From Rhizobium sp. L43 (GTDB lineage Bacteria; Pseudomonadota; Alphaproteobacteria; Rhizobiales; Rhizobiaceae), in contig NZ_NWSQ01000012.1 in assembly GCF_002531725.1 (NCBI RefSeq), positions 62,001 to 126,000 on the forward strand: a stretch of 64,000 nt of DNA, read 5' to 3'. Position numbers and translations under genes: made by a program. Below are positions 1 to 64,000 of the stretch, one piece after another. Each line of letters starts with the position of its first letter. Within the stretch, counting starts at the first letter, position 1. The notes below the pieces were generated by a model, which had not been told where the DNA came from, did not search any database, and worked only from the letters and a program-made list of their open reading frames with translations.

Positions 1-746
1 TAACCTTCCAGCTCCCGCCTGACAGCGCGCTAACTCCGAACCTGTCCTCAGACGTGAAATTGGTGGTCGACCTTCCGGGGAGACGAGAGACCCTGACCTT
101 TAACTCCAACGGAGAGGGTACCATTCAACAGGTGTCCTACGGCGATGTCGGACGTCTGATGCAGATCACTCTCCAATCCAATGAGTATAAATTCGAGAAC
201 AACCAGAGAACCGTCGACGTTCCAATACCAGATAATTGGAAGGTCCCGCTAACTTTGATTCATATAAGTGAGGACGAGCGGAAGCAACAAAAGCTGAAGG
301 CTATTTATCTCCAGCTTATCGAAGATATCAACCTTGAGCTCGTCCGCAAGGACGCGATGCTTTTCCCGGCTATCGAAGACTACCTGAATCATCCAAGTGT
401 GCAGGGGTGGGAACGTGTGAAGGTTGCGGCAGGAGATTCCGAGCGACGCATCAACGCATCTTTGGACAAGGAGCTCGAAATCCGCTCAGAATCCGAGCTT
501 ATAGAGTCACGCCGCAGAATGGCCGCCTCAATCAACGACGCTCCGGAAGTTAAACTGCAAGGACATCAACCTGTCCTCAACGATCTGTTTCAACAACACC
601 GCCAGCGGGCCGACATCCTAGAAAACATACCGACGGTGATACTACCTAGCCGCGAGCAGGTTATCATGTGGCGCGATCAGATGAAAATCCACTATCTCGA
701 AATGAAGGATATGGTCCGCTCGATGACTGATAAGCCTGAGATTTAA
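1..746 (+). CDS. Hypothetical protein, 5' end outside window
   Basis: The product is not recognised. The frame is open from base 3 to the TAA at 744-746, so the gene probably begins left of the window; the first start codon inside is a GTG at 54, with no good ribosome binding site. From there 230 residues are readable. The N-terminal third is beta-rich, and the rest is charged and helical (residues 80-160), without signal peptide, membrane segment or a motif I can name. Codon use departs from the neighbours, with ATA, CTA, TTA and AGA codons that are rare elsewhere here. That suggests a horizontally acquired gene, perhaps the edge of a mobile or phage-derived island. It faces the iron-uptake operon tail to tail across 64 bp. 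Confidence 0.6.
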   Translation, partial: TFQLPPDSALTPNLSSDVKLVVDLPGRRETLTFNSNGEGTIQQVSYGDVGRLMQITLQSNEYKFENNQRTVDVPIPDNWKVPLTLIHISEDERKQQKLKAIYLQLIEDINLELVRKDAMLFPAIEDYLNHPSVQGWERVKVAAGDSERRINASLDKELEIRSESELIESRRRMAASINDAPEVKLQGHQPVLNDLFQQHRQRADILENIPTVILPSREQVIMWRDQMKIHYLEMKDMVRSMTDKPEI

Positions 747-810
747 CGCTTCCGGTTTCTGAGCCACCGGTTTGATTAGTCCTCAAGGGACAAACCAACC
801 TCCCAAAACC

Positions 811-1563
811 TCAATGCGCCGTCCCATCCACAATCACATGATCATGATCCAGCGAGCATTTCTCCACCCTAGCCTCGACCCGGTAGATTTCCCGCAGCAT
901 CTCGGCGGTGACGACATCTCTCGGGGCGCCGCAGGCGCGCATGCGGCCGTTGGCGATGACGAGGACCTTGTCGGCGAAGCGGAGTGCCTGGTTGATGTCG
1001 TGGATGGCGATGAGGACGAGCATGCCCTTGGCACGGGCCTGGCGCCGCATGAAGTCGAGGACTTCGACCTGGCGGTGCAGGTCGAGCGCGCTGGTTGGTT
1101 CGTCCATCAGCATGATCTCTGGCTCGCGCACCAGCGCCTGGGCGATCGAGACGAGCTGGCGCTGGCCGCCGGACAGCGCGCCGAGATCGCGGAAGGCGAT
1201 GGCTGATATATCGAGCGCTGCCATGATCTGGTCGATGAAGCGCAGGTCGCTGTCGCCGACGGCCCAGGACTGGCCCTGCTTGCGGGCGAGCAGGATGGAT
1301 TCGTAGACGGTCAGCACCGCATTGGCCGAAGTATCCTGCGGCATGTAGCTGATGGCGTTTTTCGCCTTCGAGCCCTCGACGACGACATGGCCCGGGCCCT
1401 TGAGCAGGCCGGTGATGCGCTTGAAGAGCGTCGACTTGCCGGCGGCGTTCGGGCCGATCACCGCCACGACCTCGCCTGAGGTCATGACAGGTGTCGTCAC
1501 GTCCTCGACGAAGAGCTTGCGGCCGTGATAGGCGCCGACCGACTGCAACTGAAGCGCTACCAT
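811..1563 (-). CDS. Iron-siderophore ABC transporter, ATP-binding protein (FecE/FepC type)
   Basis: This is the cytoplasmic ATPase that powers import of an iron chelate. The 250 residues hold a Walker A motif GPNAAGKST (37-45), the ABC signature LSGGQRQ (130-136), a Walker B motif ending MDEP (153-156) and the switch His at 188. Length and spacing fit the FecE/FepC/BtuD family. The ATG overlaps the last 7 bases of the permease gene, so the two are translationally coupled. It is the last gene of the three-gene operon binding protein - permease - ATPase. The C-terminal tail carries several His and Asp residues of unknown meaning. The exact substrate (siderophore, haem or cobalamin) cannot be read from the sequence; iron-siderophore is the usual assignment for this combination. 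Confidence 0.92.
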   Translation of the reverse strand: MVALQLQSVGAYHGRKLFVEDVTTPVMTSGEVVAVIGPNAAGKSTLFKRITGLLKGPGHVVVEGSKAKNAISYMPQDTSANAVLTVYESILLARKQGQSWAVGDSDLRFIDQIMAALDISAIAFRDLGALSGGQRQLVSIAQALVREPEIMLMDEPTSALDLHRQVEVLDFMRRQARAKGMLVLIAIHDINQALRFADKVLVIANGRMRACGAPRDVVTAEMLREIYRVEARVEKCSLDHDHVIVDGTAH

Positions 1564-2625
1564 GACCGGCTCCTGTTCGAGAGGATGAGCGAGAAGAAGA
1601 AGGGTACGCCGACCAGCGCGGTGATGATGCCGATCGGGAAGACGACGCCGGGGATGATCGACTTCGAGACGATCGAGGTCAGCGACAGCAGCAGCGCGCC
1701 CGAGAGGATCGAACCCGGCAGAAAGAAGCGCTGATCCTCGCCGAGGATCATGCGCGCGATATGCGGCCCGACGAGGCCGACGAAGCCGATCGTGCCGACG
1801 AAGCTCACGGGGACGGCGGCAAGCAGCGAGACGACGAGCATGGTTTCCAGCCGGATACGGCGGACATTGACGCCGAAGCTGGCGGCCTTGTCTTCGCCGA
1901 GGCGGATCGCGGTCAGCGCCCAGGCATTGCGGGCAAAGAGCGGCAGTGCTGCCAGCAGAACGGCAAGCGTCACCCAGATCTTCGGCCAGGTGGCCTTGGT
2001 GAGGCTGCCCATCGTCCAGAAGACCACGGCCGACAGCGCCTGTTCGGAGGCCAGATATTGCAGGAAGGCGAGAGCCGCATTGAAGGTGAAGACCAGGGCA
2101 ATGCCGAGCAGCACCACTGTCTGCACCGAGACGCCGCGGGCCTGCGAGATGAAATGGATGAAGAGGGTGGCGATCAGCGCCATGACGAAGGCGTTGACCG
2201 GCACCAGCAGCCCGGCCGCGACAGGCAGAAGCGGAACGCTGGTGACGATCGCCAGCGCCGCGCCGAAGCTTGCCGCCGCCGAAATGCCGAGCGTGAAGGG
2301 GCTGGCGAGCGGATTGGCGAGAATCGTCTGCATCTGCGCGCCGGCAACGGAGAGCGAGGCGCCGACGACGATCGCCATCACGGCGACAGGCATGCGGATG
2401 CCCCAGACGACGGCGCGGATCTGATCCGAAACGGAGGCGGGGTCAAGGAGGGCGGAGACGACCTCGCCGAGATTATAGCGGGCCGGCCCCCAGGCGAGAT
2501 CGACGGCGAAGGACAGACAAAGCGCTGCCGTCATGGCAAACAGGATCAGAAGCTTGCGCCGGGCAAGCGCGCGGTAGCGCTCTCCCGGCTTCCACTTCGA
2601 TCGATCGTGCGGCGATCTCGGCCAT
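1557..2625 (-). CDS. Iron-siderophore ABC transporter, FecCD-family permease (start frame uncertain)
   Basis: This is the inner-membrane permease of the FecCD/BtuC family, about 340 residues with roughly nine to ten hydrophobic segments. The family hallmark GFVGLVGPHIAR is followed by a second conserved stretch near the C-terminus. It lies between the binding-protein gene and the ATPase gene, whose start it overlaps. The start is odd. An ATG at 2625, 7 bp after the upstream stop, is ideally placed and reads MAEIAARSIEVEAG, but it is in a different frame from the permease body. The body frame has no ATG, GTG or TTG between the upstream stop and the first membrane segment. A one-base change near 2578-2588 would join them. 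The coordinates given assume this; otherwise translation must begin inside the upstream gene. Confidence 0.8.
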
Positions 2626-2631
2626 CCCGAT

Positions 2632-3768
2632 TTACTGACCGGCCTTGGCGTCGACCCAGTAACCCGGCTGATAGGCGACCGGCAGGAATTTCTCGTGGAA
2701 TTCCTTGAAGGTGGCATCGGGATCGAGATCGGCAAAGAGGTTCGGGTGGAACCATTTGGCCAGTTGCTGGACGGCGACGAACTGGTAGGGGCTGGTGTAG
2801 AACTGATGCCAGATCGCATGGACATTGCCGCCGGCAACCGCCTTGGAACCGGTGAAGGCGGGGTTTTCCATCAGCGTGTTCAGGACCTTGCGGCTGTCAT
2901 CGAGGGTCGCGGCGGCGTTGGGGCCAACGTTCACATAATCCTTGGCGTTCTTGGTCTGGCTCCAGTTGGAACCGGTGACGACGATGACCTCAGGGTTGGA
3001 GGCGACGACCTGCTCGGCGTTGATCGAGCCGGTGTAGCCGGGCAGGAAATCGGAGCCGAGATTGTGGCCGCCGGCCCAATCGACCATCAGGCCGAAATTA
3101 TCGGGACCGAAGGTGCCGCAGCATTCCACAAGACCGGCGGCGCGGTACATGAAGACGTTGGGCTTCGGCGGATTGGCGGCCTTCAGCCTGTCGGTCACCC
3201 GCGCCATCTGCTCTTTCCAGAAGGCGGCGACCGCCTTGGCGCGGTCCTCATGGCCGAAGAGCTTGCCGAGTATCTCCAGGCTCGGTTCGGTATTGGCGAG
3301 AATGTGCTCGCGGAAATCGATATAGACGATCTTCACGCCGATGCCGGCGAGCATTTCTTCGAGCTTCACCTCGTCGGCTGCGGTCTTGTTGCCGATCGGC
3401 AGCAGCAGCACGTCGGGATGCAGCTTGACGACCGTTTCTGTCTGCAGCGTGCCGTCTGTGAGGTTGCCGAGGAAGGGCAGGTCCTTGCCCTTGGGAAACT
3501 TCTCGACATAGGCGTTGAAGCCGTCCTTGTCGGTGGTCCAGAGATCGTTGCGCCAGCCGACGATCTTGGCGAAGGGATCTTCCTTCTCGATCGGTGCTAC
3601 GGCGTAGAGCATGCGGCCTTCCCCAAGGATCACGCGCTCGACCGGCTTGTCGAAGCTGACTTCGCGGCCTGCCACATCCTTGATGGTGAAGGACTGCGCA
3701 AGTGCCGAAAGCGGCATCAAGCCGGCAATCGCAGCCGCGGAAACTGCGAGCATTTTCACGAAATTCAT
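2632..3768 (-). CDS. Iron-siderophore ABC transporter, periplasmic substrate-binding protein
   Basis: The 378-residue protein begins with a clear Sec signal peptide (MNFVKMLAVSAAAIAG, cleavage near LALAQS at about residue 25). The mature start FTIKDVAGREVSFDKPVERVI is typical of FepB/BtuF-like cluster A-II binding proteins. It would capture the ferric chelate in the periplasm and deliver it to the permease. It is the first gene of the operon and is transcribed divergently from a methyltransferase at 3884. The 115-bp AT-rich gap between them should hold both promoters. Iron control by RirA or Irr would be expected in rhizobia, but I could not identify a convincing box. Confidence 0.92.
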   Translation of the reverse strand: MNFVKMLAVSAAAIAGLMPLSALAQSFTIKDVAGREVSFDKPVERVILGEGRMLYAVAPIEKEDPFAKIVGWRNDLWTTDKDGFNAYVEKFPKGKDLPFLGNLTDGTLQTETVVKLHPDVLLLPIGNKTAADEVKLEEMLAGIGVKIVYIDFREHILANTEPSLEILGKLFGHEDRAKAVAAFWKEQMARVTDRLKAANPPKPNVFMYRAAGLVECCGTFGPDNFGLMVDWAGGHNLGSDFLPGYTGSINAEQVVASNPEVIVVTGSNWSQTKNAKDYVNVGPNAAATLDDSRKVLNTLMENPAFTGSKAVAGGNVHAIWHQFYTSPYQFVAVQQLAKWFHPNLFADLDPDATFKEFHEKFLPVAYQPGYWVDAKAGQ

Positions 3769-3883
3769 CTGGAAATTCCCCTGACGTCTGAATAATGTCC
3801 GCAGGCATAAGAAATATGACTTTATGAATCAAGTTATATGTTTTAGAGCATTTCCAAACTGATGTTGTGCCGGGGTGCCTGCG

Positions 3884-4669
3884 ATGAATTCGATGAATAC
3901 AAACTACTCCATCCGCGATGAAATTCGCGATTTCTGGTCGGAACGGGCCGCGACCTTCGACCAGAGCGTCGGCCATGAAATCTTTTCGGAAGCGGAGCGC
4001 AAAGGCTGGCAGCGGCTGATCAGGAAGCATCTCGGCGAAGGCCAGGGGCGGCCGCTGCTCGATCTTGCTTGCGGCACGGCCGTCATCTCGCATCTGATGC
4101 ATGATGTCGGCTTCAAGGTGACCGGTCTCGATTGGTCGGATGCGATGCTGGCGCAGGCGCGCGCCAAGGCGAAGAAGCGCGGCACCGATATCCGCTTCGT
4201 TTCCGGCGACGCCGAAAACACCATGGAACCGAAGGACAGCTACGACGCCATCACCAACCGGCACCTCGTCTGGACACTGGTGGACCCGGCGTCTGCCTTC
4301 AAGGAATGGTTTTCGGTGCTGAAGCCGGGCGGCAGGGTGCTGATCGTCGACGGCAATATGGGCAGGGAAACCTGGGTCAAGGGCCTGCAGAAGTTTTGGA
4401 CGAAGCTGACCGGCAGGCCGGCGGCGAGCCACATGTCGCCTGAAATGATGGCGCGGCACCAGAAGATCCGCTCGCGCGTGCATTTCTCCAAGCAGATGCC
4501 GGCCGAAGCGATTGTCGATCTTCTGCGCGAGGCTGGTTTTGTGGAGATCGTGGTCGACCGCAAGCTTGGCGACATTCATTGGGCGCAGGCGCGCAAGATG
4601 CCGTTTTTGCGCGGGCTCGAGCGGTTGGTGCAGGATCGGTTTGCGATTTGTGCGCGTAAGCCTGGGTGA
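3884..4669 (+). CDS. Class I SAM-dependent methyltransferase
   Basis: A small-molecule methyltransferase of the UbiE/Methyltransf_11 type. The SAM-binding motif I is LLDLACGTAVISH at about residues 63-75, followed by the acidic GLDWSD loop and the post-motif VLKPGGRVLIVDG. The C-terminal third is basic and may bind the substrate. The ATG at 3884 was chosen; a GTG at 3875 and an ATG at 3893 are alternatives. It is divergent from the siderophore-type ABC operon and shares its promoter region, which suggests that it modifies the chelate or a related metabolite. That link is inference from position only. The gene ends at a palindromic repeat. Confidence 0.85.
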   Translation: MNSMNTNYSIRDEIRDFWSERAATFDQSVGHEIFSEAERKGWQRLIRKHLGEGQGRPLLDLACGTAVISHLMHDVGFKVTGLDWSDAMLAQARAKAKKRGTDIRFVSGDAENTMEPKDSYDAITNRHLVWTLVDPASAFKEWFSVLKPGGRVLIVDGNMGRETWVKGLQKFWTKLTGRPAASHMSPEMMARHQKIRSRVHFSKQMPAEAIVDLLREAGFVEIVVDRKLGDIHWAQARKMPFLRGLERLVQDRFAICARKPG

Positions 4670-4689
4670 TGGGGTGGCGCGGCGTTGCG

Positions 4690-4870
4690 GCATACCTCTT
4701 CTCCCCAGCGGGGAGAAGTGCCGGAGCGATAGCGAGGCGATGAGGGGGTGAGCGGCGAAGCCGCGAATGCACAGAGCGTAAGCGAAGGGCAACATGAAGG
4801 TTGTGCCGTGCGGCCCCCTCATCCGACCCTTCGGGCCACCTTCTCCCCGCTGGGGAGAAGAGAAGAGGGA
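4690..4870. repeat. Intergenic palindromic repeat with two mirrored hairpins
   Basis: Two perfect 9-bp hairpins with the stem CTTCTCCCC/GGGGAGAAG stand at 4698-4718 (loop AGC) and 4840-4860 (loop GCT). They are in opposite orientation, so the whole 180 bp forms a larger imperfect inverted repeat. Pieces of the same element (CATCCGACCCTTCGGGCCACC, a GGGGAGAAG arm) recur at 11935-12020 and 14845-14945. The element fills the space between the convergent methyltransferase and moaA genes. Confidence 0.75.
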
Positions 4871-4924
4871 GTTTGCCGCACCGTATCCCGGCCCTTCGCT
4901 TGGGCTCAGGGCGTTCGGCCCTGC

Positions 4925-4963
4925 GATCGATTCACTGGATCGATCGCTCCCCGCTTTGCGGGG
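4925..4963. other. Two adjacent hairpins between convergent genes
   Basis: A GATCGAT/ATCGATC hairpin (4925-4931 with 4939-4945) is followed by CCCCGC-TTT-GCGGGG (4949-4963), just before the moaA stop. No U-tract follows on either strand, so a terminator role is possible but not shown. Confidence 0.4.
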
Positions 4964-4971
4964 ACCGGGCC

Positions 4972-6018
4972 TCACCCACCGGTGACACTCATATGCCTTG
5001 CCACCGCCGGACGGTTATGCGTGCGGTCGATGATGAAGTCGTGGCCCTTCGGTTTGCGGGTGATGGCTTCGTCGATGGCGGCGTGGAGGAGGGCGTCGTC
5101 TTCGGTGGCGCGGAGGCTCGCACGCAGATCGGCGGCGTCGTTCTGGCCGAGGCACATATAGAGCGTGCCGGTGCAGGTGAGGCGGACGCGGTTGCAGCTC
5201 TCGCAGAAATTATGGGTCATCGGCGTGATGAAGCCGAGGCGGCCGCCGGTTTCTTCGACCCTGGCGTAACGCGCCGGGCCGCCGGTGTGGTAGTCGATAT
5301 CGGTCAGCGTGAACTGCTTCTCCAGATCGGCGCGCAGCTCGGAGAGCGGCAGGTATTGATCCGTACGGTCTTCTTCGATCTCGCCCATCGGCATGGTCTC
5401 GATGACGGTCAAATCCATGCCGCGGCCATGGGCGAAGCGCAGAAGCTCCGGCATTTCGGTATCGTTGAAATCCTTCAGCGCCACGGCGTTGAGCTTGATT
5501 TTCAGCCCGGCTTTCTGAGCGGCGTCGATGCCTTCCATGACCTTGGCGAAATCGCCCCAGCGGGTGATCCTGCGGAACTTGTCGGGATCGAGCGTATCGA
5601 GTGAAACGTTGATGCGGCGCACGCCGCAATCATAAAGCTCCTCGGCATGGCGGGACAGCTGCGAGCCGTTGGTCGTCAGCGTCAGTTCGTCCAGGCCGGA
5701 GCCGATCCTCTGGCCGAGCTGGCGGACCAGATACATGATGTTCTTGCGCACCAGCGGCTCGCCGCCGGTCAGCCTGATCTTGCTGACACCCTTGGTGATG
5801 AAGGCGGAACAGAGCCGGTCGAGCTCTTCCAGCGTCAACAGATCCTTCTTTGGCAGGAAGGTCATATTCTCCGCCATGCAATAGGTGCAGCGGAAATCGC
5901 AGCGGTCGGTGACGGAGACGCGAAGATAGGTGACCGCCCGCCCGAAGGGGTCGATCATCGGGTGTGCATCCGCCACCAGCGGCGATGCATTGCCTATCGT
6001 TCCGACTCTGGTGTTCAC
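4972..6018 (-). CDS. moaA: GTP 3',8-cyclase MoaA (molybdenum cofactor biosynthesis)
   Basis: This radical-SAM enzyme carries out the first step of molybdopterin synthesis, turning GTP into 3',8-cyclo-dihydro-GTP with the help of MoaC. The N-terminal [4Fe-4S] motif CDFRCTYC (Cys 40, 44, 47) binds SAM. The C-terminal cluster motif [18 protein letters not shown] supplies the second cluster that binds GTP, and the chain ends in the conserved Gly-Gly (SVTGG). The GTG at 6018 is chosen because GGAG lies 6 nt upstream and it gives 348 residues, normal for MoaA; a longer frame to 6090 has no such support. No other moa gene lies nearby. The next gene, DUF971, is divergent. Confidence 0.95.
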
Positions 6019-6151
6019 CTGTTTCTCCGTACTCTCATCAATGTGGGCATATGCTATTGTCGCGTCAAGGGAAACAGCCCGCGCGAGCATGCCAATTTCA
6101 GCTTGCGCTGAAAAAGATCAACGCCTACTCCTCGCATGAGAAGAGGACAAA

Positions 6152-6529
6152 ATGATGAGCGATATCTGGCCGAGCGAACTTCGGGTCTCGAAAGACAGGC
6201 AGCGGCTGGCGGTGACTTTCAATGACGGCCAGAGCTTCGACCTGTCGGCCGAGCTCTTGCGCGTGCTGTCGCCCTCGGCCGAGGTGCAGGGCCATGGGCC
6301 GGGGCAGAAGGTAACGGTGCCGGGCAAACGCAATGTCGCGATTATCTCGATGATGCCGACCGGCAATTACGCGGTCCGGATCGGCTTCGACGACATGCAC
6401 GATACCGGCATCTACACCTGGACCTATCTACGCGAACTCGGCGAACGGGGCGCTGAGCTGTTTTCCGCCTATGAGGACGAGCTCAGGGAAAAGGGCATGA
6501 ACCGCGACACGGCGGAGAAGCCGCGCTGA
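6152..6529 (+). CDS. DUF971 family protein
   Basis: The 125-residue protein belongs to the DUF971 family (related to the N-terminal domain of gamma-butyrobetaine hydroxylase), seen in the stretch WPSELRVSKDRQRLAVTFNDG and in the TGNYAVRIGFDDMHDTGIYTW block. In other bacteria such proteins are often encoded near Mrp/ApbC-type Fe-S carriers. Here the neighbour is the Fe-S enzyme gene moaA, divergent across about 130 bp. No signal peptide or membrane segment is seen. A GAGGAC ribosome binding site precedes the tandem ATGATG. The biochemical role is not established. Confidence 0.85.
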   Translation: MMSDIWPSELRVSKDRQRLAVTFNDGQSFDLSAELLRVLSPSAEVQGHGPGQKVTVPGKRNVAIISMMPTGNYAVRIGFDDMHDTGIYTWTYLRELGERGAELFSAYEDELREKGMNRDTAEKPR

Positions 6530-6591
6530 CGCTCACGAGCGCGCCGCTATCAGTTTCAATAGACCCATAATTCCAGCCATCGGGGGGCCAT

Positions 6592-7782
6592 ATGGCGAAG
6601 ACGAACGGACAGAACTGGCTGCGCGCCAAGGGCAGCGCCGGCGGCAGCAAGGTAAGCTTCCTCGAACTGTTCTTCGACCTGGTTTTCGTCTTTTCGATCT
6701 CGCAACTTTCGCATGCGCTCGCCGCCCACTACACGCCGCTTGGCGCGGCCGAGGCGGCGCTGATGACCTTCGCCGTCTGGTGGGTGTGGATCTTCACCAC
6801 CTGGGTGACGAACTGGCTCGACCCTGAGAAAATGCCGGTGCGCGGCATGTTGGTGGTGCTGATGATGCTCGGGCTGCTGCTGTCGGCCTCGATCCCCGAG
6901 GCCTTCGGCGACAAGGGGCTGCTGTTTGCCGGCGCCTACGTGGCGATGCAGGTCGGGCGCTCGCTGTTCACGACCTATGCGATGACCCGCGTCGACCGCG
7001 CCAACACCTTGAATTTCGTCCGCATCACCGCCTGGCTCGTGGCGGCAGGCGTCTTCTGGATCGCCGGCGGGCTGCTCGAGCACGAAGCCCGGCTGATCGC
7101 CTGGGTGATCGCGCTCGCAATCGAATATATCGGGCCGGCCGCGGGTTTTGCCGTGCCGGGGCTCGGCCGCTCGAGGCCAAGCGACTGGGATGTTTCCGGC
7201 GCACACATGGCCGAGCGCTGCGCGCTCTTCGTCATCATCTGCCTCGGCGAAGCGATCCTTGTTTCCGGCCGCACCTTTTCGGAGCTGCCGTTTTCGGGGC
7301 TGACCAGCATCGTCTTCGTCACCGCCTTCATCGGCACGGTCGCCATGTGGTGGCTGTATTTCCGCTTCGGCCACGGCCGCGCCGCCCGCCGCATCGAACA
7401 TGAAGAGACGCCGGGGAGCTTGGCGCGGCAAGCCTTCACCTATGGGCATATTCCGATCCTCGCCGGCATCATCGTCCATGCGGTCGCCGTCGAGTTCATG
7501 TTCTCGCATCCGCATGAGACGGGCAACCTCGGCATCGCCGCGGCGGTGCTCGGCGGTTCCGGCCTGTTCCTGCTCGGCAATCTCTGGTTCAAGGGCGCAA
7601 CCAGCGGCCAGCTGCCGCTGTCGCATCTCGCCGGCCTCGTTTTGCTGATACTGCTCGCCTTCGCAGCACCCTTCATCGAGATCTATCTGCTCGGCATTCT
7701 GGCGACGCTGGTGCTGATCATCGTCGCAGCTTGGGAATACCGTTCGCTGACCGGCACGGCGGCAGCGCCGACGCTGCATTGA
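6592..7782 (+). CDS. LtrA (low temperature requirement A) family membrane protein
   Basis: A 396-residue integral membrane protein with about ten to eleven hydrophobic segments. The N-terminal block SFLELFFDLVFVFSISQLSH is the signature of the LtrA family, named for a Listeria gene needed for growth at low temperature. A later ERCALFVIICLGEAIL segment also matches the family. The molecular function is unknown. A run of G residues just before the ATG gives a ribosome binding site. It ends at a stem-loop repeat shared with the convergent marR gene. Confidence 0.88.
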   Translation: MAKTNGQNWLRAKGSAGGSKVSFLELFFDLVFVFSISQLSHALAAHYTPLGAAEAALMTFAVWWVWIFTTWVTNWLDPEKMPVRGMLVVLMMLGLLLSASIPEAFGDKGLLFAGAYVAMQVGRSLFTTYAMTRVDRANTLNFVRITAWLVAAGVFWIAGGLLEHEARLIAWVIALAIEYIGPAAGFAVPGLGRSRPSDWDVSGAHMAERCALFVIICLGEAILVSGRTFSELPFSGLTSIVFVTAFIGTVAMWWLYFRFGHGRAARRIEHEETPGSLARQAFTYGHIPILAGIIVHAVAVEFMFSHPHETGNLGIAAAVLGGSGLFLLGNLWFKGATSGQLPLSHLAGLVLLILLAFAAPFIEIYLLGILATLVLIIVAAWEYRSLTGTAAAPTLH

Positions 7783-7840
7783 TCATCAAGCGCCTCGCAT
7801 CGAACTGGGTTCATACGAGGCGCTTGATGTCTTGGTTTTA

Positions 7841-7890
7841 TGCATGTCGTCCTCCCAAAACCGCTGCACACTTTTGGGCGACATGCATTA
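7841..7890. repeat. Stem-loop repeat between convergent genes (copy 1)
   Basis: Outer arms ATGCATGTCG (7841-7850) and CGACATGCAT (7880-7889) enclose inner arms CCCAAAA (7855-7861) and TTTTGGG (7873-7879), with loop CCGCTGCACAC. The 3' end supplies the TTA that is the reverse-strand stop codon of marR. A near-identical copy lies at 28941-28989 in the same relation to a minus-strand stop codon. It probably works as a two-way terminator or mRNA 3'-end stabiliser. Confidence 0.8.
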
Positions 7891-8355
7891 ATCGTCGTCG
7901 CGCAGATCTTTCAGCAGCACGGCGATGATGCGCTCCATCGAAGTGGCGGTCGCCGTGCATTGTTCGATCGGCTCGTCGGAGAGTGTGCGTTCGATAAGAT
8001 CGGTCTGGATGGCCATCGCCGCCTCGGTCAGCTTGCGGCCCTCCGATGTCAGAGAGAGGCGCAACACGCGCTTGTCGCGTTCGTCGCCGCGCCGCTCGAT
8101 GAGGCCGCGTTTTTCCATCTGCGGGAGCAGCATGCTCATATTGGAGCGGCCGACCAGCAGCTTGCGCGCCAGCTCCTGCTGCGAGATTCCCTCAAAACGA
8201 TAGAGATTGACCAGAATATCGAGGTGCGGCGGCTTGATGTCGAGATCGGCCAGCGAGCGGGATAGCGACTGCTGCATCAGCTGGCAGGCGCGCGCCACCG
8301 CAATCCAGCTGCGAAAACGCGGATGATCCCAGGGAAGGGATTGATTTTTGTTCAT
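7888..8355 (-). CDS. MarR family transcriptional regulator
   Basis: A 155-residue winged-helix repressor of the MarR family. The DNA-binding core spans about residues 50-110 (ISQQELARKLLVGRSNMSMLLPQMEKRGLIER followed by the wing RGDERDKRVLRLSLT). Such proteins dimerise and release DNA on binding small phenolic or lipophilic ligands. It is divergent from an alpha/beta hydrolase gene across 47 bp containing an inverted repeat (8370-8383) suited to autoregulation and control of the hydrolase. The stop codon is embedded in a stem-loop repeat. Confidence 0.92.
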   Translation of the reverse strand: MNKNQSLPWDHPRFRSWIAVARACQLMQQSLSRSLADLDIKPPHLDILVNLYRFEGISQQELARKLLVGRSNMSMLLPQMEKRGLIERRGDERDKRVLRLSLTSEGRKLTEAAMAIQTDLIERTLSDEPIEQCTATATSMERIIAVLLKDLRDDD

Positions 8356-8369
8356 TGTTGTACTTTATT

Positions 8370-8383
8370 GTTCAGTGTTGAAC
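8370..8383. promoter_or_regulatory. Candidate MarR operator
   Basis: The inverted repeat GTTCA-GTGT-TGAAC sits in the 47-bp gap between marR and the divergent hydrolase gene. A further TTGTTCA half-site overlaps the marR start codon. The size and position fit MarR operators; binding is inferred. Confidence 0.5.
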
Positions 8384-8402
8384 AGTCTTTTGGATTCTCA
8401 CT

Positions 8403-9383
8403 ATGGCAAATTTTGCGCTTGAGGTCACCCGCCTCGGCTTCTCCACTTTGCAGGCGGTTTCGCCAGACCTAGCGGGCAGGGTGGCGTTCCGGCTGTTCTG
8501 CCGGACGCCGTCGCCGCGGCCGAAGGGAGCAAGGGCGAAGGCGGCGCATGCGGCGGGTGCGACCCGGCTTGCCGACGCTGAACGCTTCACCCTCAAGCTT
8601 GCCGGCGGCGCGAAAGCGCATGCCTATCGGCTGAATGGCGGGGCGCGGGGCAAACGCAAGCGCTTCCTGGTGACGCATGGCTGGGGTTCGAGCGCCGAAT
8701 ATATGGTCGCGCTTATTTCGATGCTTTCGGCAACGGGTGCGGAGGTGGTGGCGCTTGATTTTCCCGGTCACGGACGCGCGGGCGGACGCTTCCTGCATAT
8801 GGGGCTTGCGGTCGGAGCGATCGCCGCGGCAGAGGCGCGCTTCGGCACATTCGATGCGGTTGTCGGCCATTCCTTCGGCGGTGCAGCGCTGATGGTCTCG
8901 GCCGCGGGTCTGCTGCCCGGCGTGGCGCCTGTCACCTGCGAGCGGCTGGTGCTGATCGGCGCGCCAAGCGAGATGCACTGGCTGTTTGCCGGTTTCGGCC
9001 GGATGATCGGCCTTCGCCCTGCCGCGCAGGCGGCACTCGAGGACAGGGTCCATCGCGTCACCGGCCGGAGACTTGACGAGTTCGACGCCGGCAATACGGT
9101 CGGCGCGATCGGCCGGCCGGTGCTCGTCATTCATGCCGAGGACGACAAGGAGGTATCGCCGGCCCATGCCAGGCGTTATGGCGCGGCGGGTAGGAGCGTG
9201 CGGCTGTTCTGGGCGAACGGCTTCGGGCATCGGCGCATCGTTGCCGCGGCCCCCGTCCTTGGCGCGATCGCGGCATTTCTCGAAGGAGATCGGGGCGAAG
9301 AGGGTGTTTCCGACGAAAACATCAAAAAAGATGCGGAGATCATTCCATTTTTTGAGCTTCCGGCGAGACGCGCGGCATTGTAG
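8403..9383 (+). CDS. Alpha/beta hydrolase
   Basis: A 326-residue alpha/beta-hydrolase fold protein. The nucleophile elbow is GHSFGG (Ser within VVGHSFGGAAL), with an oxyanion-type HGWG stretch before it (VTHGWGSSAEYM). A plausible acid (HAEDDKEV) and a His (NGFGHRRI) follow in the right order for the triad. Substrate cannot be assigned. The 47-bp divergent spacing from marR with an inverted repeat suggests it is the regulated target of that repressor, possibly for detoxification of an ester. The last 35 residues are polar and could be a non-conserved tail. Confidence 0.85.
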   Translation: MANFALEVTRLGFSTLQAVSPDLAGRVAFRLFCRTPSPRPKGARAKAAHAAGATRLADAERFTLKLAGGAKAHAYRLNGGARGKRKRFLVTHGWGSSAEYMVALISMLSATGAEVVALDFPGHGRAGGRFLHMGLAVGAIAAAEARFGTFDAVVGHSFGGAALMVSAAGLLPGVAPVTCERLVLIGAPSEMHWLFAGFGRMIGLRPAAQAALEDRVHRVTGRRLDEFDAGNTVGAIGRPVLVIHAEDDKEVSPAHARRYGAAGRSVRLFWANGFGHRRIVAAAPVLGAIAAFLEGDRGEEGVSDENIKKDAEIIPFFELPARRAAL

Positions 9384-9418
9384 CGTCCGCCCGGATATCA
9401 GCCGCGGCGGGACGCCTC

Positions 9419-10030
9419 ATGAAAATCATCAGCAGTATTGAAGAGCTCAACACGATCTATGGCGCCGGGCTGTCACCGGCCTCCGTCAGCAAGGTGACGC
9501 AGCGGCTGACGCCGCTCTACCGTGAGATGATCGAGATCTCGCCCTTTGCGGCGCTGGCGACCGTCGGGCCGGAAGGGCTCGACTGTTCGCCGCGCGGCGA
9601 TCTCGGCGGCGTCGTGCGGGTCGTCGACGACGAGACGCTGCATCTGCCGGACTGGCGCGGCAACAACCGCGTCGATTCGCTTTCCAATATCGTGCGTGAT
9701 CCGAGGCTGGCGCTGATGTTCTTGATCCCCGGCTCGAACACGACGATGCGCATCAACGGTCGCGGCGTCGTCTCCGATGACGAGGCGCTGCTTTCGAGCT
9801 TCGTGATGGACGGCAAACATCCGCGCACCGTCGTTGTCATTTCGATCGACGAGGTCTATTTCCAGTGCGCGCGTGCGGTGATGCGGGCCGAACTCTGGAA
9901 TGCCGAACATTTCGCCGATCCGGCAGGTCTGCCGACGCCGGGGCAGATGCTGAAGGCGGCGACCGGCGATTTCGACCAGGAAACCTACGACCGGGAATGG
10001 CCGGGGCGGGCGGCCAAGACGATGTGGTAG
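9419..10030 (+). CDS. Pyridoxamine 5'-phosphate oxidase-like FMN-binding protein
   Basis: The 203-residue protein has the split-barrel fold of the PPOX family, shown by FAALATVGPEGLDCSPRGD and a later VDSLSNIVRDPRLALMFLIPG block. It resembles the MSMEG_1061-type subfamily rather than PdxH itself, since the PLP-binding C-terminal motif of PdxH is not seen. It likely binds FMN or F420-type flavin and reduces an unknown substrate. It starts 35 bp after the hydrolase gene and could be co-transcribed. A large inverted-repeat element follows immediately. Confidence 0.82.
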   Translation: MKIISSIEELNTIYGAGLSPASVSKVTQRLTPLYREMIEISPFAALATVGPEGLDCSPRGDLGGVVRVVDDETLHLPDWRGNNRVDSLSNIVRDPRLALMFLIPGSNTTMRINGRGVVSDDEALLSSFVMDGKHPRTVVVISIDEVYFQCARAVMRAELWNAEHFADPAGLPTPGQMLKAATGDFDQETYDREWPGRAAKTMW

Positions 10031-10065
10031 GGCGGGGGGTCGAGAGGCGGACACCCACCTCTCTT

Positions 10066-10203
10066 CCCTCATTCCTGTGCTTGTCACAGGAATCCAGTGC
10101 GCCCAAGTCCTTGGGCGCGGAAGACATTTTCACGGTCGCAAAGAGTTATTCACCGCGCAGACGCGCGGTGGCTGGATTCCTGTGACAGGCACAGGAATGA
10201 GGG
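10066..10203. repeat. Large inverted-repeat element with nested hairpins (copy 1)
   Basis: Two 32-bp arms (10066-10097 and 10172-10203) are complementary except for one G.T position; the arm core is CATTCCTGTGCTTGTCACAG. Inside are two further hairpins, GCGCCCAAG/CTTGGGCGC (10099-10118) and CACCGCGC/GCGCGGTG (10151-10170). A second copy in reverse orientation is at 38036-38174. No protein is encoded. The structure resembles a MITE or BIME-type repeat. Confidence 0.85.
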
Positions 10204-10327
10204 AGCAAGCGGCTACCTCGTCCGTTCCCTCGGACTCCTGGCGGACGAGAGAGCCATCGGCGCGAACCGGACAACAGTCTAAGCCGTCACCTTGTGGTGA
10301 CAGCGTGCGCACGGCGACCGATTACCC

Positions 10328-11395
10328 TCACGTCTTATAAATCAGCCAACTCTTGGTGAAATCCTTCTGCATGCCGTCCTGATAGAGGATGGTGCAGTTG
10401 CGGCCGGCATTCTTGGCGCCGTAAAGGGCGATGTCGGTCTTGCTGTAGAGCTCCCCGGCATCCTCGGCGCTGGAAGCCATGCAGATGCCGATCGAGACGG
10501 TAATCGGGCCGTAGTTCACCCGCGTGCGGGAATTCTTGAACGGGGTCGTTTCCAGCGTCCGGCGGATGCGCTCGGCGATCGCCGTGATTTCCTCTGGTGT
10601 ATTGCCGTCGATGATGAGAGCGAATTCCTCGCCGCCGGCGCGGGCGACGAAGACGTCGCGCCGGACGTTGCTGCGGATGACGGAGGCGACGGTGGCAAGG
10701 ATCTTGTCGCCGACCGGATGGCCGTAGGTGTCGTTGATCTTCTTGAAGTTGTCGATGTCGGCGAGCAGCAGCGCCGTCACCGGCCGCATGCCGGGATTGT
10801 TGAAGACGGCGGCGAGGCGCTCGTCGAAGGCGCGGCGGTTGGAAAGGCGCGTCAGCGAATCGGTGTTGGCGATACGCTTGTATTCATCGAGTTCCTTGCG
10901 AACCTGGTCCATCTCCTGCGAGCGCTGGACAACATCCTCGACGGTGCGTTCGCCATGCGCCATGGTGTCGCCGGTCGCCTGGCTCAAAAGTTCGATGGCG
11001 TTTTCGATCAATTCGACGCTGGCATTGCTCTTGGAGGTGATGCGCTTATGAGTCTCGCCGAGCAGCCTTGTATAGCTTTCCAGCGAGCTCTGCTCCTGTC
11101 GCAGGATCCGCAACAGGCCATCCAGTTCGCCTGATATGCGCGAATGGGCGTCGTCGAAGACGCGGACCGGGCTGTTGGTGAAATATTTCGCGCCGAGCGC
11201 GTCGAGTTCGGCCTGCGTCACCTGAGCGCCGAGGGCTGCAAGTTCCCGAGTGAGCGCCGGATTGGAGCCGATATAGGCCTCGTAGAAGAGTTCGTAATTG
11301 CGGGGTATCGGCGCAACGCCCATCGAGCGCATGGCATAGGTGATCTGCCCCGCCACGTCGGGAACCTGCACCTTGGGCGCGACAGCCGTATTCAT
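10328..11395 (-). CDS. GGDEF-domain diguanylate cyclase
   Basis: A 355-residue cytoplasmic enzyme that would make c-di-GMP from two GTP. The C-terminal GGDEF domain (about residues 185-345) has the intact active-site motif GGEEF and the upstream DIDNFKKINDTYGH metal/nucleotide motif. The inhibitory I-site seems absent: at the usual distance before GGEEF the residues read RRDV rather than RxxD. The N-terminal 170 residues are helical with a coiled-coil-like region and contain no named sensory domain or membrane segment. A GAGGAG ribosome binding site lies 9 nt before the ATG. It is a stand-alone transcription unit. Confidence 0.92.
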   Translation of the reverse strand: MNTAVAPKVQVPDVAGQITYAMRSMGVAPIPRNYELFYEAYIGSNPALTRELAALGAQVTQAELDALGAKYFTNSPVRVFDDAHSRISGELDGLLRILRQEQSSLESYTRLLGETHKRITSKSNASVELIENAIELLSQATGDTMAHGERTVEDVVQRSQEMDQVRKELDEYKRIANTDSLTRLSNRRAFDERLAAVFNNPGMRPVTALLLADIDNFKKINDTYGHPVGDKILATVASVIRSNVRRDVFVARAGGEEFALIIDGNTPEEITAIAERIRRTLETTPFKNSRTRVNYGPITVSIGICMASSAEDAGELYSKTDIALYGAKNAGRNCTILYQDGMQKDFTKSWLIYKT

Positions 11396-11744
11396 CCGGC
11401 GATACTCCTCATATATTCAAAGGCAATATTCCATTTGGTAGCTTAAATTTCTTGGGAAAAGATTAAAGCGACATATACCAAAGATTACATACGACAACTG
11501 CTCCAAGCGCCAATACCTCAAGCAGGCCTATGATTTTCCAAGGAAAAACGTATCTTTGGCGGGACAGTGCATGCTCGTTACGCGGGAGCGTTGTCTGAAA
11601 AACTTACAGTTCTTCTCTGCGCCGGGATCATATTCATCTTGTCGACAGTTGGTTTTGGCCGTCTCCTATTTCAGCCTGGGTATCTCAGAATGATAATTTC
11701 CAGTGGTAAACTCGACTGCTCTGAGAAAATCAGGGCGTGAGATC
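11396..11744. other. AT-rich intergenic region with a possible degenerate small membrane ORF
   Basis: This stretch is clearly richer in A+T than its surroundings. On the minus strand a frame ending at 11463 encodes about 44 residues with a hydrophobic C-terminal helix (IIGLLEVLALGAVVVCNLWY), but it has no ATG, GTG or TTG after the preceding stop. It may be a gene remnant. The diguanylate cyclase promoter should also be here. Nothing else is evident. Confidence 0.3.
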
Positions 11745-11909
11745 ATGGAAAGGTCCCCTGCCATTTCTTTCACCATCCTTGCTTTCACCGTCCTCGCCGG
11801 CGGGCCCTTATTGCTGGAACATACCGGCCTCTTCACAGGCGCATTCCCGACGGAGATCCTGGCGCGGGTGGATGATGGGAACGTGGTAAGAGCTACCGAT
11901 AGTCAATAA
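11745..11909 (+). CDS. Possible small membrane protein
   Basis: A 54-residue frame starting at ATG 11745 (a GTG at 11703 is the longer option). Residues 5-22 form one hydrophobic segment (AISFTILAFTVLAGGPLLL), then a polar tail follows. The ribosome binding site is weak. No relative is recognised. It could be a real small membrane protein or a chance frame in an AT-rich spacer. Confidence 0.3.
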   Translation: MERSPAISFTILAFTVLAGGPLLLEHTGLFTGAFPTEILARVDDGNVVRATDSQ

Positions 11910-11934
11910 CCACGCAAAATATCGGAAGTGCGTG

Positions 11935-12020
11935 CCGTGCACCCCCATCCGACCCTTCGGGCCACCGACCGGGGTTGAGCCACGGGTCTCAACCCGTCCT
12001 TCGGACCCCCGTTGGGGAGA
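11935..12020. repeat. Palindromic repeat with covarying hairpin (copy 1)
   Basis: The element contains the hairpin GGGTTGAG (11972-11979) / CTCAACCC (11988-11995) between CATCCGACCCTTCGGGCCACC-like sequence and a GGGGAGAAG arm. An inverted relative at 14845-14945 has the stem GGGTCGAG/CTCGACCC. Both sides of one base pair have changed together. The two copies bracket fumA and the VCBS gene. Confidence 0.75.
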
Positions 12021-12152
12021 AGAGGGAACAAGCCGCTTGCTTTTCATTTCCGTAGCGAGGGTGCAGGACGTTGCCTCACAGGCGGATGCAAGGGGGCCAC
12101 GCGGCACGCCGTTTATTGCCCTTCATCTGCCTTCAATGCCAACATCAAAAAA

Positions 12153-13760
12153 CTACCCCAGGTTGAGCTCCTGGAAGAAATCGTTGCCCTTGTCATCGAT
12201 GACGATGAAGGCGGGGAAGTTTTCGACTTCGATCTTCCAGACCGCTTCCATGCCGAGTTCGGGATATTCGAACACCTCGACTTTGCGGATGCAGTCCTGG
12301 GCGAGGCGGGCGGCGGGGCCGCCGATGGAGCCCAAGTAAAAGCCGCCGTGTTTCTTGCAGGCTTCGCGCACGGCGCGCGAGCGGTTGCCCTTGGCGAGCA
12401 TCACCATCGAGCCGCCGAAGGATTGGAACTGGTCGACGTAACTATCCATGCGGCCTGCCGTGGTCGGGCCGAAGGAGCCGGAGGCGTAACCGGCCGGCGT
12501 CTTGGCGGGACCGGCGTAATAGACCGGGTGGTTTTTCAGGTAATCGGGCATGCCTTCGCCCTTTTCCAGCCGCTCGCGGATCTTGGCGTGCGCCAGGTCG
12601 CGGGCGACGATGATCGTGCCGGACAGCGACAGGCGCGTCTTGACGGGATGCCTCGACAGTTCGGCAAGCACGTCGGCCATCGGCCGGTTGAGATCGATGC
12701 GCACCGTCGATTCCGACAGTTTCGCCTCATCGATCTCGGGCATGTATTTCGACGGATCGGTTTCCAGCTGTTCGATGAAAATGCCGTCGCGGGTGATCTT
12801 ACCCTTGGCCTGACGGTCGGCGGAACAGGAGACGCCGAGGCCGATCGGCAGCGAGGCGCCGTGGCGGGGCAGCCGGATGACCCGGACGTCATGACAGAAA
12901 TACTTGCCGCCGAACTGGGCGCCGACGCCCATCTGCTGCGTCAGCTTGTGAATTTCCTTCTCCATCTCGATGTCGCGGAAGGCGTGGCCGCTGTCCGAGC
13001 CTTCGGTCGGCAGCTGGTCGAGATAGCGGGTGGAGGCGAGCTTGACGGTTTTGAGATTCATCTCGGCCGAAGTGCCGCCGATGACGATCGCCAGATGGTA
13101 GGGAGGACAGGCTGCCGTCCCTAACGTCAGGATCTTCTCCTTGAGGAAGTCGATCATCCGGTCGTGGGTCAAGAGCGAGGGCGTGCCCTGGTAGAGGAAG
13201 GTCTTGTTGGCCGAGCCGCCGCCCTTGGCGACGAAGAGGAATTCATAGGCGTCGGTGCCTTCCTCGTAGATGTCGATCTGGGCCGGCAGGTTGTTCCTGG
13301 TATTCTTCTCCTCGAACATTTTGACCGGCGCGAGCTGCGAATAACGCAGGTTCTTCTTCTCGTAGGCATCCATGACGCCGCGGGCGAGCGCCGCCGTATC
13401 CTCGCCCTCGGTCCAGACCCTGCGGCCTTTCTTGCCCATGATGATCGCCGTGCCGGTATCCTGGCACATGGGCAGCACGCCGCCGGCTGATATATTGGCG
13501 TTCTTCAAGAGATCGTAGGCGACGAAACGGTCATTGTCCGTTGCCTCGGGATCGTCGAGGATCGAGGCGAGCTGCTTCAGGTGGCCGGGGCGCAGCAAAT
13601 GGTTGATATCGGCGAAGGCGGTTTCGGCCAGCAGGCGGATGCCTTCCGGCTCGACGGTCAGGATCTCCTGGCCCTTGAACGTATCGACCGAGACATGGTC
13701 GTCGCTGATCTTGCGATAGGGGGTGGCATCCTTGCCGAGCGGGAAGAGATCGTCAGCCAT
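12153..13760 (-). CDS. fumA: Fumarate hydratase class I ([4Fe-4S])
   Basis: This is the oxygen-sensitive, iron-sulphur fumarase, which interconverts fumarate and malate in the TCA cycle. At 535 residues it is full length. The N-terminal catalytic domain contains the cluster-ligand region [20 protein letters not shown], and other ligand Cys residues are seen in [16 protein letters not shown] and later in the LGVSCSADR stretch. The C-terminal beta domain contains the conserved GPTTAGRMD motif. The gene stands alone, on the same strand as a class II fumarase about 1.2 kb upstream, with a VCBS gene in opposite orientation between them. Confidence 0.95.
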
Positions 13761-13991
13761 CGAAGTGACCTTTCTGGTAGGGCGTCGCTAGATTGGAACC
13801 GGTCTAAATCCGCCGCGGGGTAAATGCAATCAGGATGCGCCGGAGTCCGGCCGGTTAAGCCGGAGTCGCGCGTGCTGCACCACGCGAAACGGGTGAAACT
13901 AGCGTAATCGCCTCGACAAAGACGACTCCAGGTTGCCTTCGGTTCGAGGCCAGTCCATATTCCCGGCAGCGTTAACCTGCCGGGGCTTCAA

Positions 13992-14825
13992 ATGACAAAT
14001 GCAAAGCCAACTGCTGTCGACGACCTTCTCGTTTTTTTCGAAGACAATTGGATCCGCGGGAATCTGCTCCGCCTCTCCAGCGATCCCGAGGGAGCGGACA
14101 TGTATGTTCGCTTCGTCAATGGCGTGCGTATCGACGCCAAACATGGGCCTGACCACGAAACGATCATAAGGGGCGAGTACGGAACCTTCAAACTGAAACC
14201 TGACGGTCACTTCGAGTACGAGCTGGACTACACGCTCGACGTCGTGAAAAATTTAACGAAATACGATCAGCTCATCGAGAAGCTGAGCTTCAAGATGTCC
14301 GATGGCTCAGGGGGCACGGACCTCGGCGTGCTGACCCTTGCGATCGACGGCGTCAACGAAGGCGATAAATACCACGAAATCCTGGATTTCGACGATATGG
14401 GCGTCACATCGAGGGCCGATAATTTCTCTCTGCCTGACTATCGCAACTTTGCGCTCTCGGTGAACGGCGGTCACGAATTCACGCTTCTGAACGGGTATGT
14501 CTATGATACCATCCCGGGTGTCGACGCCATCACCGAGGACGGTTTCAGCGATACCGTTCTATCGCCGGGTTCTGCGCCCGTAAGCTTGAAAATGCTCAAT
14601 GGCGGGGAATTCACCTTTCAGAGCGTTTCGATCGCCGAATTGTCGGCAGCGCCCTTTCACCTGACGCTCACCGCGCTGAACGACGGCCAGATCGTCTATC
14701 AGCAGGAGCTCGAGGTCACCGGCCCCACTCTCGAGGTCAATCTCGAAGACATCGAAGAAATCCGGTTCGATTTCATGGGCAATTCTGTCGTGATGGACAA
14801 TTTTTCGCTGTTTGCCTTGCTATAG
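13992..14825 (+). CDS. VCBS-repeat type secreted/adhesin-like protein
   Basis: A 277-residue acidic protein. Residues about 55-115 match a VCBS repeat: a GEYGTFKLKPDGHFEYELD strand pair and the closing SDGSGGTDLGVLTLAIDGVNE. The C-terminal half is beta-rich (EILDFDDMG start), as in small carbohydrate-binding or adhesin modules. There is no N-terminal Sec signal. Many rhizobial VCBS/RTX proteins leave by type I (PrsDE-like) secretion, so that route is possible, though no GGxGxD nonapeptides are present. Function unknown. It is transcribed opposite to both flanking fumarase genes. Confidence 0.7.
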   Translation: MTNAKPTAVDDLLVFFEDNWIRGNLLRLSSDPEGADMYVRFVNGVRIDAKHGPDHETIIRGEYGTFKLKPDGHFEYELDYTLDVVKNLTKYDQLIEKLSFKMSDGSGGTDLGVLTLAIDGVNEGDKYHEILDFDDMGVTSRADNFSLPDYRNFALSVNGGHEFTLLNGYVYDTIPGVDAITEDGFSDTVLSPGSAPVSLKMLNGGEFTFQSVSIAELSAAPFHLTLTALNDGQIVYQQELEVTGPTLEVNLEDIEEIRFDFMGNSVVMDNFSLFALL

Positions 14826-14844
14826 GCTGGAGGGAGTCGAGGCG

Positions 14845-14945
14845 TTGCGGCATATCCCCTTCTCCCCGCGAGCGGGGGTCCGAAGGACGGGTCGAGACCT
14901 GTGGCTCGACCCCGGTTGGTGGTGGCGGCAGCCGGATGAGGGGCA
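14845..14945. repeat. Palindromic repeat with covarying hairpin (copy 2, inverted)
   Basis: This is an inverted relative of the element at 11935-12020. The central hairpin is GGGTCGAG (14889-14896) / CTCGACCC (14905-14912). Flanking parts include a CTTCTCCCCGC arm and a CCGGATGAGGGG end. It lies between the convergent VCBS gene and fumC. Confidence 0.75.
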
Positions 14946-14956
14946 GCGCGACCTCC

Positions 14957-16348
14957 CTACTTCGGCCCGATCATCGTCTCCGGACGCACGATCTCGTCAT
15001 ATTCTTCCGACGTCACCAGGCCGCTGGCAAGCGCCTCTTCCTTCAGTGTCGTGCCGTTCTTGTGGGCAGTCTTGGCGATCTTGGCGGCTGCGTCGTAGCC
15101 GATCTTCGGGGCAAGTGCGGTGACCAGCATCAGCGAGCGTTCGAGGCCGGCCTTGATATTATCTTCGCGCGCCTCGATGCCGACGACGCAATTGTCGGTG
15201 AAGGAGACGGCGGCGTCGGCGAGCAGCTGCACCGACTGAAGGAAATTATAGGCCATCATCGGATTGTAGACGTTGAGCTCGAAATGGCCCTGGCTGTCTG
15301 CGAACGTCAGCGCGGCATGATTGCCGAAGATATGGATGCAGACCTGGGTCAGTGCTTCGCACTGGGTCGGATTGACCTTACCGGGCATGATCGAGGAGCC
15401 GGGCTCGTTTTCCGGCAGCGCCAGCTCGCCGAGACCGGCGCGCGGGCCGGAGCCGAGCAGGCGGATATCGTTGGCGATCTTGAAGAGGGCGGCAGCCGCC
15501 GCATTGATGGCGCCATGGGAAAAGACCATGCTGTCATGCGAAGCGAGCGCCTCGAACTTGTTCGGCGCGGTGACGAAGGGCATGCCGGTGATGTTGGCGA
15601 TCTCCTGGGCGACCTTTTCGGCAAAACCCACCGGCGCATTGAGGCCGGTGCCGACGGCAGTGCCGCCCTGGGCGAGTTCGCAGAGGCCGGGCAGGGTCAT
15701 CTCGATACGCTTGATGGCGGAGCCGACCTGGGCGGCGTAACCCGAAAATTCCTGGCCGAGCGTCAGCGGCGTCGCATCCTGGGTATGGGTGCGGCCGATC
15801 TTGATGATGTGGCTGAATTCGGTGACCTTCATGTCGAGGGCAGCATGCAGGTGCTTCAGCGACGGCAGCAGGTGATGGGCGATCCGTTCGGCGCAGGCGA
15901 TGTGCATCGCCGTCGGATAGGTGTCGTTGGACGACTGGCTCATATTGACGTGATCGTTCGGATGCACCGGCTTCTTGGAACCCATGACGCCGCCGAGCAT
16001 TTCTATGGCACGATTGGAGATCACTTCATTGGCGTTCATGTTCGACTGCGTACCCGAACCGGTCTGCCAGACCACAAGCGGAAAATGCTCGTCGAGCTTG
16101 CCGTCGATCACCTCCTGGGCGGCCTCGGTGACGGCTTTGCCGAGGGTAGGGTCGAGTTGGCCGAGCGACATGTTGGCGCGGGCCGCCGCCTGTTTGACGA
16201 TGCCGAGCGCGCGCACGATCGACAGCGGCTGCTTTTCCCAGCCGATCTTGAAGTTGCCGAGCGAACGTTCGGCCTGGGCGCCCCAATATCGGTCGGCGGC
16301 GACGTCGATCGGGCCAAAAGTATCGGTTTCGGTGCGGGTTGCGGTCAT
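14957..16348 (-). CDS. fumC: Fumarate hydratase class II
   Basis: This is the iron-independent, heat-stable fumarase (tetramer), 463 residues. The superfamily signature [15 protein letters not shown] is intact at about residue 315-330 and includes the catalytic Ser loop. Other family blocks such as [14 protein letters not shown] and the [16 protein letters not shown] stretch are also present. It catalyses the same reaction as the class I enzyme encoded nearby but without an oxygen-labile cluster, so the pair can cover low- and high-oxygen or oxidative conditions. It is a single gene. Confidence 0.97.
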
Positions 16349-16752
16349 CGGCTCAGCCTTCCCTTTACATGCTGTTTTCGGGCATTTTCACAAGATGAGG
16401 TCTTATAGGTTGGAAAGCCCGACAAGAAAACCGGATGCCGTGCGAAATATTGAAGATAACAGTCATGTTTGTGCGGGCTTTTCGGCGTGCCTTTTAGGCC
16501 ACTTTCAAAATTTTATGCGTCCGGGCGTTTTCGCCTCACTGGTCTGGCGGCGAAAATTCGGTAAAAAATTAACTAATAATTTCATAATTTTGTGTGAACT
16601 GCTGCGCGGCGCCGTGCAGGATCTCCGTCACACAAAATTGAGTCCGCCGGCGCTGGCGGCGCAGCCCGGTTTCTGATCAAGGAAGGCCCTAGGCTGCTTG
16701 AGTTTCGCGGGATTTGATCTGAGAACAGCATGACCGGGACTGGAAGATATAT
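16349..16752. promoter_or_regulatory. 404-bp intergenic region with a nested perfect inverted repeat
   Basis: This AT-rich spacer lies between the divergent fumC and L,D-transpeptidase genes and must hold both promoters. At 16586-16597 and 16628-16639 lie perfect 12-bp arms AATTTTGTGTGA / TCACACAAAATT. The enclosed 30 bp contains a near-palindrome CTGCGCGGCGCCGTGCAG, so the strand can fold into one long stem. A TTAA-rich stretch at 16567-16585 has only partial likeness to a CtrA site and I do not call it. Confidence 0.6.
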
Positions 16753-18663
16753 ATGACGTTCGTTTTGAAAAGCGCGGCATCCGCATTGGCAATTTCCTGC
16801 GGCGTGGCGGTTATGAGTGCCGCACCGGCGCATGCTTATACTCTGATGGACATGCTGCGCGGCGACAGGCAGCGGAGCCAGAGCACCATCTTCATGGATC
16901 AGGCGCCCGGCCGTCCGGTGCCGCGCGGCGCCGTCGGCGGTTCGCTCGGCGGGCTCGATCCGGAAGCGCCGCTGCCGAAGGTGAGCGGCCCGCGTTACTA
17001 CACCTATAAAACCGAAACACTGCAGTTCGTCGATGCCGGCAAGTTCGCCGATCCCGTCGTCACCGGCGCGGTCGCCGACGTTTCGGCAAGCGGCGATGCC
17101 AGCGCCGAACCCGCGGTGCAGCGCCGTTTCCTGGCGCAGGCCAAGGTGCGTGCCAATGCGGACGTCGCAAAGGCACTCGAAGCCTATTACAGCGACAGCC
17201 GCAATCCGCTCGTCTGGATCGAGGGCAACCAGATCAACGAACGCGCAAAGGCGGCGATGGCGGCACTTGCCGATGCAGCCTCCGTCGGTCTCGATCCTGC
17301 TGACTACGCCGTCCAGGCGCCCGATATCGATCCGGCCAATCCCGATCCCGCCTTCCGCGACCGGGCGCTGACGCAGTTCGAGCTCGAACTCTCCGCCAAG
17401 GTGCTGGCCTTCGTGCAGGACACTGAGCGCGGCCGCATCGATCCGAACAAGATCTCCGGCTACCACGACTTCCAGCGCAAGACGGTCAATCTGGCGCCGG
17501 TGCTGAAGCTTGCCCGCATGAGCCCCGATGTCGGCGCCTACATCGCCAACCGTTCGCCCGATGGCCCGCAATTCCAGGGGCTGAAGGCGGAGCTTGCCAA
17601 GCTTCGCGCCGCCGACGGCGGCAATGAGGAGCGAATCGTTGTTTCGCTCGACAAGCTGCTGAAGCCCGGCGAAAGCTCGCCGGAGATCGCCAATATCGTC
17701 AAGGCGATCGGCAAGCACGGTTCCGAAACGCTGAAGACCGATCACGCGGCAACGCTTGCTGCTTATGCAGGCAGCATCGACTATTCGCCCGATATCGTTT
17801 CGCTGGTCGAGGATTTCCAGAAGGAGCGTGGACTGAAGGCCGATGGCGTCATCGGCCAGGCGACGGTGCGCGCCATGACCGGCGGCGATACCAATGCCTC
17901 GAAAATCGACAAGCTCGTCGTCGCCATGGAGCAGGCGCGCTGGCTGCCGGAGGATCTCGGTTCCCGCTACGTGATGATCAACCAGCCGGCCTTCATGGCC
18001 TATTACCACAATGACGGCAAGGAACAGCTGTCGATGCGCGTCGTGGTCGGCGGCAAGAACAACCAGACCTATTTCTTCGACGACGAAATCGAGACGGTCG
18101 AGTTCAATCCGTTCTGGGGCGTGCCGCAGTCGATCATCATCAACGAGATGCTGCCGAAGCTGCGCTCGGATCCGAACTATCTCGACCAGCTCGGTTATGA
18201 GGTCGAGGTGAACGGCCATGCCGTCGCCTCATCAAGCGTCGACTGGTATGGTTCGACCGACAATGTTTCGGTGCGCCAGCCGCCGAGCAGCGACAATGCG
18301 CTCGGCGAACTGAAGATCCTGTTCCCGAACAGCCACGCGATCTACATGCATGACACGCCGTCGAAGAGCTTCTTCAAGCGCGACATGCGGGCTCTCAGCC
18401 ACGGTTGCGTGCGCCTGTCCAATCCGCGCGCCATGGCAGCCGCCGTGCTCGGCACGACGGTCGACGACGTCGCCAAGCAGATCGCCACGGGGCAGAACCA
18501 TGCGGTGAAAGTGCCGCAGAAGATCCCCGTTTACGTCTCCTACTTCACTGCCTGGCCGAACAAGGATGGCGTGGTGGAATATTTCGACGACGTCTATGGT
18601 CGCGACGCCTATGTCGACAAGGCTTTCGACGCGACGAGCAAGGCGCGCGGCGCGCAGATTTGA
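16753..18663 (+). CDS. L,D-transpeptidase (YcbB/LdtD type)
   Basis: A periplasmic enzyme that forms 3-3 cross-links in peptidoglycan or attaches proteins to it. The 636 residues begin with a Sec signal peptide (cleavage after PAHA, about residue 28). They continue with an YcbB-type scaffold domain, a peptidoglycan-binding helix bundle (VEDFQKERGLKADGVIGQAT) at about 355-375, and a C-terminal YkuD catalytic domain. The active-site motif is SHGCVRL, with the nucleophile at Cys 552 and the upstream His in MHDT. L,D-cross-links are abundant in Rhizobiales. A Rho-independent terminator follows. Confidence 0.93.
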   Translation: MTFVLKSAASALAISCGVAVMSAAPAHAYTLMDMLRGDRQRSQSTIFMDQAPGRPVPRGAVGGSLGGLDPEAPLPKVSGPRYYTYKTETLQFVDAGKFADPVVTGAVADVSASGDASAEPAVQRRFLAQAKVRANADVAKALEAYYSDSRNPLVWIEGNQINERAKAAMAALADAASVGLDPADYAVQAPDIDPANPDPAFRDRALTQFELELSAKVLAFVQDTERGRIDPNKISGYHDFQRKTVNLAPVLKLARMSPDVGAYIANRSPDGPQFQGLKAELAKLRAADGGNEERIVVSLDKLLKPGESSPEIANIVKAIGKHGSETLKTDHAATLAAYAGSIDYSPDIVSLVEDFQKERGLKADGVIGQATVRAMTGGDTNASKIDKLVVAMEQARWLPEDLGSRYVMINQPAFMAYYHNDGKEQLSMRVVVGGKNNQTYFFDDEIETVEFNPFWGVPQSIIINEMLPKLRSDPNYLDQLGYEVEVNGHAVASSSVDWYGSTDNVSVRQPPSSDNALGELKILFPNSHAIYMHDTPSKSFFKRDMRALSHGCVRLSNPRAMAAAVLGTTVDDVAKQIATGQNHAVKVPQKIPVYVSYFTAWPNKDGVVEYFDDVYGRDAYVDKAFDATSKARGAQI

Positions 18664-18686
18664 CGTAAGGTTTATTGGGTTTGGAG

Positions 18687-18716
18687 CGGGCGGTCTTCGG
18701 GCCGCCCGTTTTGTTT
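18687..18716 (+). terminator. Rho-independent terminator after L,D-transpeptidase gene
   Basis: The hairpin CGGGCGG (18687-18693) / CCGCCCG (18702-18708) is followed by TTTTGTTT. Confidence 0.75.
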
Positions 18717-18782
18717 GGCGGTGTCTGCGTGCAAGAAATAAGAGGAGAGGACCACAATCGCAAAGGCATCGGCCTGGTCGTC

Positions 18783-19493
18783 TCAGACCGCGACCTTCGC
18801 CGCAAATTCCCGCAACAGTCTCTCCACCAGTTCCGGCGTCAACTCATCGTAATGCATAATGATCTTATCCGGATCGAGGCTTGAGACCGGCACATCCGAA
18901 TAACCAAAGGGCACGGCAATCGACGGGACTCCAGCATTCCTGGCGACGGCGATGTCGTTGATGCTGTCGCCTATCATCACGGTGCGGGCGATGTCGGCGC
19001 CGGCGCGGTCGATGGTGCCGGTCAAGTGGCGGGCGTCGGGTTTGCGCACCGGGAAGGTATCGCCACCTGATATGGCGGCGAAATAGCCGGTGAGATCGAG
19101 CTTGTCGAGCAGGCCGAGCGCCAGGCTCTCCATCTTGTTGGTGCAGACGGCGAGGCGGTAGCCGGCAGATTTAAGCCGGTCCATCGCGGCGACCAGGCCG
19201 GGATAGGGCTCGGTACGGCCGGGCATGTTGCCGGCATAATGAGCGACGAAACGCTCGACCAGCGTCGGCAGGGCGTCGCCTTCGAGCGGATGGCCGCGCA
19301 GCCGGCAGGCGCGCTCGATCATCACGCGCGCGCCCTGGCCGACAAGATGGGTGAGGTCGTCATAGCTGACCGGTTCGAGGCTGAGGGCGGCAATCGTGTG
19401 GTTCAGGCTCTCGACCAGGTCCGCGTGGGTGTCGAGAAGAGTACCGTCGAGATCGAAGACGATGAGCGCCGGGCGAACGGGAGCAGGGGTCAA
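18783..19493 (-). CDS. gph: Phosphoglycolate phosphatase (HAD superfamily)
   Basis: It hydrolyses 2-phosphoglycolate, a by-product of DNA repair and of oxygenase side reactions. The HAD motifs are all present: motif I FDLDGTLLDT (nucleophile Asp), motif II Thr in AVCTNK, motif III Lys in RKPD, motif IV GDSINDI. The TTG at 19493 is taken as start because GAGG lies about 7 nt upstream and the product, 236 residues, has the family length. The frame stays open to 19718, but that part shows no family sequence. Gph is often grouped with rpe or rpi; here rpiA is divergent, 245 bp away. Confidence 0.9.
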   Translation of the reverse strand: MTPAPVRPALIVFDLDGTLLDTHADLVESLNHTIAALSLEPVSYDDLTHLVGQGARVMIERACRLRGHPLEGDALPTLVERFVAHYAGNMPGRTEPYPGLVAAMDRLKSAGYRLAVCTNKMESLALGLLDKLDLTGYFAAISGGDTFPVRKPDARHLTGTIDRAGADIARTVMIGDSINDIAVARNAGVPSIAVPFGYSDVPVSSLDPDKIIMHYDELTPELVERLLREFAAKVAV

Positions 19494-19738
19494 GGCTTGC
19501 CTCTTTGAGCGATGGGACGTCCTGGGGATAGATCGCCCCAGGAGGACGACGTGTCGTCCTTGGGAATGATCGTTTCTGAGGTAGGCGATCGCGGGCCGGA
19601 AAGCAACGTCCTGTGATGGCCGGGGAGGCTGCAGGCATGTGTTTCGGCTTTTCATTTTCCGTGATGATTTTGACTTTCGTTTGCCAGGCGAGCCGTGTAA
19701 ACAGCACATCCAACGCAATAATTCGGAGCTGGCGGCGC

Positions 19739-20437
19739 ATGGATGCCCGCGAAATGAAGATCAAGGCCGCCGAGGCCGCACTCGCCCATGTCGAAAGCGG
19801 GATGCGTCTCGGGATCGGTACGGGCAGCACGGCGGAAGAATTCGTTCGCCTGTTGGCGGAGAAGGTTGCCGGCGGCTTCCGGGTCGAGGGCGTTCCGACG
19901 TCGGAGCGGACCGCGCGGCTCTGTGTCGAACTCGGCGTGCCGCTGAAGTCGCTCGATGAACTTCCGGCACTCGATCTGACGATCGACGGCGCCGACGAGG
20001 TCGATCGGGCGCTTAGATTGATCAAGGGCGGCGGCGGCGCGCTGCTGCGCGAAAAGATTGTAGCGGCCGCTTCCGAGCGGATGATCGTCATCGCCGACGA
20101 GAGCAAGCTGGTCGACACGCTCGGCGCCTACGCGCTGCCGATCGAGGTCAATCCGTTCGGGCTGGTCTCGACGCGGATGGCGATCGAGAAGGTCGCGGCC
20201 CGGCTCGGTCTTTCCGGTGAACTCACCCTGCGCCAGTCCGGTGACGGAGAGTTTACCACGGATGGCGGCCATCACATTATCGATGCATCTTTTGGCCGCA
20301 TTCCTGATGCAGAGGCGCTTTCGAGCGAGCTGAATTCCATACCCGGCGTCGTCGAACACGGGCTCTTTATCAATATGGCGGCACTTGCGATCATTGCCGG
20401 TCCTGCGGGTGCGCGCACGCTGCAGGCAAACAGATAA
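19739..20437 (+). CDS. rpiA: Ribose-5-phosphate isomerase A
   Basis: It interconverts ribose 5-phosphate and ribulose 5-phosphate in the pentose phosphate pathway. Conserved blocks are [12 protein letters not shown] (phosphate loop), TIDGADEVD (catalytic Asp residues), [13 protein letters not shown] and the VNPFG stretch. The ATG at 19739 gives 232 residues, normal for RpiA, and is preceded by GGAGC; an extended frame to 19613 is not conserved in type. The DUF2059 gene follows after 15 bp, so the two are probably one operon. Confidence 0.96.
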
Positions 20438-20452
20438 CAGGAGCATACACTC

Positions 20453-21016
20453 ATGATGAACATTGCAGGTCTTGGCCGTCTCGCCGCTGCGACCGTCGTT
20501 CTTTCCGGGCTTGCCTTCGGCTCCGCCGTCAAGGCGCAGGAGGTCTCCGAGGAGCAGCTGAAGGCGTCTCGCGCGGCGATCGACGCCATCGGCGCCACGG
20601 CCCAGTTCGACAACATCCTGCCCGGTCTCGCCGAGCGCCTGAAGGCCGGCCTGATCCAGGATTCGCCGAACTATCAGGACGTCATTTCCTCGACGGTCGA
20701 CGCGCAGGCGCTAAAGCTGGCACCGCGCCGCGGCGATCTGGAGAAGGAGGCGGCACTCACCTATGCCAAGACCTTCACCGCCGACGAGCTGAAGGCGATC
20801 GCCGACTTCTACAATTCCGACGTCGGCAAGAAGCTGCTGCGCGACGGCCCGGTCGCCTCGCGCGAGACGGCGAAGGCTGCCGACATCTGGGCGCAGGGCA
20901 TTTCCCGCGACCTGGAAAAGCAGAGCAATGCCGAGCTTTCTAAGGTCATCAAGGCGCCGCCGCCGGCAACCGACAGCCCGGCCGCTCCGGCTCCCGCACC
21001 GGCTGCCCAGCAGTAA
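20453..21016 (+). CDS. DUF2059 family periplasmic protein
   Basis: A 187-residue secreted protein. A Sec signal peptide occupies about residues 1-29 (cleavage after VKAQ). The DUF2059 domain (about 75-155) is helical, with the characteristic FTADELKAIADFYNSDVGKKLL block. The tail is rich in Pro and Ala and probably disordered. It is the second gene of an operon with rpiA, 15 bp downstream, and ends in a strong terminator. The function of the domain is unknown. Confidence 0.88.
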   Translation: MMNIAGLGRLAAATVVLSGLAFGSAVKAQEVSEEQLKASRAAIDAIGATAQFDNILPGLAERLKAGLIQDSPNYQDVISSTVDAQALKLAPRRGDLEKEAALTYAKTFTADELKAIADFYNSDVGKKLLRDGPVASRETAKAADIWAQGISRDLEKQSNAELSKVIKAPPPATDSPAAPAPAPAAQQ

Positions 21017-21037
21017 GGCCTACCCCATCAAATTGCG

Positions 21038-21065
21038 AAAGCCCGGCATCGTCCGGGCTTTTTTG
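21038..21065 (+). terminator. Rho-independent terminator of the rpiA operon
   Basis: AAAGCCCGG (21038-21046) pairs with CCGGGCTTT, followed by a T-run to 21065. Confidence 0.9.
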
Positions 21066-21100
21066 TTATGATGCGGCAAATGCTGTCGGCGAGGATTCAG

Positions 21101-21397
21101 GTGACTGCAGATATGCCCGATCGTTACAAGGCTGTCCGAGTGCGGATATCCGGCAAGGTCCAGGGTGTCGGCTTTCGCATGTGGACGCGCAACGAGGCGG
21201 TACGGCTTGGTTTGACGGGCTGGGTTCGCAATGAAGAGGACGGGGCCGTCGTCGCTTTGATCGCCGGACCCGATGCCGCGATCTCGACGATGATCGAACG
21301 TTTCGGCCGCGGGCCTGCGGGGTCATGGGTCGCAGGCGTCGAGACTGAGGCAGCCGAGTTTGAGAAGAACCTGACGGATTTCAGCATCACCGGTTGA
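21101..21397 (+). CDS. Acylphosphatase
   Basis: A small (98-residue) acylphosphatase, which hydrolyses carboxyl-phosphate bonds. Both hallmarks are present: the phosphate loop [11 protein letters not shown] with the catalytic Arg, and GWVRNEEDG with the catalytic Asn. The GTG at 21101 is preferred because GAGGA lies 5 nt upstream; an in-frame ATG at 21113 is the alternative and gives 94 residues. It begins just after the terminator of the preceding operon and is a single gene. Confidence 0.92.
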
Positions 21398-21442
21398 AAG
21401 CGGCAATCCGCCAAGGATGCGCATCTTAGATGCGGCGGACGC

Positions 21443-21661
21443 TCAGCCCCAATCCTTCGAGCTCTTGGCCAATTGCCATACGCCCGTTTCATCCGGTTCC
21501 ACGCGTTTGTTGCCGCGGTAGAAGATCGGCAGTCCTGTTTTCTTGTCCATCGCGAAGCGGCTCGGCGTGAATTTTTCGTCCTCATGGCCTTGGATGGCGA
21601 GGCCGAGCGCTTCCTTGAATTTGCCAGCCTTGCACAGGTTGGCGAAGAGAGTTTGATCCAT
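21443..21661 (-). CDS. Conserved small hypothetical protein
   Basis: A 72-residue protein, without signal peptide or membrane segment. It has a short helical N-terminus (LFANLCKAGKFKEALGLA) and a beta-rich remainder with the motif KTGLPIFYRGNKRVEPDETGVW. A GGAGCAAAAG ribosome binding site precedes the ATG. Codon use matches the neighbours, and it looks like a genuine gene of unknown role. It faces the acylphosphatase gene convergently and is divergent from gor. Confidence 0.7.
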   Translation of the reverse strand: MDQTLFANLCKAGKFKEALGLAIQGHEDEKFTPSRFAMDKKTGLPIFYRGNKRVEPDETGVWQLAKSSKDWG

Positions 21662-21843
21662 CTTTTGCTCCGGCTTCTGTTCTACTCCGTGGATTGCCTG
21701 CCAGCCTGAGGCGACCGGGTCAACCGTTTGCCGGGAAGATTCGGCGAGGGGAACGGGATGAAGCAGGAGTGGGCTTTTGTTTTCAGGGCGATCGCCCCTA
21801 TATCAAGGGCGTCTTTTCCTGCGATTCCCTTCCGGAGCTCCTC

Positions 21844-23229
21844 ATGTCTTCCTACGACTACGACCTCTTCGTCATCGGCGGCGGTTCCGGAGGTGTGCGC
21901 GGCGCACGTGTCGCCGCCTCGCTCGGTAAAAGGGTGGCGATCGCCGAGGAGTATCGCTATGGCGGAACATGCGTCATCCGCGGCTGCGTGCCGAAGAAGC
22001 TGTTCGTCTATGCCTCGCAGTTCCATGAGCATTTCGAGGATGCCGCCGGCTTCGGCTGGACGGTCGGCGAAAGCAGCTTCGACTGGAAGAAGCTGGTGGC
22101 GGCAAAAGATGTTGAAATCGCCCGGCTGGAAGGCCTCTACAAGAAAGGGCTCGCCGGCGCCAAGGCCGAGATCCTCGAAACGCGCGCCGAACTCGTCGAT
22201 GCTCATACGGTGCGGCTCGTGAAAACAGGTCAGACGGTGACGGCAAAGACGATCGTGATTGCCACCGGCGGACGACCGAACCCGCATGCAGCCCTTCCCG
22301 GCCACGAGCTTTGCATTTCCTCCAACGAAGCCTTTGATCTCGAAGAACTGCCGAAGTCGATCGTCATCGCAGGCGGCGGTTATATCGCCGTCGAATTCGC
22401 CAATATCTTCCATGGCCTCGGCGTCGAGACGACGCTGATCTATCGCGGTGCCGAGATCCTGTCGCGCTTCGACGAGGATCTCAGGCGCGGGCTGCACGAG
22501 GCGATGGTCGCCAAGGGCATCCGCATCCTCTGCCACGACACGCTGCAGAAGGTTTCTAAGGGTGAGGGCGGGCTCAATCTGGAGGCGCTGAACAACGGCA
22601 CGCTGCAGGCCGATGTGGTCATGCTGGCGCTCGGGCGCGATCCGAATACCGAAGGCCTCGGCCTCGAAGCGGCCGGCGTCGCCGTCGACGAACGCGGCGC
22701 GATTATCGTCGACGAATATTCCCGCACCAATGTCGAGAACATCTATGCGCTCGGTGATGTCACCAACCGGGTACAGCTGACGCCGGTGGCGATCCACGAA
22801 GCGATGTGCTTCATCGAGACCGAGTACAAGAACAATCCGACCCGGCCCGACCACGAGCTGATCCCGACCGCCGTCTTCTCGCAGCCGGAGATCGGTACGG
22901 TCGGTCTTTCGGAAGAGGAGGCGGGCAAGCGTTACGCCGAGCTTGAGGTGTATCGGGCCCAGTTCCGACCGCTGAAGGCGACACTTTCCGGCCGGTCCGA
23001 GCGGATGATCATGAAGCTGCTCGTCGATGCGGCGAGCCGCAAGGTGGTCGGCGCCCATATCCTCGGCCATGATGCCGGCGAGATGGCGCAGCTGCTCGGT
23101 ATAACGCTGAAGGCCGGCTGCACCAAGGACGATTTCGACCGGACGATGGCGCTTCATCCGACGGCGGCTGAAGAACTCGTCACCATGTATGCGCCGAGCT
23201 ATCGCATTCGTGACGGGCAGCGCGTCTGA
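21844..23229 (+). CDS. gor: Glutathione-disulfide reductase
   Basis: An FAD- and NADPH-dependent enzyme that keeps glutathione reduced. The 461 residues start with the FAD-binding GGGSGG motif (12-17) and the redox-active disulfide GGTCVIRGCVPKK (Cys 43 and Cys 48). This is the plant/alphaproteobacterial form; the E. coli enzyme has NVG between the cysteines. The NADPH-binding fold IVIAGGGYIAVEFA is in the middle, and the C-terminal interface motif HPTAAEE carries the catalytic His. The ATG at 21844 has GGAG 7 nt upstream; the longer frame from 21694 is discarded. The gene stands alone and would take part in oxidative-stress defence. Confidence 0.96.
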   Translation: MSSYDYDLFVIGGGSGGVRGARVAASLGKRVAIAEEYRYGGTCVIRGCVPKKLFVYASQFHEHFEDAAGFGWTVGESSFDWKKLVAAKDVEIARLEGLYKKGLAGAKAEILETRAELVDAHTVRLVKTGQTVTAKTIVIATGGRPNPHAALPGHELCISSNEAFDLEELPKSIVIAGGGYIAVEFANIFHGLGVETTLIYRGAEILSRFDEDLRRGLHEAMVAKGIRILCHDTLQKVSKGEGGLNLEALNNGTLQADVVMLALGRDPNTEGLGLEAAGVAVDERGAIIVDEYSRTNVENIYALGDVTNRVQLTPVAIHEAMCFIETEYKNNPTRPDHELIPTAVFSQPEIGTVGLSEEEAGKRYAELEVYRAQFRPLKATLSGRSERMIMKLLVDAASRKVVGAHILGHDAGEMAQLLGITLKAGCTKDDFDRTMALHPTAAEELVTMYAPSYRIRDGQRV

Positions 23230-23244
23230 CCCCTCTCGGCACGC

Positions 23245-24534
23245 TCAGCTGGTGATGCGCGGCGCGCGGATAACTTTGAGGAAAAGCGCCTTCATCGCAT
23301 CGGTGATCCCTTGGGTCGGCGTCACCTCGAAATAGAGGCCGGGCGAGGCGCATTCCTGCATCTTCGTCGGGATCTGGCTTTGGAAGGGGCTGATCCACGT
23401 ATTATACCAGCTGTTTTTCGGCAGAGGCAGGTAGGTGGTGTAGAGCACTGCGATCCTGATGCCCTTGTCCTTGATCGGCTGGCAGAAAGACGTGTCGATC
23501 GGTTCCTGGCAGCGGTTGCCGGTGAGCTTTTTGGTGCAGCCCTTCGGCTTCTCGCTGTCGCCGACGCCGTCCGAAACGAAGAACAGGATTTTCTGCGGGG
23601 TCGCCGACGTGCTGCCGTCGCCTGGCGTCGTGATGATGGTTTTCATCTGCGTCAGCGCGTTGTCGAAGCTCGTCTGCTGGTCGTTGTTATAGCCCTGCTT
23701 CGGGATCGTCATCAGGTCAACGGCGTCGGTATAGCTGCGCACCTGGTCGAGATCGTCCGTCGGATCGGATATGGTGGTCAGCCTGGCATCTTCGGCCTTG
23801 GTGCCGAAGGTATAAACGCCCATGCGGAACTGGTTGTTGGAAACGCGCGTGGACTTCGCAGTCAGCGTCAACTCCTTGGTCGCCTGGCGCACGACGTCGA
23901 TGCGCATGCTGACGCCGAGCTTCTTGGCAAGATTGTAATAGTTGTTTTTGTTTTCCGTTTCGTGGCAGGCGAAGGCACAGCTATCGCTGGTGTTTTTTTC
24001 CATCGTCGCGACGTCGGTCGCGGTGGCGCCGACACCCATCGAGGGGGTGTTGTCGAGCAGGATGTAGAAATCCATGAAGGAGGCGGTCTGGTATTCGGCC
24101 GTCGCCGTGCCCGAGATGGTAATCGAATCCCTGCCGAGAACGCGCATGAAGGTGGTGGGCACGGTCGCGTTGAAGGAAACCTGCGAATTCAGTTTGTTGG
24201 CGGCCTTGGTGACGTCGATGCCGAGATCCACTTTGACGTCTGTCAGCTCCCCGGACATCTGAGACATGAAGATGCTGCGGGCATCGTCCTTGCCGAGCGA
24301 AATCGTGCCGTTGCCGCTCATCGTCATGGCGGCTGCAACCGCGCCGGATTTTTCGGCGATCGAACCGACGGCGGCGGCATCGGCGGCGGCGTAAAGCTGT
24401 GTCCGGAGGCTCAGCGCGTGGGCGAAATCCACCGCCAAGCCTGCCGTACCGAGGAGCGGCACCATCAGCAGTGCGGTCATGATACCGAAATTGCCCGAGC
24501 GGTCCGCTATGAAACCGGGCAGAAGCATCGCCAT
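23245..24534 (-). CDS. TadG-like protein with von Willebrand factor A domain
   Basis: A 429-residue envelope protein. Residues about 1-45 contain the TadE/TadG-type N-terminus: a polar start, DRSGNFGIMTALLMVPLLGTAGLAVDFA as single membrane helix with a Glu-free TadG-like pattern. From about residue 155 a VWA domain follows, with the MIDAS-like motif LLDNTPSMGVG (Thr in place of the first Ser) and a later FVSDGVGD. Four or more Cys pairs in the VWA part suggest disulfides in the periplasm. TadG proteins accompany Flp-type pilus systems, but no tad gene is nearby, so this is an orphan member. Confidence 0.85.
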   Translation of the reverse strand: MAMLLPGFIADRSGNFGIMTALLMVPLLGTAGLAVDFAHALSLRTQLYAAADAAAVGSIAEKSGAVAAAMTMSGNGTISLGKDDARSIFMSQMSGELTDVKVDLGIDVTKAANKLNSQVSFNATVPTTFMRVLGRDSITISGTATAEYQTASFMDFYILLDNTPSMGVGATATDVATMEKNTSDSCAFACHETENKNNYYNLAKKLGVSMRIDVVRQATKELTLTAKSTRVSNNQFRMGVYTFGTKAEDARLTTISDPTDDLDQVRSYTDAVDLMTIPKQGYNNDQQTSFDNALTQMKTIITTPGDGSTSATPQKILFFVSDGVGDSEKPKGCTKKLTGNRCQEPIDTSFCQPIKDKGIRIAVLYTTYLPLPKNSWYNTWISPFQSQIPTKMQECASPGLYFEVTPTQGITDAMKALFLKVIRAPRITS

Positions 24535-24791
24535 GACATGTCCCCACTGTTGAAACCCTTTTGCGGTTTTACATGCAAAGTCTAAAATATAGGGAAATCG
24601 ACATAGTATATGCTGGTTTAATGGTAGAATTGACGGCTTTTGCTACCTATATGCGAGCTCTCGCCGACGGCGACAGCGCGGGCGATCGAGCTTTGGGTGA
24701 TTGGCCTTTGCAAGGCCGATCTAAAGGTCTATAAGCCGCCGCAATTCAGGATAGGGGCATCCCGGGGACGGGTGCGAGTGAGGTGAGTGAA

Positions 24792-26165
24792 ATGGCAGAG
24801 AATTGGACCCCGAGCAGCTGGCGGCAAAAACCGATCCTGCAGGTTCCGGAATATCCCGACGCAGCCGCTTTGGCGGCAACGGAAGCCACGCTCGCCAGCT
24901 ATCCGCCGCTCGTCTTCGCCGGTGAGGCGCGCCGCCTGAAAAAGCATCTTGCCAATGTCGCCGAAGGCAACGGCTTCCTGCTGCAGGGCGGCGACTGCGC
25001 CGAGAGCTTCGCCGAACACGGCGCCGACAATATCCGCGACTTCTTCCGCGCCTTCCTGCAGATGGCCGTCGTGCTGACCTTCGGCGCGCAGCTGCCGGTC
25101 GTCAAGGTCGGCCGCATTGCCGGCCAGTTCGCCAAGCCGCGTTCGTCGAATGTCGAGAAGCAGGGCGATGTGACGCTGCCGGCCTATCGCGGCGACATCA
25201 TCAACGGCATCGAGTTCACCGAGGAGTCGCGCATTCCGAACCCGGAACGCCAGGCCATGGCCTATCGCCAGTCGGCCGCGACGCTGAACCTTCTGCGCGC
25301 CTTCGCGATGGGCGGCTACGCCAATCTCGAAAACGTCCATCAGTGGATGCTGGGCTTCGTCAAGGACAGCCCGCAGGGCGAGCGCTACCGCAAGCTTGCC
25401 GACCGCATCAGCGAAACCATGGATTTCATGAAGGCGATCGGCATCACCTCGGAAAACCATCCGAGCCTGCGCGAGACCGATTTCTTCACCAGCCATGAGG
25501 CGCTGCTGCTCGGCTACGAGGAGGCGCTGACCCGCGTCGATTCCACCTCGGGCGACTGGTATGCCACATCAGGCCACATGATCTGGATCGGCGACCGCAC
25601 CCGCCAGGCCGACCATGCGCATGTCGAATATTGCCGCGGCATCAAGAACCCGATCGGCCTGAAATGCGGCCCGTCGCTGCAGGCCGACGATCTGCTGCAG
25701 CTGATCGACATCCTCAATCCGGCCAACGAAGCCGGCCGTCTGACGCTGATCTGCCGCTTCGGCCATGAGAAAGTCGCCGAGAACCTGCCGCGGCTCATCC
25801 GCGCCGTCGAGCGCGAAGGCCGCAAGGTCGTCTGGTCCTGCGACCCTATGCACGGCAACACGATTACGCTCAACAACTACAAGACCCGTCCCTTCGAGCG
25901 GATCCTGTCGGAAGTCGAAAGCTTCTTCCAGATCCACCGCGCCGAAGGAACGCATCCCGGCGGCATCCATATCGAGATGACCGGCAAGGACGTGACGGAA
26001 TGCACCGGCGGCGCCCGCGCCGTCACCGCCGACGACCTGCAGGACCGCTACCACACCCATTGCGACCCGCGCCTCAACTCCGACCAGGCGCTCGAGCTCG
26101 CCTTCCTGCTTGCCGAGCGCATGAAGGGCGGCCGCGACGAGAAGCGGATGGTCGCCAACGGCTGA
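24792..26165 (+). CDS. Class II 3-deoxy-7-phosphoheptulonate (DAHP) synthase
   Basis: It catalyses the first shikimate-pathway step: phosphoenolpyruvate plus erythrose 4-phosphate gives DAHP. The 457-residue sequence is the plant/Mycobacterium-like class II type, unrelated in sequence to the class I enzyme at 32279. Typical blocks are [33 protein letters not shown] and [20 protein letters not shown], with metal-ligand Cys, His, Glu and Asp residues. The ATG at 24792 is chosen (AGG 8 nt upstream); a GTG at 24783 is possible. The 257-bp leader shows no attenuator or leader peptide. A strong terminator follows. Confidence 0.96.
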
Positions 26166-26186
26166 GATTAGGCCAAAACAGATGAT

Positions 26187-26213
26187 AAAAGCCCGGTTCC
26201 GCCGGGCTTTTTG
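26187..26213 (+). terminator. Rho-independent terminator after class II DAHP synthase
   Basis: AAAAGCCCGG pairs with CCGGGCTTTTT across the loop TTCCG. Confidence 0.9.
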
Positions 26214-26242
26214 TTGACTGGCCTTGCCCTTCACTCGGCGTC

Positions 26243-26306
26243 ATCCTCGGCCTTGTGCCGAGGATCTGCTGAGCCGTCGGCAGATGCTCGGGACAAGCCC
26301 GAGCAT
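26243..26306. repeat. Paired hairpin repeat with conserved ACAAG loop
   Basis: Hairpin 1 (26243-26265) has the stem ATCCTCGGC/GCCGAGGAT and loop CTTGT. Hairpin 2 (26284-26306) has the stem ATGCTCGGG/CCCGAGCAT and loop ACAAG. Read on opposite strands they have the same loop, and the stems differ by two compensated base pairs. Hairpin 2 recurs exactly at 41786-41808. The element lies between convergent genes. Confidence 0.75.
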
Positions 26307-26377
26307 GACGAAAGAGGGGTTGGCCGGTTTTGTCGGCTGTCCGATCGCGGGGCGATCCGGGCTTTTTGTTGCTGCAC

Positions 26378-28213
26378 TCAGATGCTGGCCTGAACGCTGT
26401 GCAGATTGGCGTAGACGCCGTCCTGCGCCATGAGTTCGTCATGGGTGCCCTGTTCGACGATGCCATCTGCCGTCAGAACCAGGATACGGTCGGCGTGGCG
26501 GACGGTCGACAGGCGGTGGGCGATGACCAGGGTGGTTCGACCATTCGCCAGGCTGAGCAACGCCTGCTGCACCGCCCGTTCACTCTCGTTGTCGAGCGCG
26601 CTGGTCGCCTCGTCGAAGATCAGGATCTCCGGATCCTTGAGGAAGGCGCGGGCGATGGTGATACGCTGGCGCTGGCCGCCCGACAGCTTGACGCCGCGCT
26701 GGCCGATATCGGTGTCATAGCCCTGGGGCAGGGCCATGATGAAGTCGTGCGCATTGGCCGCACGCGCAGCCGCTTCCAGCTCGGCATCGCTGGCATCGGG
26801 CCGGCCATAACGCAGGTTTTCCGCCACCGTACCGGCAAACAGGTAGACATCCTGCTGCACCACCCCGACATGGCGCCGGAGCGAGGCCAGCGTCACATCG
26901 CGGATGTCGATGCCATCGATCTGGATCGCCCCAGCTTCGACATCGTAGAAACGCGGTATCAGCGCACAAAGCGTGCTCTTGCCGACCCCTGACGGGCCGA
27001 CCAGGGCGACGAACTCCCCGGGAGCGATGGTGAGCGACAGCTGCTCGAGCACGCGCGGGCCATCGGCCTCGTAACCGAAGGCGACGTTGGAAAAACTGAT
27101 CTCGCCCCGTGGCGCCGGCATCGGCCGCGCTTCCGGCCGATCGGTGATGTCAGGGGCGATCTCCAGGATCTCCATGGCCCTGACGAAGCCGGTGTAACCC
27201 TCCTGCCAGAGGCGCACGAAATTCGCCAGCCGCTGCACGGGATCGACCAGCACGGCGACGCAGAGCAGGAAGGTCAGCATATCCGGCACGGTCAGTTCCG
27301 CCGCCAGGATGCGCAGGCCGCCGACGATGATCACCAATATGGTGACGAGCTGGGCGAAGGTTTCGGTGCCGACCGAAAACCACGCTTCGCTGCGGTAGCC
27401 TTCGGCGCGGCTTTGCAGGAAGCGCCGGTTCTGCTCGGCGAAGCGTTCGCGCTCCAGTGCCTCGTTGGCGAAGGACTGGACGACGCGGATGCCGGCAAGA
27501 GCATCCTCGACGCGTTCGTTGACGGCGGCGATCTGCCGTTTGCTGGCTTCGAGCGCGCGGTTCATGCGCCGGTTGAAATAGAGCGCATAGGCAACCGCCG
27601 CCGGAGTGAGCAGCAGGATGATGCCTGCCAATGGCGGATCGATGAAGAACAGCACCAGCATGGCGCCGCCGTATTTGAGTACGGCGATGGAAAGATCCTC
27701 GGGGCCATGATGAAAGAGTTCGCCCAGCCACAGGCTGTCATTGGTGATGCGGCTCATCAGCTGGCCGGTGCGCTGGCGGTCGTAGAAGCTGAAGGAGAGC
27801 TTCTGGCAGTGCTCGAAGAGTTCCTGCCGCACCGTTGCTTCGATGCGCGCGCCCATGACGTGGCCGCGATAGTCGACAAAGAAGATCGCAACGATCTGGA
27901 CCGCCAGAACGGCCAGCATAATGCCGCCCATTGCCAGGATCTGTGCGAAGGCCTGCGGCGCGTCGGGCAGCGCCAGAAGCCTGCTGGTGACGACGTTGGC
28001 GCAGAGCGGCAGGGCGACCGCGGTGCCGGCGACGAGGATGGCGCACAGCAGGTCCGCCAATAGCAAAGGCAGATGCGGGCGATAGTAGGAGAGAAATTTA
28101 CGCATGCGCGACCAACGCCGGCGGCGGTCGGCGGCGGGATCGTCGCGGAAAAGGTTCAGGAAGGCGTTATGGCGTCGCGAGCTTTTCCTCGCGCGGGAGA
28201 ACGAAATATTCAT
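26378..28213 (-). CDS. ABC exporter, fused permease and ATPase (MsbA-like)
   Basis: A 611-residue half-transporter of the MsbA/multidrug type, expected to work as a homodimer in the inner membrane. The N-terminal 350 residues have six membrane segments (type 1 exporter fold). The C-terminal ATPase has Walker A GPSGVGKST, the Q-loop, the signature LSGGQRQRI, Walker B ILIFDEATSALD and the switch His in IAHRLS. Substrate unknown; lipids or drugs are usual. The start ATG at 28213 lies inside a 34-codon upstream frame that has a better ribosome binding site. The first 36 residues are basic and could be bypassed by the ATG at MRKFLSYY. Confidence 0.9.
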   Translation of the reverse strand: MNISFSRARKSSRRHNAFLNLFRDDPAADRRRRWSRMRKFLSYYRPHLPLLLADLLCAILVAGTAVALPLCANVVTSRLLALPDAPQAFAQILAMGGIMLAVLAVQIVAIFFVDYRGHVMGARIEATVRQELFEHCQKLSFSFYDRQRTGQLMSRITNDSLWLGELFHHGPEDLSIAVLKYGGAMLVLFFIDPPLAGIILLLTPAAVAYALYFNRRMNRALEASKRQIAAVNERVEDALAGIRVVQSFANEALERERFAEQNRRFLQSRAEGYRSEAWFSVGTETFAQLVTILVIIVGGLRILAAELTVPDMLTFLLCVAVLVDPVQRLANFVRLWQEGYTGFVRAMEILEIAPDITDRPEARPMPAPRGEISFSNVAFGYEADGPRVLEQLSLTIAPGEFVALVGPSGVGKSTLCALIPRFYDVEAGAIQIDGIDIRDVTLASLRRHVGVVQQDVYLFAGTVAENLRYGRPDASDAELEAAARAANAHDFIMALPQGYDTDIGQRGVKLSGGQRQRITIARAFLKDPEILIFDEATSALDNESERAVQQALLSLANGRTTLVIAHRLSTVRHADRILVLTADGIVEQGTHDELMAQDGVYANLHSVQASI

Positions 28214-28271
28214 GAAGCTGAATGTCCTTGTGGGGGATTTTTCCTTTCTGTTCGGACAGGGTCGCTCTCAT
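28167..28271 (-). CDS. Possible 34-aa leader ORF overlapping the ABC exporter start
   Basis: ATG at 28271 is preceded by GGGAG at good spacing. The 34 codons end at a TAA inside the first codons of the exporter gene, in another frame, overlapping it by 47 bp. The peptide is polar, without signal or obvious amino-acid run. Translation through it would place a ribosome next to the exporter start, so translational coupling is plausible. It is not certain that it is expressed. Confidence 0.4.
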   Translation of the reverse strand: MRATLSEQKGKIPHKDIQLHEYFVLPREEKLATP

Positions 28272-28496
28272 GTCAGTCTCCCGGAGGTTGTATGAATAGA
28301 TCCGGATTATCGCCGACAATCTCGATCGATTCAACCGGCGATGGGAGGAGATTGCTGAGTGTTGTCGGCAGGCAACAGGGTGGCTCAAGCCAAGTCACCG
28401 GCGACCTTCAAGATTTCTGATGATTTTGTTGAGCGGTTTGGATTTGACGACACGAGTGATCGACGGCAACGTTCAGTCATAAAAGGGAGAGCGACC

Positions 28497-28895
28497 ATGA
28501 CCGAACGGCATACAGGCGGCTGCCTCTGCGGCGCCGTGCGATTTTCGACGACGGCGAAGCCAGGACCCGTGGTCGGCTGCCATTGCTCGCAGTGCCGCCG
28601 GCAGACGGGGCTGTATTACGCCGCGGTCAACGTGGCGCGCGCCGCTCTTTCGATCGAGGGCGCTGAAGCAATCCGCTGGTACCGGTCGAGTGAAGAGGCG
28701 CAGCGCGGCTTCTGCGCGAATTGCGGTTCCGCATTGTTCTGGCAGGGCGACACATCGGCGGAGATTTCAATCATGGCAGGCGCTTTCGACGAACCGAGCG
28801 GGCTTGCCTTCGGCCACCATATCTATTGCGCCGATAAGGGCGATTTCTACGAGATAACGGATGGCCTGCCGCAATATGCGGTGAATCCGACTTAA
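28497..28895 (+). CDS. GFA family (CENP-V/GFA domain) zinc protein
   Basis: A 132-residue member of the glutathione-dependent formaldehyde-activating (GFA) family. The metal-binding pattern is CLCGAVRF, then GCHCSQCRR, then CANCGSALFW, which supplies the structural and catalytic Zn ligands. Most GFA-domain proteins are not proven Gfa enzymes, so the substrate is open. The ATG at 28497 follows GGGAGAG. The longer open frame from 28359 is rejected, since the family sequence begins at TGGCLCG. It ends at a repeat shared with the convergent DUF1003 gene. Confidence 0.9.
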   Translation: MTERHTGGCLCGAVRFSTTAKPGPVVGCHCSQCRRQTGLYYAAVNVARAALSIEGAEAIRWYRSSEEAQRGFCANCGSALFWQGDTSAEISIMAGAFDEPSGLAFGHHIYCADKGDFYEITDGLPQYAVNPT

Positions 28896-28940
28896 AGCCT
28901 GTCGTATCGGATTGTTATGCGCTTTAAGTTTTTATCTGGT

Positions 28941-28989
28941 GCATGTCGTTGCCCCAAAACCGCTGCACACTTTTGGGCGACATGCATTA
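28941..28989. repeat. Stem-loop repeat between convergent genes (copy 2)
   Basis: Same element as at 7841-7890: outer arms GCATGTCG (28941-28948) / CGACATGC (28978-28985), inner arms CCCAAAA (28953-28959) / TTTTGGG (28971-28977), with the identical CCGCTGCACAC loop. Here too the repeat runs into the TTA that is the stop codon of the minus-strand gene. Confidence 0.8.
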
Positions 28990-29517
28990 GCCTTTGGCGG
29001 CAAGCGCAGCGCTGAGGCGAGCCACATCCTCACGCAGCGCCGTCAGTTCGGTCAGCACGCTCATGTCGATCTTCTGGTGCAGAGAGAGCACTTCGAGTTC
29101 GGCCTTGAGATTGACTTCGTAATCCTTGGCGGCCTCGAAGCGATCGCGTTCGGCCTGGCGGTTCTGGGACATCATGATGATCGGCGCCTGGATGGCGGCA
29201 AGCATCGACAGGATCAGGTTCAGGAAGACGAAGGGGTAGGGATCGAAGGCGCCGGTCGCCAGGATGATGGTATTGATCAGCGTCCAGACGACAAGAAAGG
29301 CGAGGAAGGCGATGATGAAGGACCAGGAGCCGCCGACGCGGGCGATGCCGTCGGCGACACGCTCGCCGAATGAGGCCTTTGCGGAGAAGGCGGCATTGAC
29401 GTCGGTCGAGATGATCTTGCGCGCGTGCGCTTTCGCCAGCACGTGCTTCTCGATCGCGCCGAGCTCTTCGGCCGGCTTGTCGAAATGATGGTGCACGAAG
29501 TTCGAAAAGTTATTCAT
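28987..29517 (-). CDS. DUF1003 family membrane protein
   Basis: A 176-residue protein with two central membrane helices (about 70-120: SWSFIIAFLAFLVVWTLIN and the LNLILSMLAAIQAPIIMMSQN hallmark of DUF1003). The C-terminus is a predicted coiled coil (RQAERDRFEAAKDYEVNLKAELEVLSLHQKI). The ATG at 29517 follows a GGAA. The same frame continues upstream to 31452, but that part is antisense to nadE and not coding. Function unknown. Its stop codon is provided by the stem-loop repeat. Confidence 0.88.
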   Translation of the reverse strand: MNNFSNFVHHHFDKPAEELGAIEKHVLAKAHARKIISTDVNAAFSAKASFGERVADGIARVGGSWSFIIAFLAFLVVWTLINTIILATGAFDPYPFVFLNLILSMLAAIQAPIIMMSQNRQAERDRFEAAKDYEVNLKAELEVLSLHQKIDMSVLTELTALREDVARLSAALAAKG

Positions 29518-29694
29518 GGCTGTGTTTCCGATGCTGTCGCTTCCGGCGCAGTATTCCGCTCCGTCTATAAATTGCAATGTGTATCGAGTCCCGCGGCGCT
29601 CTGGCGCACCCTTCATAAAAATTTCGTCACTGCCGGGTGGCGCTTTCGCAGCGAACATGTTGCCGTTGCTGAAGCTGCAGGCTAAATAAATGAC

Positions 29695-31374
29695 ATGACA
29701 CAGGAAAACGCTCTCTCTGATATCTTCCGCATCGCCATCGGCCAGTTCAATCCAACGGTCGGCGACGTCGCAGCCAATCTCGCCAAAGCGCGGGAGGCGC
29801 GCGCTGACGCTGCCCGGGAGGGCGCACATCTGCTCGTCCTGACCGAGCTTTTCATCTCCGGCTATCCGCCGGAAGATCTGGTGTTGAAGCCGGCCTTCAT
29901 CCGCGCCTGCTGGAAAGCGGTCGAGAGCCTGGCTGCCGATACCGCCGACGGCGGGCCGGGGGTCCTCATCGGCTTTCCCCGGCAGGACGAGAGCGGGCGC
30001 TACAATTCCGTCGCCGTGCTCGACGGCGGCAAGGTGATTGCGATGCGCGACAAGATCGACCTGCCGAATTACGGCGAGTTCGACGAGAAGCGCGTCTTCA
30101 ATCAGGGCGCCATGCCGGGGCCGGTGAATTTCCGCGGCGTGCGCATCGGCATTCCGATCTGCGAGGATATCTGGGGCGATCTCGGCGTGTGCGAGACGCT
30201 GGCCGAAAGCGGCGCCGAGATCCTGTTGTCGCCGAACGGTTCGCCTTATTATCGCGGCAAGGTCGATATTCGCCATCAGGTGGTTCTGAAGCAGGTGATC
30301 GAGACGGGCCTGCCGCTGATCTATGCCGCTCAGCTCGGCGGCCAGGACGAACTGGTCTTCGACGGGGCGAGCTTCGCCTTCAACGCCGATAAGTCGCTGG
30401 CCTTCCAGATGAGCCAGTTCGAAACCGCGCTTGCAGTGACCACCTGGAAGCGTGGCGAGGCCGGCTGGCATTGCGCCGAAGGGCCGATGGCGCATATCCC
30501 TGAAGGCGAGGAGGCCGATTACCGTGCCTGCCTGCTCGGCTTTCGCGACTACGTCAACAAGAACGGCTTCAAAACCGTCGTGCTCGGCCTTTCCGGCGGC
30601 ATCGACTCGGCGATCTGTGCAGCCATCGCCGTCGATGCGCTGGGCGAGGAGCGGGTGCGCACCGTCATGTTGCCCTACCGCTATACCTCCGAGGATTCGC
30701 TGAAGGATGCGGCCGATTGCGCCAAAGCGCTCGGCTGCCGTTACGACATCGTGCCGATCGAAGAGCCGGTGACGGGATTCAGCAGCGCGCTCGCCGGCCT
30801 TTTCGAGGGCACGGACAGCGGCATCACCGAGGAGAACCTGCAGAGCCGGGCGCGCGGCGTCATCCTGATGGCGATCTCCAACAAGTTCGGCTCGATGGTG
30901 GTGACGACGGGCAACAAGTCGGAGATGTCGGTCGGCTACGCGACGCTCTACGGCGACATGAACGGCGGCTTCAATCCGATCAAGGATCTCTACAAGATGC
31001 AGGTCTATGCGCTGTCGCGCTGGCGCAATGGGAATGTGCCGCCGGGTGCGCTCGGTCCTTCCGGCGAGGTGATCCCGCGCAATATCATCGACAAGGCGCC
31101 ATCGGCCGAACTGCGTCCCGACCAGAAGGATCAGGATTCGCTGCCGCCCTATCCCGTCCTTGACGATATCCTCGAATGCCTGGTGGAGAAGGAGATGGCG
31201 GTCGAGGAGATCGTCGCGCGCGGCCATGACGTGGCCACCGTCCACCGGGTCGAGCACCTGCTCTATCTCGCCGAATACAAGCGGCGGCAATCGGCGCCGG
31301 GCGTGAAGATCACCAAGAAGAATTTCGGGCGCGACCGGCGCTATCCGATCACCAACCGGTTCCGGGATCGCTGA
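29695..31374 (+). CDS. nadE: Glutamine-dependent NAD+ synthetase
   Basis: It amidates deamido-NAD to NAD with ammonia from glutamine. The 559 residues contain an N-terminal nitrilase-type glutaminase domain with the triad Glu 51 (LTELF), Lys 120 (MRDKIDLPNYG) and Cys 156 (PICEDIWG). The C-terminal synthetase domain has the PP-loop LGLSGGIDSAI near residue 300. The length is normal for the two-domain form. The stop codon lies in the first unit of a short tandem repeat that fills the gap to the next gene. Confidence 0.96.
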   Translation: MTQENALSDIFRIAIGQFNPTVGDVAANLAKAREARADAAREGAHLLVLTELFISGYPPEDLVLKPAFIRACWKAVESLAADTADGGPGVLIGFPRQDESGRYNSVAVLDGGKVIAMRDKIDLPNYGEFDEKRVFNQGAMPGPVNFRGVRIGIPICEDIWGDLGVCETLAESGAEILLSPNGSPYYRGKVDIRHQVVLKQVIETGLPLIYAAQLGGQDELVFDGASFAFNADKSLAFQMSQFETALAVTTWKRGEAGWHCAEGPMAHIPEGEEADYRACLLGFRDYVNKNGFKTVVLGLSGGIDSAICAAIAVDALGEERVRTVMLPYRYTSEDSLKDAADCAKALGCRYDIVPIEEPVTGFSSALAGLFEGTDSGITEENLQSRARGVILMAISNKFGSMVVTTGNKSEMSVGYATLYGDMNGGFNPIKDLYKMQVYALSRWRNGNVPPGALGPSGEVIPRNIIDKAPSAELRPDQKDQDSLPPYPVLDDILECLVEKEMAVEEIVARGHDVATVHRVEHLLYLAEYKRRQSAPGVKITKKNFGRDRRYPITNRFRDR

Positions 31375-31454
31375 CGAAATCGGATTGCTGACGCAATGAG
31401 GATTGCTGACGCAATCGAGATCGCTGACGCGATCGGGATCGCTGACGGTCAAGA
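31366..31454 (+). repeat. Tandem repeat, five units of about 18 bp
   Basis: Units of the form GATTGCTGACGCAATCGA start at 31366, 31383, 31401, 31419 and 31437 with a few substitutions. Each carries GCTGACG. The TGA within the first unit is the nadE stop codon; the last unit ends just before the ribosome binding site of the next gene. Each unit is itself partly palindromic (GATTGC/GCAATC), so hairpins can form. Confidence 0.85.
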
Positions 31455-31469
31455 TTTTGGGGAGGAAAC

Positions 31470-32297
31470 ATGCGCAGCTCGGTCGAGATCTATAATGTCA
31501 GGACGGGCAGGGCGCGCGAAGTCTGGCAGACGGACAGGCTGGTCGAAGCGCCGAACTTTTCACCTGATGGTTCCTACCTGCTGCTGAACGGCGACGGGCT
31601 GCTCTATCGGCTGCCGCTCGATGGCGGCGAGGTCACCAAGGTCGATACCGGCTTTGCCGTCAACTGCAACAATGATCACGGCATTTCGCCCGATGGCACA
31701 GAGATCGTCATCTCGGACAAGACCGAATTCGGCAAGTCGGCGATCTATGTCCTGCCGATCGAAGGCGGCACGCCGCGGCTCGTCACGCAAAACCTGCCGT
31801 CCTACTGGCACGGCTGGTCGCCGGATGGCCGCCAGCTTGCCTATTGCGGCATCCGCGACGACCTCTTCGACATCTATACGATCTCGGTCGATGGCGGCGC
31901 CGAGACGCGGCTGACGCATGGTGAGGGCCGCAATGACGGGCCGGATTATTCCGCCGACGGGCAATGGATCTATTTCAATTCCAGCCGCACCGGTTTGATG
32001 CAGATCTGGCGCATTCACCCCGACGGCACCGAGCTGGAGCAGGTCACCTCGGACAATCAGGGCAACTGGTTCGCCCATCCGTCCCCCAAAAACGACAAGG
32101 TGCTGATCCTCTCCTACGACCCCTCGGTTTTCGACCATCCGCGCGATCTCGACGTGCGGCTGCAATTGATGGACATGGACGGCGGCAATCTGAAGACGCT
32201 GTTCGAGCTGTTCGGCGGGCAGGGCACGATCAACGTGCCCTGCTGGTCTCCTGACGGCGAAGAATTCGCCTATGTGCGCTATTTCCCGGCCGACTGA
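31470..32297 (+). CDS. TolB-like beta-propeller (PD40 repeat) protein
   Basis: The 275-residue protein consists of WD40-like PD40 repeats, recognisable as repeated SPDGxxL/I blades (NFSPDGSYLLL, ISPDGTEIVIS, WSPDGRQLAYC, YSADGQWIYFN, WSPDGEEFAYV). This is the fold of the TolB C-terminal domain, but no signal peptide is present, so it is likely cytoplasmic. A GGGGAGG ribosome binding site precedes the ATG. The role is unknown; related proteins are often called TolB-family or transporters by mistake. Its 3' end overlaps the convergent class I DAHP synthase gene by 19 bp. Confidence 0.85.
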   Translation: MRSSVEIYNVRTGRAREVWQTDRLVEAPNFSPDGSYLLLNGDGLLYRLPLDGGEVTKVDTGFAVNCNNDHGISPDGTEIVISDKTEFGKSAIYVLPIEGGTPRLVTQNLPSYWHGWSPDGRQLAYCGIRDDLFDIYTISVDGGAETRLTHGEGRNDGPDYSADGQWIYFNSSRTGLMQIWRIHPDGTELEQVTSDNQGNWFAHPSPKNDKVLILSYDPSVFDHPRDLDVRLQLMDMDGGNLKTLFELFGGQGTINVPCWSPDGEEFAYVRYFPAD

Positions 32298-33355
32298 ACG
32301 CGGGTCCGGCGCCGCTCGCGGGCGGATTTTGCCAGGTCTTCCAGCACCGCGACCGACATATCCCAGTCGATGCAGCCGTCGGTGATCGACTGGCCGTAGA
32401 CCAGCGGCTTGCCGGGAACGAGATCCTGGCGGCCGGCGACGAGGTTGCTCTCGATCATCATGCCCTTAATGTCGCTATTTCCGGCGGCGATCTGCGCGGC
32501 GACGGACTTGACGACGCGCGGCTGGTTCATCGGGTCCTTGCCGCTGTTGGCATGGCTGGCATCGACGAGGATGCGCGGGGCGACGCCGAGCTTGACGGCT
32601 TCGGTCGTGACCGCTGCGATGTCGGCCGCCTCATAGTTCGGCTGTTTGCCGCCGCGCAGGATGATGTGGCAGTCCTCATTGCCTCTCGTCGAGGCGATCG
32701 CCGCCTGTCCGTCCTTGGTGACGGCCGGGAAGTGATGCGGCTGCGAGGCGGCCAGGATCGCGTCGAGTGCGACGCGGGCGCTCCCATCGGTGCCGTTCTT
32801 GAAGCCGATCGGGCAGGAGAGACCGGAGGCAAGCTGGCGATGGATCTGGCTTTCGGTCGTGCGCGCACCGATCGCGCCCCAGCTGACGAGGTCGGCAATG
32901 TATTGCGGCGTGATCGTGTCGAGGAATTCGACGCCAGCCGGAAGGCTCATGGCATTGATGTCGAGCAGCAGGCGCCTGGCAATCCTCAAGCCTTCCTCGA
33001 TGCGGTAGCTGCCGTCGAGATGCGGGTCGTTTATCAGGCCCTTCCAGCCGACGGTGGTGCGGGGTTTTTCGAAATAGACGCGCATGACGATTTCCAGATC
33101 GTCGGAGAAGCGCTGTCGCTGTTCCTGGAGCCGTGCGGCATATTCCCGGGCGGCAACGGGGTCATGGATGGAGCAGGGGCCGATGACGACGGCCAGGCGA
33201 TCGTCTTCGCCCTGGAGAATTTTATGGATCGCATCGCGATTGCTGGTCACGGTCTCGGTGACAACAGCGTCGCGGTGGATTTCCGCGAGGATATCGGCGG
33301 GTTTGGTCAGCGGCGTGATCTCGAGGATTCGCAGATCATCAATGGTATCGGGCAC
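32279..33355 (-). CDS. Class I 3-deoxy-7-phosphoheptulonate (DAHP) synthase, attenuator-controlled
   Basis: A class I-alpha (AroF/AroG/AroH-type) DAHP synthase of 358 residues. Typical blocks are VIGPCSIHDP, EKPRTTVGWKGLINDP, GARTTESQIHRQLASGLS, FKNGTDG, LRGG and DASHANSGKDP. It carries out the same reaction as the class II enzyme encoded at 24792. It is preceded by a 24-codon leader peptide and a terminator/antiterminator pair, so its transcription should rise when charged aromatic tRNAs run low. The E. coli class I genes are instead controlled by TyrR or TrpR. The C-terminal tail is basic. The gene overlaps the convergent propeller gene by 19 bp. Confidence 0.95.
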   Translation of the reverse strand: MPDTIDDLRILEITPLTKPADILAEIHRDAVVTETVTSNRDAIHKILQGEDDRLAVVIGPCSIHDPVAAREYAARLQEQRQRFSDDLEIVMRVYFEKPRTTVGWKGLINDPHLDGSYRIEEGLRIARRLLLDINAMSLPAGVEFLDTITPQYIADLVSWGAIGARTTESQIHRQLASGLSCPIGFKNGTDGSARVALDAILAASQPHHFPAVTKDGQAAIASTRGNEDCHIILRGGKQPNYEAADIAAVTTEAVKLGVAPRILVDASHANSGKDPMNQPRVVKSVAAQIAAGNSDIKGMMIESNLVAGRQDLVPGKPLVYGQSITDGCIDWDMSVAVLEDLAKSARERRRTRVQSAGK

Positions 33356-33389
33356 GGTATGGCTCCTGTTTGGTCATACCGGGCGGAAC

Positions 33390-33479
33390 AAAAAAGCCGC
33401 CAGGTAGACTAGCGGCTGTTCGGGTTGTCGTCGCGTCGACTTCAGTTACGCATAGACCCGCATCCGCTGGGAGCAGCGG
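33390..33479 (-). promoter_or_regulatory. Transcription attenuator of the class I DAHP synthase gene
   Basis: Segment 1 CCGCTG (33479-33474) pairs with segment 2 CAGCGG (33469-33464) as a pause hairpin overlapping leader codons 14-16. Segment 2, read as CCAGCGG, can instead pair with segment 3 CCGCTAG (33415-33409), six of seven positions. Segment 3, read as AGCCGC (33417-33412), pairs with segment 4 GCGGCT (33400-33395), followed by six T (33395-33390): a Rho-independent terminator 35 bp before the gene. Pairings 2:3 and 3:4 exclude each other. Confidence 0.85.
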
Positions 33480-33520
33480 TACCAATAAAATCGCGAGGCG
33501 TAGATCGAAGTGGTCGACAT
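33446..33520 (-). CDS. 24-aa aromatic-rich leader peptide
   Basis: The peptide is MSTTSIYASRFYWYRCSQRM followed by RVYA. Six of 24 residues are aromatic, and codons 11-14 are TTT TAT TGG TAC (Phe-Tyr-Trp-Tyr), placed just before the 5' arm of the pause hairpin. A ribosome stalled there would free segment 2 to form the antiterminator. All three aromatic amino acids could thus be sensed. The ribosome binding site is weak (no clear GGAG within 12 nt of the ATG), and a longer open frame extends upstream. The identification rests on codon content plus the RNA structure rather than on homology. Confidence 0.8.
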   Translation of the reverse strand: MSTTSIYASRFYWYRCSQRMRVYA

Positions 33521-33617
33521 CAGGCGTATGTAGCGTCGCAACCGGGTGATGTCACGCAGAATTTGCGGCCTGAAAATCCCGCTCCTGCGGGACCAGCGAT
33601 CGCTTCCGCAGAGAGGC

Positions 33618-33660
33618 AAAAAGCATATCGCCCAAAAGCGCGCTGCTTCTGGGCGATATG
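33618..33660 (-). terminator. Rho-independent terminator of the chemoreceptor operon, repeat-like
   Basis: The perfect 11-bp arms CATATCGCCCA (33624-33634) and TGGGCGATATG (33650-33660) are followed on the minus strand by CTTTTTGCC. The hairpin is a looser relative of the CGACATGC/CCCAAAA stem-loop repeats at 7841 and 28941. Confidence 0.75.
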
Positions 33661-33675
33661 AACGCAAAGCTGAGA

Positions 33676-34257
33676 TCAGAGAGCGTCGACGGTCACGCCG
33701 ACTGTGATGGCGCCGATCGGCGTTCCCTTGTCATCTGAAATCGTGACGCTTGCCTGCGACTGCAGCGTCTGGGTCGATTCGTCCTTTTCGATCTCATCGA
33801 CGAAGACGGCGTCCTTGCCGGCGCCGAAGGATTTCTGGAACTTGCCCTCGTCGCCCTGCCAGTAGTCGGAGGTGGGATCGCTTTGGCCGACATTCAGGCC
33901 CTTTGCATCCATGACGAAGATCTCCGCAATCTTGCCGTTGGACGCAGCCTTCTTTTCCTGAAGGAATTTTGACAGCGCATTGCCGAGCACGCCGTCGATC
34001 ATCGAATGGTCGGAACCATCGACCTCGGCACGCCACTTCTTATCGAGGGCGTCGATATCGGCCTGGCTGAGATTGGCGTTTGCGGCATTCTGTGCCTTGA
34101 TGGCCTCGATGACGGCGGGGTCGTTCAGCCAGGGTTTTACGTCGCTTGTCACATAGTCGGAGATCGGGGCAAGCTTCGCATCCTGTGCCATGGATACGCC
34201 CGTAGTCACGGCAACTGCGGTGCAGGCCAAAAGCAATGCGGTCACAACTTTCTTCAT
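33676..34257 (-). CDS. Secreted Cache/PDC-like sensory protein
   Basis: A 193-residue protein with a Sec signal peptide (cleavage after SMAQ, about residue 25). The mature part resembles a single Cache/PDC ligand-binding domain: helical first half, then IAEIFVMDAKGLNVGQSDPTSDYWQGDEGKF and the closing TISDDKGTPIGAITVGV strand pair. It has no membrane anchor, so it should be free in the periplasm. It lies 61 bp downstream of a chemoreceptor gene on the same strand, which suggests that it feeds a signal into that receptor. Cache assignment is by pattern and moderately sure. Confidence 0.7.
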   Translation of the reverse strand: MKKVVTALLLACTAVAVTTGVSMAQDAKLAPISDYVTSDVKPWLNDPAVIEAIKAQNAANANLSQADIDALDKKWRAEVDGSDHSMIDGVLGNALSKFLQEKKAASNGKIAEIFVMDAKGLNVGQSDPTSDYWQGDEGKFQKSFGAGKDAVFVDEIEKDESTQTLQSQASVTISDDKGTPIGAITVGVTVDAL

Positions 34258-34318
34258 AACTGTTCCCTTCCTGATTATGGGATGTTGAGGAATAAAAGCT
34301 TATCGAACGAAGAGGGCG

Positions 34319-36196
34319 TCAGAACTCTTCCCAGGCACCGGGAGAAGCGGCGACGGCGGCGTTTCCCGTATGTCGCTGCGAAAAGACTCTCTGTTCCGGG
34401 CGAGGTTGGTGAATGCCGGGTTGAGCGGGTTTGGGCTGGCTGGCGGCAGAGGCGCCAACGGTGAACCTGCCGGCCGAATCCTGCAGAAGGCGTCCCTGCG
34501 TGCGCAACTCCTGGCAGGCCGCGTTGGTCTCCTCGACCATGGCCGCGTTCTGCTGTGTGGCCTGATCCATCTGATTGATCGCGCCATTGATTTCCTGCAG
34601 GCCCGTCGCCTGTTCGCGATAGGACTGGACAATCGAAGCGATGCTGTCGCTGATGCGGTTGATCTGCTCCTCGATCTTCAGGAGGGCATCGCCGGTCTCG
34701 TTCACCAGCCCGACGCCCGCCGCAACCTCCTGGCCGGATACGTTGATCAGGTTCTTGATTTCCTTTGCCGCATTGGCGGACCGCTGGGCGAGTTCCCGCA
34801 CTTCCTGCGCGACGACCGCAAAACCCTTGCCCGCTTCACCGGCACGCGCCGCCTCGACGCCGGCGTTCAGTGCCAGCAGGTTCGTCTGGAAAGCGATTTC
34901 ATCGATGACGCCGATAATGCGGCCGATCTGGCTCGACGAGGTCTGGATCCGATCCATCGCTCCGATCGCGTCGCGTACCACCGTCGCCGAGACATGAGCG
35001 CTGCGCTTGGTTTCCTCGACCAGCTTGCCGGCATTTTCGGCCCGCTGCGACGAGGTTCTGACCGTCGTCGTCACCTCATCGAGGGCTGCGGCGGTCTCTT
35101 CCAGGGCGGCGGCCTGCTGCTCTGTCCGCCTGGCGAGCTGATCGGCGGAGGAGGCCAGCTCGCTTGAGCCGCCTTCAACCGCGACGGAGGCGGTCTTAAT
35201 CTCTGTCAGCGCGGCCGCGACCGCCTGGACCATGTTGTTGAAATCCTGCCGCAATTTGTCGAATTCAGGACCAAGATCGGCCAGCTGTATCGAGAAGTCG
35301 CCTGCGGCAAGCTTTTCCAATTCATTGGCGAGCGCGGTCATGACCAGCCGCTGAGCGTTGCTCACCTCTTCCGTCAACAGTGCGTTGCGCGCCCGTTCGG
35401 CGTCGAACGAGGCGCTCTGCTCGGCAGCGGCCCGCTCTCTTTCGATCTTGGCAATCGCCTCGTTACGGAAAACCTCCAAGGCCCGTGCCAGGAAGCCGAT
35501 CTCATCGCCATTTTCCCGGTAGGTGATGGGAGAGGCCAGGTCGCCTTTCTGCAAGGCGCTGATTCTTTCGCTGAGAATCCTGAGGGGGCGGCCGACGAGG
35601 CTGCGCATGGCGAGAAGAAAAGCGACAACGGCCATGGCGGTGATCGCGAACTGCGTCAGAAGCGAAATCAGGACCTTCTGCTTGACTTCGGCAGCAATTT
35701 TTTCGACCGACCAGTTCGTAACGACGTAGCCGGTAGCCTTGCCTGCCTTATCCAGCGGAAGCGGTGCAATGATCGTCACGACGCCGGCAGATATTCCGCC
35801 GTCATCGATCGTCGTTTTTTCCGGCTTGGCGCTGAGGCGCTTCGCCAGATCGGCAGGCGCCGGCAAACCGTCAATGCCGTCGCGCGTCCATGTATCGACA
35901 GCGGCGGGTTCCGCATTGAAGGCGGCAAATTGAACAAGGTCGAGCGAGGGATCGTCGCGGTACAGCGAATAGGCTTCGCGAACGGCGTTCGCCTTGCCCC
36001 ATTTCACGCCGCCGGCAGCCAGAGACGCAAACTGCTCCGCATCCTTGGACCAGTTCGCCTTGGCGCCATCGATCAACGCTTTGGTTTCGTACATCCATGT
36101 ATAGGCGGCAAAGGCGGAAATGCCACAGAGGTTGACGGCAACGATAATCGCCGCCAGCTTGGCTGTCAGAGGCATCGTTTTCAAAAATTGGAACAT
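34319..36196 (-). CDS. Methyl-accepting chemotaxis protein
   Basis: A 625-residue transmembrane chemoreceptor. The first membrane helix is at about 12-32, a periplasmic sensor of about 150 residues follows, and the second helix is at about 175-200. Two HAMP-like segments follow (LVGRPLRILSERISALQKGD and a second around LEKLAAGDFSIQL). The signalling tip is the conserved IIGVIDEIAFQTNLLALNAGVEAARAGEAGKGFAVVAQEVR. The C-terminus ends in the pentapeptide AWEEF, the CheR/CheB docking motif (xWxxF). It is the first gene of a two-gene operon with a periplasmic Cache-like protein. The ligand is unknown. Confidence 0.95.
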   Translation of the reverse strand: MFQFLKTMPLTAKLAAIIVAVNLCGISAFAAYTWMYETKALIDGAKANWSKDAEQFASLAAGGVKWGKANAVREAYSLYRDDPSLDLVQFAAFNAEPAAVDTWTRDGIDGLPAPADLAKRLSAKPEKTTIDDGGISAGVVTIIAPLPLDKAGKATGYVVTNWSVEKIAAEVKQKVLISLLTQFAITAMAVVAFLLAMRSLVGRPLRILSERISALQKGDLASPITYRENGDEIGFLARALEVFRNEAIAKIERERAAAEQSASFDAERARNALLTEEVSNAQRLVMTALANELEKLAAGDFSIQLADLGPEFDKLRQDFNNMVQAVAAALTEIKTASVAVEGGSSELASSADQLARRTEQQAAALEETAAALDEVTTTVRTSSQRAENAGKLVEETKRSAHVSATVVRDAIGAMDRIQTSSSQIGRIIGVIDEIAFQTNLLALNAGVEAARAGEAGKGFAVVAQEVRELAQRSANAAKEIKNLINVSGQEVAAGVGLVNETGDALLKIEEQINRISDSIASIVQSYREQATGLQEINGAINQMDQATQQNAAMVEETNAACQELRTQGRLLQDSAGRFTVGASAASQPKPAQPGIHQPRPEQRVFSQRHTGNAAVAASPGAWEEF

Positions 36197-36405
36197 GCCG
36201 CGGGGGCCTCGAAACGCGGCTCAGTCGGATATGCTCTCGACCGGCCTATCAACACGGGCATCCACGCCGGCGGTCGCAGCATGAGCACTCATGCCCATGT
36301 CCCCCTTGCGACCCAAAACGCGCAAACGCAGTGTGTATTCGATGTGTGAATAAATCATAAAGTAGAATGGGATGCCGGAGCACACGCGTGTTATTTCGCT
36401 ATCTC

Positions 36406-37827
36406 TCAGCTGTTTTCCGCGATCGCATCTTCGGGCTCGGCCTGCCGGTGTTTGCGGCGGCGCGTCGTCAGCTCCGCGCCGGCATCGCGCGGCAGGCGCA
36501 GGAAGGTGATGCAGGCCAGCGCCGAAATTGCCGAGACGCTGAAGAAGGCGGTGTGGAAATCCGAAACCAGCAGCCTACCACCATGGAAGCTGCTGGAAAT
36601 TTCAAGGATGCCACCGGCGATCGCCACACCCATCGCCATGGAGATGCGCTGGGCAACGGCATTGATCGCGGTCGCCTGGCTGCTGTCGGCATCGTCGACA
36701 TCGCCGAAGGCCATGGCGTTGACGCCCGAGAAAGCCATGGAGCGGAACAGGCCGCCGATCAGCAGGCAGGCCATGATCAGGAACAGCGGCGTTTCGGCGG
36801 TGAACAGGCCGTTGATGCCGAGGAAGATCGCCGCCAGCAAGGTGGTGATCGATATGACGGTCCGGAAGCCGAAGGCATTGAAGGTGCGCGAGGCGGCGAA
36901 TTTGGATACCATCGAGCCGAGCGCGCTGACGAAGGTGACCGAACCCGATTGCAGCGGCGTCAGGCCGAAGCCGAGCTGCAGCATCAGCGGCATCAAAAAC
37001 GGCAGGGCGCCAAGCCCCATGCGGAAGTTCGAAGCGCCAAGGATCGCCGCCCGGAACAGGGGATAGCGGAACATTTTCGGATCGAGAAGCGGGTGGGCAG
37101 CGCGGCGGGTATGCAGGAGATAGAGGAGGCCGGCAAGGATGCCGATCGCCACCGTGACGTAGCCGTAGATGACGGGCACGGCCGGCAGGCTGATCACCGA
37201 CAGGCCGAAGACGAAGCCGGAAAAGCCGATGCCGCAGAGGAAGAAGCCGGGAAAGTCCATCGGCCGCGGACTGCGCGGCTCGACCGCCGGCAGGAACCGC
37301 GTGACGAGGATGATGCCGAGCACGCCGATCGGGACGTTGATCCAGAAGATCCAGTGCCAGGTGAGATAGGTGGTGAGGAAACCGCCGATCGGCGGCCCCA
37401 TGATCGGGCCGATCAAAGCCGGAATGGTGAGCCAGGCCATGGCATCGACGAGTTCGTGGCGCGGCGTTCCCCGGACCAAAAGCAGGCGGCTGACCGGCGT
37501 CATCATCGAGCCGCCGGCGCCCTGGATCAGGCGCGAGACGACGAAGGCCGCGATCGAATTGGAAAGGGCGCAGGCGACCGAGCCGATCATGAAGACGAAG
37601 ATCGCCAGACGGAAGACATTGCGTGCGCCGAAACGATCGGACATCCAGCCGCTGATCGGAATGAAGATCGCCAGCGCCACGAGATAGCTGGTGACGGCGA
37701 GCTTCAGCGCGATCGGCGAGGTGCCGATATCGGCCGCGATCGCCGGCAGGCTGGTGGCGATCACGGTCGAATCCATCTGTTCCATGAACAGGGCGACCGC
37801 GAGGATCATGGGCGTGAGGCGGGGCAC
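36406..37827 (-). CDS. MFS drug exporter, DHA2 (14-helix, EmrB/QacA) type
   Basis: A 473-residue inner-membrane antiporter. The N-terminal MEQMDSTVIATSLPAIAADI block is the motif D1 of DHA2 exporters; SGWMSDRFGARNVF is motif A; the GPPIGGFLTTYLTWHWIFWINVPIG block is motif C with the following conserved helix. About 13-14 hydrophobic segments are seen. It would export drugs or toxic organics by proton exchange; substrate unknown. The start is taken as GTG 37827 with ATG 37809 as alternative, and the ribosome binding site is weak. No regulator lies next to it. Confidence 0.9.
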   Translation of the reverse strand: MPRLTPMILAVALFMEQMDSTVIATSLPAIAADIGTSPIALKLAVTSYLVALAIFIPISGWMSDRFGARNVFRLAIFVFMIGSVACALSNSIAAFVVSRLIQGAGGSMMTPVSRLLLVRGTPRHELVDAMAWLTIPALIGPIMGPPIGGFLTTYLTWHWIFWINVPIGVLGIILVTRFLPAVEPRSPRPMDFPGFFLCGIGFSGFVFGLSVISLPAVPVIYGYVTVAIGILAGLLYLLHTRRAAHPLLDPKMFRYPLFRAAILGASNFRMGLGALPFLMPLMLQLGFGLTPLQSGSVTFVSALGSMVSKFAASRTFNAFGFRTVISITTLLAAIFLGINGLFTAETPLFLIMACLLIGGLFRSMAFSGVNAMAFGDVDDADSSQATAINAVAQRISMAMGVAIAGGILEISSSFHGGRLLVSDFHTAFFSVSAISALACITFLRLPRDAGAELTTRRRKHRQAEPEDAIAENS

Positions 37828-38035
37828 GGGCGACCGGGATGCTGCAAGGGACTGTATCGTCCATACGCCTTCGGTGGCGATAAGGCCATAGAAACTATCG
37901 ATGAAAGGGGTTGCCGAACCGCTTCAAACCGACGCGGGGCGGGCGGTGCGCCACTCATTATTGCCCCTTCACTGGCGCTCAGGGCATTCGCAGTTTCACT
38001 GCCCACCCCTCAACGGTCTATCGCTACCCTCTCCT
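37828..38035. other. Intergenic region, nothing recognised
   Basis: Between the MFS gene start and the inverted-repeat element. It should contain the MFS promoter. No ORF, hairpin or operator was found that I could support. Confidence 0.4.
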
Positions 38036-38174
38036 CCCTCATTCCTGTGCTTGTCACAGGAATCCAGCCACGGCGCGTCGGCGCCGTGAATGAATCAATA
38101 CTTCAACGGAAAGAGTCTTTCGCGCCCAAGGACTTGGGCGCACTGGATTCCTGTGACGAGCACAGGAATGAGGG
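38036..38174. repeat. Large inverted-repeat element with nested hairpins (copy 2, reversed)
   Basis: The same 32-bp arms as at 10066-10203 are at 38036-38067 and 38143-38174, with one mismatch between them. The inner hairpins are CACGGCGC/GCGCCGTG (38069-38088) and GCGCCCAAG/CTTGGGCGC (38122-38141). The GCGCCCAAG hairpin is next to the right arm here and next to the left arm in copy 1, so the copies are in opposite orientation. It lies about 75 bp upstream of the B12 riboswitch. Confidence 0.85.
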
Positions 38175-38247
38175 AGGAATGTGTGGCTCCACGTGGTTCC
38201 CGATTGCGACATCGGAGCCATCTTGCCGCCACCGCACTTTCCTGAAA

Positions 38248-39162
<915 letters not shown>

Positions 39163-39187
39163 ACAGCGTCCTCGAACCCGGCTCGGC

Positions 39188-40312
39188 CTATCGCTGCTGC
39201 TGCTGCTGCTGCGGCTGCGGGCCAGGCGTTGCCGGATTGGCAAGGTCGATGGAGCCCTGATCGCCGGCGAGGAATTGCGGGCCGACCTGGCGGACCTTGT
39301 TCTGTGTGGGATCGTAAGGACGGTCGGGAACGGATGGCTGCGGCGCGGCAACGGCAGCATCCTTCGCCGGCGGATTGGTACGGATTGATGTGATCGAGCC
39401 CTGTTGCGGCGGTTCGCTCAGGGCTTGCTTGCCGCGCATCTCGTCGTAATAGGCGGTGAGATTGCAGGCGCAGGACGTCTTTTCGCCGGGCGAGCGGTTC
39501 TTATAGGCAAAAGCGTTCTTCATGGCGCTGTAGGGCGTGCCGGTTGCGACCGAGATCATATTCGAGGCTTCGGTGCTCGTCACGTCACGATAGAACAGCT
39601 CGGTCTCGATACCCGGGCACATCTTGGCGCAGGTCTCCGCGTCGCGGCCGAAATCGACCGAAGTGGCGTTCGAGCTGATCGGGAAGAAGCCGCCGTCGCA
39701 GCTGCGCACGCACATGGTGCTGACCGGCGAGAGCATCTCGGCCCGCGGCAGGCCGAAACGCGGATCGACCTCTTCACCGCCGCCGAGCGGAATGAAGGTA
39801 TCGTTGCGCATCGCCTGCTCCTCAATGCTCGGGGCGGGGTCGGCGGCGCTGCGGTCGCTCGGCGCATAGAAGTTTTCGCTGTTACAGCCATTGCTGTCGA
39901 GAGCGGCAATCAGTTCGCGGCGCTCGCCATCATCGCGGCTTTGGTCGGCCAACTCGTTGCGGCGGTCCTGGAGATAACCGATATTGTCGATCATGCGGGC
40001 TTCGGCCTGCGACAGCTCGGCGCAATAATCGTCATTCTCGCCGCCGATCACGACCATGCTGCCGGAGGTGCAGCCATTGCTGCGCAGTTCGTTGCGGACC
40101 TTGCGCAGCTCGAGGTTCTGCTCGGCCATGGCGCTGGCATATTGGCGCGCTTCCGGGCCGTTGCCGTTGCCGATCGATCGCGGCAGGTCGGCGAGGCGGC
40201 CGCGCAGATCCTCGCAGACGGCACTCGTCTGCGCGGCGGCCGGCGTCGCGAAGGCAAGGAGGAGGGCAAGAGACAGGTTTCGGCGTTTCACGGCGTCGTC
40301 CGGGGTGAGCAA
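39188..40312 (-). CDS. DUF2865 domain secreted protein
   Basis: A 374-residue protein with an N-terminal signal peptide (about 1-28, LALLLAFATPAAAQ). A helical region about 30-130 is followed by the Cys-rich DUF2865 domain, typified by CVRSCDGGFFPISSNATS and CAKMCPGIETELFYR, ending with TSCACNLTAYYDEM. This family is largely confined to Rhizobiales, and its role is unknown. The C-terminus is Pro/Gln-rich and ends in a run of six Gln encoded by a CAG microsatellite (about 39190-39212), a site prone to length change. Confidence 0.88.
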   Translation of the reverse strand: MLTPDDAVKRRNLSLALLLAFATPAAAQTSAVCEDLRGRLADLPRSIGNGNGPEARQYASAMAEQNLELRKVRNELRSNGCTSGSMVVIGGENDDYCAELSQAEARMIDNIGYLQDRRNELADQSRDDGERRELIAALDSNGCNSENFYAPSDRSAADPAPSIEEQAMRNDTFIPLGGGEEVDPRFGLPRAEMLSPVSTMCVRSCDGGFFPISSNATSVDFGRDAETCAKMCPGIETELFYRDVTSTEASNMISVATGTPYSAMKNAFAYKNRSPGEKTSCACNLTAYYDEMRGKQALSEPPQQGSITSIRTNPPAKDAAVAAPQPSVPDRPYDPTQNKVRQVGPQFLAGDQGSIDLANPATPGPQPQQQQQQR

Positions 40313-40465
40313 AAAGTCGATCGGTCGATTGCGGCCTCGATCGCCGCGCGTTGTCCCTTAAGGTGTTTCTCTTAATAAGCTTGGAGAAAATCCTAGCGCA
40401 TTTTCGCGATCTTATCCAGCAGACGCGGGCCATCTTCCGTTAGGGGAGGTCGGGACAGCTTCCTG

Positions 40466-41062
40466 TTAAATCTGCCTGGACCGTGCCATCTCGGCGCGCA
40501 TCCAGCTTGAGTCTCCCCATGTGGAGAGCCAGATCATCAGATCGGTGAGCGCGGCGACGACGGGCAGAAGCAGCGCGTGGCCGACGCCGCGCCGTGTCTG
40601 GTTCTTCTCGGCTTCCCTGAGGTGAGCCAATTCCTCTTCCTGAATCGAGTCAATAAGGCCGTGAAGCTGCGGGTCACGGGTTTCCAGGAAAGCCAATTGA
40701 TCCTCCAGATGACGGTGAACCGTGCTTTCAACCGCCTCGGTACAGATCCAGACCATATTGCGCCCACCGAGGGCCGTCAGGAAACCGAGCAGATAGCCTC
40801 CGAGGCTCCAGAATGCCATGACGCGGCATGGCCTGGCATTCCTTGAGGGCATTGCGTCGCGAAACAGGCGGCAGTGCTCGATTTCGTCGTCCCGCATGTC
40901 ACAAAGTGCCGGCACGATGTCAGGAAACAGCCGGCGGGCCATCCAGATCTGTGCCCCGTAGATACGAATTGCGCCGAACTCGCCGGCATGATTGACCTTG
41001 AGAATACGACGAACGGTTACGGCGCGATCGCGCTGACCGGCACTGCTTGACGGATTATCCAT
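40466..41062 (-). CDS. coq7: Demethoxyubiquinone hydroxylase, Coq7 family
   Basis: A di-iron hydroxylase of ubiquinone synthesis (5-demethoxyubiquinol to 5-hydroxy form). The 198 residues carry the two-fold Coq7 pattern with iron ligands in VNHAGEFGAIRIY, MRDDEIEHCRLF, VESTVHRHLEDQL and IQEEELAHLREAE. A hydrophobic stretch GGYLLGFLTALGG suggests membrane association. The start is taken as ATG 41062; the frame continues to a TTG at 41095. The divergent RNase H gene starts 162 bp away. No other ubi gene is nearby. Confidence 0.92.
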   Translation of the reverse strand: MDNPSSSAGQRDRAVTVRRILKVNHAGEFGAIRIYGAQIWMARRLFPDIVPALCDMRDDEIEHCRLFRDAMPSRNARPCRVMAFWSLGGYLLGFLTALGGRNMVWICTEAVESTVHRHLEDQLAFLETRDPQLHGLIDSIQEEELAHLREAEKNQTRRGVGHALLLPVVAALTDLMIWLSTWGDSSWMRAEMARSRQI

Positions 41063-41224
41063 GATCCACGTTGCCCCACAGTTCCCCGTCGGCAATAGGC
41101 ACTGTTGCCGCCGCCATCGTCAATGGTTGACACAACCGATGAGGTGCAATTCGAATGTCCGCTTCGGGGCGGGCAGGCAGTCGCAAATCGCGCTGGCGCA
41201 GCGAAGGCGAAAAGAGCGGAGAAC

Positions 41225-41761
41225 ATGACGAGCATTTCCAACGAGCTTCACGTCCCCGAGACAACAGTCGGAAGATCGGAAGCCCAACACGGCCTCCACC
41301 TCTTCGTCGACGGTTGCTACGAACCCGGTTCCGGGCATGGGGGCTGGGCTTTTGTCGCTTATCGCGATGCCGTGGAAATCGCGTGCGGATTTGGTGGCGT
41401 CGAAGATTCCGCCAATAATTCGATGGAATTGGCTGCCGTGCTCAAGGCAGTCCTGTGGATCAATAGTGAAGCAACTGATGAAGCCGTCATCGTCTGGTCG
41501 GATTCCATCTATGCCGTCAAAGGCTGCAATGTCAGGCGACATATCTGGAAAAACAACGGTTGGAAGAAAAGCAGCCCGAATGGAAATGCCCGGAGCCGAA
41601 CGATCGCCAATGCGGAACTCTGGAAGGCGGTCGATCTTCAGCTGTCCCGGAACGCCCTGGTGACCATTGCCTGGTGCAAGGGCCATTCCGGCATTGCCGG
41701 CAACGAACGCGCGGATACGCTTGCGGATAAAGGACGCCTGTCGTTGCAGGGCGCCCGATAA
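41225..41761 (+). CDS. RNase H family protein
   Basis: A 178-residue RNase HI-fold protein. The catalytic acidic residues are found in order: Asp in LFVDGCYEPGSG, Glu in NNSMELAAVLKA, Asp in VWSDSIYAVKG, and the His/Asp pair in WCKGHSGIAGNERADTLAD. It would cut RNA in RNA-DNA hybrids, but it is diverged from RnhA and may be a second, accessory RNase H. The ATG at 41225 follows GGAGAAC; the open frame upstream to 41105 is not part of the fold. It is convergent with the malic enzyme gene, with a hairpin repeat between them. Confidence 0.88.
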   Translation: MTSISNELHVPETTVGRSEAQHGLHLFVDGCYEPGSGHGGWAFVAYRDAVEIACGFGGVEDSANNSMELAAVLKAVLWINSEATDEAVIVWSDSIYAVKGCNVRRHIWKNNGWKKSSPNGNARSRTIANAELWKAVDLQLSRNALVTIAWCKGHSGIAGNERADTLADKGRLSLQGAR

Positions 41762-41785
41762 CTGTTGCATATCAACCGGTTGCCG

Positions 41786-41808
41786 ATGCTCGGGACAAGC
41801 CCGAGCAT
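41786..41808. repeat. Hairpin repeat with ACAAG loop (second location)
   Basis: ATGCTCGGG-ACAAG-CCCGAGCAT, identical to 26284-26306 and also followed by GACGA. It lies between convergent genes and may act as a two-way terminator or mRNA end. Confidence 0.75.
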
Positions 41809-41827
41809 GACGAGATGAGGAACCGAC

Positions 41828-44140
41828 TCACGCCGGCTGCGATGCCTCGACAACGGCCAACGCTGCCATGTTGACGACGCCGCGGGAGGTGACCGAGGGG
41901 GCGAGGATGTGGGCGGGCAGGGCGGCGCCGAGCAGGATCGGGCCGACATGCAGGCCGTCGGTCATCGACTTGACGACGCCGAGCGTGATGTTGGCGGCGT
42001 CGAGGTTCGGGAAGACCAGCAGGTTCGCCTCGTCGTGCAGCGTCGTGTGCGGCATGACGCGTTTGCGCAGCGCCTCGGTGATCGCGCTTTCGCCATGCAT
42101 TTCGCCGTCGACCTCAAGATCGGGCGCGGCGTCGCGTACGAGCTGCAAGGCATTGCGCATCTTCGTGGCGCTTTCGGATTCGCGTGAGCCGAAGTTGGAA
42201 TGCGAGACGAGGGCAGCGCGCGGGGTGATGCCGAAGCGGCGGATTTCCTCGGCCGCCAGCACCGTCGACTCGGCGACTTCCTCGGCAGTCGGATTGAACG
42301 TGACGTAGGTGTCGGTGAAGAACGTGGCGCCGCGCTGCGAGATCATCAGGCTGAGTGCGGAGAAATCGCGGACATCCTTGCGCTTGCCGATGATCTGGCG
42401 GACATCGCGCAGATGCTTCTCATAGCGGCCTTCGAGGCCGCAGATCAGCGCATCGGCCTCGCCGCGCCTCAGCGCCAGCGCCCCGATGACTGTTGTGTTG
42501 GTGCGCACGATGGTGCGGGCCGCTTCCGGGATGACGCCGCGCCGGCCGACAAGCGAGAAATAGAGATCGACATATTCGCGAAAGCGCGGATCGTCTTCCG
42601 GGTTGATGACTTCGAAATCCTGCAGCGGGCGGATGCGCAGGCCGTAGCGCTTCAGGCGCGTTTCGATGACCTGCGGACGGCCGATCAAGATTGGGTCGGC
42701 GAGGCCTTCTTCGAGCAGCACCTGGGCGGCGCGCAGCACGCGTTCGTCTTCGCCTTCGGAGAAGATGACGCGCTTGCGTTCGGCGGCCTTGGCCGCGGTG
42801 AAGATCGGCTTCATGACGAAGCCGGAGCGGAAGACGAAGCGGTTCAACTGGTCGAGATAGGCGTCGAAATCCTGGATCGGGCGGCGCGCCACGCCGCTCT
42901 GTTCGGCAGCCTTGGCGACCGCGGGCGCAATGCGCAGGATGAGGCGCGGATCGAAAGGCGAGGGGATGAGGTAATCGGGACCGAAGACCGGGGTCTCGCC
43001 GGAATAGGCGCGGGCGGCGACGTCGGAGGGCTCCTCGCGGGCAAGGGCGGCGATGGCGCGCACGGCCGCCATCTTCATTTCCTCGTTGATCGTCTCGGCG
43101 CCGCAATCGAGCGCGCCGCGGAAGATATAGGGGAAGCAGAGGACGTTGTTGACCTGGTTGGCGAAATCTGAGCGGCCGGTGCAGATCATCGCATCGGGGC
43201 GGGCAGCACGGGCGAGATCCGGCATGATCTCCGGCGTCGGATTGGCGAGCGCCATGATCAGCGGCTTGTCGGCCATCTGCGCCAGCAATTCCGGTTTCAG
43301 CACGCCGGCGGCCGACAGGCCGAGGAAAACGTCGGCGCCGCCGATGTTTTCGGCCAGTGTGCGGGTGTCGCTCTTCTGGGCATAGACGGATTTCCATTCG
43401 TCCATCAGCTCGGTGCGGCCCTCATAGACGAGGCCTTCGAGATCGTGGACCCAGATGTTTTCGCGCTTGGCGCCAAGGATCACCAGGAGATTGAGGCAGG
43501 CAAGGGCGGCGGCACCCGCGCCGGAGGCGACGATCTTGATGTCGGAAATGTTCTTGCCGGCGAGTTCCAGGCCGTTCAGGATCGCGGCGGCGACGATGAT
43601 CGCCGTGCCGTGCTGATCGTCGTGGAAGACCGGGATCTTCATCTTCTCGCGCAGGCGACGCTCGACCTCGAAACATTCCGGCGCCTTGATGTCTTCGAGG
43701 TTGATGCCGCCGAAGGTCGGCTCCAGCGAGGCGACGGTCGAGACCATCTGGTCGACGCTTGCGGCATCGATCTCGATATCGAAGACGTCGATGCCGGCGA
43801 ATTTCTTGAAGAGCACGGCCTTGCCCTCCATGACCGGTTTTGAGGCGAGCGGGCCGATATTGCCGAGGCCGAGGACGGCGGTGCCGTTGGAGATGACGGC
43901 GACGAGATTGGCGCGCGAGGTATATTCGGCTGCCATTTCGGGATTGTCGCGGATCGCAAGGCAGGGGGCGGCAACGCCGGGCGAATAGGCGAGTGCCAGA
44001 TCGCGCTGGTTACCGAGCGGCTTGGTCGCCTGGATCTCCAGCTTGCCGGGGCGGGGATAGCGGTGGAAGAAAAGCGCCTGTTCGTCGAGATCGCCGCTCG
44101 TCAGGTTCTTTTCCGTCTTGGACTTTTCCTGGTGATCCAT
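41828..44140 (-). CDS. NAD(P)-dependent malic enzyme with phosphotransacetylase-like C-terminal domain
   Basis: It decarboxylates malate to pyruvate. The 770 residues consist of an N-terminal malic-enzyme part (about 1-440: [22 protein letters not shown], then [22 protein letters not shown], then the NAD(P)-binding [13 protein letters not shown]) and a C-terminal phosphotransacetylase-like domain (about 450-770). That chimeric form is typical of rhizobial Dme and Tme. NAD- versus NADP-preference cannot be decided here. The ATG at 44140 has GGAGG 6 nt upstream; an upstream ATG at 44179 lacks this. In nodules, Dme is needed for growth on dicarboxylates, which fits the fumarases in the window. 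Confidence 0.95.
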
Positions 44141-44392
44141 TGCCGCCTCCGTGCACGTCTTTTTTGGAATTCCCTGCATACATCAATCGGCTACGGGGGA
44201 CAGTATGGAAATGGGGGAAGGGCGAAGTTTTCGTGAGGTGGGCAGAGGGGGTATCCACGCCATGTCCATTCGGCCTTCATGCCAAGCGGCGGCCGCAGCT
44301 AGCTAATCCTTTTGGGGAAACTTGTCTGGCGACCGCAACGGGAGCAGGATGCCGCCGCGACGGTGCAGGGCGCCGGTCGCATGGAGGAAATC

Positions 44393-45832
44393 ATGGACAA
44401 TTTGAACCTGACGACCCTGCAAAGGGGTCAGACAATGGTCAATGACGTGGCCATCGATGCGTTTGCTGCCGGATTTCGCGGCAGTCTCCTGACCAACAAA
44501 GATATGGATTACAACGAGGCGCGGGCGATCTGGAATGCGATGATCGATCGGCGGCCGGGCCTCATTGCGCGCTGCGCCGGTGCTGCCGATGTCGTGCGGG
44601 CGGTGCGGTTTGCACGCGACAATAATCTGCTCGTTTCGGTGCGTGGCGGCGGGCACGGCATTGCCGGAAATGCCGTTTGCGAGGGCGGTATCGTCATCGA
44701 CCTGTCGGCGATGAAATCGGTGCGCGTCGATCCGCAGACCAAGCGCGCCAGGATCGAGCCGGGCGCAACACTTGCCGATGTCGACAAGGAAACGCTGGCC
44801 TTCGAGCTGGTGCTGCCGACCGGCATCAATTCCACCACCGGCATCGCCGGCCTGACGCTCGGCGGCGGTTTCGGCTGGCTGACCCGCAAATTCGGGCTGA
44901 CGCTCGACAATCTGCTTTCGGTCGATGTGGTGACGGCCGACGGCGAACTGGTCAAAGCGAGCGAGACGGAAAGGCCCGACCTGTTTTGGGCACTGCGCGG
45001 CGGCGGCGGCAATTTCGGCGTCGTCACCTCCTTCGAGTTCAAGCTCAACCCGCTCGCCGCAGAGGTTCTCGCCGGGCTGGTGGTGCATCCCTTTGCCGAT
45101 GCGGAAAAGGTGCTGAGGGAATATCGGCAGGCGCTGGAAGCGGCACCCGATGAGCTGACCTGCTGGGTGGTGATGCGCCAGGCACCGCCGCTGCCGTTCC
45201 TGCCGGCCGAATGGCACGGCAAGGAGATCGTGGTGCTGGCGATGTGCTATTGCGGAGACATCGCGGCGGGCGAACAGGCTGCGGCCAGATTGCGTGCGAT
45301 CGGAAATCCGATTGCCGACGTCGTCGGCCCGGTGCCGTTTACCGGCTGGCAGCAGGCATTCGATCCGCTGCTGACGCCAGGTGCACGCAATTACTGGAAG
45401 AGCCAGGATTTCGCCTCGCTCTCGGATGCGGCAATCGACGTGCTGCTCAACGCCGTGCGCAAATTGCCGGGGCCGGAATGCGAGATCTTCATCGGCCATG
45501 TCGGCGGTGCGGCCGGGCGCGTGCCCACTGAAGCCACCGCATTTCCGCAGCGCAGCTCGCATTTCGTCATGAATGTGCATGCGCGCTGGCGGGAGACCGG
45601 GATGGACGGAAGCTGCATCGGCTGGGCGCGTGAGCTCTTCGAGGCCACCAAGCAGCATTCGGTCGGCACTGCCTATATCAACTTCATGCCGGAGGACGAG
45701 ACCGATCGGGTCGAAAGCGCTTACGGCGCCAATTACAGCCGTCTTGCTGAAATCAAGCGGCGTTACGATCCGAACAATCTGTTCCGGATGAACCAGAACG
45801 TCAAACCCACGGCGGCCGTGCGGGCTGCCTGA
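44393..45832 (+). CDS. FAD-linked oxidase (BBE/PCMH type)
   Basis: A 479-residue flavoprotein of the berberine-bridge-enzyme-like family. The PCMH FAD-binding domain has SVRGGGHGIAGNAVCEGGIVIDLS, whose His is the usual 8-alpha FAD attachment site. Where bicovalent enzymes have a Cys, this one has GINSTTGIAGLTLGGGFGWL, with Ser, so a single covalent bond is more likely. The C-terminal BBE motif YGANYSRLAEIKRRYDPNNLFRMNQN is complete. No signal peptide. Substrate unknown; relatives oxidise sugars or alkaloid-like compounds. The ATG at 44393 has a strong GGAGGA 4 nt upstream. Confidence 0.9.
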   Translation: MDNLNLTTLQRGQTMVNDVAIDAFAAGFRGSLLTNKDMDYNEARAIWNAMIDRRPGLIARCAGAADVVRAVRFARDNNLLVSVRGGGHGIAGNAVCEGGIVIDLSAMKSVRVDPQTKRARIEPGATLADVDKETLAFELVLPTGINSTTGIAGLTLGGGFGWLTRKFGLTLDNLLSVDVVTADGELVKASETERPDLFWALRGGGGNFGVVTSFEFKLNPLAAEVLAGLVVHPFADAEKVLREYRQALEAAPDELTCWVVMRQAPPLPFLPAEWHGKEIVVLAMCYCGDIAAGEQAAARLRAIGNPIADVVGPVPFTGWQQAFDPLLTPGARNYWKSQDFASLSDAAIDVLLNAVRKLPGPECEIFIGHVGGAAGRVPTEATAFPQRSSHFVMNVHARWRETGMDGSCIGWARELFEATKQHSVGTAYINFMPEDETDRVESAYGANYSRLAEIKRRYDPNNLFRMNQNVKPTAAVRAA

Positions 45833-45943
45833 GGGAATGGCGTGAAATCAAGGCATTTGAGCCGCGCGTCGCTTTACGCGCGGCGCGTGGTGATCCGAAT
45901 GCGCGACGACTGATGTCGTCGGTCGGAGACAATCCGTTCCTTG

Positions 45944-46504
45944 TCAGCCTTTGGTAAGTTCGATCAATTCCTGCAACAGAACCGTATCGTCGGAAGCGGC
46001 ATGGTCGTCAGGCCTCAGAACGTGGGCAAGCCATGCTCCGTCCGCCGCCAGGCGAACGATCTCGAGCCGCATTCCGGCGTCGGTTTCGGCGTGTTTGACG
46101 AGCCGGTCATCCATCCATTTATGCCAAAGAGATTTGGAGTAGGGGTCGGCAAGCACGGTCATGGTTTGCGCCGACCATGGGCTGTTGTTGAGGGCGCGGT
46201 CGGAAAACAGGGTGTTGACATAGGCGCGGGTGAATGTGCCGTGGCCGCCCTTGTCCCTTTCCAGTTCCTGGTCGATCTCTCGGTCGAGGTTTTCCATCAT
46301 GCCGTCGAACACGGCCTCTATGAGCGCCTGCTTATTGGGGAAGTGGTGAAACAGGCCTCCCTTGGTCACGCCGGCTGCGCTGGCGACCGCCTGCAGGCTG
46401 ACGGCAGCCAAGCCATGCTCGAGCGCCAGCTTGGTGGCGCAATCGAGAAGAGCCTGCCGCACGATGTCCGGCTGTTTCTTTCTGTTGCGGGGGCTATCTA
46501 CCAA
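45944..46504 (-). CDS. TetR family regulator of the adjacent RND pump
   Basis: A 186-residue TetR/AcrR repressor. The N-terminal helix-turn-helix is at about residues 10-55 (ALLDCATKLALEHGLAAVSLQAVASAAGVTKGGLFHHFPNKQALIEAVF). The C-terminal ligand domain is not conserved. The TTG at 46504 is chosen because ACAGG lies 7 nt upstream and the DNA-binding domain follows at the normal distance; the frame is open to 46564. It is divergent from an RND efflux operon with a palindrome (46612-46629) between them, so it very probably represses the pump. Confidence 0.88.
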   Translation of the reverse strand: MVDSPRNRKKQPDIVRQALLDCATKLALEHGLAAVSLQAVASAAGVTKGGLFHHFPNKQALIEAVFDGMMENLDREIDQELERDKGGHGTFTRAYVNTLFSDRALNNSPWSAQTMTVLADPYSKSLWHKWMDDRLVKHAETDAGMRLEIVRLAADGAWLAHVLRPDDHAASDDTVLLQELIELTKG

Positions 46505-46611
46505 TGCATGACCTGTGTTCGAGATAAGCTTCGCGCCGAGACGGCCCGAGAGGATCAGTATCACTCCCGGGATCGCCGGGCCATGGGAACTTCGAGTATG
46601 AGAAAGCTATC

Positions 46612-46629
46612 ATACCAACCGGTAGGTAT
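46612..46629. promoter_or_regulatory. Candidate TetR operator
   Basis: ATACCAACCGGTAGGTAT is an 18-bp palindrome with a single mismatched pair, between tetR and the divergent RND genes. Its size and ATACC...GGTAT ends fit operators of AcrR/TtgR-type repressors. Confidence 0.65.
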
Positions 46630-46744
46630 CTTGCAAAGCGAAAAAAGATCGACTATTTGTCGGTTCAGGAGGCCCGCCGAACGTCATGTCGGCGGGCTGT
46701 GCTTTTTTGGACCCCAGCGGGACCATCAGGAAGGCTTATGAATA

Positions 46745-47914
46745 ATGCTTTTTCGTCCGAAATCATTGCGTTACGCGCTGGCCCTGGCGCTGTTCCTCGG
46801 CGCCGGCTTGCCGGCTTACGCTCAGGAAGGCGCGATGCCGCCTGCAGCCGTCAGCGTCCTGACGCTGAATGCCCGTCCGGTTCCGGTTGTCAGCGAATTG
46901 CCCGGCCGCATTGCCGCAACGCGCGTTTCGGAAGTGCGGGCCAGGGTTTCCGGCATCCTACAGGAACGGGTGTTTGAGCAGGGCAGCCTCGTTCACCAGG
47001 GTGACGTGCTTTACCGGATCGATCCGGCGCTGTTCCGGGTGCGGGTGGCAAGCGCCGAGGCAAGCCTCGAGCGCGCCAGGGCGACGCAGCTCAATGCCCG
47101 CCAGCAGCTGGAGCGCCAGAAGTCGCTGCGCGACCGCGATGTCGCAAGCGGTATCGAATATGATGCGGCCGCTGTCGCCCTTGCCCAGGCCGATGCCGAT
47201 GTCGCGCTGGCCCAGGCTGCGCTCGACGAGGCCAAGATCAATCTCGGCTATACCGAAGTCCGGGCGCCGATCACTGGCATCATCGGCGGCGCGCTGGTGA
47301 CGGAAGGCGCGCTGGTGACGGCCGATGCCGGCGATGCGCTGGCGATGATCCAGCAGATCGACCCTGTTTATGCCGACTTCAAGCAATCCTCCGGCGACCT
47401 GCTGGCGCTGAAGCGGGCGGTCGAGAACGGCAGCCTCGCATCGACGGAAGCCGGAAAGGCCGATATCAAGCTCGTCTTCGACGACGGCACGGTCTATGGC
47501 GAAGCCGGAAAGCTGCTCTTCAGCAGCGCCAGCGTCGATGCGACGACGGGTCAGGTCACCCTTCGCGGTGAATTCCCCAATCCGAAGGGCGATCTGCTGC
47601 CCGGGCTGTACATCCGTGTCCGCATTGAGCAGGCCGTTCGTGAGAAGGCGATCCTCATTCCGCAACGCGCCGTCATCCGCACGGCCGATGGCAAGGCGCA
47701 GGTCTATGTCATCCAGGAGGGAGACGTGGCGCAGCCGCGCGACGTCGAACTCGGTCAATCCTCCGGCAATGAATGGGTCGTCGAAAGCGGCCTGTCGTCG
47801 GGTGAACGCCTCGTCGTCGACGGCGTGCAGAAGCTGCAGCCGGGCGCAAAGGTTGCGCCGGAAGAATGGCGGGATGGCCAGCTCGCGTCCGGTGACGCCA
47901 GGAAGCCGGAGTAG
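46745..47914 (+). CDS. RND efflux periplasmic adaptor (membrane fusion protein)
   Basis: A 389-residue adaptor of the AcrA/MexA type. A signal peptide spans about 1-26 (cleavage after PAYAQ), without a lipobox Cys. The order is lipoyl half-motif (VRARVSGILQERVFEQGSLVHQGDVLYRID), alpha-helical hairpin (about 95-160), second lipoyl half (LGYTEVRAPITGIIGGALVTEG) and beta-barrel domain (FDDGTVYGEAGKLLF). It links the RND permease to an outer-membrane channel. An out-of-frame ATG at 46738 lies closer to the AGGAAGG site than the true start. The permease gene follows after 5 bp. Confidence 0.95.
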   Translation: MLFRPKSLRYALALALFLGAGLPAYAQEGAMPPAAVSVLTLNARPVPVVSELPGRIAATRVSEVRARVSGILQERVFEQGSLVHQGDVLYRIDPALFRVRVASAEASLERARATQLNARQQLERQKSLRDRDVASGIEYDAAAVALAQADADVALAQAALDEAKINLGYTEVRAPITGIIGGALVTEGALVTADAGDALAMIQQIDPVYADFKQSSGDLLALKRAVENGSLASTEAGKADIKLVFDDGTVYGEAGKLLFSSASVDATTGQVTLRGEFPNPKGDLLPGLYIRVRIEQAVREKAILIPQRAVIRTADGKAQVYVIQEGDVAQPRDVELGQSSGNEWVVESGLSSGERLVVDGVQKLQPGAKVAPEEWRDGQLASGDARKPE

Positions 47915-47919
47915 GATCG

Positions 47920-50900
47920 ATGGCACGTTTCTTTATCGATCGCCCGATCCTTGCCTGGGTCTTTGCGATCTTCATCTCCATCGCCGGCCTGATCGCGCTG
48001 CCATTCCTGCCGGTCGCGCAATATCCGAAGGTCGCGCCGCCGCAGCTCAGCATCACCACCAGCTATCCCGGCGCGTCGCCGCAGGATATTTATCAGGGCG
48101 TCACCCGCCAGATCGAGGAAGAGCTGAACGGCGTCGAGCATCTTTCCTATTTCGAGTCCACGTCGGATACATCGGGCGCGATGACGATCACCGCGACCTT
48201 TGCCGCGGGCACCGATATCGACCAGGCTTCCGTCGACGTTCAGAATGCCATCCGCCGCGTCGAACCGCGGCTGCCGCAATCCGTCAAGGATCAGGGCATC
48301 ACCGTCGAGGAGGCGTCGTCCGGCTTCCTGATGTTCATCTCGCTGACCTCGACGGACGGCAAGACCGACGAGGTGGCGCTCGGCGATTATCTCAACCGAA
48401 ACGTCATCGGCGAACTGCGCCGTCTCGAGGGCGTCGGCCGCGCGCAGCTGTTTGCTTCGCAGCGGGCGATGCGCATCTGGATCGATCCCGACAAGATGGT
48501 CGGCCTGAGCCTCACCGCATCCGACATCAGCGCGGCGATCTCGGCGCAGAATGCCCAGGTGGCGGCAGGCCAGATCGGCGCGGCACCCAATCCGATCTCG
48601 CAGGACCTGACGGCGACGGTGCTGGTCAAGGGGCAACTGACCGACATCAAGGAGTTCGGAGACATCGTGCTGCGCGCCAATGCCGACGGATCGAACGTCC
48701 GGCTGCGCGACGTCGCGCGCATCGAAGAGGGCAGCGAGAGCTACAGCTTCTCCACCCGGTTGAACGGGCAGCCGAGTGCCGCCATCGCCATCCAGCTGTC
48801 GTCGACAGGCAATGCCGTCAATACGTCGAACCTGGTCAAGGCGAAGATGGAGGAGCTGTCACGCTTCTTCCCTGATGGCGTCGAATATTCCGTTCCCTAT
48901 GATACCAGCCCGTTCGTCTCGGCATCGATCGAGAAGGTGGCGCATACGCTCGCAGAAGCCGTCGCACTCGTCTTCGTCGTCATGCTCATCTTCCTGCAGA
49001 GCTTCCGCTACACCATCATTCCGACGCTTGTCGTGCCGGTCGCGCTGCTCGGGACGCTTGCCGTCATGTATGCCGCCGGCTTCTCGATCAACGTTTTGAC
49101 GATGTTTGCGATGGTGCTGGCCATCGGCATTCTCGTCGACGACGCCATCGTGGTGGTCGAAAATGTCGAGCGGCTGATGGCGGTGGAAGGGCTGTCGCCG
49201 AAGGAAGCGACCAAGAAAGCGATGCGGCAGATCACCGGTGCGATCCTCGGCATCACGCTGGTTCTTTCCTGCGTCTTCGTGCCGATGGCATTTTTCCCGG
49301 GCTCGACCGGCATCATCTACCGCCAGTTCAGCCTGACCATGGTTGTTTCAATCCTGTTTTCGGCCTTCCTAGCGCTGTCGCTGACGCCGGCGCTGTGCGC
49401 GACTTTCCTGAAGCCGATCAAAGGCCATCACGAGAAGAAGGGTGTCGCCAGCTGGTTCAACCGCAATTTCGACCGGCTCACCGGCCGTTATGCCCGCACC
49501 GTCGAGGGGCTAGCCAAGCGCTCCTGGCGGGTCATGGCCGTCTATATCGCGCTGGTCGTCGGCCTTGGCTATCTCTTCGTCAATCTCCCGAGCAGTTTCG
49601 TGCCGGATGAGGATCAGGGCTTCCTGATCGTCGACGTGCAGGGACCACCGGAGGCGAGCCGCAACCGCACGGTGGCCTCGCTCGAAAGCATCGAGGCGAT
49701 CTTCAGGAAGGAGCCGGCCGTTGCCAATGTCGTGGCGATCCAGGGCTTCAGCTTCTCCGGGCAGGGACCGAATGCCGCCCTGGTGTTCGTCACGCTCAAG
49801 GACTGGGCCGAACGCGGTGCCGGCAATACGGTGCAGGAAATCTCCAACCGCGCCAATATGCAGCTGTTTGCGCTGAAGGACGCCACGTCCTTCGCGCTCT
49901 CGCCGCCGCCGATCGAAGGTTTCGGCACGACCAACGGCTTCACCTTCCGCCTGCAGGATCGCGGGGGGAAGGGCCAGGCGGCGCTGAGCGAGGCGGCGGG
50001 CATGCTGATCGGCAAGGCATCCGAGAACCCCATCATTGCCGGTATCCGCCCGGAAGGCATGCCTGACTCGGCCCAGTTGGTGCTGGTCATCGACCGCGAA
50101 AAGGCCAATACCTTCGGCGTCGCCTTTGCCGACATCAACAGCACGATCACCGCCAATCTCGGTTCGAGTTATGTCAATGACTTCCCGAATTCGGGCCGCA
50201 TGCAGCGCGTCATCGTGCAGGCGCAGGACAAGAGCCGACTTCAGGCGGAAGACCTGATGAAGCTCAATGTCCGCAATGCAAGCGGTGGCATGGTGCCGCT
50301 GTCATCCCTAGCCATCGCCGAATGGCAGAAGGGACCGGCGCAGATCGTCGGCTATAACGGCTATCCCTCCGTGCGCATTTCGGGCGCTCCGGCGCCCGGA
50401 TATTCGTCGGGCGCGGCGATTGCCGAAATGGAACGGCTGGCTTCGGAACTTCCCGACGGCTTCGGCTTCGAATGGACCGGGCAGTCGCTGGAAGAGCTCA
50501 AATCGGGATCGCAGGCGCCGTTGCTGTTCGGACTCAGCATCCTTTTCGTCTTCCTGCTGCTGTCGGGGCTTTACGAGAGCTGGTCGATCCCGCTGTCGGT
50601 CATGCTCGTCGTGCCGCTCGGCGTCATCGGCTGCGTGCTTGCGGTGATGAGCCGGGATATGTCCAACGACATCTACTTCAAGGTCGGCCTGATCGCGATC
50701 ATCGGCCTGTCGGCGAAGAACGCCATCCTGATCGTCGAATTCGCCAAGGACGGCTTTGCAGAGGGGAAATCGCTGATGGAGGCGGCGATCGAAGGCGCGC
50801 GTCTGCGCTTCCGGCCGATCATCATGACCTCGCTCGCCTTCACTTTAGGCGTGGTGCCACTGGCGATCGCCACCGGGCCAAGTGCCGCCAGCCAGAATGC

Positions 50901-51072
50901 CATCGGCACCGGTGTGCTCGGCGGCATGATCTCGGCGACGGTGCTGGCGATCTTCTTCGTTCCGGTCTTCTTCGTCTTCGTGCTGCGTCTCCTGAGGACG
51001 AAGCGGCCGGAGATTGTAAACGAGGAGGCTCCGGCCGGGCAGGAACCGGCAACTGTGACGTCGCCGACGTAA
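47920..51072 (+). CDS. RND multidrug efflux permease (AcrB/MexB, HAE1 family)
   Basis: A 1050-residue proton-driven trimeric pump. Twelve membrane helices and two large periplasmic loops are in normal order. HAE1 hallmarks are the N-terminal MARFFIDRPILAWVFAIFI, the proton-relay Asp pair in LAIGILVDDAIVVVENVER (TM4), GSTGIIYRQFSLTM and the NAILIVEFAKDG block (TM10 Lys region). It forms an operon with the adaptor gene 5 bp upstream. No TolC-type channel gene follows, so an outer-membrane partner encoded elsewhere is needed. A strong hairpin lies at its 3' end. Confidence 0.96.
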   Translation: MARFFIDRPILAWVFAIFISIAGLIALPFLPVAQYPKVAPPQLSITTSYPGASPQDIYQGVTRQIEEELNGVEHLSYFESTSDTSGAMTITATFAAGTDIDQASVDVQNAIRRVEPRLPQSVKDQGITVEEASSGFLMFISLTSTDGKTDEVALGDYLNRNVIGELRRLEGVGRAQLFASQRAMRIWIDPDKMVGLSLTASDISAAISAQNAQVAAGQIGAAPNPISQDLTATVLVKGQLTDIKEFGDIVLRANADGSNVRLRDVARIEEGSESYSFSTRLNGQPSAAIAIQLSSTGNAVNTSNLVKAKMEELSRFFPDGVEYSVPYDTSPFVSASIEKVAHTLAEAVALVFVVMLIFLQSFRYTIIPTLVVPVALLGTLAVMYAAGFSINVLTMFAMVLAIGILVDDAIVVVENVERLMAVEGLSPKEATKKAMRQITGAILGITLVLSCVFVPMAFFPGSTGIIYRQFSLTMVVSILFSAFLALSLTPALCATFLKPIKGHHEKKGVASWFNRNFDRLTGRYARTVEGLAKRSWRVMAVYIALVVGLGYLFVNLPSSFVPDEDQGFLIVDVQGPPEASRNRTVASLESIEAIFRKEPAVANVVAIQGFSFSGQGPNAALVFVTLKDWAERGAGNTVQEISNRANMQLFALKDATSFALSPPPIEGFGTTNGFTFRLQDRGGKGQAALSEAAGMLIGKASENPIIAGIRPEGMPDSAQLVLVIDREKANTFGVAFADINSTITANLGSSYVNDFPNSGRMQRVIVQAQDKSRLQAEDLMKLNVRNASGGMVPLSSLAIAEWQKGPAQIVGYNGYPSVRISGAPAPGYSSGAAIAEMERLASELPDGFGFEWTGQSLEELKSGSQAPLLFGLSILFVFLLLSGLYESWSIPLSVMLVVPLGVIGCVLAVMSRDMSNDIYFKVGLIAIIGLSAKNAILIVEFAKDGFAEGKSLMEAAIEGARLRFRPIIMTSLAFTLGVVPLAIATGPSAASQNAIGTGVLGGMISATVLAIFFVPVFFVFVLRLLRTKRPEIVNEEAPAGQEPATVTSPT

Positions 51073-51100
51073 GGCGACGGGTCAGCTAAGCTGAAGAGTT

Positions 51101-51125
51101 GGCGGGTTACCTTGCGTAACCCGCC
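51101..51125. terminator. Perfect hairpin between convergent genes
   Basis: GGCGGGTTAC (51101-51110) pairs with GTAACCCGCC (51116-51125) across CTTGC. It lies between the RND gene and the convergent phosphatase gene. There is no T-run, so the terminator role is inferred from position. Confidence 0.5.
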
Positions 51126-51131
51126 GGCGAC

Positions 51132-51881
51132 CTATCCGCCGCTCTTCGGCGTGATCGTCACGTCGGCGCCATAGGCATCGCGCAGTTCACCTTCCTGTCC
51201 CGGCTGCCGGTCGGCGGCCTGATGCAGCAGGATCGACTCGTAGCCTTGCGAGCGTGTTCCCTCGATAAGGGTGATATCGGCATTTCCAGGGTTGTCGGAG
51301 CGCTCGAACCACTCGACGGGGCGGTGCAGAAAATTCATTTCGACCGCCCGGTTGGTGACGCCATGACCGACGATCACGACGTTGTGGTCGCTATTTTCGG
51401 CGTAGCGCATCACGGTCTGGAGGAACAGCCGCACCCGCTGGGCCACATCCGCCCGGCTTTCGCCATCCGGCGGCCGCGCGTAGAACTTGCCGCTATTGCT
51501 GCGCAGCCTCGCCCATTTTTCGAACTCCTCGGGAAATTTCTGTTTCTGTTCGGCGTGGTCATAGATTTCGGTGAAAAGACCGAAATCCTGCTCGCGCAGC
51601 AGATAATCCTCCCTGACATCGCCGACGACGCTTTCCGGCAGGGCCGAGAGCAAGGCATCCTTGCTCTGCCGCGTCCTCAGGAACGGCGAGTACCAGATCT
51701 GCAGCCTGCCGAATTCCGCGCTCGGCAACGCCTTCAAATAGGAGGCGATCGCGCCGCCGGCTTCTACAGCCTGGCGATGGCCCCATTGCGTCAGCGGCAC
51801 GTTGTGATCGCCGAATTGGCGATAGGCCTGTTCGTTGATGTTGCCGAGGGATTCGCCGTGGCGAACGAGAAAGAGACGCAT
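51132..51881 (-). CDS. Histidine phosphatase family protein
   Basis: A 249-residue member of the phosphoglycerate-mutase-like branch 1 family. The phospho-acceptor motif is FLVRHGES (His 8), with further catalytic residues in YSPFLRTRQS (Arg), LREQDFGLF (Glu) and VGHGVTNRAV (second His). No signal peptide. The substrate is not predictable; cofactor-independent small phosphatases of this kind act on sugars, nucleotides or phosphoproteins. It is a single gene, convergent with the RND operon and divergent from the metallophosphatase gene. Confidence 0.92.
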   Translation of the reverse strand: MRLFLVRHGESLGNINEQAYRQFGDHNVPLTQWGHRQAVEAGGAIASYLKALPSAEFGRLQIWYSPFLRTRQSKDALLSALPESVVGDVREDYLLREQDFGLFTEIYDHAEQKQKFPEEFEKWARLRSNSGKFYARPPDGESRADVAQRVRLFLQTVMRYAENSDHNVVIVGHGVTNRAVEMNFLHRPVEWFERSDNPGNADITLIEGTRSQGYESILLHQAADRQPGQEGELRDAYGADVTITPKSGG

Positions 51882-52089
51882 CAGCCATCCCGCATTGTCG
51901 GATATGGAATCGCCGTCATCATGAACGCGCTCGATGCGGAGAGCAACATCGCCGCTGCGCGGGGCGGCGGGGATTCTGCCCGCGCGGCGCCAGGCATTCT
52001 GCCTGCGCGGGATGAACAGTTTGCGAGGCTTTTCTCCAGCTTGTCATCTTCCTGAAACACGAGTCTGGTTTTGGAAGGTTAAATGAAAG

Positions 52090-52932
52090 ATGGGGCATGA
52101 GCCGCAGCTCATGATAGACATGATGGAACCCAGACATTTCCGCACGCTCTTCATTTCCGATGTCCATCTCGGCTCGAAGGCCGCGAAGGCCGATTTCCTA
52201 TTGGATTTCCTGCGCCACCACGAGGCCGATACGATCGTACTCGTCGGTGACATCGTCGACGGCTGGCGGCTGAAGCGCAGCTGGTACTGGCCGCAAGTCT
52301 GCAACGACGTCGTCCAGAAGCTGCTGCGCAAGGCGCGCAAGGGCACGCGCGTCGTCTATATTCCCGGCAATCACGACGAATTCCTGCGCGACTTCCCGGG
52401 CATGCATTTCGGCGGCATCGAGGTCGTCGAACGCATGATGCATGATGGCGCCGACGGCAAGAAATACCTGATCCTGCACGGCGACGAGTTCGATGTCGTC
52501 GTCCGCAACGCCCGGCTGCTCGCCTATCTCGGCGACTGGGCCTACGATACTGCGATCCGCATCAACATCCTGCTGGCGGCAGTGCGCCGCCGACTCGGCA
52601 TGCCCTACTGGTCGTTCTCGGCCTGGGCGAAGCTCCAGGTCAAGCATGCCGTCAACTTTATCGGTGAATTCGAGCGTGTCGTTGCCGAGGAAGCCCGCAA
52701 AAACGGCGCCGACGGCGTGATCTGCGGCCATATCCATCACGCCATCATCCAGGACATGGACGGCATCCGCTACATCAATACGGGCGATTGGGTGGAAAGC
52801 TGCACGGCGGTCGCCGAGCATGAGGATGGCACCTTCGAACTGATCACCTGGCGGGCGCTCGCCAGCGGCGTGCCGGCGATTGCCGCCATCGAAATGCATG
52901 ACGAGGGCGAACTGGCGCCCCAGGCTGCTTGA
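52090..52932 (+). CDS. UDP-2,3-diacylglucosamine diphosphatase-like metallophosphoesterase
   Basis: A 280-residue calcineurin-like phosphoesterase close to LpxH-type enzymes of lipid A synthesis. The five metal motifs are present: FISDVHLGS, GDIVDGW, PGNHDEF, LHGDEFD and CGHIHHA. Substrate specificity is inferred; rhizobia normally use LpxI for the lipid A step, so this may act on another lipid or nucleotide diphosphate. The start is uncertain: ATG at 52090, 52111, 52120 and 52123 are all possible, and the conserved part begins at RHFRTLFIS. Confidence 0.85.
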   Translation: MGHEPQLMIDMMEPRHFRTLFISDVHLGSKAAKADFLLDFLRHHEADTIVLVGDIVDGWRLKRSWYWPQVCNDVVQKLLRKARKGTRVVYIPGNHDEFLRDFPGMHFGGIEVVERMMHDGADGKKYLILHGDEFDVVVRNARLLAYLGDWAYDTAIRINILLAAVRRRLGMPYWSFSAWAKLQVKHAVNFIGEFERVVAEEARKNGADGVICGHIHHAIIQDMDGIRYINTGDWVESCTAVAEHEDGTFELITWRALASGVPAIAAIEMHDEGELAPQAA

Positions 52933-53125
52933 TTTTGACTGCTTGAATTTTGGCCGCCTGATTTTGGCGTCGGCGCATCCGCGCCCGCGCTCCCACGAAT
53001 TTAGCCGTTACCGCCAGGCGACAGGCCCAATTTATTTTCTAAAACGTTTCAGGACGGCTATTTCTCGCAATAGTCGCCTCCAGGGCGGTGTGTTAGGACA
53101 ACGTCGAGTTTTCTTCAGGTCCCCC

Positions 53126-54346
53126 ATGATTCCCGTTCCACATTCTCCGACAGGCGAGGGAGTGCCGCCGCGCTTCCGGCTGCTCAGCGCGCTTTCCTAT
53201 TGCGCGCCGCTGCTCGTCAACGGCATCGTTCTGCCGTTCTTTCCCGTCTGGCTTGCAACCCACAGCTTCAGCGACCACGAGATCGGCATTATCCTCGCCA
53301 TACCGATGGTGGTTCGGGTGCTGGTGGCGCCTGTCGTCGCGATGATTGCCGACCGTTTGAAGGAACGCGCCGACGTGCTGCTCTGGTCGGGCGGCCTGTC
53401 GCTGCTGACGGCGATCGCGCTCTTCTGGACGACGAGTTTCTGGCCGGTGACGATCGTCTATGCGCTGCAGGGCGCCACTTTCGCGCCCTATCTGCCGGTC
53501 GTCGAATCGATCGTCATCTCGGGCGTGCGCCGCTGGGGGCTGGATTACGGGTCGATGCGCGTGTGGGGCTCGATCGCCTTCATCGTCTCGACGCTGGTCG
53601 GCGGCCAGCTGATCAGCCGCTGGGGCGGCGAGATGGTGCTTGATATCATGCTGTTCGGCTTTGCCATGACCGTGATCATGGCAATCTTCTGTCCGCGCAT
53701 CGGGCCGACGCGGCGGCGCGGCCAGCCGGTCAATATTCCAGCCGCCACCGGCAGCGGGTTGCGGGAACCGCACCTGCTGCTGCTGCTGATCGGCGTCGCC
53801 ATCCAACAGTCGAGCCATGCGGTGCTCAACGCGTTTTCATCGATCTACTGGCACCATCTCGGCTTTTCCGGCATTGAGGTCGGCCTGCTCTGGAGCGCCG
53901 GCGTCGCTTCGGAGGTGACGGTGTTCTTTCTGTCGAAGCGTCTCAACCGGCGCTTCAGCGCCTGGACGCTGATCCGCTTCGGTTGCGCCGTCAGCGTCTG
54001 CCGCTGGATCCTCTTTCCGATGAATACCGGCTTTGCCGGTTTTTTCCTGCTGCAATGTTTCCACGGCTTCACCTACGCCTTCGTGCATACCGGGGTGCAG
54101 CGGCGGATCGTAGCGACGGTGCAGGAGACACAGGAATCCTCGGCGCAAGGCGCCTATTTCTTCTATGTCGGCATGGCGATGGCGCTGATGACGCTCGCAT
54201 CGGGTTATCTCTATGCCTGGCTCGGCGTCGTCAGCTATTACGTCATGGCGCTGGTGGCGTTCTCCGGCCTCGGTCTCGTCATCTCGGCCTATTACCTTCA
54301 GCCCCAGAGCGCGCTTTCGGGCGGAAAGACCAGGGAAGCGGTGTAA
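53126..54346 (+). CDS. MFS transporter (phenylpropionate permease-like)
   Basis: A 406-residue carrier with 12 hydrophobic segments, of the type annotated as 3-phenylpropionic acid/nucleoside:H+ symporter-like MFS (MFS_1_like). The ATG at 53126 has AGG 7 nt upstream; the frame is open back to 52880, but that stretch lacks membrane character. Gene length and the GLDYGSMRVWGSIAFIV block, typical of this group, support it. The true substrate is unknown. Its 3' end overlaps the convergent Ala-Glu epimerase gene by 49 bp, so the ends of the two mRNAs are complementary. Confidence 0.87.
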   Translation: MIPVPHSPTGEGVPPRFRLLSALSYCAPLLVNGIVLPFFPVWLATHSFSDHEIGIILAIPMVVRVLVAPVVAMIADRLKERADVLLWSGGLSLLTAIALFWTTSFWPVTIVYALQGATFAPYLPVVESIVISGVRRWGLDYGSMRVWGSIAFIVSTLVGGQLISRWGGEMVLDIMLFGFAMTVIMAIFCPRIGPTRRRGQPVNIPAATGSGLREPHLLLLLIGVAIQQSSHAVLNAFSSIYWHHLGFSGIEVGLLWSAGVASEVTVFFLSKRLNRRFSAWTLIRFGCAVSVCRWILFPMNTGFAGFFLLQCFHGFTYAFVHTGVQRRIVATVQETQESSAQGAYFFYVGMAMALMTLASGYLYAWLGVVSYYVMALVAFSGLGLVISAYYLQPQSALSGGKTREAV

Positions 54347-55281
54347 CGCAGGCCGGGCTCGCGGTCGCGGGCCAGCAGCAGCGCGCCGTCGAGATCGACG
54401 AAATCGGCATTCTGGGCGAGCAGCACGGCAGGCGCCATGGCAAGCGAGGTGCCGACCATGCAGCCGATCATGATGCTGAATCCGAGCCGTTCGGCCTCGG
54501 TCTTCATCACCAGCGCCTCCGTCAGGCCACCCGTCTTGTCGAGCTTGATGTTGATCGCGTCGTAGCGGTCGGCAAGGCTTGCGAGATCGCCTGTATGATG
54601 GACGCTTTCGTCGGCGCAGACGAGCAGCGGCCGGCGGATTTCGGCGAGCATCCCATCGCGGCCGGCCGGCAGCGGCTGCTCGACGAGGGCCACACCGGCT
54701 TGCGCGGCAATATGGAGATGGCGTTCCAGCACCGCTTCCGGCCAGCCTTCGTTGGCATCGAGGATGATGGCGGCATCGGGGGCGGCGGCTCGGACGGCGC
54801 GGATACGGCTTTCATCGTCGCCGGTTCCGACCTTGACCTTGAGCAGCGCGCGGCCGGCATGTTCGCGCGCCTGCGCGGCCATCACCTCCGGTTCGCCGAG
54901 CGAAATGGTGTAAGCTGTGGTGAGCGGCTTCAGCTCGGCAAGGCCGAGACGAGCCGCGACGCTTTCACCCGTTCGTTTCGCTTCCAGGTCCCAGAGCGCG
55001 CAATCGACGGCGTTGCGGGCAGCACCCGGCGGCATCGCCGAGAGCAGGTCGTGGCGCGAGATGCCGGCTTCAACCAGCGGACGCGTCGCCTCGATCTGGG
55101 CGAAAACGCTCTCCATGGTCTCGCCGTAGCGCCGATAGGGCACGCATTCACCAAGCCCCCGCGCGCCGTCTTCGGTGAGCGTACAGGTGATCACCTCGGC
55201 CTCGGTCTTGGCGCCGCGCGAGATGGTGAAGGTCCTGGCAATCGGAAAGGAATTCATCTGGATATCAAGGGTGCGCGGCAT
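54298..55281 (-). CDS. Dipeptide (L-Ala-D/L-Glu) epimerase
   Basis: An enolase-superfamily enzyme of the muconate lactonizing subgroup, 327 residues. The barrel has the base motif LLKVKVG (Lys-x-Lys), the Mg ligands in DANEGW, VEQPL and ADES, and the second base in INIKLDKTGG. Family members epimerise L-Ala-D-Glu from murein peptides so that it can be used as nutrient. The ATG at 55281 follows AGGAC; a longer frame to 55368 runs into the divergent mla promoter. Together with the L,D-transpeptidase and D,D-carboxypeptidase it adds a peptidoglycan turnover theme. Specificity is inferred from family. Confidence 0.87.
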   Translation of the reverse strand: MPRTLDIQMNSFPIARTFTISRGAKTEAEVITCTLTEDGARGLGECVPYRRYGETMESVFAQIEATRPLVEAGISRHDLLSAMPPGAARNAVDCALWDLEAKRTGESVAARLGLAELKPLTTAYTISLGEPEVMAAQAREHAGRALLKVKVGTGDDESRIRAVRAAAPDAAIILDANEGWPEAVLERHLHIAAQAGVALVEQPLPAGRDGMLAEIRRPLLVCADESVHHTGDLASLADRYDAINIKLDKTGGLTEALVMKTEAERLGFSIMIGCMVGTSLAMAPAVLLAQNADFVDLDGALLLARDREPGLRYTASLVFPPESALWG

Positions 55282-55367
55282 TATTGCTGTCCTGCGAGCA
55301 TGGAAATTGCAGCTTGCTTCTGTATATTGACGCGCCGGGCGCCGAACGATCTGTTCGCGATTCGGCA

Positions 55368-56552
55368 ATGTCGCCGCAAGCCTTGAAAGACATAAGTATC
55401 TTGAACGCAGAGAATCGCAACGCTGCCTCGCTTGACGTGGACGACCAGGCCGATGGTTCGGGGCAGCATGTGCGTCTCAGCGGCAATTGGCGCAGCGCCT
55501 ATATCCATCTCGTGCTGCGCGACTTCGAAAAGCTCCTTCATCAGAAGACCGGCGACCTGACGGTCGACCTCTCGGACATTTCGGATATCGATACCGCCGG
55601 AATCTGGCTGCTGTGCCGGCTGAAGAAAGAAGAGGAGGCGGCTGGACGGAGGGTTCGCTTCGAAGGCACCAATCCGCATATCGACGAAATGCTGGCGATG
55701 TTTTCCGAGGAGCCGGCCAAACCCGAGCCGGAGCCGCAGGAGAAGGTCTCGCTTGTCGCGCGCATCTTCGCGCCTGTGGGCAGGATGACCTACGACCTCT
55801 GGGACAATTTCGCCGCCTCCATGTATATCCTCGGCTCGGCGGTGCGCGGGGCGCAGATGAAGTTCGGTCGCGGCAGCGGCGTTTCGCCGGCCTCGATCGT
55901 CAACCAGATCGACCATATGGGCGTTCGCGCCGTTCCGATCATCCTGCTGATGTCGTTTCTGATCGGGGCGATCATTGCCCAGCAGGGCGCCTTCCAGCTG
56001 CGCTACTTCGGCGCTGAGGTTTTCGTCGTCGATCTCGTCGGCATCCTGCAATTGCGCGAAATCGGCGTGCTGTTGACTTCGATCATGATCGCCGGCCGTT
56101 CGGGCAGCGCGATCACCGCCGAAATCGGCTCGATGAAGATGCGCGAGGAGATCGACGCGCTGAAGGTGATGGGGCTCAACCCGATCGGCGTGCTGATCTT
56201 CCCGCGGCTGGTGGCGCTGACTATCGCGCTGCCGCTTCTGACGGTGCTCGCAAATTTCGCCTCACTCGCCGGTGCGGCCGCCGTCGCCTGGGGTTATTCC
56301 GGCATCACCTTCGCCAACTTCCTGTCGCGCCTGCACGAGGCGGTGACACTGTCGACGGTGCTCTCAGGCATGATCAAGGCGCCGTTCATGGCGCTTGTTA
56401 TCGGCATCGTCGCCGCCGTCGAAGGGCTGAAGGTCGGCGGCAGCGCCGAATCGCTCGGCCAGCACGTAACGGCCGCAGTGGTGAAGGCGATTTTCGTCGT
56501 CATCCTGATGGACGGGCTTTTTGCGATGTTCTATGCAGCGATCGATTTCTAG
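55368..56552 (+). CDS. mlaE: MlaE-type lipid ABC permease with N-terminal STAS domain
   Basis: The permease of an Mla-like phospholipid transporter that keeps outer-membrane lipid asymmetry. The 394 residues consist of an N-terminal STAS-like domain (about 30-130; LTVDLSDISDIDTAGIWLLCRLKKEEE), which in E. coli is the separate protein MlaB, and the MlaE permease (about 140-394; MGVRAVPIILLMSFLIGAIIAQQGAFQLRYFG, then EIGSMKMREEIDALKVMG). The ATG at 55368 is favoured because the longer frame overlaps the divergent epimerase start; the ribosome binding site is weak. First gene of the operon mlaE-mlaF-mlaD-lipoprotein. Confidence 0.92.
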   Translation: MSPQALKDISILNAENRNAASLDVDDQADGSGQHVRLSGNWRSAYIHLVLRDFEKLLHQKTGDLTVDLSDISDIDTAGIWLLCRLKKEEEAAGRRVRFEGTNPHIDEMLAMFSEEPAKPEPEPQEKVSLVARIFAPVGRMTYDLWDNFAASMYILGSAVRGAQMKFGRGSGVSPASIVNQIDHMGVRAVPIILLMSFLIGAIIAQQGAFQLRYFGAEVFVVDLVGILQLREIGVLLTSIMIAGRSGSAITAEIGSMKMREEIDALKVMGLNPIGVLIFPRLVALTIALPLLTVLANFASLAGAAAVAWGYSGITFANFLSRLHEAVTLSTVLSGMIKAPFMALVIGIVAAVEGLKVGGSAESLGQHVTAAVVKAIFVVILMDGLFAMFYAAIDF

Positions 56553-56553
56553 C

Positions 56554-57399
56554 ATGGCGGACCGCGTGGACGAGCAATCGAACGAAATCGAGAAAGACGG
56601 CGAGGGCAGGGACATCGTGCTTTCGGCGCGCGACGTCACCGTCGCCTTCGGCTCCAAGGTCGTGCTCGACAATCTCAATCTGAATATCTACCGCGGCGAG
56701 ATCCTCGGTTTCGTCGGTGCTTCGGGCACCGGCAAATCGGTGCTGATGCGCACGGTGCTGAGGCTCTTGCCGCGCCGCTCCGGCACGATCAAGATCCTCG
56801 GCCAGGATTTCGACGAACTCGACGAACCGCAGCGCAACGCGCTCGACATGCGGCTCGGCGTGCTGTTCCAGCAGGGCGCGCTGTTTTCGTCGCTGACGGT
56901 CAAGGAAAACATCCAGGTGCCGATGCGCGAATATCTCGACCTGCCGCGCTCGCTGATGGACGAACTGGCGCATCTGAAGATTCGCATGGTGGGTCTGGCG
57001 GCCGATGCCGCCGACAAATACCCGTCCGAACTGTCAGGCGGCATGATCAAGCGCGCCGCCCTTGCCCGCGCCCTGGCACTCGATCCCGAACTCGTCTTCC
57101 TGGACGAACCGACCTCGGGTCTCGACCCGATCGGTGCTGCCGAATTCGATGAGCTGATCGCCAACCTGCGCGATAGTCTGGGACTGACTGTCTATATGGT
57201 CACACATGACCTCGACAGCCTGTTTTCGGTCTGCGACCGTATTGCCGTGCTCGGAAAGAAACGAGTAATGGTGGAAGGCACGATCGGCGACATGCTGGCC
57301 TATGACGATCCGTGGGTGCAGGCCTATTTCAAGGGTAAACGCGCGCGCTCGATCGTGCCGCAGGACGATGGCGCGCGGCATGGCGTGAGCGGGAAGTGA
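56554..57399 (+). CDS. mlaF: MlaF-type lipid ABC ATPase
   Basis: The ATPase of the Mla-like system, 281 residues. Walker A is GASGTGKSV, the signature is LSGGMIKRAALAR (the GGM variant typical of MlaF), Walker B is LVFLDEPTSGLD and the switch His is in VTHDLDS. The ATG lies one base after the permease stop, which indicates translational coupling; an upstream ATG at 56521 lies inside mlaE. The first 25 residues are acidic and non-conserved. The C-terminal extension (YFKGKRARSIV) resembles the MlaF tail that contacts MlaB-type STAS domains. Confidence 0.94.
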   Translation: MADRVDEQSNEIEKDGEGRDIVLSARDVTVAFGSKVVLDNLNLNIYRGEILGFVGASGTGKSVLMRTVLRLLPRRSGTIKILGQDFDELDEPQRNALDMRLGVLFQQGALFSSLTVKENIQVPMREYLDLPRSLMDELAHLKIRMVGLAADAADKYPSELSGGMIKRAALARALALDPELVFLDEPTSGLDPIGAAEFDELIANLRDSLGLTVYMVTHDLDSLFSVCDRIAVLGKKRVMVEGTIGDMLAYDDPWVQAYFKGKRARSIVPQDDGARHGVSGK

Positions 57400-57407
57400 C
57401 CGGATAA

Positions 57408-58778
57408 ATGGAAACCAAAGCCAATTACACAATTGTCGGTTTTTTCACGGTGCTGGTGATCGCGGCGGCCTTCGGCTTCGTCTACTGGATGGCCGAATAC
57501 GGCCGCGGCGGCCCGATGACGGAACTGATCGTGCGTATTCCGGGCTCCGCCAACGGCCTCAGCGTCGGCTCGCCGGTGCGCTTCAACGGCATCCAGATCG
57601 GCTCGGTGCAGACATTGTCGATCGATGCCGACGATCCGCAATATTCGCTTGCTTTCACCCAGGTGCGCACCGATGCGCCGATTTACCCCTCCACCAAGGC
57701 CGCCCTTGAAATCCAGGGCCTGACCGGGGCTGCATATATAGAGCTGTCAGGCGGCCGCAAGGGCGAGGAAAGCATCCTTCAACATGCGATCGACAATGGC
57801 AAACGCGCCGTCATCGTCGCCGATCAGTCGAGCGTCACCAACCTGCTGGCGACCGCTGACAAGATCCTCGATCGCGCCAATGACGCGGTCGGCGAACTCC
57901 AGGGCTTCATCCAGGATTCACGTGCTCCGCTGACCGAGACGTTCAAGAATGCCGAGACGTTCTCGGATGCTCTGGCCAAGAATTCCGGCAATATCGACGC
58001 CTTCCTGCAAAGCGTCGGTGAGCTCTCCAATACGGTGAAGGCAGTCTCCGGCCGTGTCGATTCGACGCTTCAGGCTGTGGAATCGCTGGTCAAGGCTGTC
58101 GACGCACAGAAGATCGACAACATCGTTTCCAACGCCGAGAAGATTACCGCCAATGTCGCCGATGCCTCGGGCGACCTCAAGGGGGCGATCCAGAAGTTCG
58201 ACCAGACGGCCACCACCTTCAACGATTTCGGCAAACAGGCACAGGCGACGCTCGACCGCGTCGACACGCTCGTCGCCCAGATCGACCCCGCCAAGGTGAA
58301 GGGTTCCGTCGACGACATCGCGCAGGCGACCAAGGATGCGCGCACCGCCGTTGCCTCGATCCGCGATGTCGCCGATACGGTTTCGGCCCGCAAGAAAGAT
58401 ATCGACCAGACGATCCAAGACGTCTCGCAGCTTACCAACAAGCTGAATTCGGCTTCGACCCGCATCGACGGCATTCTCATCAAAGTCGATGCGCTGCTCG
58501 GAACCGATAACACACAATCGCTGTTCACCGAGGCGCGCGATACCCTGGAATCCTTCAAGAAAGTCGCCGACAACCTGAATGCGCGCATCGGGCCGATCGC
58601 CGACAATCTGCAGAAATTCTCGAGCGGCGGCTTGCGCGACGTACAGACGCTCGTCAACGACATGCGCGGAACCGTGAACAATCTGAACGATACGATCACC
58701 AATTTCGACCGCAATCCGCAACGCCTGATCTTCGGCGGGGACACGGTCAAGCAATATGACGGCCGGACGCGGCGTTAA
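57408..58778 (+). CDS. mlaD: MlaD/MCE-domain periplasmic lipid-binding protein
   Basis: The periplasmic lipid-carrying component, 456 residues. One N-terminal membrane helix (about 8-28) is followed by a single MCE domain (about 40-115; VGSPVRFNGIQIGSVQTLSID, then PSTKAALEIQGLTGAAYIELSGG). A long helical, coiled-coil-like region follows (about 140-430) with heptad-like repeats (SNTVKAVSGRVDSTLQAVESLVKAVDAQ). E. coli MlaD has only about 183 residues, so this is the longer form, which may reach across the periplasm as a tube-like needle. Third gene of the operon, 8 bp after mlaF. Confidence 0.93.
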   Translation: METKANYTIVGFFTVLVIAAAFGFVYWMAEYGRGGPMTELIVRIPGSANGLSVGSPVRFNGIQIGSVQTLSIDADDPQYSLAFTQVRTDAPIYPSTKAALEIQGLTGAAYIELSGGRKGEESILQHAIDNGKRAVIVADQSSVTNLLATADKILDRANDAVGELQGFIQDSRAPLTETFKNAETFSDALAKNSGNIDAFLQSVGELSNTVKAVSGRVDSTLQAVESLVKAVDAQKIDNIVSNAEKITANVADASGDLKGAIQKFDQTATTFNDFGKQAQATLDRVDTLVAQIDPAKVKGSVDDIAQATKDARTAVASIRDVADTVSARKKDIDQTIQDVSQLTNKLNSASTRIDGILIKVDALLGTDNTQSLFTEARDTLESFKKVADNLNARIGPIADNLQKFSSGGLRDVQTLVNDMRGTVNNLNDTITNFDRNPQRLIFGGDTVKQYDGRTRR

Positions 58779-58802
58779 CTGGGAAGTCAGGGGTAGCCTA
58801 AT

Positions 58803-59414
58803 ATGGTCGCATCGCATCTGTTGTCGCGCCGTTCTTGGATCAGGGGAACGGTGATCGCGCTGCCGCTGACGGCGCTGATCCTTTCCGGGTGCGGCACCGC
58901 GGCCAAGAACGATACCTATGACCTGTCCGCTGCCGTCGATGGCGACGGGCCCGCGGCCAAATCCCGCCAGGTCCTGATCGCCAGTCCGACGGCGCTCAGA
59001 GCGCTCGACAGCGAGCAGATCGTCATCCGCGTCTCGTCCTCGGAAATCCAGTATCTGTCGCGGGCGCAGTGGGGCGACAAGCTGCCGCGCATCGTGCAGT
59101 CGAAGCTGGTCGAGGCCTTCGAGAATTCCGGCAAGCTCGGCGGGGTCGGCATGCCGGGGCAGGGGCTGGCGATCGATTACCAGGTCGTCACCGATATCCG
59201 CTCATTCGAGATCGACGCTTCCAATGGCAATCAGGCGGTGGTCGAAATCTCCGCTAAGATCCTCAACGACCGCAACGGTTCGGTGCGTGCCCAGAAGGTA
59301 TTCCGCGCCACGGCGCCGGCGGGCGGCGACAATGTTGGCTTCGTCAAGGGTCTCGACCGCGCCTTTTCCACGGTGGTCTCCGAGATCGTCAGCTGGACGC
59401 TGCGCTCAATCTGA
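58803..59414 (+). CDS. ABC-type transport auxiliary lipoprotein (PqiC-like)
   Basis: A 203-residue outer-membrane or periplasmic lipoprotein. The lipobox LILSGC (Cys at about 30) follows a signal segment. The mature part fits the ABC_trans_aux (PqiC-like) domain, with IVIRVSSSEIQYLSRAQWGDKLPRIVQSKLVEAFENSG. It follows mlaD after 24 bp and would act as the outer-membrane receiver of the MCE system, a place taken by MlaA/MlaC in E. coli. Last gene of the operon. Confidence 0.88.
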   Translation: MVASHLLSRRSWIRGTVIALPLTALILSGCGTAAKNDTYDLSAAVDGDGPAAKSRQVLIASPTALRALDSEQIVIRVSSSEIQYLSRAQWGDKLPRIVQSKLVEAFENSGKLGGVGMPGQGLAIDYQVVTDIRSFEIDASNGNQAVVEISAKILNDRNGSVRAQKVFRATAPAGGDNVGFVKGLDRAFSTVVSEIVSWTLRSI

Positions 59415-59561
59415 GATGGCGTTTCGCGACCGCTGCGTCGACATCAAGGGTTGCTGATTTCGAAAAATATTTGGTCCCATCAGAATGGGGCTGCCATCGT
59501 ATTCAATTTTTTCACGAATTTGTGGAACGCATCATGTTATCGCTGTCAGGAGGCATGCTGC

Positions 59562-60815
59562 ATGGTGGTCGCACGAGTATTCGGAAAGTCGTCATCGGAA
59601 GCGCTCCAGCGCGAAAATGCTCGTCTGGCCGCGCTGCAGCAGCTCGACCTTCTCGACACGCCGAGGGACGAAGGCTTCGAACGGATCGTCCGCCTGATAA
59701 AGCAGATATTTTCCATCGACATCGGCATCGTATCGCTGATCGATGGGCACCGGCAATGGTACAAGGCCTGCTCCGGCCTGTCGGCCGACGAGGTGTCGCT
59801 CGAAGACACGTTCTGCCGCTGCGTGGTGGACTGTGACGAGCCGGTTATCGTCCAGGATGCGACCAAGGATGCACGCTTTTCAAAACATTCCGCGGTGACG
59901 GGCGAGGATCATATCCGCTTCTATGCCGGCGTGCCATTGAGGACGAAAGCCGGGCACATGATCGGAACGGTCTGTGCGATCGACCGCCGGCCAAGATCGT
60001 TCGGCACCAGAGACCTCAGCATTCTCGAGGAGCTGGCGGGGGCGGCGATGGACCGCATCGAACTCATGCAGTCGGCCGCCACCGACAGCCTGACCGAGGC
60101 GATGACGCGGCGCGCCTTCAAGCAGGAAGCTGATCAGCTGATTTCGCTCGCCCTGCGGCACCAGCATGACCTGTCATGCATCGTCTTCGATATCGACCAT
60201 TTCAAGCGGGTGAACGATACGCATGGACACGCTGCGGGAGACGAGGTTCTCAGGGCGGTTGCATCAATCTGCAGGACGACCCTTCGCGCCGGCGATCTGT
60301 TCGGGCGGATCGGAGGCGAGGAATTCGCCGTCGTCCTTCCGCATGTCGATCGGGAAGGGGCTGTCGCCGTCGCCGAAAAACTCAGGGCCGCCATCGCCTC
60401 ACAGCCGATCCGCGGCGATCATGGCGTTCTCCACGTCACGGCGAGCTTGGGAAGCTCGGCGCTCTCGATCGTCAGCAAGGAGATCGAGACCCTGCTGGCT
60501 CAGGCGGATGCCGCGATGTATCAGGCCAAACATGCCGGCCGGAATCGCTGCATATCATGGAGCTCCATTCATGCCGATCACGCCATCGGCGCTCGCCGGC
60601 GTGTCCTGGAGGCGGGTTCGATATTCTTCAACGATCGGCGTTCGACCATTGACTGCACCGTCAAATCCATCGGTTCGGAGAGTGCCGGCATTTCGGTCTC
60701 CAATACGTCAGGCATTCCTCCGGAATTCATCCTTGCCATCAAAGGCGAAGGGTTCGAAACGAATTGCCGGGTGATTGCGCAAGACCGCCAGCACCTGGAA
60801 GTGGCCTTCAGATAA
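59562..60815 (+). CDS. GAF-GGDEF-PilZ protein (diguanylate cyclase with c-di-GMP receptor domain)
   Basis: A 417-residue cytoplasmic signalling protein with three domains. The GAF domain covers about 20-165 (LDLLDTPRDEGFERIVRLIKQIF, with ...SLEDTFCRCVV). The GGDEF cyclase domain covers about 170-330, with active-site motif GGEEF and an intact inhibitory I-site RAGD five residues before it. A C-terminal PilZ-like domain covers about 340-417 (RRRVLEAGSIFFNDRRSTIDCTVKSIGSESAGISVSN). It can thus make and possibly bind c-di-GMP in one chain. The ATG at 59562 follows AGGAGG by 8 nt; the longer frame to 59451 is poorly supported. Confidence 0.88.
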   Translation: MVVARVFGKSSSEALQRENARLAALQQLDLLDTPRDEGFERIVRLIKQIFSIDIGIVSLIDGHRQWYKACSGLSADEVSLEDTFCRCVVDCDEPVIVQDATKDARFSKHSAVTGEDHIRFYAGVPLRTKAGHMIGTVCAIDRRPRSFGTRDLSILEELAGAAMDRIELMQSAATDSLTEAMTRRAFKQEADQLISLALRHQHDLSCIVFDIDHFKRVNDTHGHAAGDEVLRAVASICRTTLRAGDLFGRIGGEEFAVVLPHVDREGAVAVAEKLRAAIASQPIRGDHGVLHVTASLGSSALSIVSKEIETLLAQADAAMYQAKHAGRNRCISWSSIHADHAIGARRRVLEAGSIFFNDRRSTIDCTVKSIGSESAGISVSNTSGIPPEFILAIKGEGFETNCRVIAQDRQHLEVAFR

Positions 60816-60823
60816 AAATCAGC

Positions 60824-61699
60824 CTACTTCGTCGGCTGCGTATCCGTCATCGTCGCGCCCGGCTGTTTGCCTGGTGTCGTTGATGCAGTGGCGGTCGAGG
60901 ACGACGGCAGCGCGCTGTCCAGCAGGCCTGCCATCTTGTCGTCGCGCAGGCTCGCGGTCTTTTCGCCCATGACGACGCCGACGACGCGGCGGCCATCCTT
61001 CAGCGCCGAGGTTACGACATTATAGCCTGATGCATCGGTATAGCCGGTCTTGATGCCATCGACGCCGTCATAGCGGTACATCAGGTTGTTGTGGCCGCGC
61101 AGCTTCATGCCGCGGAACTGGAAGCCGCGCATCGAGAAGAGCTTGAACTCCTCGGGGAAGTCCCGCATCAGCGAAACGCCGAGGGTTGCCATATCACGCG
61201 CCGAGGTGACCTGCTCCGGATCGGGGAGGCCCGAGGGATTCTTGAAGACCGTATTGGTCATGCCGAGCTGGCGTGCCTTGCCGGTCATGACAGTGGCGAA
61301 AGCCTGTTCGGAGCCGCCGAGCTGTTCGGCAATCGCCACAGCAGAGTCGTTGGCAGACAAGACGACGATGCTTTCGACCGCTTCGCGCAACGTCACCTGG
61401 CGGCCGGCGCCGACGGCGAGCTTGAAGGGCTCCTTGCTCTCGGCATTTTCCGACATGGTCAGCTTCTGATCCCAGGTGAGGCGTCCCTCATGCAGGGCTT
61501 CGAAGGCGAGATAGAGCGTCATCATCTTGGTCAGCGATGCCGGATAGTTCAGCTCGTCCTGATTGGATGCTTCGAGCACCTGACCGGACTGCGCATCGAT
61601 GACGAAACTTGCCTGGCCGGCTTGAGCCAGCGTGAAAGCGCCCATCAGCAAGGCGGAGGAGAGCGCGGTGGCAAGGAGCCGGGAGGTCGTCTTGGTCAT
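60824..61699 (-). CDS. D-alanyl-D-alanine carboxypeptidase (low-molecular-mass PBP)
   Basis: A periplasmic serine peptidase that trims the terminal D-Ala from peptidoglycan stems. The 291 residues begin with a signal peptide (cleavage near TLAQA, about residue 27). The three active-site motifs are SLTK (Ser 55), SAN (about 116) and KTG (about 218). The C-terminal membrane-association domain of DacA is lacking; instead the chain ends in a Ser/Thr/Pro-rich tail, so it is a short, soluble form. The ATG at 61699 is chosen over the TTG one codon before. It is convergent with the GGDEF gene, 8 bp apart. Confidence 0.93.
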   Translation of the reverse strand: MTKTTSRLLATALSSALLMGAFTLAQAGQASFVIDAQSGQVLEASNQDELNYPASLTKMMTLYLAFEALHEGRLTWDQKLTMSENAESKEPFKLAVGAGRQVTLREAVESIVVLSANDSAVAIAEQLGGSEQAFATVMTGKARQLGMTNTVFKNPSGLPDPEQVTSARDMATLGVSLMRDFPEEFKLFSMRGFQFRGMKLRGHNNLMYRYDGVDGIKTGYTDASGYNVVTSALKDGRRVVGVVMGEKTASLRDDKMAGLLDSALPSSSTATASTTPGKQPGATMTDTQPTK

Positions 61700-61702
61700 C
61701 AA

Positions 61703-62062
61703 TTGCAGTCTCTGTCGTTGGGCGGTGCTGTTGGCTTAAACGCAAGCCGATCTAGAAAGTTTGTGACGGAATGAAGGACAAGCGGCAATAAAAAAGGCCT
61801 ATCCACAGCTGATTCCTTTTGTCTCACCGTCTTCGGTTTTGACAATGCGGCGCATCGCCCTTAGAAAATTCCTCATGAGTATGAAGAGCGCGCCTTTCTT
61901 CCGTTATATCAGCACCTGCCTGCAGGTTGCGATTGCGCGCGCTTTTGGCGGACGAGGTCTTCGCGTCCAGCCGTGACGTCAGGGCGCTATCGGCGTCCGG
62001 CGCGCTGCTGGACGTAAAGCCCCCTCACCACGTCAATCAAGGTTGCCAGGGAGACAGGCACC
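61703..62062. other. 360-bp intergenic region, nothing certain
   Basis: Between divergent genes; it must contain both promoters. A TTATCCACAG-like sequence (TATCCACAGCTG at 61800-61811) resembles a DnaA half-box, but a single site means little. No RNA gene or clear operator is seen. Confidence 0.35.
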
Positions 62063-62812
62063 GTGCTCAATCTTTATCATGTCAATTCGCTCGTCCATTG
62101 GGAGGAGCGCGAGATCCATCTGCGCGACCATATGATCGGCTTCTTCTCGCAAGAGGTCCGCAGTTTTCTGAGATCAGTCAATCCCGCTTGGGATGTGCGA
62201 AGGGTCGAGGCGCCGGCGCTGATGCCGCGATCGCTGGTCTCAAACGCCTATTCGAATGCCGATATCTGGGTGCAGGAGCAGCTCTCCGCCGGCGATACCG
62301 CGCTGGTGCTGAGACCGGAGACCACGCCGTCGACCTATGCCTATATGCAGCATATTCTCGGGAATCACTCGAAGACGCGGCTGCCGCTCTGCGTCTGGCA
62401 GGCGGGTCGGTCCTATCGCCGTGAGCAGGAGCAGCCGACGAAACATATGCGGCTGAAGGAGTTCTGGCAGCTCGAATTCCAATGCGCCTTCACGGCCGAC
62501 AGCGGCAACGACTATCACGCCGCCTGCCTCGAACCGGTGCGCCGCATGATCGCCTCGCTGATCCATCTGCCGACGCGCATCGTGCCCTCCGACCGGCTGC
62601 CGTCCTATTCCGAGGTGACGATGGATATCGAGGTCGACAATGGCGACAAATGGATGGAGGTCTGCTCGATCTCGCGGCGCACCGACTTTCCGCAGCGCTA
62701 CCGGTCGCAGCCGAAGAAGGGACCTGCTATCGACCACGACGTCCTGGTGCTCGAAATCGCCATCGGTCTCGATCGATGCGTTTACAACTGGGGCATAGCG
62801 GCCGATCGGTAG
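62063..62812 (+). CDS. Free-standing class II aminoacyl-tRNA synthetase-like catalytic domain
   Basis: A 249-residue protein that corresponds to the catalytic core of class II synthetases of the Gly/Pro/Thr group. Seen are RPETTPSTYAYMQHIL (as in GlyRS), motif 2 with AGRSYRREQEQ...MRLKEFWQLEFQ, and the motif 3 region VLEIAIGLDRCVYN with its Arg. DKWMEVCSISRRTDF matches the GlyRS stretch that contacts glycine. No anticodon-binding domain or other tRNA-binding module is present, so it cannot be an ordinary GlyRS. It may charge a carrier protein or small molecule, or be a regulatory paralogue. GTG start with AGGGAG 9 nt upstream. Single gene. Confidence 0.75.
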   Translation: MLNLYHVNSLVHWEEREIHLRDHMIGFFSQEVRSFLRSVNPAWDVRRVEAPALMPRSLVSNAYSNADIWVQEQLSAGDTALVLRPETTPSTYAYMQHILGNHSKTRLPLCVWQAGRSYRREQEQPTKHMRLKEFWQLEFQCAFTADSGNDYHAACLEPVRRMIASLIHLPTRIVPSDRLPSYSEVTMDIEVDNGDKWMEVCSISRRTDFPQRYRSQPKKGPAIDHDVLVLEIAIGLDRCVYNWGIAADR

Positions 62813-62958
62813 ATGGGGAGCCGGGGCCGCATTGCGGTCCCGGTTTTCGCCGCTACAGTTGTTCACGAATTTCCGCAGCACTTTGAATTGCTGCATAATT
62901 CCGATTTAAGAAATTATACAGTAGGAGACAGCGTCATGCTGCGAGGGGTGGGATTTCT

Positions 62959-63627
62959 ATGATGCGCTCGGCAATGGTTTTGGTCGTCGGCATATGTGTG
63001 CTCGTTTTCCCACCCTTTTCCGCCTTTGCGTCATCCGGACGCTCCGTTCCGCGTTCTCTGGTTCCTCAAATGTTTCTGTATGAGGAGAAACCGGAGAAGG
63101 CACAGCCGACGACGGTTCCCGGTTCTGTCACGTGGTCAATCGATATGCGCACCGACGCCAGGGGACATTCCGATCCTGTTATCCAAGCGCACATTGCGGT
63201 GCCGAAGCGTCACCTCACTGCAGTGCTGACACTGGAACGGAATGCAGATCCCTCCGTTTCCGCAAGCCACCTCCTTGAATTGTCGTTTCAGATCGCGCCG
63301 GGATTTAAGGGAGGTGGAATTTACAGTCTTCGGTCCATGTCAATGAAGGCGACGGAAAGCGATCGCGGTGACACATTGATAGCCGTGCCCGCCAAGGTCA
63401 CGGACAATCTTTACATGCTGGCGCTCAATGATCTGCCTGAGGCTCGTGCCAAGAACCTTGAACTGCTTGAACGCCAATGGATCGATTTGCCGATTTCCTA
63501 TCAGGACGGCAAACGAGCACTGCTGACGCTTGAAAAGGGCGCCGATGGTGAACGTGTGTTCAATCAGGCCATCCAGGCTTGGGCGTCAGATGATCTTGCC
63601 GGGACTGCTGCCGGCAATGCACAATAG
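62959..63627 (+). CDS. Secreted hypothetical protein
   Basis: A 222-residue protein with a Sec signal peptide (about 1-25, cleavage after AFAS). The mature part is beta-rich with the pattern FLYEEKPEKAQPTTVPGSVTWS, then HIAVPKRHLTAVLTLERNADPSVSASHLLELSFQ and VPAKVTDNLYMLAL. It appears to belong to an alphaproteobacterial family of secreted proteins of unknown function that I know only by its repeated pattern, without a named domain. The start is the first ATG of a tandem pair. GC content is slightly lower than in the neighbours. Confidence 0.7.
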   Translation: MMRSAMVLVVGICVLVFPPFSAFASSGRSVPRSLVPQMFLYEEKPEKAQPTTVPGSVTWSIDMRTDARGHSDPVIQAHIAVPKRHLTAVLTLERNADPSVSASHLLELSFQIAPGFKGGGIYSLRSMSMKATESDRGDTLIAVPAKVTDNLYMLALNDLPEARAKNLELLERQWIDLPISYQDGKRALLTLEKGADGERVFNQAIQAWASDDLAGTAAGNAQ

Positions 63628-63819
63628 AAGATATCAGCAGTAAACTGGTCTGCGAACTGCTCCGGCCTCTGAGGCTAAGACCGTCGTATCTCCTTGCCTG
63701 ACGTGCATTCATTGAATAACGGGTGAGCTATGTGATTGTCTTCGGAAAAACGACTGTTGCCCGCGCGCTCGCGAGGCGGCCCTGCTTCCGATGTGATGTC
63801 GGCTGTTGCTGCTGGAGCT

Positions 63820-64000
63820 TTATGAAAAGGCGATATCGGCGGCGGGGCGGATTTCTACCATCGCCTTGCCCGCGTCAAAACCGTCGAGCGTTTCATTGTG
63901 GTGGGCGATAATCTCTGAGAAGGTGAGGGTCGCCGTATCGCCGGTGGTGTGACCATCGGCAATCAGCGTCACGTCATATCCGAGGGAAACAGCGCGTCTG
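63820..64000 (-). CDS. Isochorismatase-family cysteine hydrolase, C-terminal part (cut by window edge)
   Basis: The minus strand from 64000 to the TAA at 63822-63820 is open and reads RRAVSLGYDVTLIADGHTTG followed by DTATLTFSEIIAHHNETLDG and ending ADIAFS. This is the C-terminal end of an isochorismatase-like hydrolase (nicotinamidase/YcaC superfamily), in which a helix beginning with the catalytic Cys precedes ARRAxxxGYxVxLxxDG. The catalytic residues lie beyond the edge, so the substrate cannot be guessed. Both ends of the readable part match the family layout. Confidence 0.75.
   Translation of the reverse strand, partial: RRAVSLGYDVTLIADGHTTGDTATLTFSEIIAHHNETLDGFDAGKAMVEIRPAADIAFS

Follow-up and report, generated by a model that had tools for sequence, protein, structure and literature searches.

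Organisation of the locus

The window analysed here, a stretch of 64,000 nucleotides from Rhizobium sp. L43, carries on its minus strand a gene for a class I DAHP synthase of the AroG type, with matches to TIGR00034 (517 bits, cut-off 173) and PF00793, and with the Phe-regulated E. coli AroG (1gg1/1kfl, 453 bits) as its closest PDB entry. All the parts of a transcription attenuator named in the original prediction, including a 24-codon leader with the consecutive codons TTT TAT TGG TAC (33520-33446), a CCGCTG/CAGCGG hairpin, a terminator and the strands of an antiterminator, are present upstream of this gene on the minus strand between 33520 and 33390. The features, all on the minus strand, are as follows:

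33550-33555 (minus): predicted -35-like element GTGACA, at -35 to -30 from the leader ATG
33527-33532 (minus): predicted -10-like element TACATA, with T at -12 and A at -11 from the leader ATG; transcription is predicted to start at the A of that codon
33446-33520 (minus): leader ORF MSTTSIYASRFYWYRCSQRMRVYA, 24 codons and TAA; ATG at 33520, stop codon at 33448-33446
33479-33490 (minus): candidate stall codons TTT TAT TGG TAC (Phe Tyr Trp Tyr), of which those for Phe and Tyr, unlike that for Trp, are conserved
33474-33479 (minus): strand 1, CCGCTG; 33502-33493 pairs further out in the minimum free energy (MFE) fold
33457-33469 (minus): strand 2, CAGCGG (33469-33464) and CGGG (33460-33457), partner of strand 1 or of strand 3
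33409-33424 (minus): strand 3, CCCGAACAGCCGCTAG, which forms the antiterminator's 3' side and the left arm of the terminator
33390-33417 (minus): intrinsic terminator AGCCGCTAG-TCTAC-CTGGCGGCT with six T; hairpin 33417-33395, T-run 33395-33390
33361-33367 (minus): ribosome binding site AGGAGCC of the structural gene
32279-33355 (minus): class I DAHP synthase gene, AroG type, 358 aa, GTG start at 33355

Two of these features were refined on closer reading: the terminator, predicted as AGCCGC/GCGGCT followed by six T, has a stem of 9 bp (AGCCGCTAG/CTGGCGGCT) and a T-run ending 34 nt before the GTG of the gene; and the predicted antiterminator strands CCAGCGG and CCGCTAG exist, with one C-A mismatch between them and with a second block in which CGGG (33460-33457) faces CCCG just 5' of the terminator. 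The synthase gene is probably monocistronic, since its downstream neighbour (31470-32297, plus strand) is convergent, and appears to be a unit of its own, as the gene preceding it ends in its own terminator-like hairpin (33659-33625). No Rfam family matched the attenuator, either in window positions 32000-35000, where Trp_leader and Phe_leader were sought at E up to 1, or at the gathering cut-off in the loci of 12 relatives; the sole hit, BASRCI27 (33611-33767, 17.8 bits, cut-off 59.8), was taken as chance.

E. coli AroG residues F209 and S211 align with F209 and A211 of the window's enzyme. Feedback inhibition of AroG presumably follows a Ser or Gly rule at residue 211, and as Ala fits neither, no inhibitor was predicted from this position. 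Further upstream, a 193-aa protein with a signal-like N-terminus (33676-34257, minus strand) has no match in Pfam or NCBIfam; its gene lies just downstream of that of a methyl-accepting chemotaxis protein (34319-36196), and a secreted partner of the adjacent receptor is one guess at its role.

Conservation within the genus

The class I gene is found in 119 of 148 genomes of the genus, and its upstream DNA was read for 118 of these; the remaining one, G086, has a terminator pattern beside its class I gene. A leader with an aromatic core is present in 114 of the 118 (107 among the first 110 read; of the remaining eight, six by a mechanical detector that seeks a short aromatic ORF followed by a terminator, and one, L288, by eye), and four genomes (G064, G065, G144, G145) keep the gene without a leader. 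These four (loci L184, L185, L186 and L289, in the order G144, G064, G145 and G065) keep a 69-70% identical class I gene and have neither leader nor terminator.

The terminator pattern occurs in exactly one copy in each of 113 of the 148 genomes and in none of the 29 genomes that have no class I gene, with no occurrence of the reversed pattern used as a control. In 112 of the 118 upstream regions fetched it stands no more than 150 nt from the gene. The detector was positive in 110 of 118 upstream regions, as against none of 590 dinucleotide shuffles and none of 99 upstream regions of long open frames in the window. Of its eight misses, four are the genomes that lack a leader; the others are the window's own copy, L082, L091 and L116, where the terminator of the preceding gene outscores that of the synthase leader.

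The leader reading frame appears to be under selection, since its length is fixed at 24 codons in 105 of 107 Rhizobium relatives while the stop codon differs (TAA, TAG or TGA) and the spacer that follows varies from 28 to 35 nt. The residues after the stall codons (RC.QR.R..A) are likewise conserved in most Rhizobium leaders. As the MFE of 33530-33386 by itself is only mildly unusual (z -1.92, with 6 of 200 shuffles at least as good), the case for the element rests on conservation and not on folding energy. The proposed attenuator of the trp or phe type before a class I DAHP synthase gene is supported by relatives that keep both the leader codons and the helices, and so survives the refutation that had been set for it.

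Promoter placement and the start of the leader

For comparison, four leader sets were picked by hand among the leader-positive loci and used for the promoter, Shine-Dalgarno and core codon counts as well as for the helix alignment: Rhizobium (107), other Alphaproteobacteria (47), a Xanthomonas type (14; 8 named and 6 loci assigned by resemblance) and a Burkholderia type (30; 22 named and 8 loci assigned by resemblance). The counts that followed the promoter reading leave out L030 and L032, and the Burkholderia set does not include the leader-positive beta-type loci L045, L051, L054, L057-L060, L064 and L069.

Among the Rhizobium promoters, GAC stands at -33 from the leader ATG in 105 of 107, and TA with its T at -12 likewise in 105 of 107; GAC at -33 and TA at -12/-11 are the canonical sigma-70 places for a transcript starting at the A of the ATG itself. 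In the other Alphaproteobacteria, TA with its T between -14 and -11 is present in 45 of 47 and both elements in 43, including L002, whose leader starts with GTG. The Xanthomonas type has TA at -14 or -13 in 13 of 14 and GAC at the -35 place in none, and the Burkholderia type has TA near -10 in 5 of 30 and both elements in none.

Shine-Dalgarno-like duplexes (-5 kcal/mol or lower in equal 35-nt windows) are far commoner before the structural gene than before the leader: 69 vs 16 of 107 in Rhizobium, 39 vs 4 of 47 in other Alphaproteobacteria, 11 vs 0 of 14 in the Xanthomonas type and 30 vs 0 of 30 in the Burkholderia type. Promoter placement and the mostly missing Shine-Dalgarno together point to an mRNA that is probably leaderless. 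This prediction is made for Alphaproteobacteria and, with less certainty, for the Xanthomonas type, and is not extended to the Burkholderia type. The weak ribosome binding site that had been regarded as the soft spot of the proposal therefore loses its force, as the promoter is placed for a transcript beginning at the ATG.

Alternative helices and covariation

Covariation was assessed on 153 distinct sequences (of 168; 95 from Rhizobium, with the Burkholderia type left out). The terminator is paired in 98.8% of 1375 cells (shuffled mean 97.6%), and a two-sided exchange from G-C to A-T is seen in 11 of the 153. In the antiterminator, the upper block (CAGCGG with CCGCTA) is paired in 87.4% of cells overall, against a shuffled mean of 83.6% and 48.6% when slid by one column, with 82.6% in Rhizobium, which is no more than in shuffles. 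One of its columns holds A-T in 90, G-C in 58 and T-T in 5 of the 153 sequences, the A-T to G-C exchange (58/153) being essentially one split between Rhizobium and the others; the outermost column is unpaired, with C-A in 87 of 95 Rhizobium sequences, and the column next to it is T-T in 5 of the 95. The lower block (CGGG with CCCG) is paired in 81.6% of cells overall (shuffled 78.9%) and in 99.2% in Rhizobium, where one two-sided exchange, read as L179, was seen.

The hairpin of strands 1 and 2 is paired in 78.7% of cells overall (shuffled 76.5%) and in 98.4% in Rhizobium (95.4%), with two-sided exchanges at two columns in 5 of 95 (T-A to G-T) and 4 of 95 Rhizobium sequences; outside Rhizobium, strand 1, as read by eye, seems to be placed elsewhere. 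As judged from this alignment, conservation of the helices is strong and covariation modest, the latter being thin because the helices are nearly invariant in Rhizobium.

When strand 1 of a model RNA is masked and the RNA stops short of strand 4, it folds as the antiterminator (-19.6 kcal/mol); once strand 4 is included, the best fold has the terminator again (-28.0 kcal/mol). Since a released RNA refolds with the terminator once strand 4 exists, antitermination would have to be kinetic, as it is in the classical trp attenuator.

Amino acids read by the leader

The cores of the 107 Rhizobium leaders are RFYSYR in 62, (R)FYWYR in 38, RFYYFR in 5, and RFYCYR and RFHWYR in one each, so that the third core codon is Ser in 62, Trp in 39 (38 FYWY and one FHWY), Tyr in 5 and Cys in one. 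The Trp and Ser codons (TGG and TCG) lie one base apart, and within one clade, on a 63-row tree built from neighbouring DNA, they interchange at least eight times (17 or more with shuffled labels). Across all four sets, no core lacks Phe and a single one, in the Burkholderia type, lacks Tyr (24 of 25 there have it); Trp occurs in 34 of 41 distinct peptides of the other Alphaproteobacteria and in all 11 of the Xanthomonas type, and in none of the 25 distinct peptides of the Burkholderia/Oxalobacter type. From these codon counts it is concluded that the conserved signal would be Phe and Tyr, with Trp an optional input present in some species only. Equal sensing of all three aromatic amino acids by one leader, which had been suggested from the window's own sequence, is rejected as a conserved function on the codon counts in relatives, the Trp codon being found in just 39 of 107 Rhizobium leaders. 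As one stall codon (Trp, Ser or Tyr) varies among close relatives, these form a natural series in which the number of amino acids read by one leader is directly testable.

Distribution beyond the genus

Among 80 named relatives, which are the best tblastn matches among the matches listed and not a random sample, the detector was positive at 56, against 1 of 400 shuffles. Their leaders differ in sequence and share an aromatic core, for example SYFWYFSYD in Bradyrhizobium, TYWYFSS in Mesorhizobium, YSYWYF in Devosia, RYYWYFSYP in Methylosinus, SFYFWYYGFP in Xanthomonas, LYFWFYGYP in Rhodanobacter and Dyella, KFYFYFFWYL in Burkholderia and YFYFS in Janthinobacterium/Massilia; the four named enterics among these best relatives (Pantoea, Citrobacter, Pectobacterium and Erwinia) were negative. 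In the family sample outside the genus, 11 genomes have the gene and 10 of 11 loci are leader-positive. One locus, L202 (G415), keeps the leader start and YWYF codons with no detectable terminator, and is perhaps an attenuator that has decayed into constitutive expression.

In the sample of Alphaproteobacteria, the class I gene is present in 18 of 387 genomes, and 14 of 16 loci were positive by the detector, against none of 80 shuffles; of the two others, L212 has an aromatic core and terminator by eye, and L216 is truncated at the edge of its contig. In the phylum sample, where 220 genomes had a match and 61 loci were scanned (21 among the best-scoring and 40 picked for family spread among the matches listed, with the best match alone read in genomes with two or three class I genes), 29 of the 61 were positive and 32 negative, against none of 305 shuffles; by eye, an aromatic ORF and terminator are visible in three of the negatives (L258, L272 and L274). 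L272-L274 (family code f174) and L276 (f205), from other gamma-type genomes, have F/Y/W-rich leaders, such as MQARTSFYFYFWFSSPAEER, before the class I gene.

On a tree of 114 labelled AroG proteins, leader presence changes state 7 times, against at least 19 with shuffled labels, which indicates that the leader tends to be passed on along with the gene and is at times lost or gained. These labels come from a looser leader scan combined with visual inspection, by which L032 and L212 were scored positive; L057 was positive in the looser scan and negative by the detector, and L037, L202 and L216 were left unlabelled. A Rhizobium-like leader, WFYYFRSCQRMRAAV, lies upstream of the gene in Pseudogemmobacter hezensis (Paracoccaceae; L032), whose AroG sits on a long branch that clusters with the clade of the window's enzyme, and horizontal transfer of the gene together with its attenuator is possible.

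Proposed mechanism and alternative explanations

The element is read, with a probability of about 0.88, as a ribosome-mediated transcription attenuator by which the class I DAHP synthase would be set by the supply of charged tRNA-Phe and tRNA-Tyr. From its anatomy, its conservation, the promoter placement and the lack of a Shine-Dalgarno before most leaders, all of them features of the sequences themselves, we infer stalling, antitermination and a leaderless start. RNA polymerase would start at, or a base or two from, the A of the leader ATG, and the transcript would be translated as a leaderless mRNA. With Phe and Tyr plentiful, a ribosome at the stop codon would cover strand 2 (CAGCGG..CGGG), leaving strand 3 (CCCG..CCGCTAG) to pair with strand 4, and transcription would end at 33390. 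With Phe or Tyr short, the ribosome would stall on TTT TAT .. TAC and mask strand 1 (CCGCTG) and the bases before it, so that strand 2 could pair with the emerging strand 3, no terminator would form and the enzyme would be made; a Trp codon, where present, could add a Trp input.

The alternatives differ from this reading to varying degrees. That the conserved piece is an ordinary terminator of the preceding gene beside a chance ORF draws on little more than the commonness of intergenic terminators, and is refuted for practical purposes: the preceding gene has the terminator-like hairpin of its own noted above, and the ORF, its codons and the terminator are conserved together, within the genus only alongside aroG. 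A main role as a trans-acting small RNA or small peptide, with attenuation secondary, is highly improbable, even though termination would yield a leaderless mRNA some 131 nt long, built like rnTrpL, and the RC.QR.R..A residues are conserved in most Rhizobium leaders; these residues are encoded by the helix strands, and they differ in other genera that keep those strands.

Two further alternatives keep the attenuator and change one of its properties. A normal 5' UTR, with the leader started by a weak Shine-Dalgarno, is quite unlikely: the promoter is a prediction, an SD-like stretch lies within 35 nt of 16 of 107 Rhizobium leaders, and both the Burkholderia type (TA in 5 of 30, both elements in none) and the Xanthomonas type (TA at -13/-14 in 13 of 14, GAC at the -35 place in none) depart from the pattern; set against this are promoter elements at the places predicted for a leaderless start, in 105 of 107 loci from Rhizobium and in 43 of 47 from other Alphaproteobacteria, and the excess of SD-like duplexes before the gene over those before the leader. 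Sensing of Phe, Tyr and Trp alike, which would suit the FYWY core of the window's strain and the Trp codon of 34 of 41 other alphaproteobacterial and 11 of 11 Xanthomonas-type distinct peptides, is unlikely: 68 of 107 Rhizobium leaders do without that codon (Ser takes its place in 62, Tyr in 5 and Cys in one), none of the 25 distinct peptides of the Burkholderia/Oxalobacter type has it, and it is exchanged with Ser at least eight times on the tree of 63 rows. The preferred reading, a well supported and widespread Phe/Tyr attenuator that in Alphaproteobacteria is probably leaderless, also leaves room within its input: codon content does not settle which amino acid is read, since the comparable Phe-Tyr-Phe leader of Corynebacterium glutamicum responds, according to a review, to Phe and not to Tyr.

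Relation to known attenuators and regulatory context

The logic of stall codons and of 1:2, 2:3 and 3:4 pairings is common to the pheA and trp attenuators of E. coli, which precede another gene and have the Phe_leader and Trp_leader families that the Rhizobium element does not match. An attenuator at a DAHP synthase gene has a precedent in aroR-aroF of C. glutamicum, reportedly the subject of Neshat et al. in 2014. According to PMC11802643 and PMC4046766, DAHP synthase is attenuated there via a Phe-Tyr-Phe leader peptide, ribosome stalling raises transcription, and limitation of Phe induces it while that of Tyr does not. Both systems place a leader with F/Y codons before a DAHP synthase gene, but C. 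glutamicum is an actinobacterium, the likeness is one of codon content and position, and the Rhizobium element differs in having an AroG-type proteobacterial enzyme as its target and a promoter that abuts the start codon. As aroR-aroF attenuation is already in print, the element is a widespread proteobacterial case of a known kind.

The nearest likeness among rhizobia is the trpE(G) attenuator of S. meliloti, rnTrpL/peTrpL, whose RNA starts at the leader ATG and for which functions in trans are known, as set out in PMC10117765 and PMC7298713. An RNA start at the leader ATG, established there, is predicted for the Rhizobium element, which would likely make it a second case of a leaderless attenuator in rhizobia; the S. 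meliloti system differs in its Trp codons, its target trpE and its peptide. By description, a further similarity is seen with uORFC-13-1, a motif predicted upstream of aroF, a DAHP synthase gene, in Acholeplasma, in which a uORF containing Phe codon(s) is followed by a terminator. PMC8632094 gives 24 representatives of it from Acholeplasma and environmental sequences, and also cites a hypothesis of 1980 that E. coli aroF is attenuated. Apart from that hypothesis, no description of an attenuator at a proteobacterial DAHP synthase gene was found in the parts consulted of the open-licence PMC literature, and a mention in the survey of Vitreschak et al. (2004) is possible. The question of earlier description, which the original prediction had left open, thus divides: the kind is known, with C. 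glutamicum as its published precedent, and the proteobacterial family seems not to have been described.

In E. coli, according to published work, the DAHP synthase genes are under TyrR/TrpR. A TyrR-type HTH was sought in 49 genomes, with E. coli detected as a control, and was found in none of 25 counted leader-positive against 11 of 24 counted leader-negative genomes, where G848, G962 and G979 were counted positive from a terminator read by eye and G1080, with an F/Y ORF upstream and no terminator, was counted negative; Fisher's test gives 8.6e-5 with relatedness ignored, and the genomes are not independent. This distribution agrees with the published statement that many Gammaproteobacteria have a conserved TyrR, which the other classes lack, and suggests a possible control of the entry step of the shikimate pathway in proteobacteria without TyrR. 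A broader scenario is offered tentatively, at rather less than even odds: one ancient attenuator module may have remained beside the class I DAHP synthase gene in Alpha- and Betaproteobacteria and in part of the Gammaproteobacteria, where it would take the role that TyrR has elsewhere. In Alphaproteobacteria it would have joined with a promoter of its own and so become leaderless; its input (Phe and Tyr, with Trp coming and going repeatedly) would be retuned through changes of single codons, and its terminated RNA may act in trans like rnTrpL.

A class II DAHP synthase is encoded in all 148 genus genomes, against 119 with class I; since every genome also has the class II enzyme, the attenuated class I enzyme is probably the adjustable member of a class I/class II pair. 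The window's class II gene (24783-26165, plus strand; PF01474, 705 bits) lies 6 kb from the class I gene, and no leader was found before it, either on reading 24300-24782 or by the detector. Class I and class II genes also lie within about 10 kb of each other in several other genomes of the genus (for example G010, G014 and G057).
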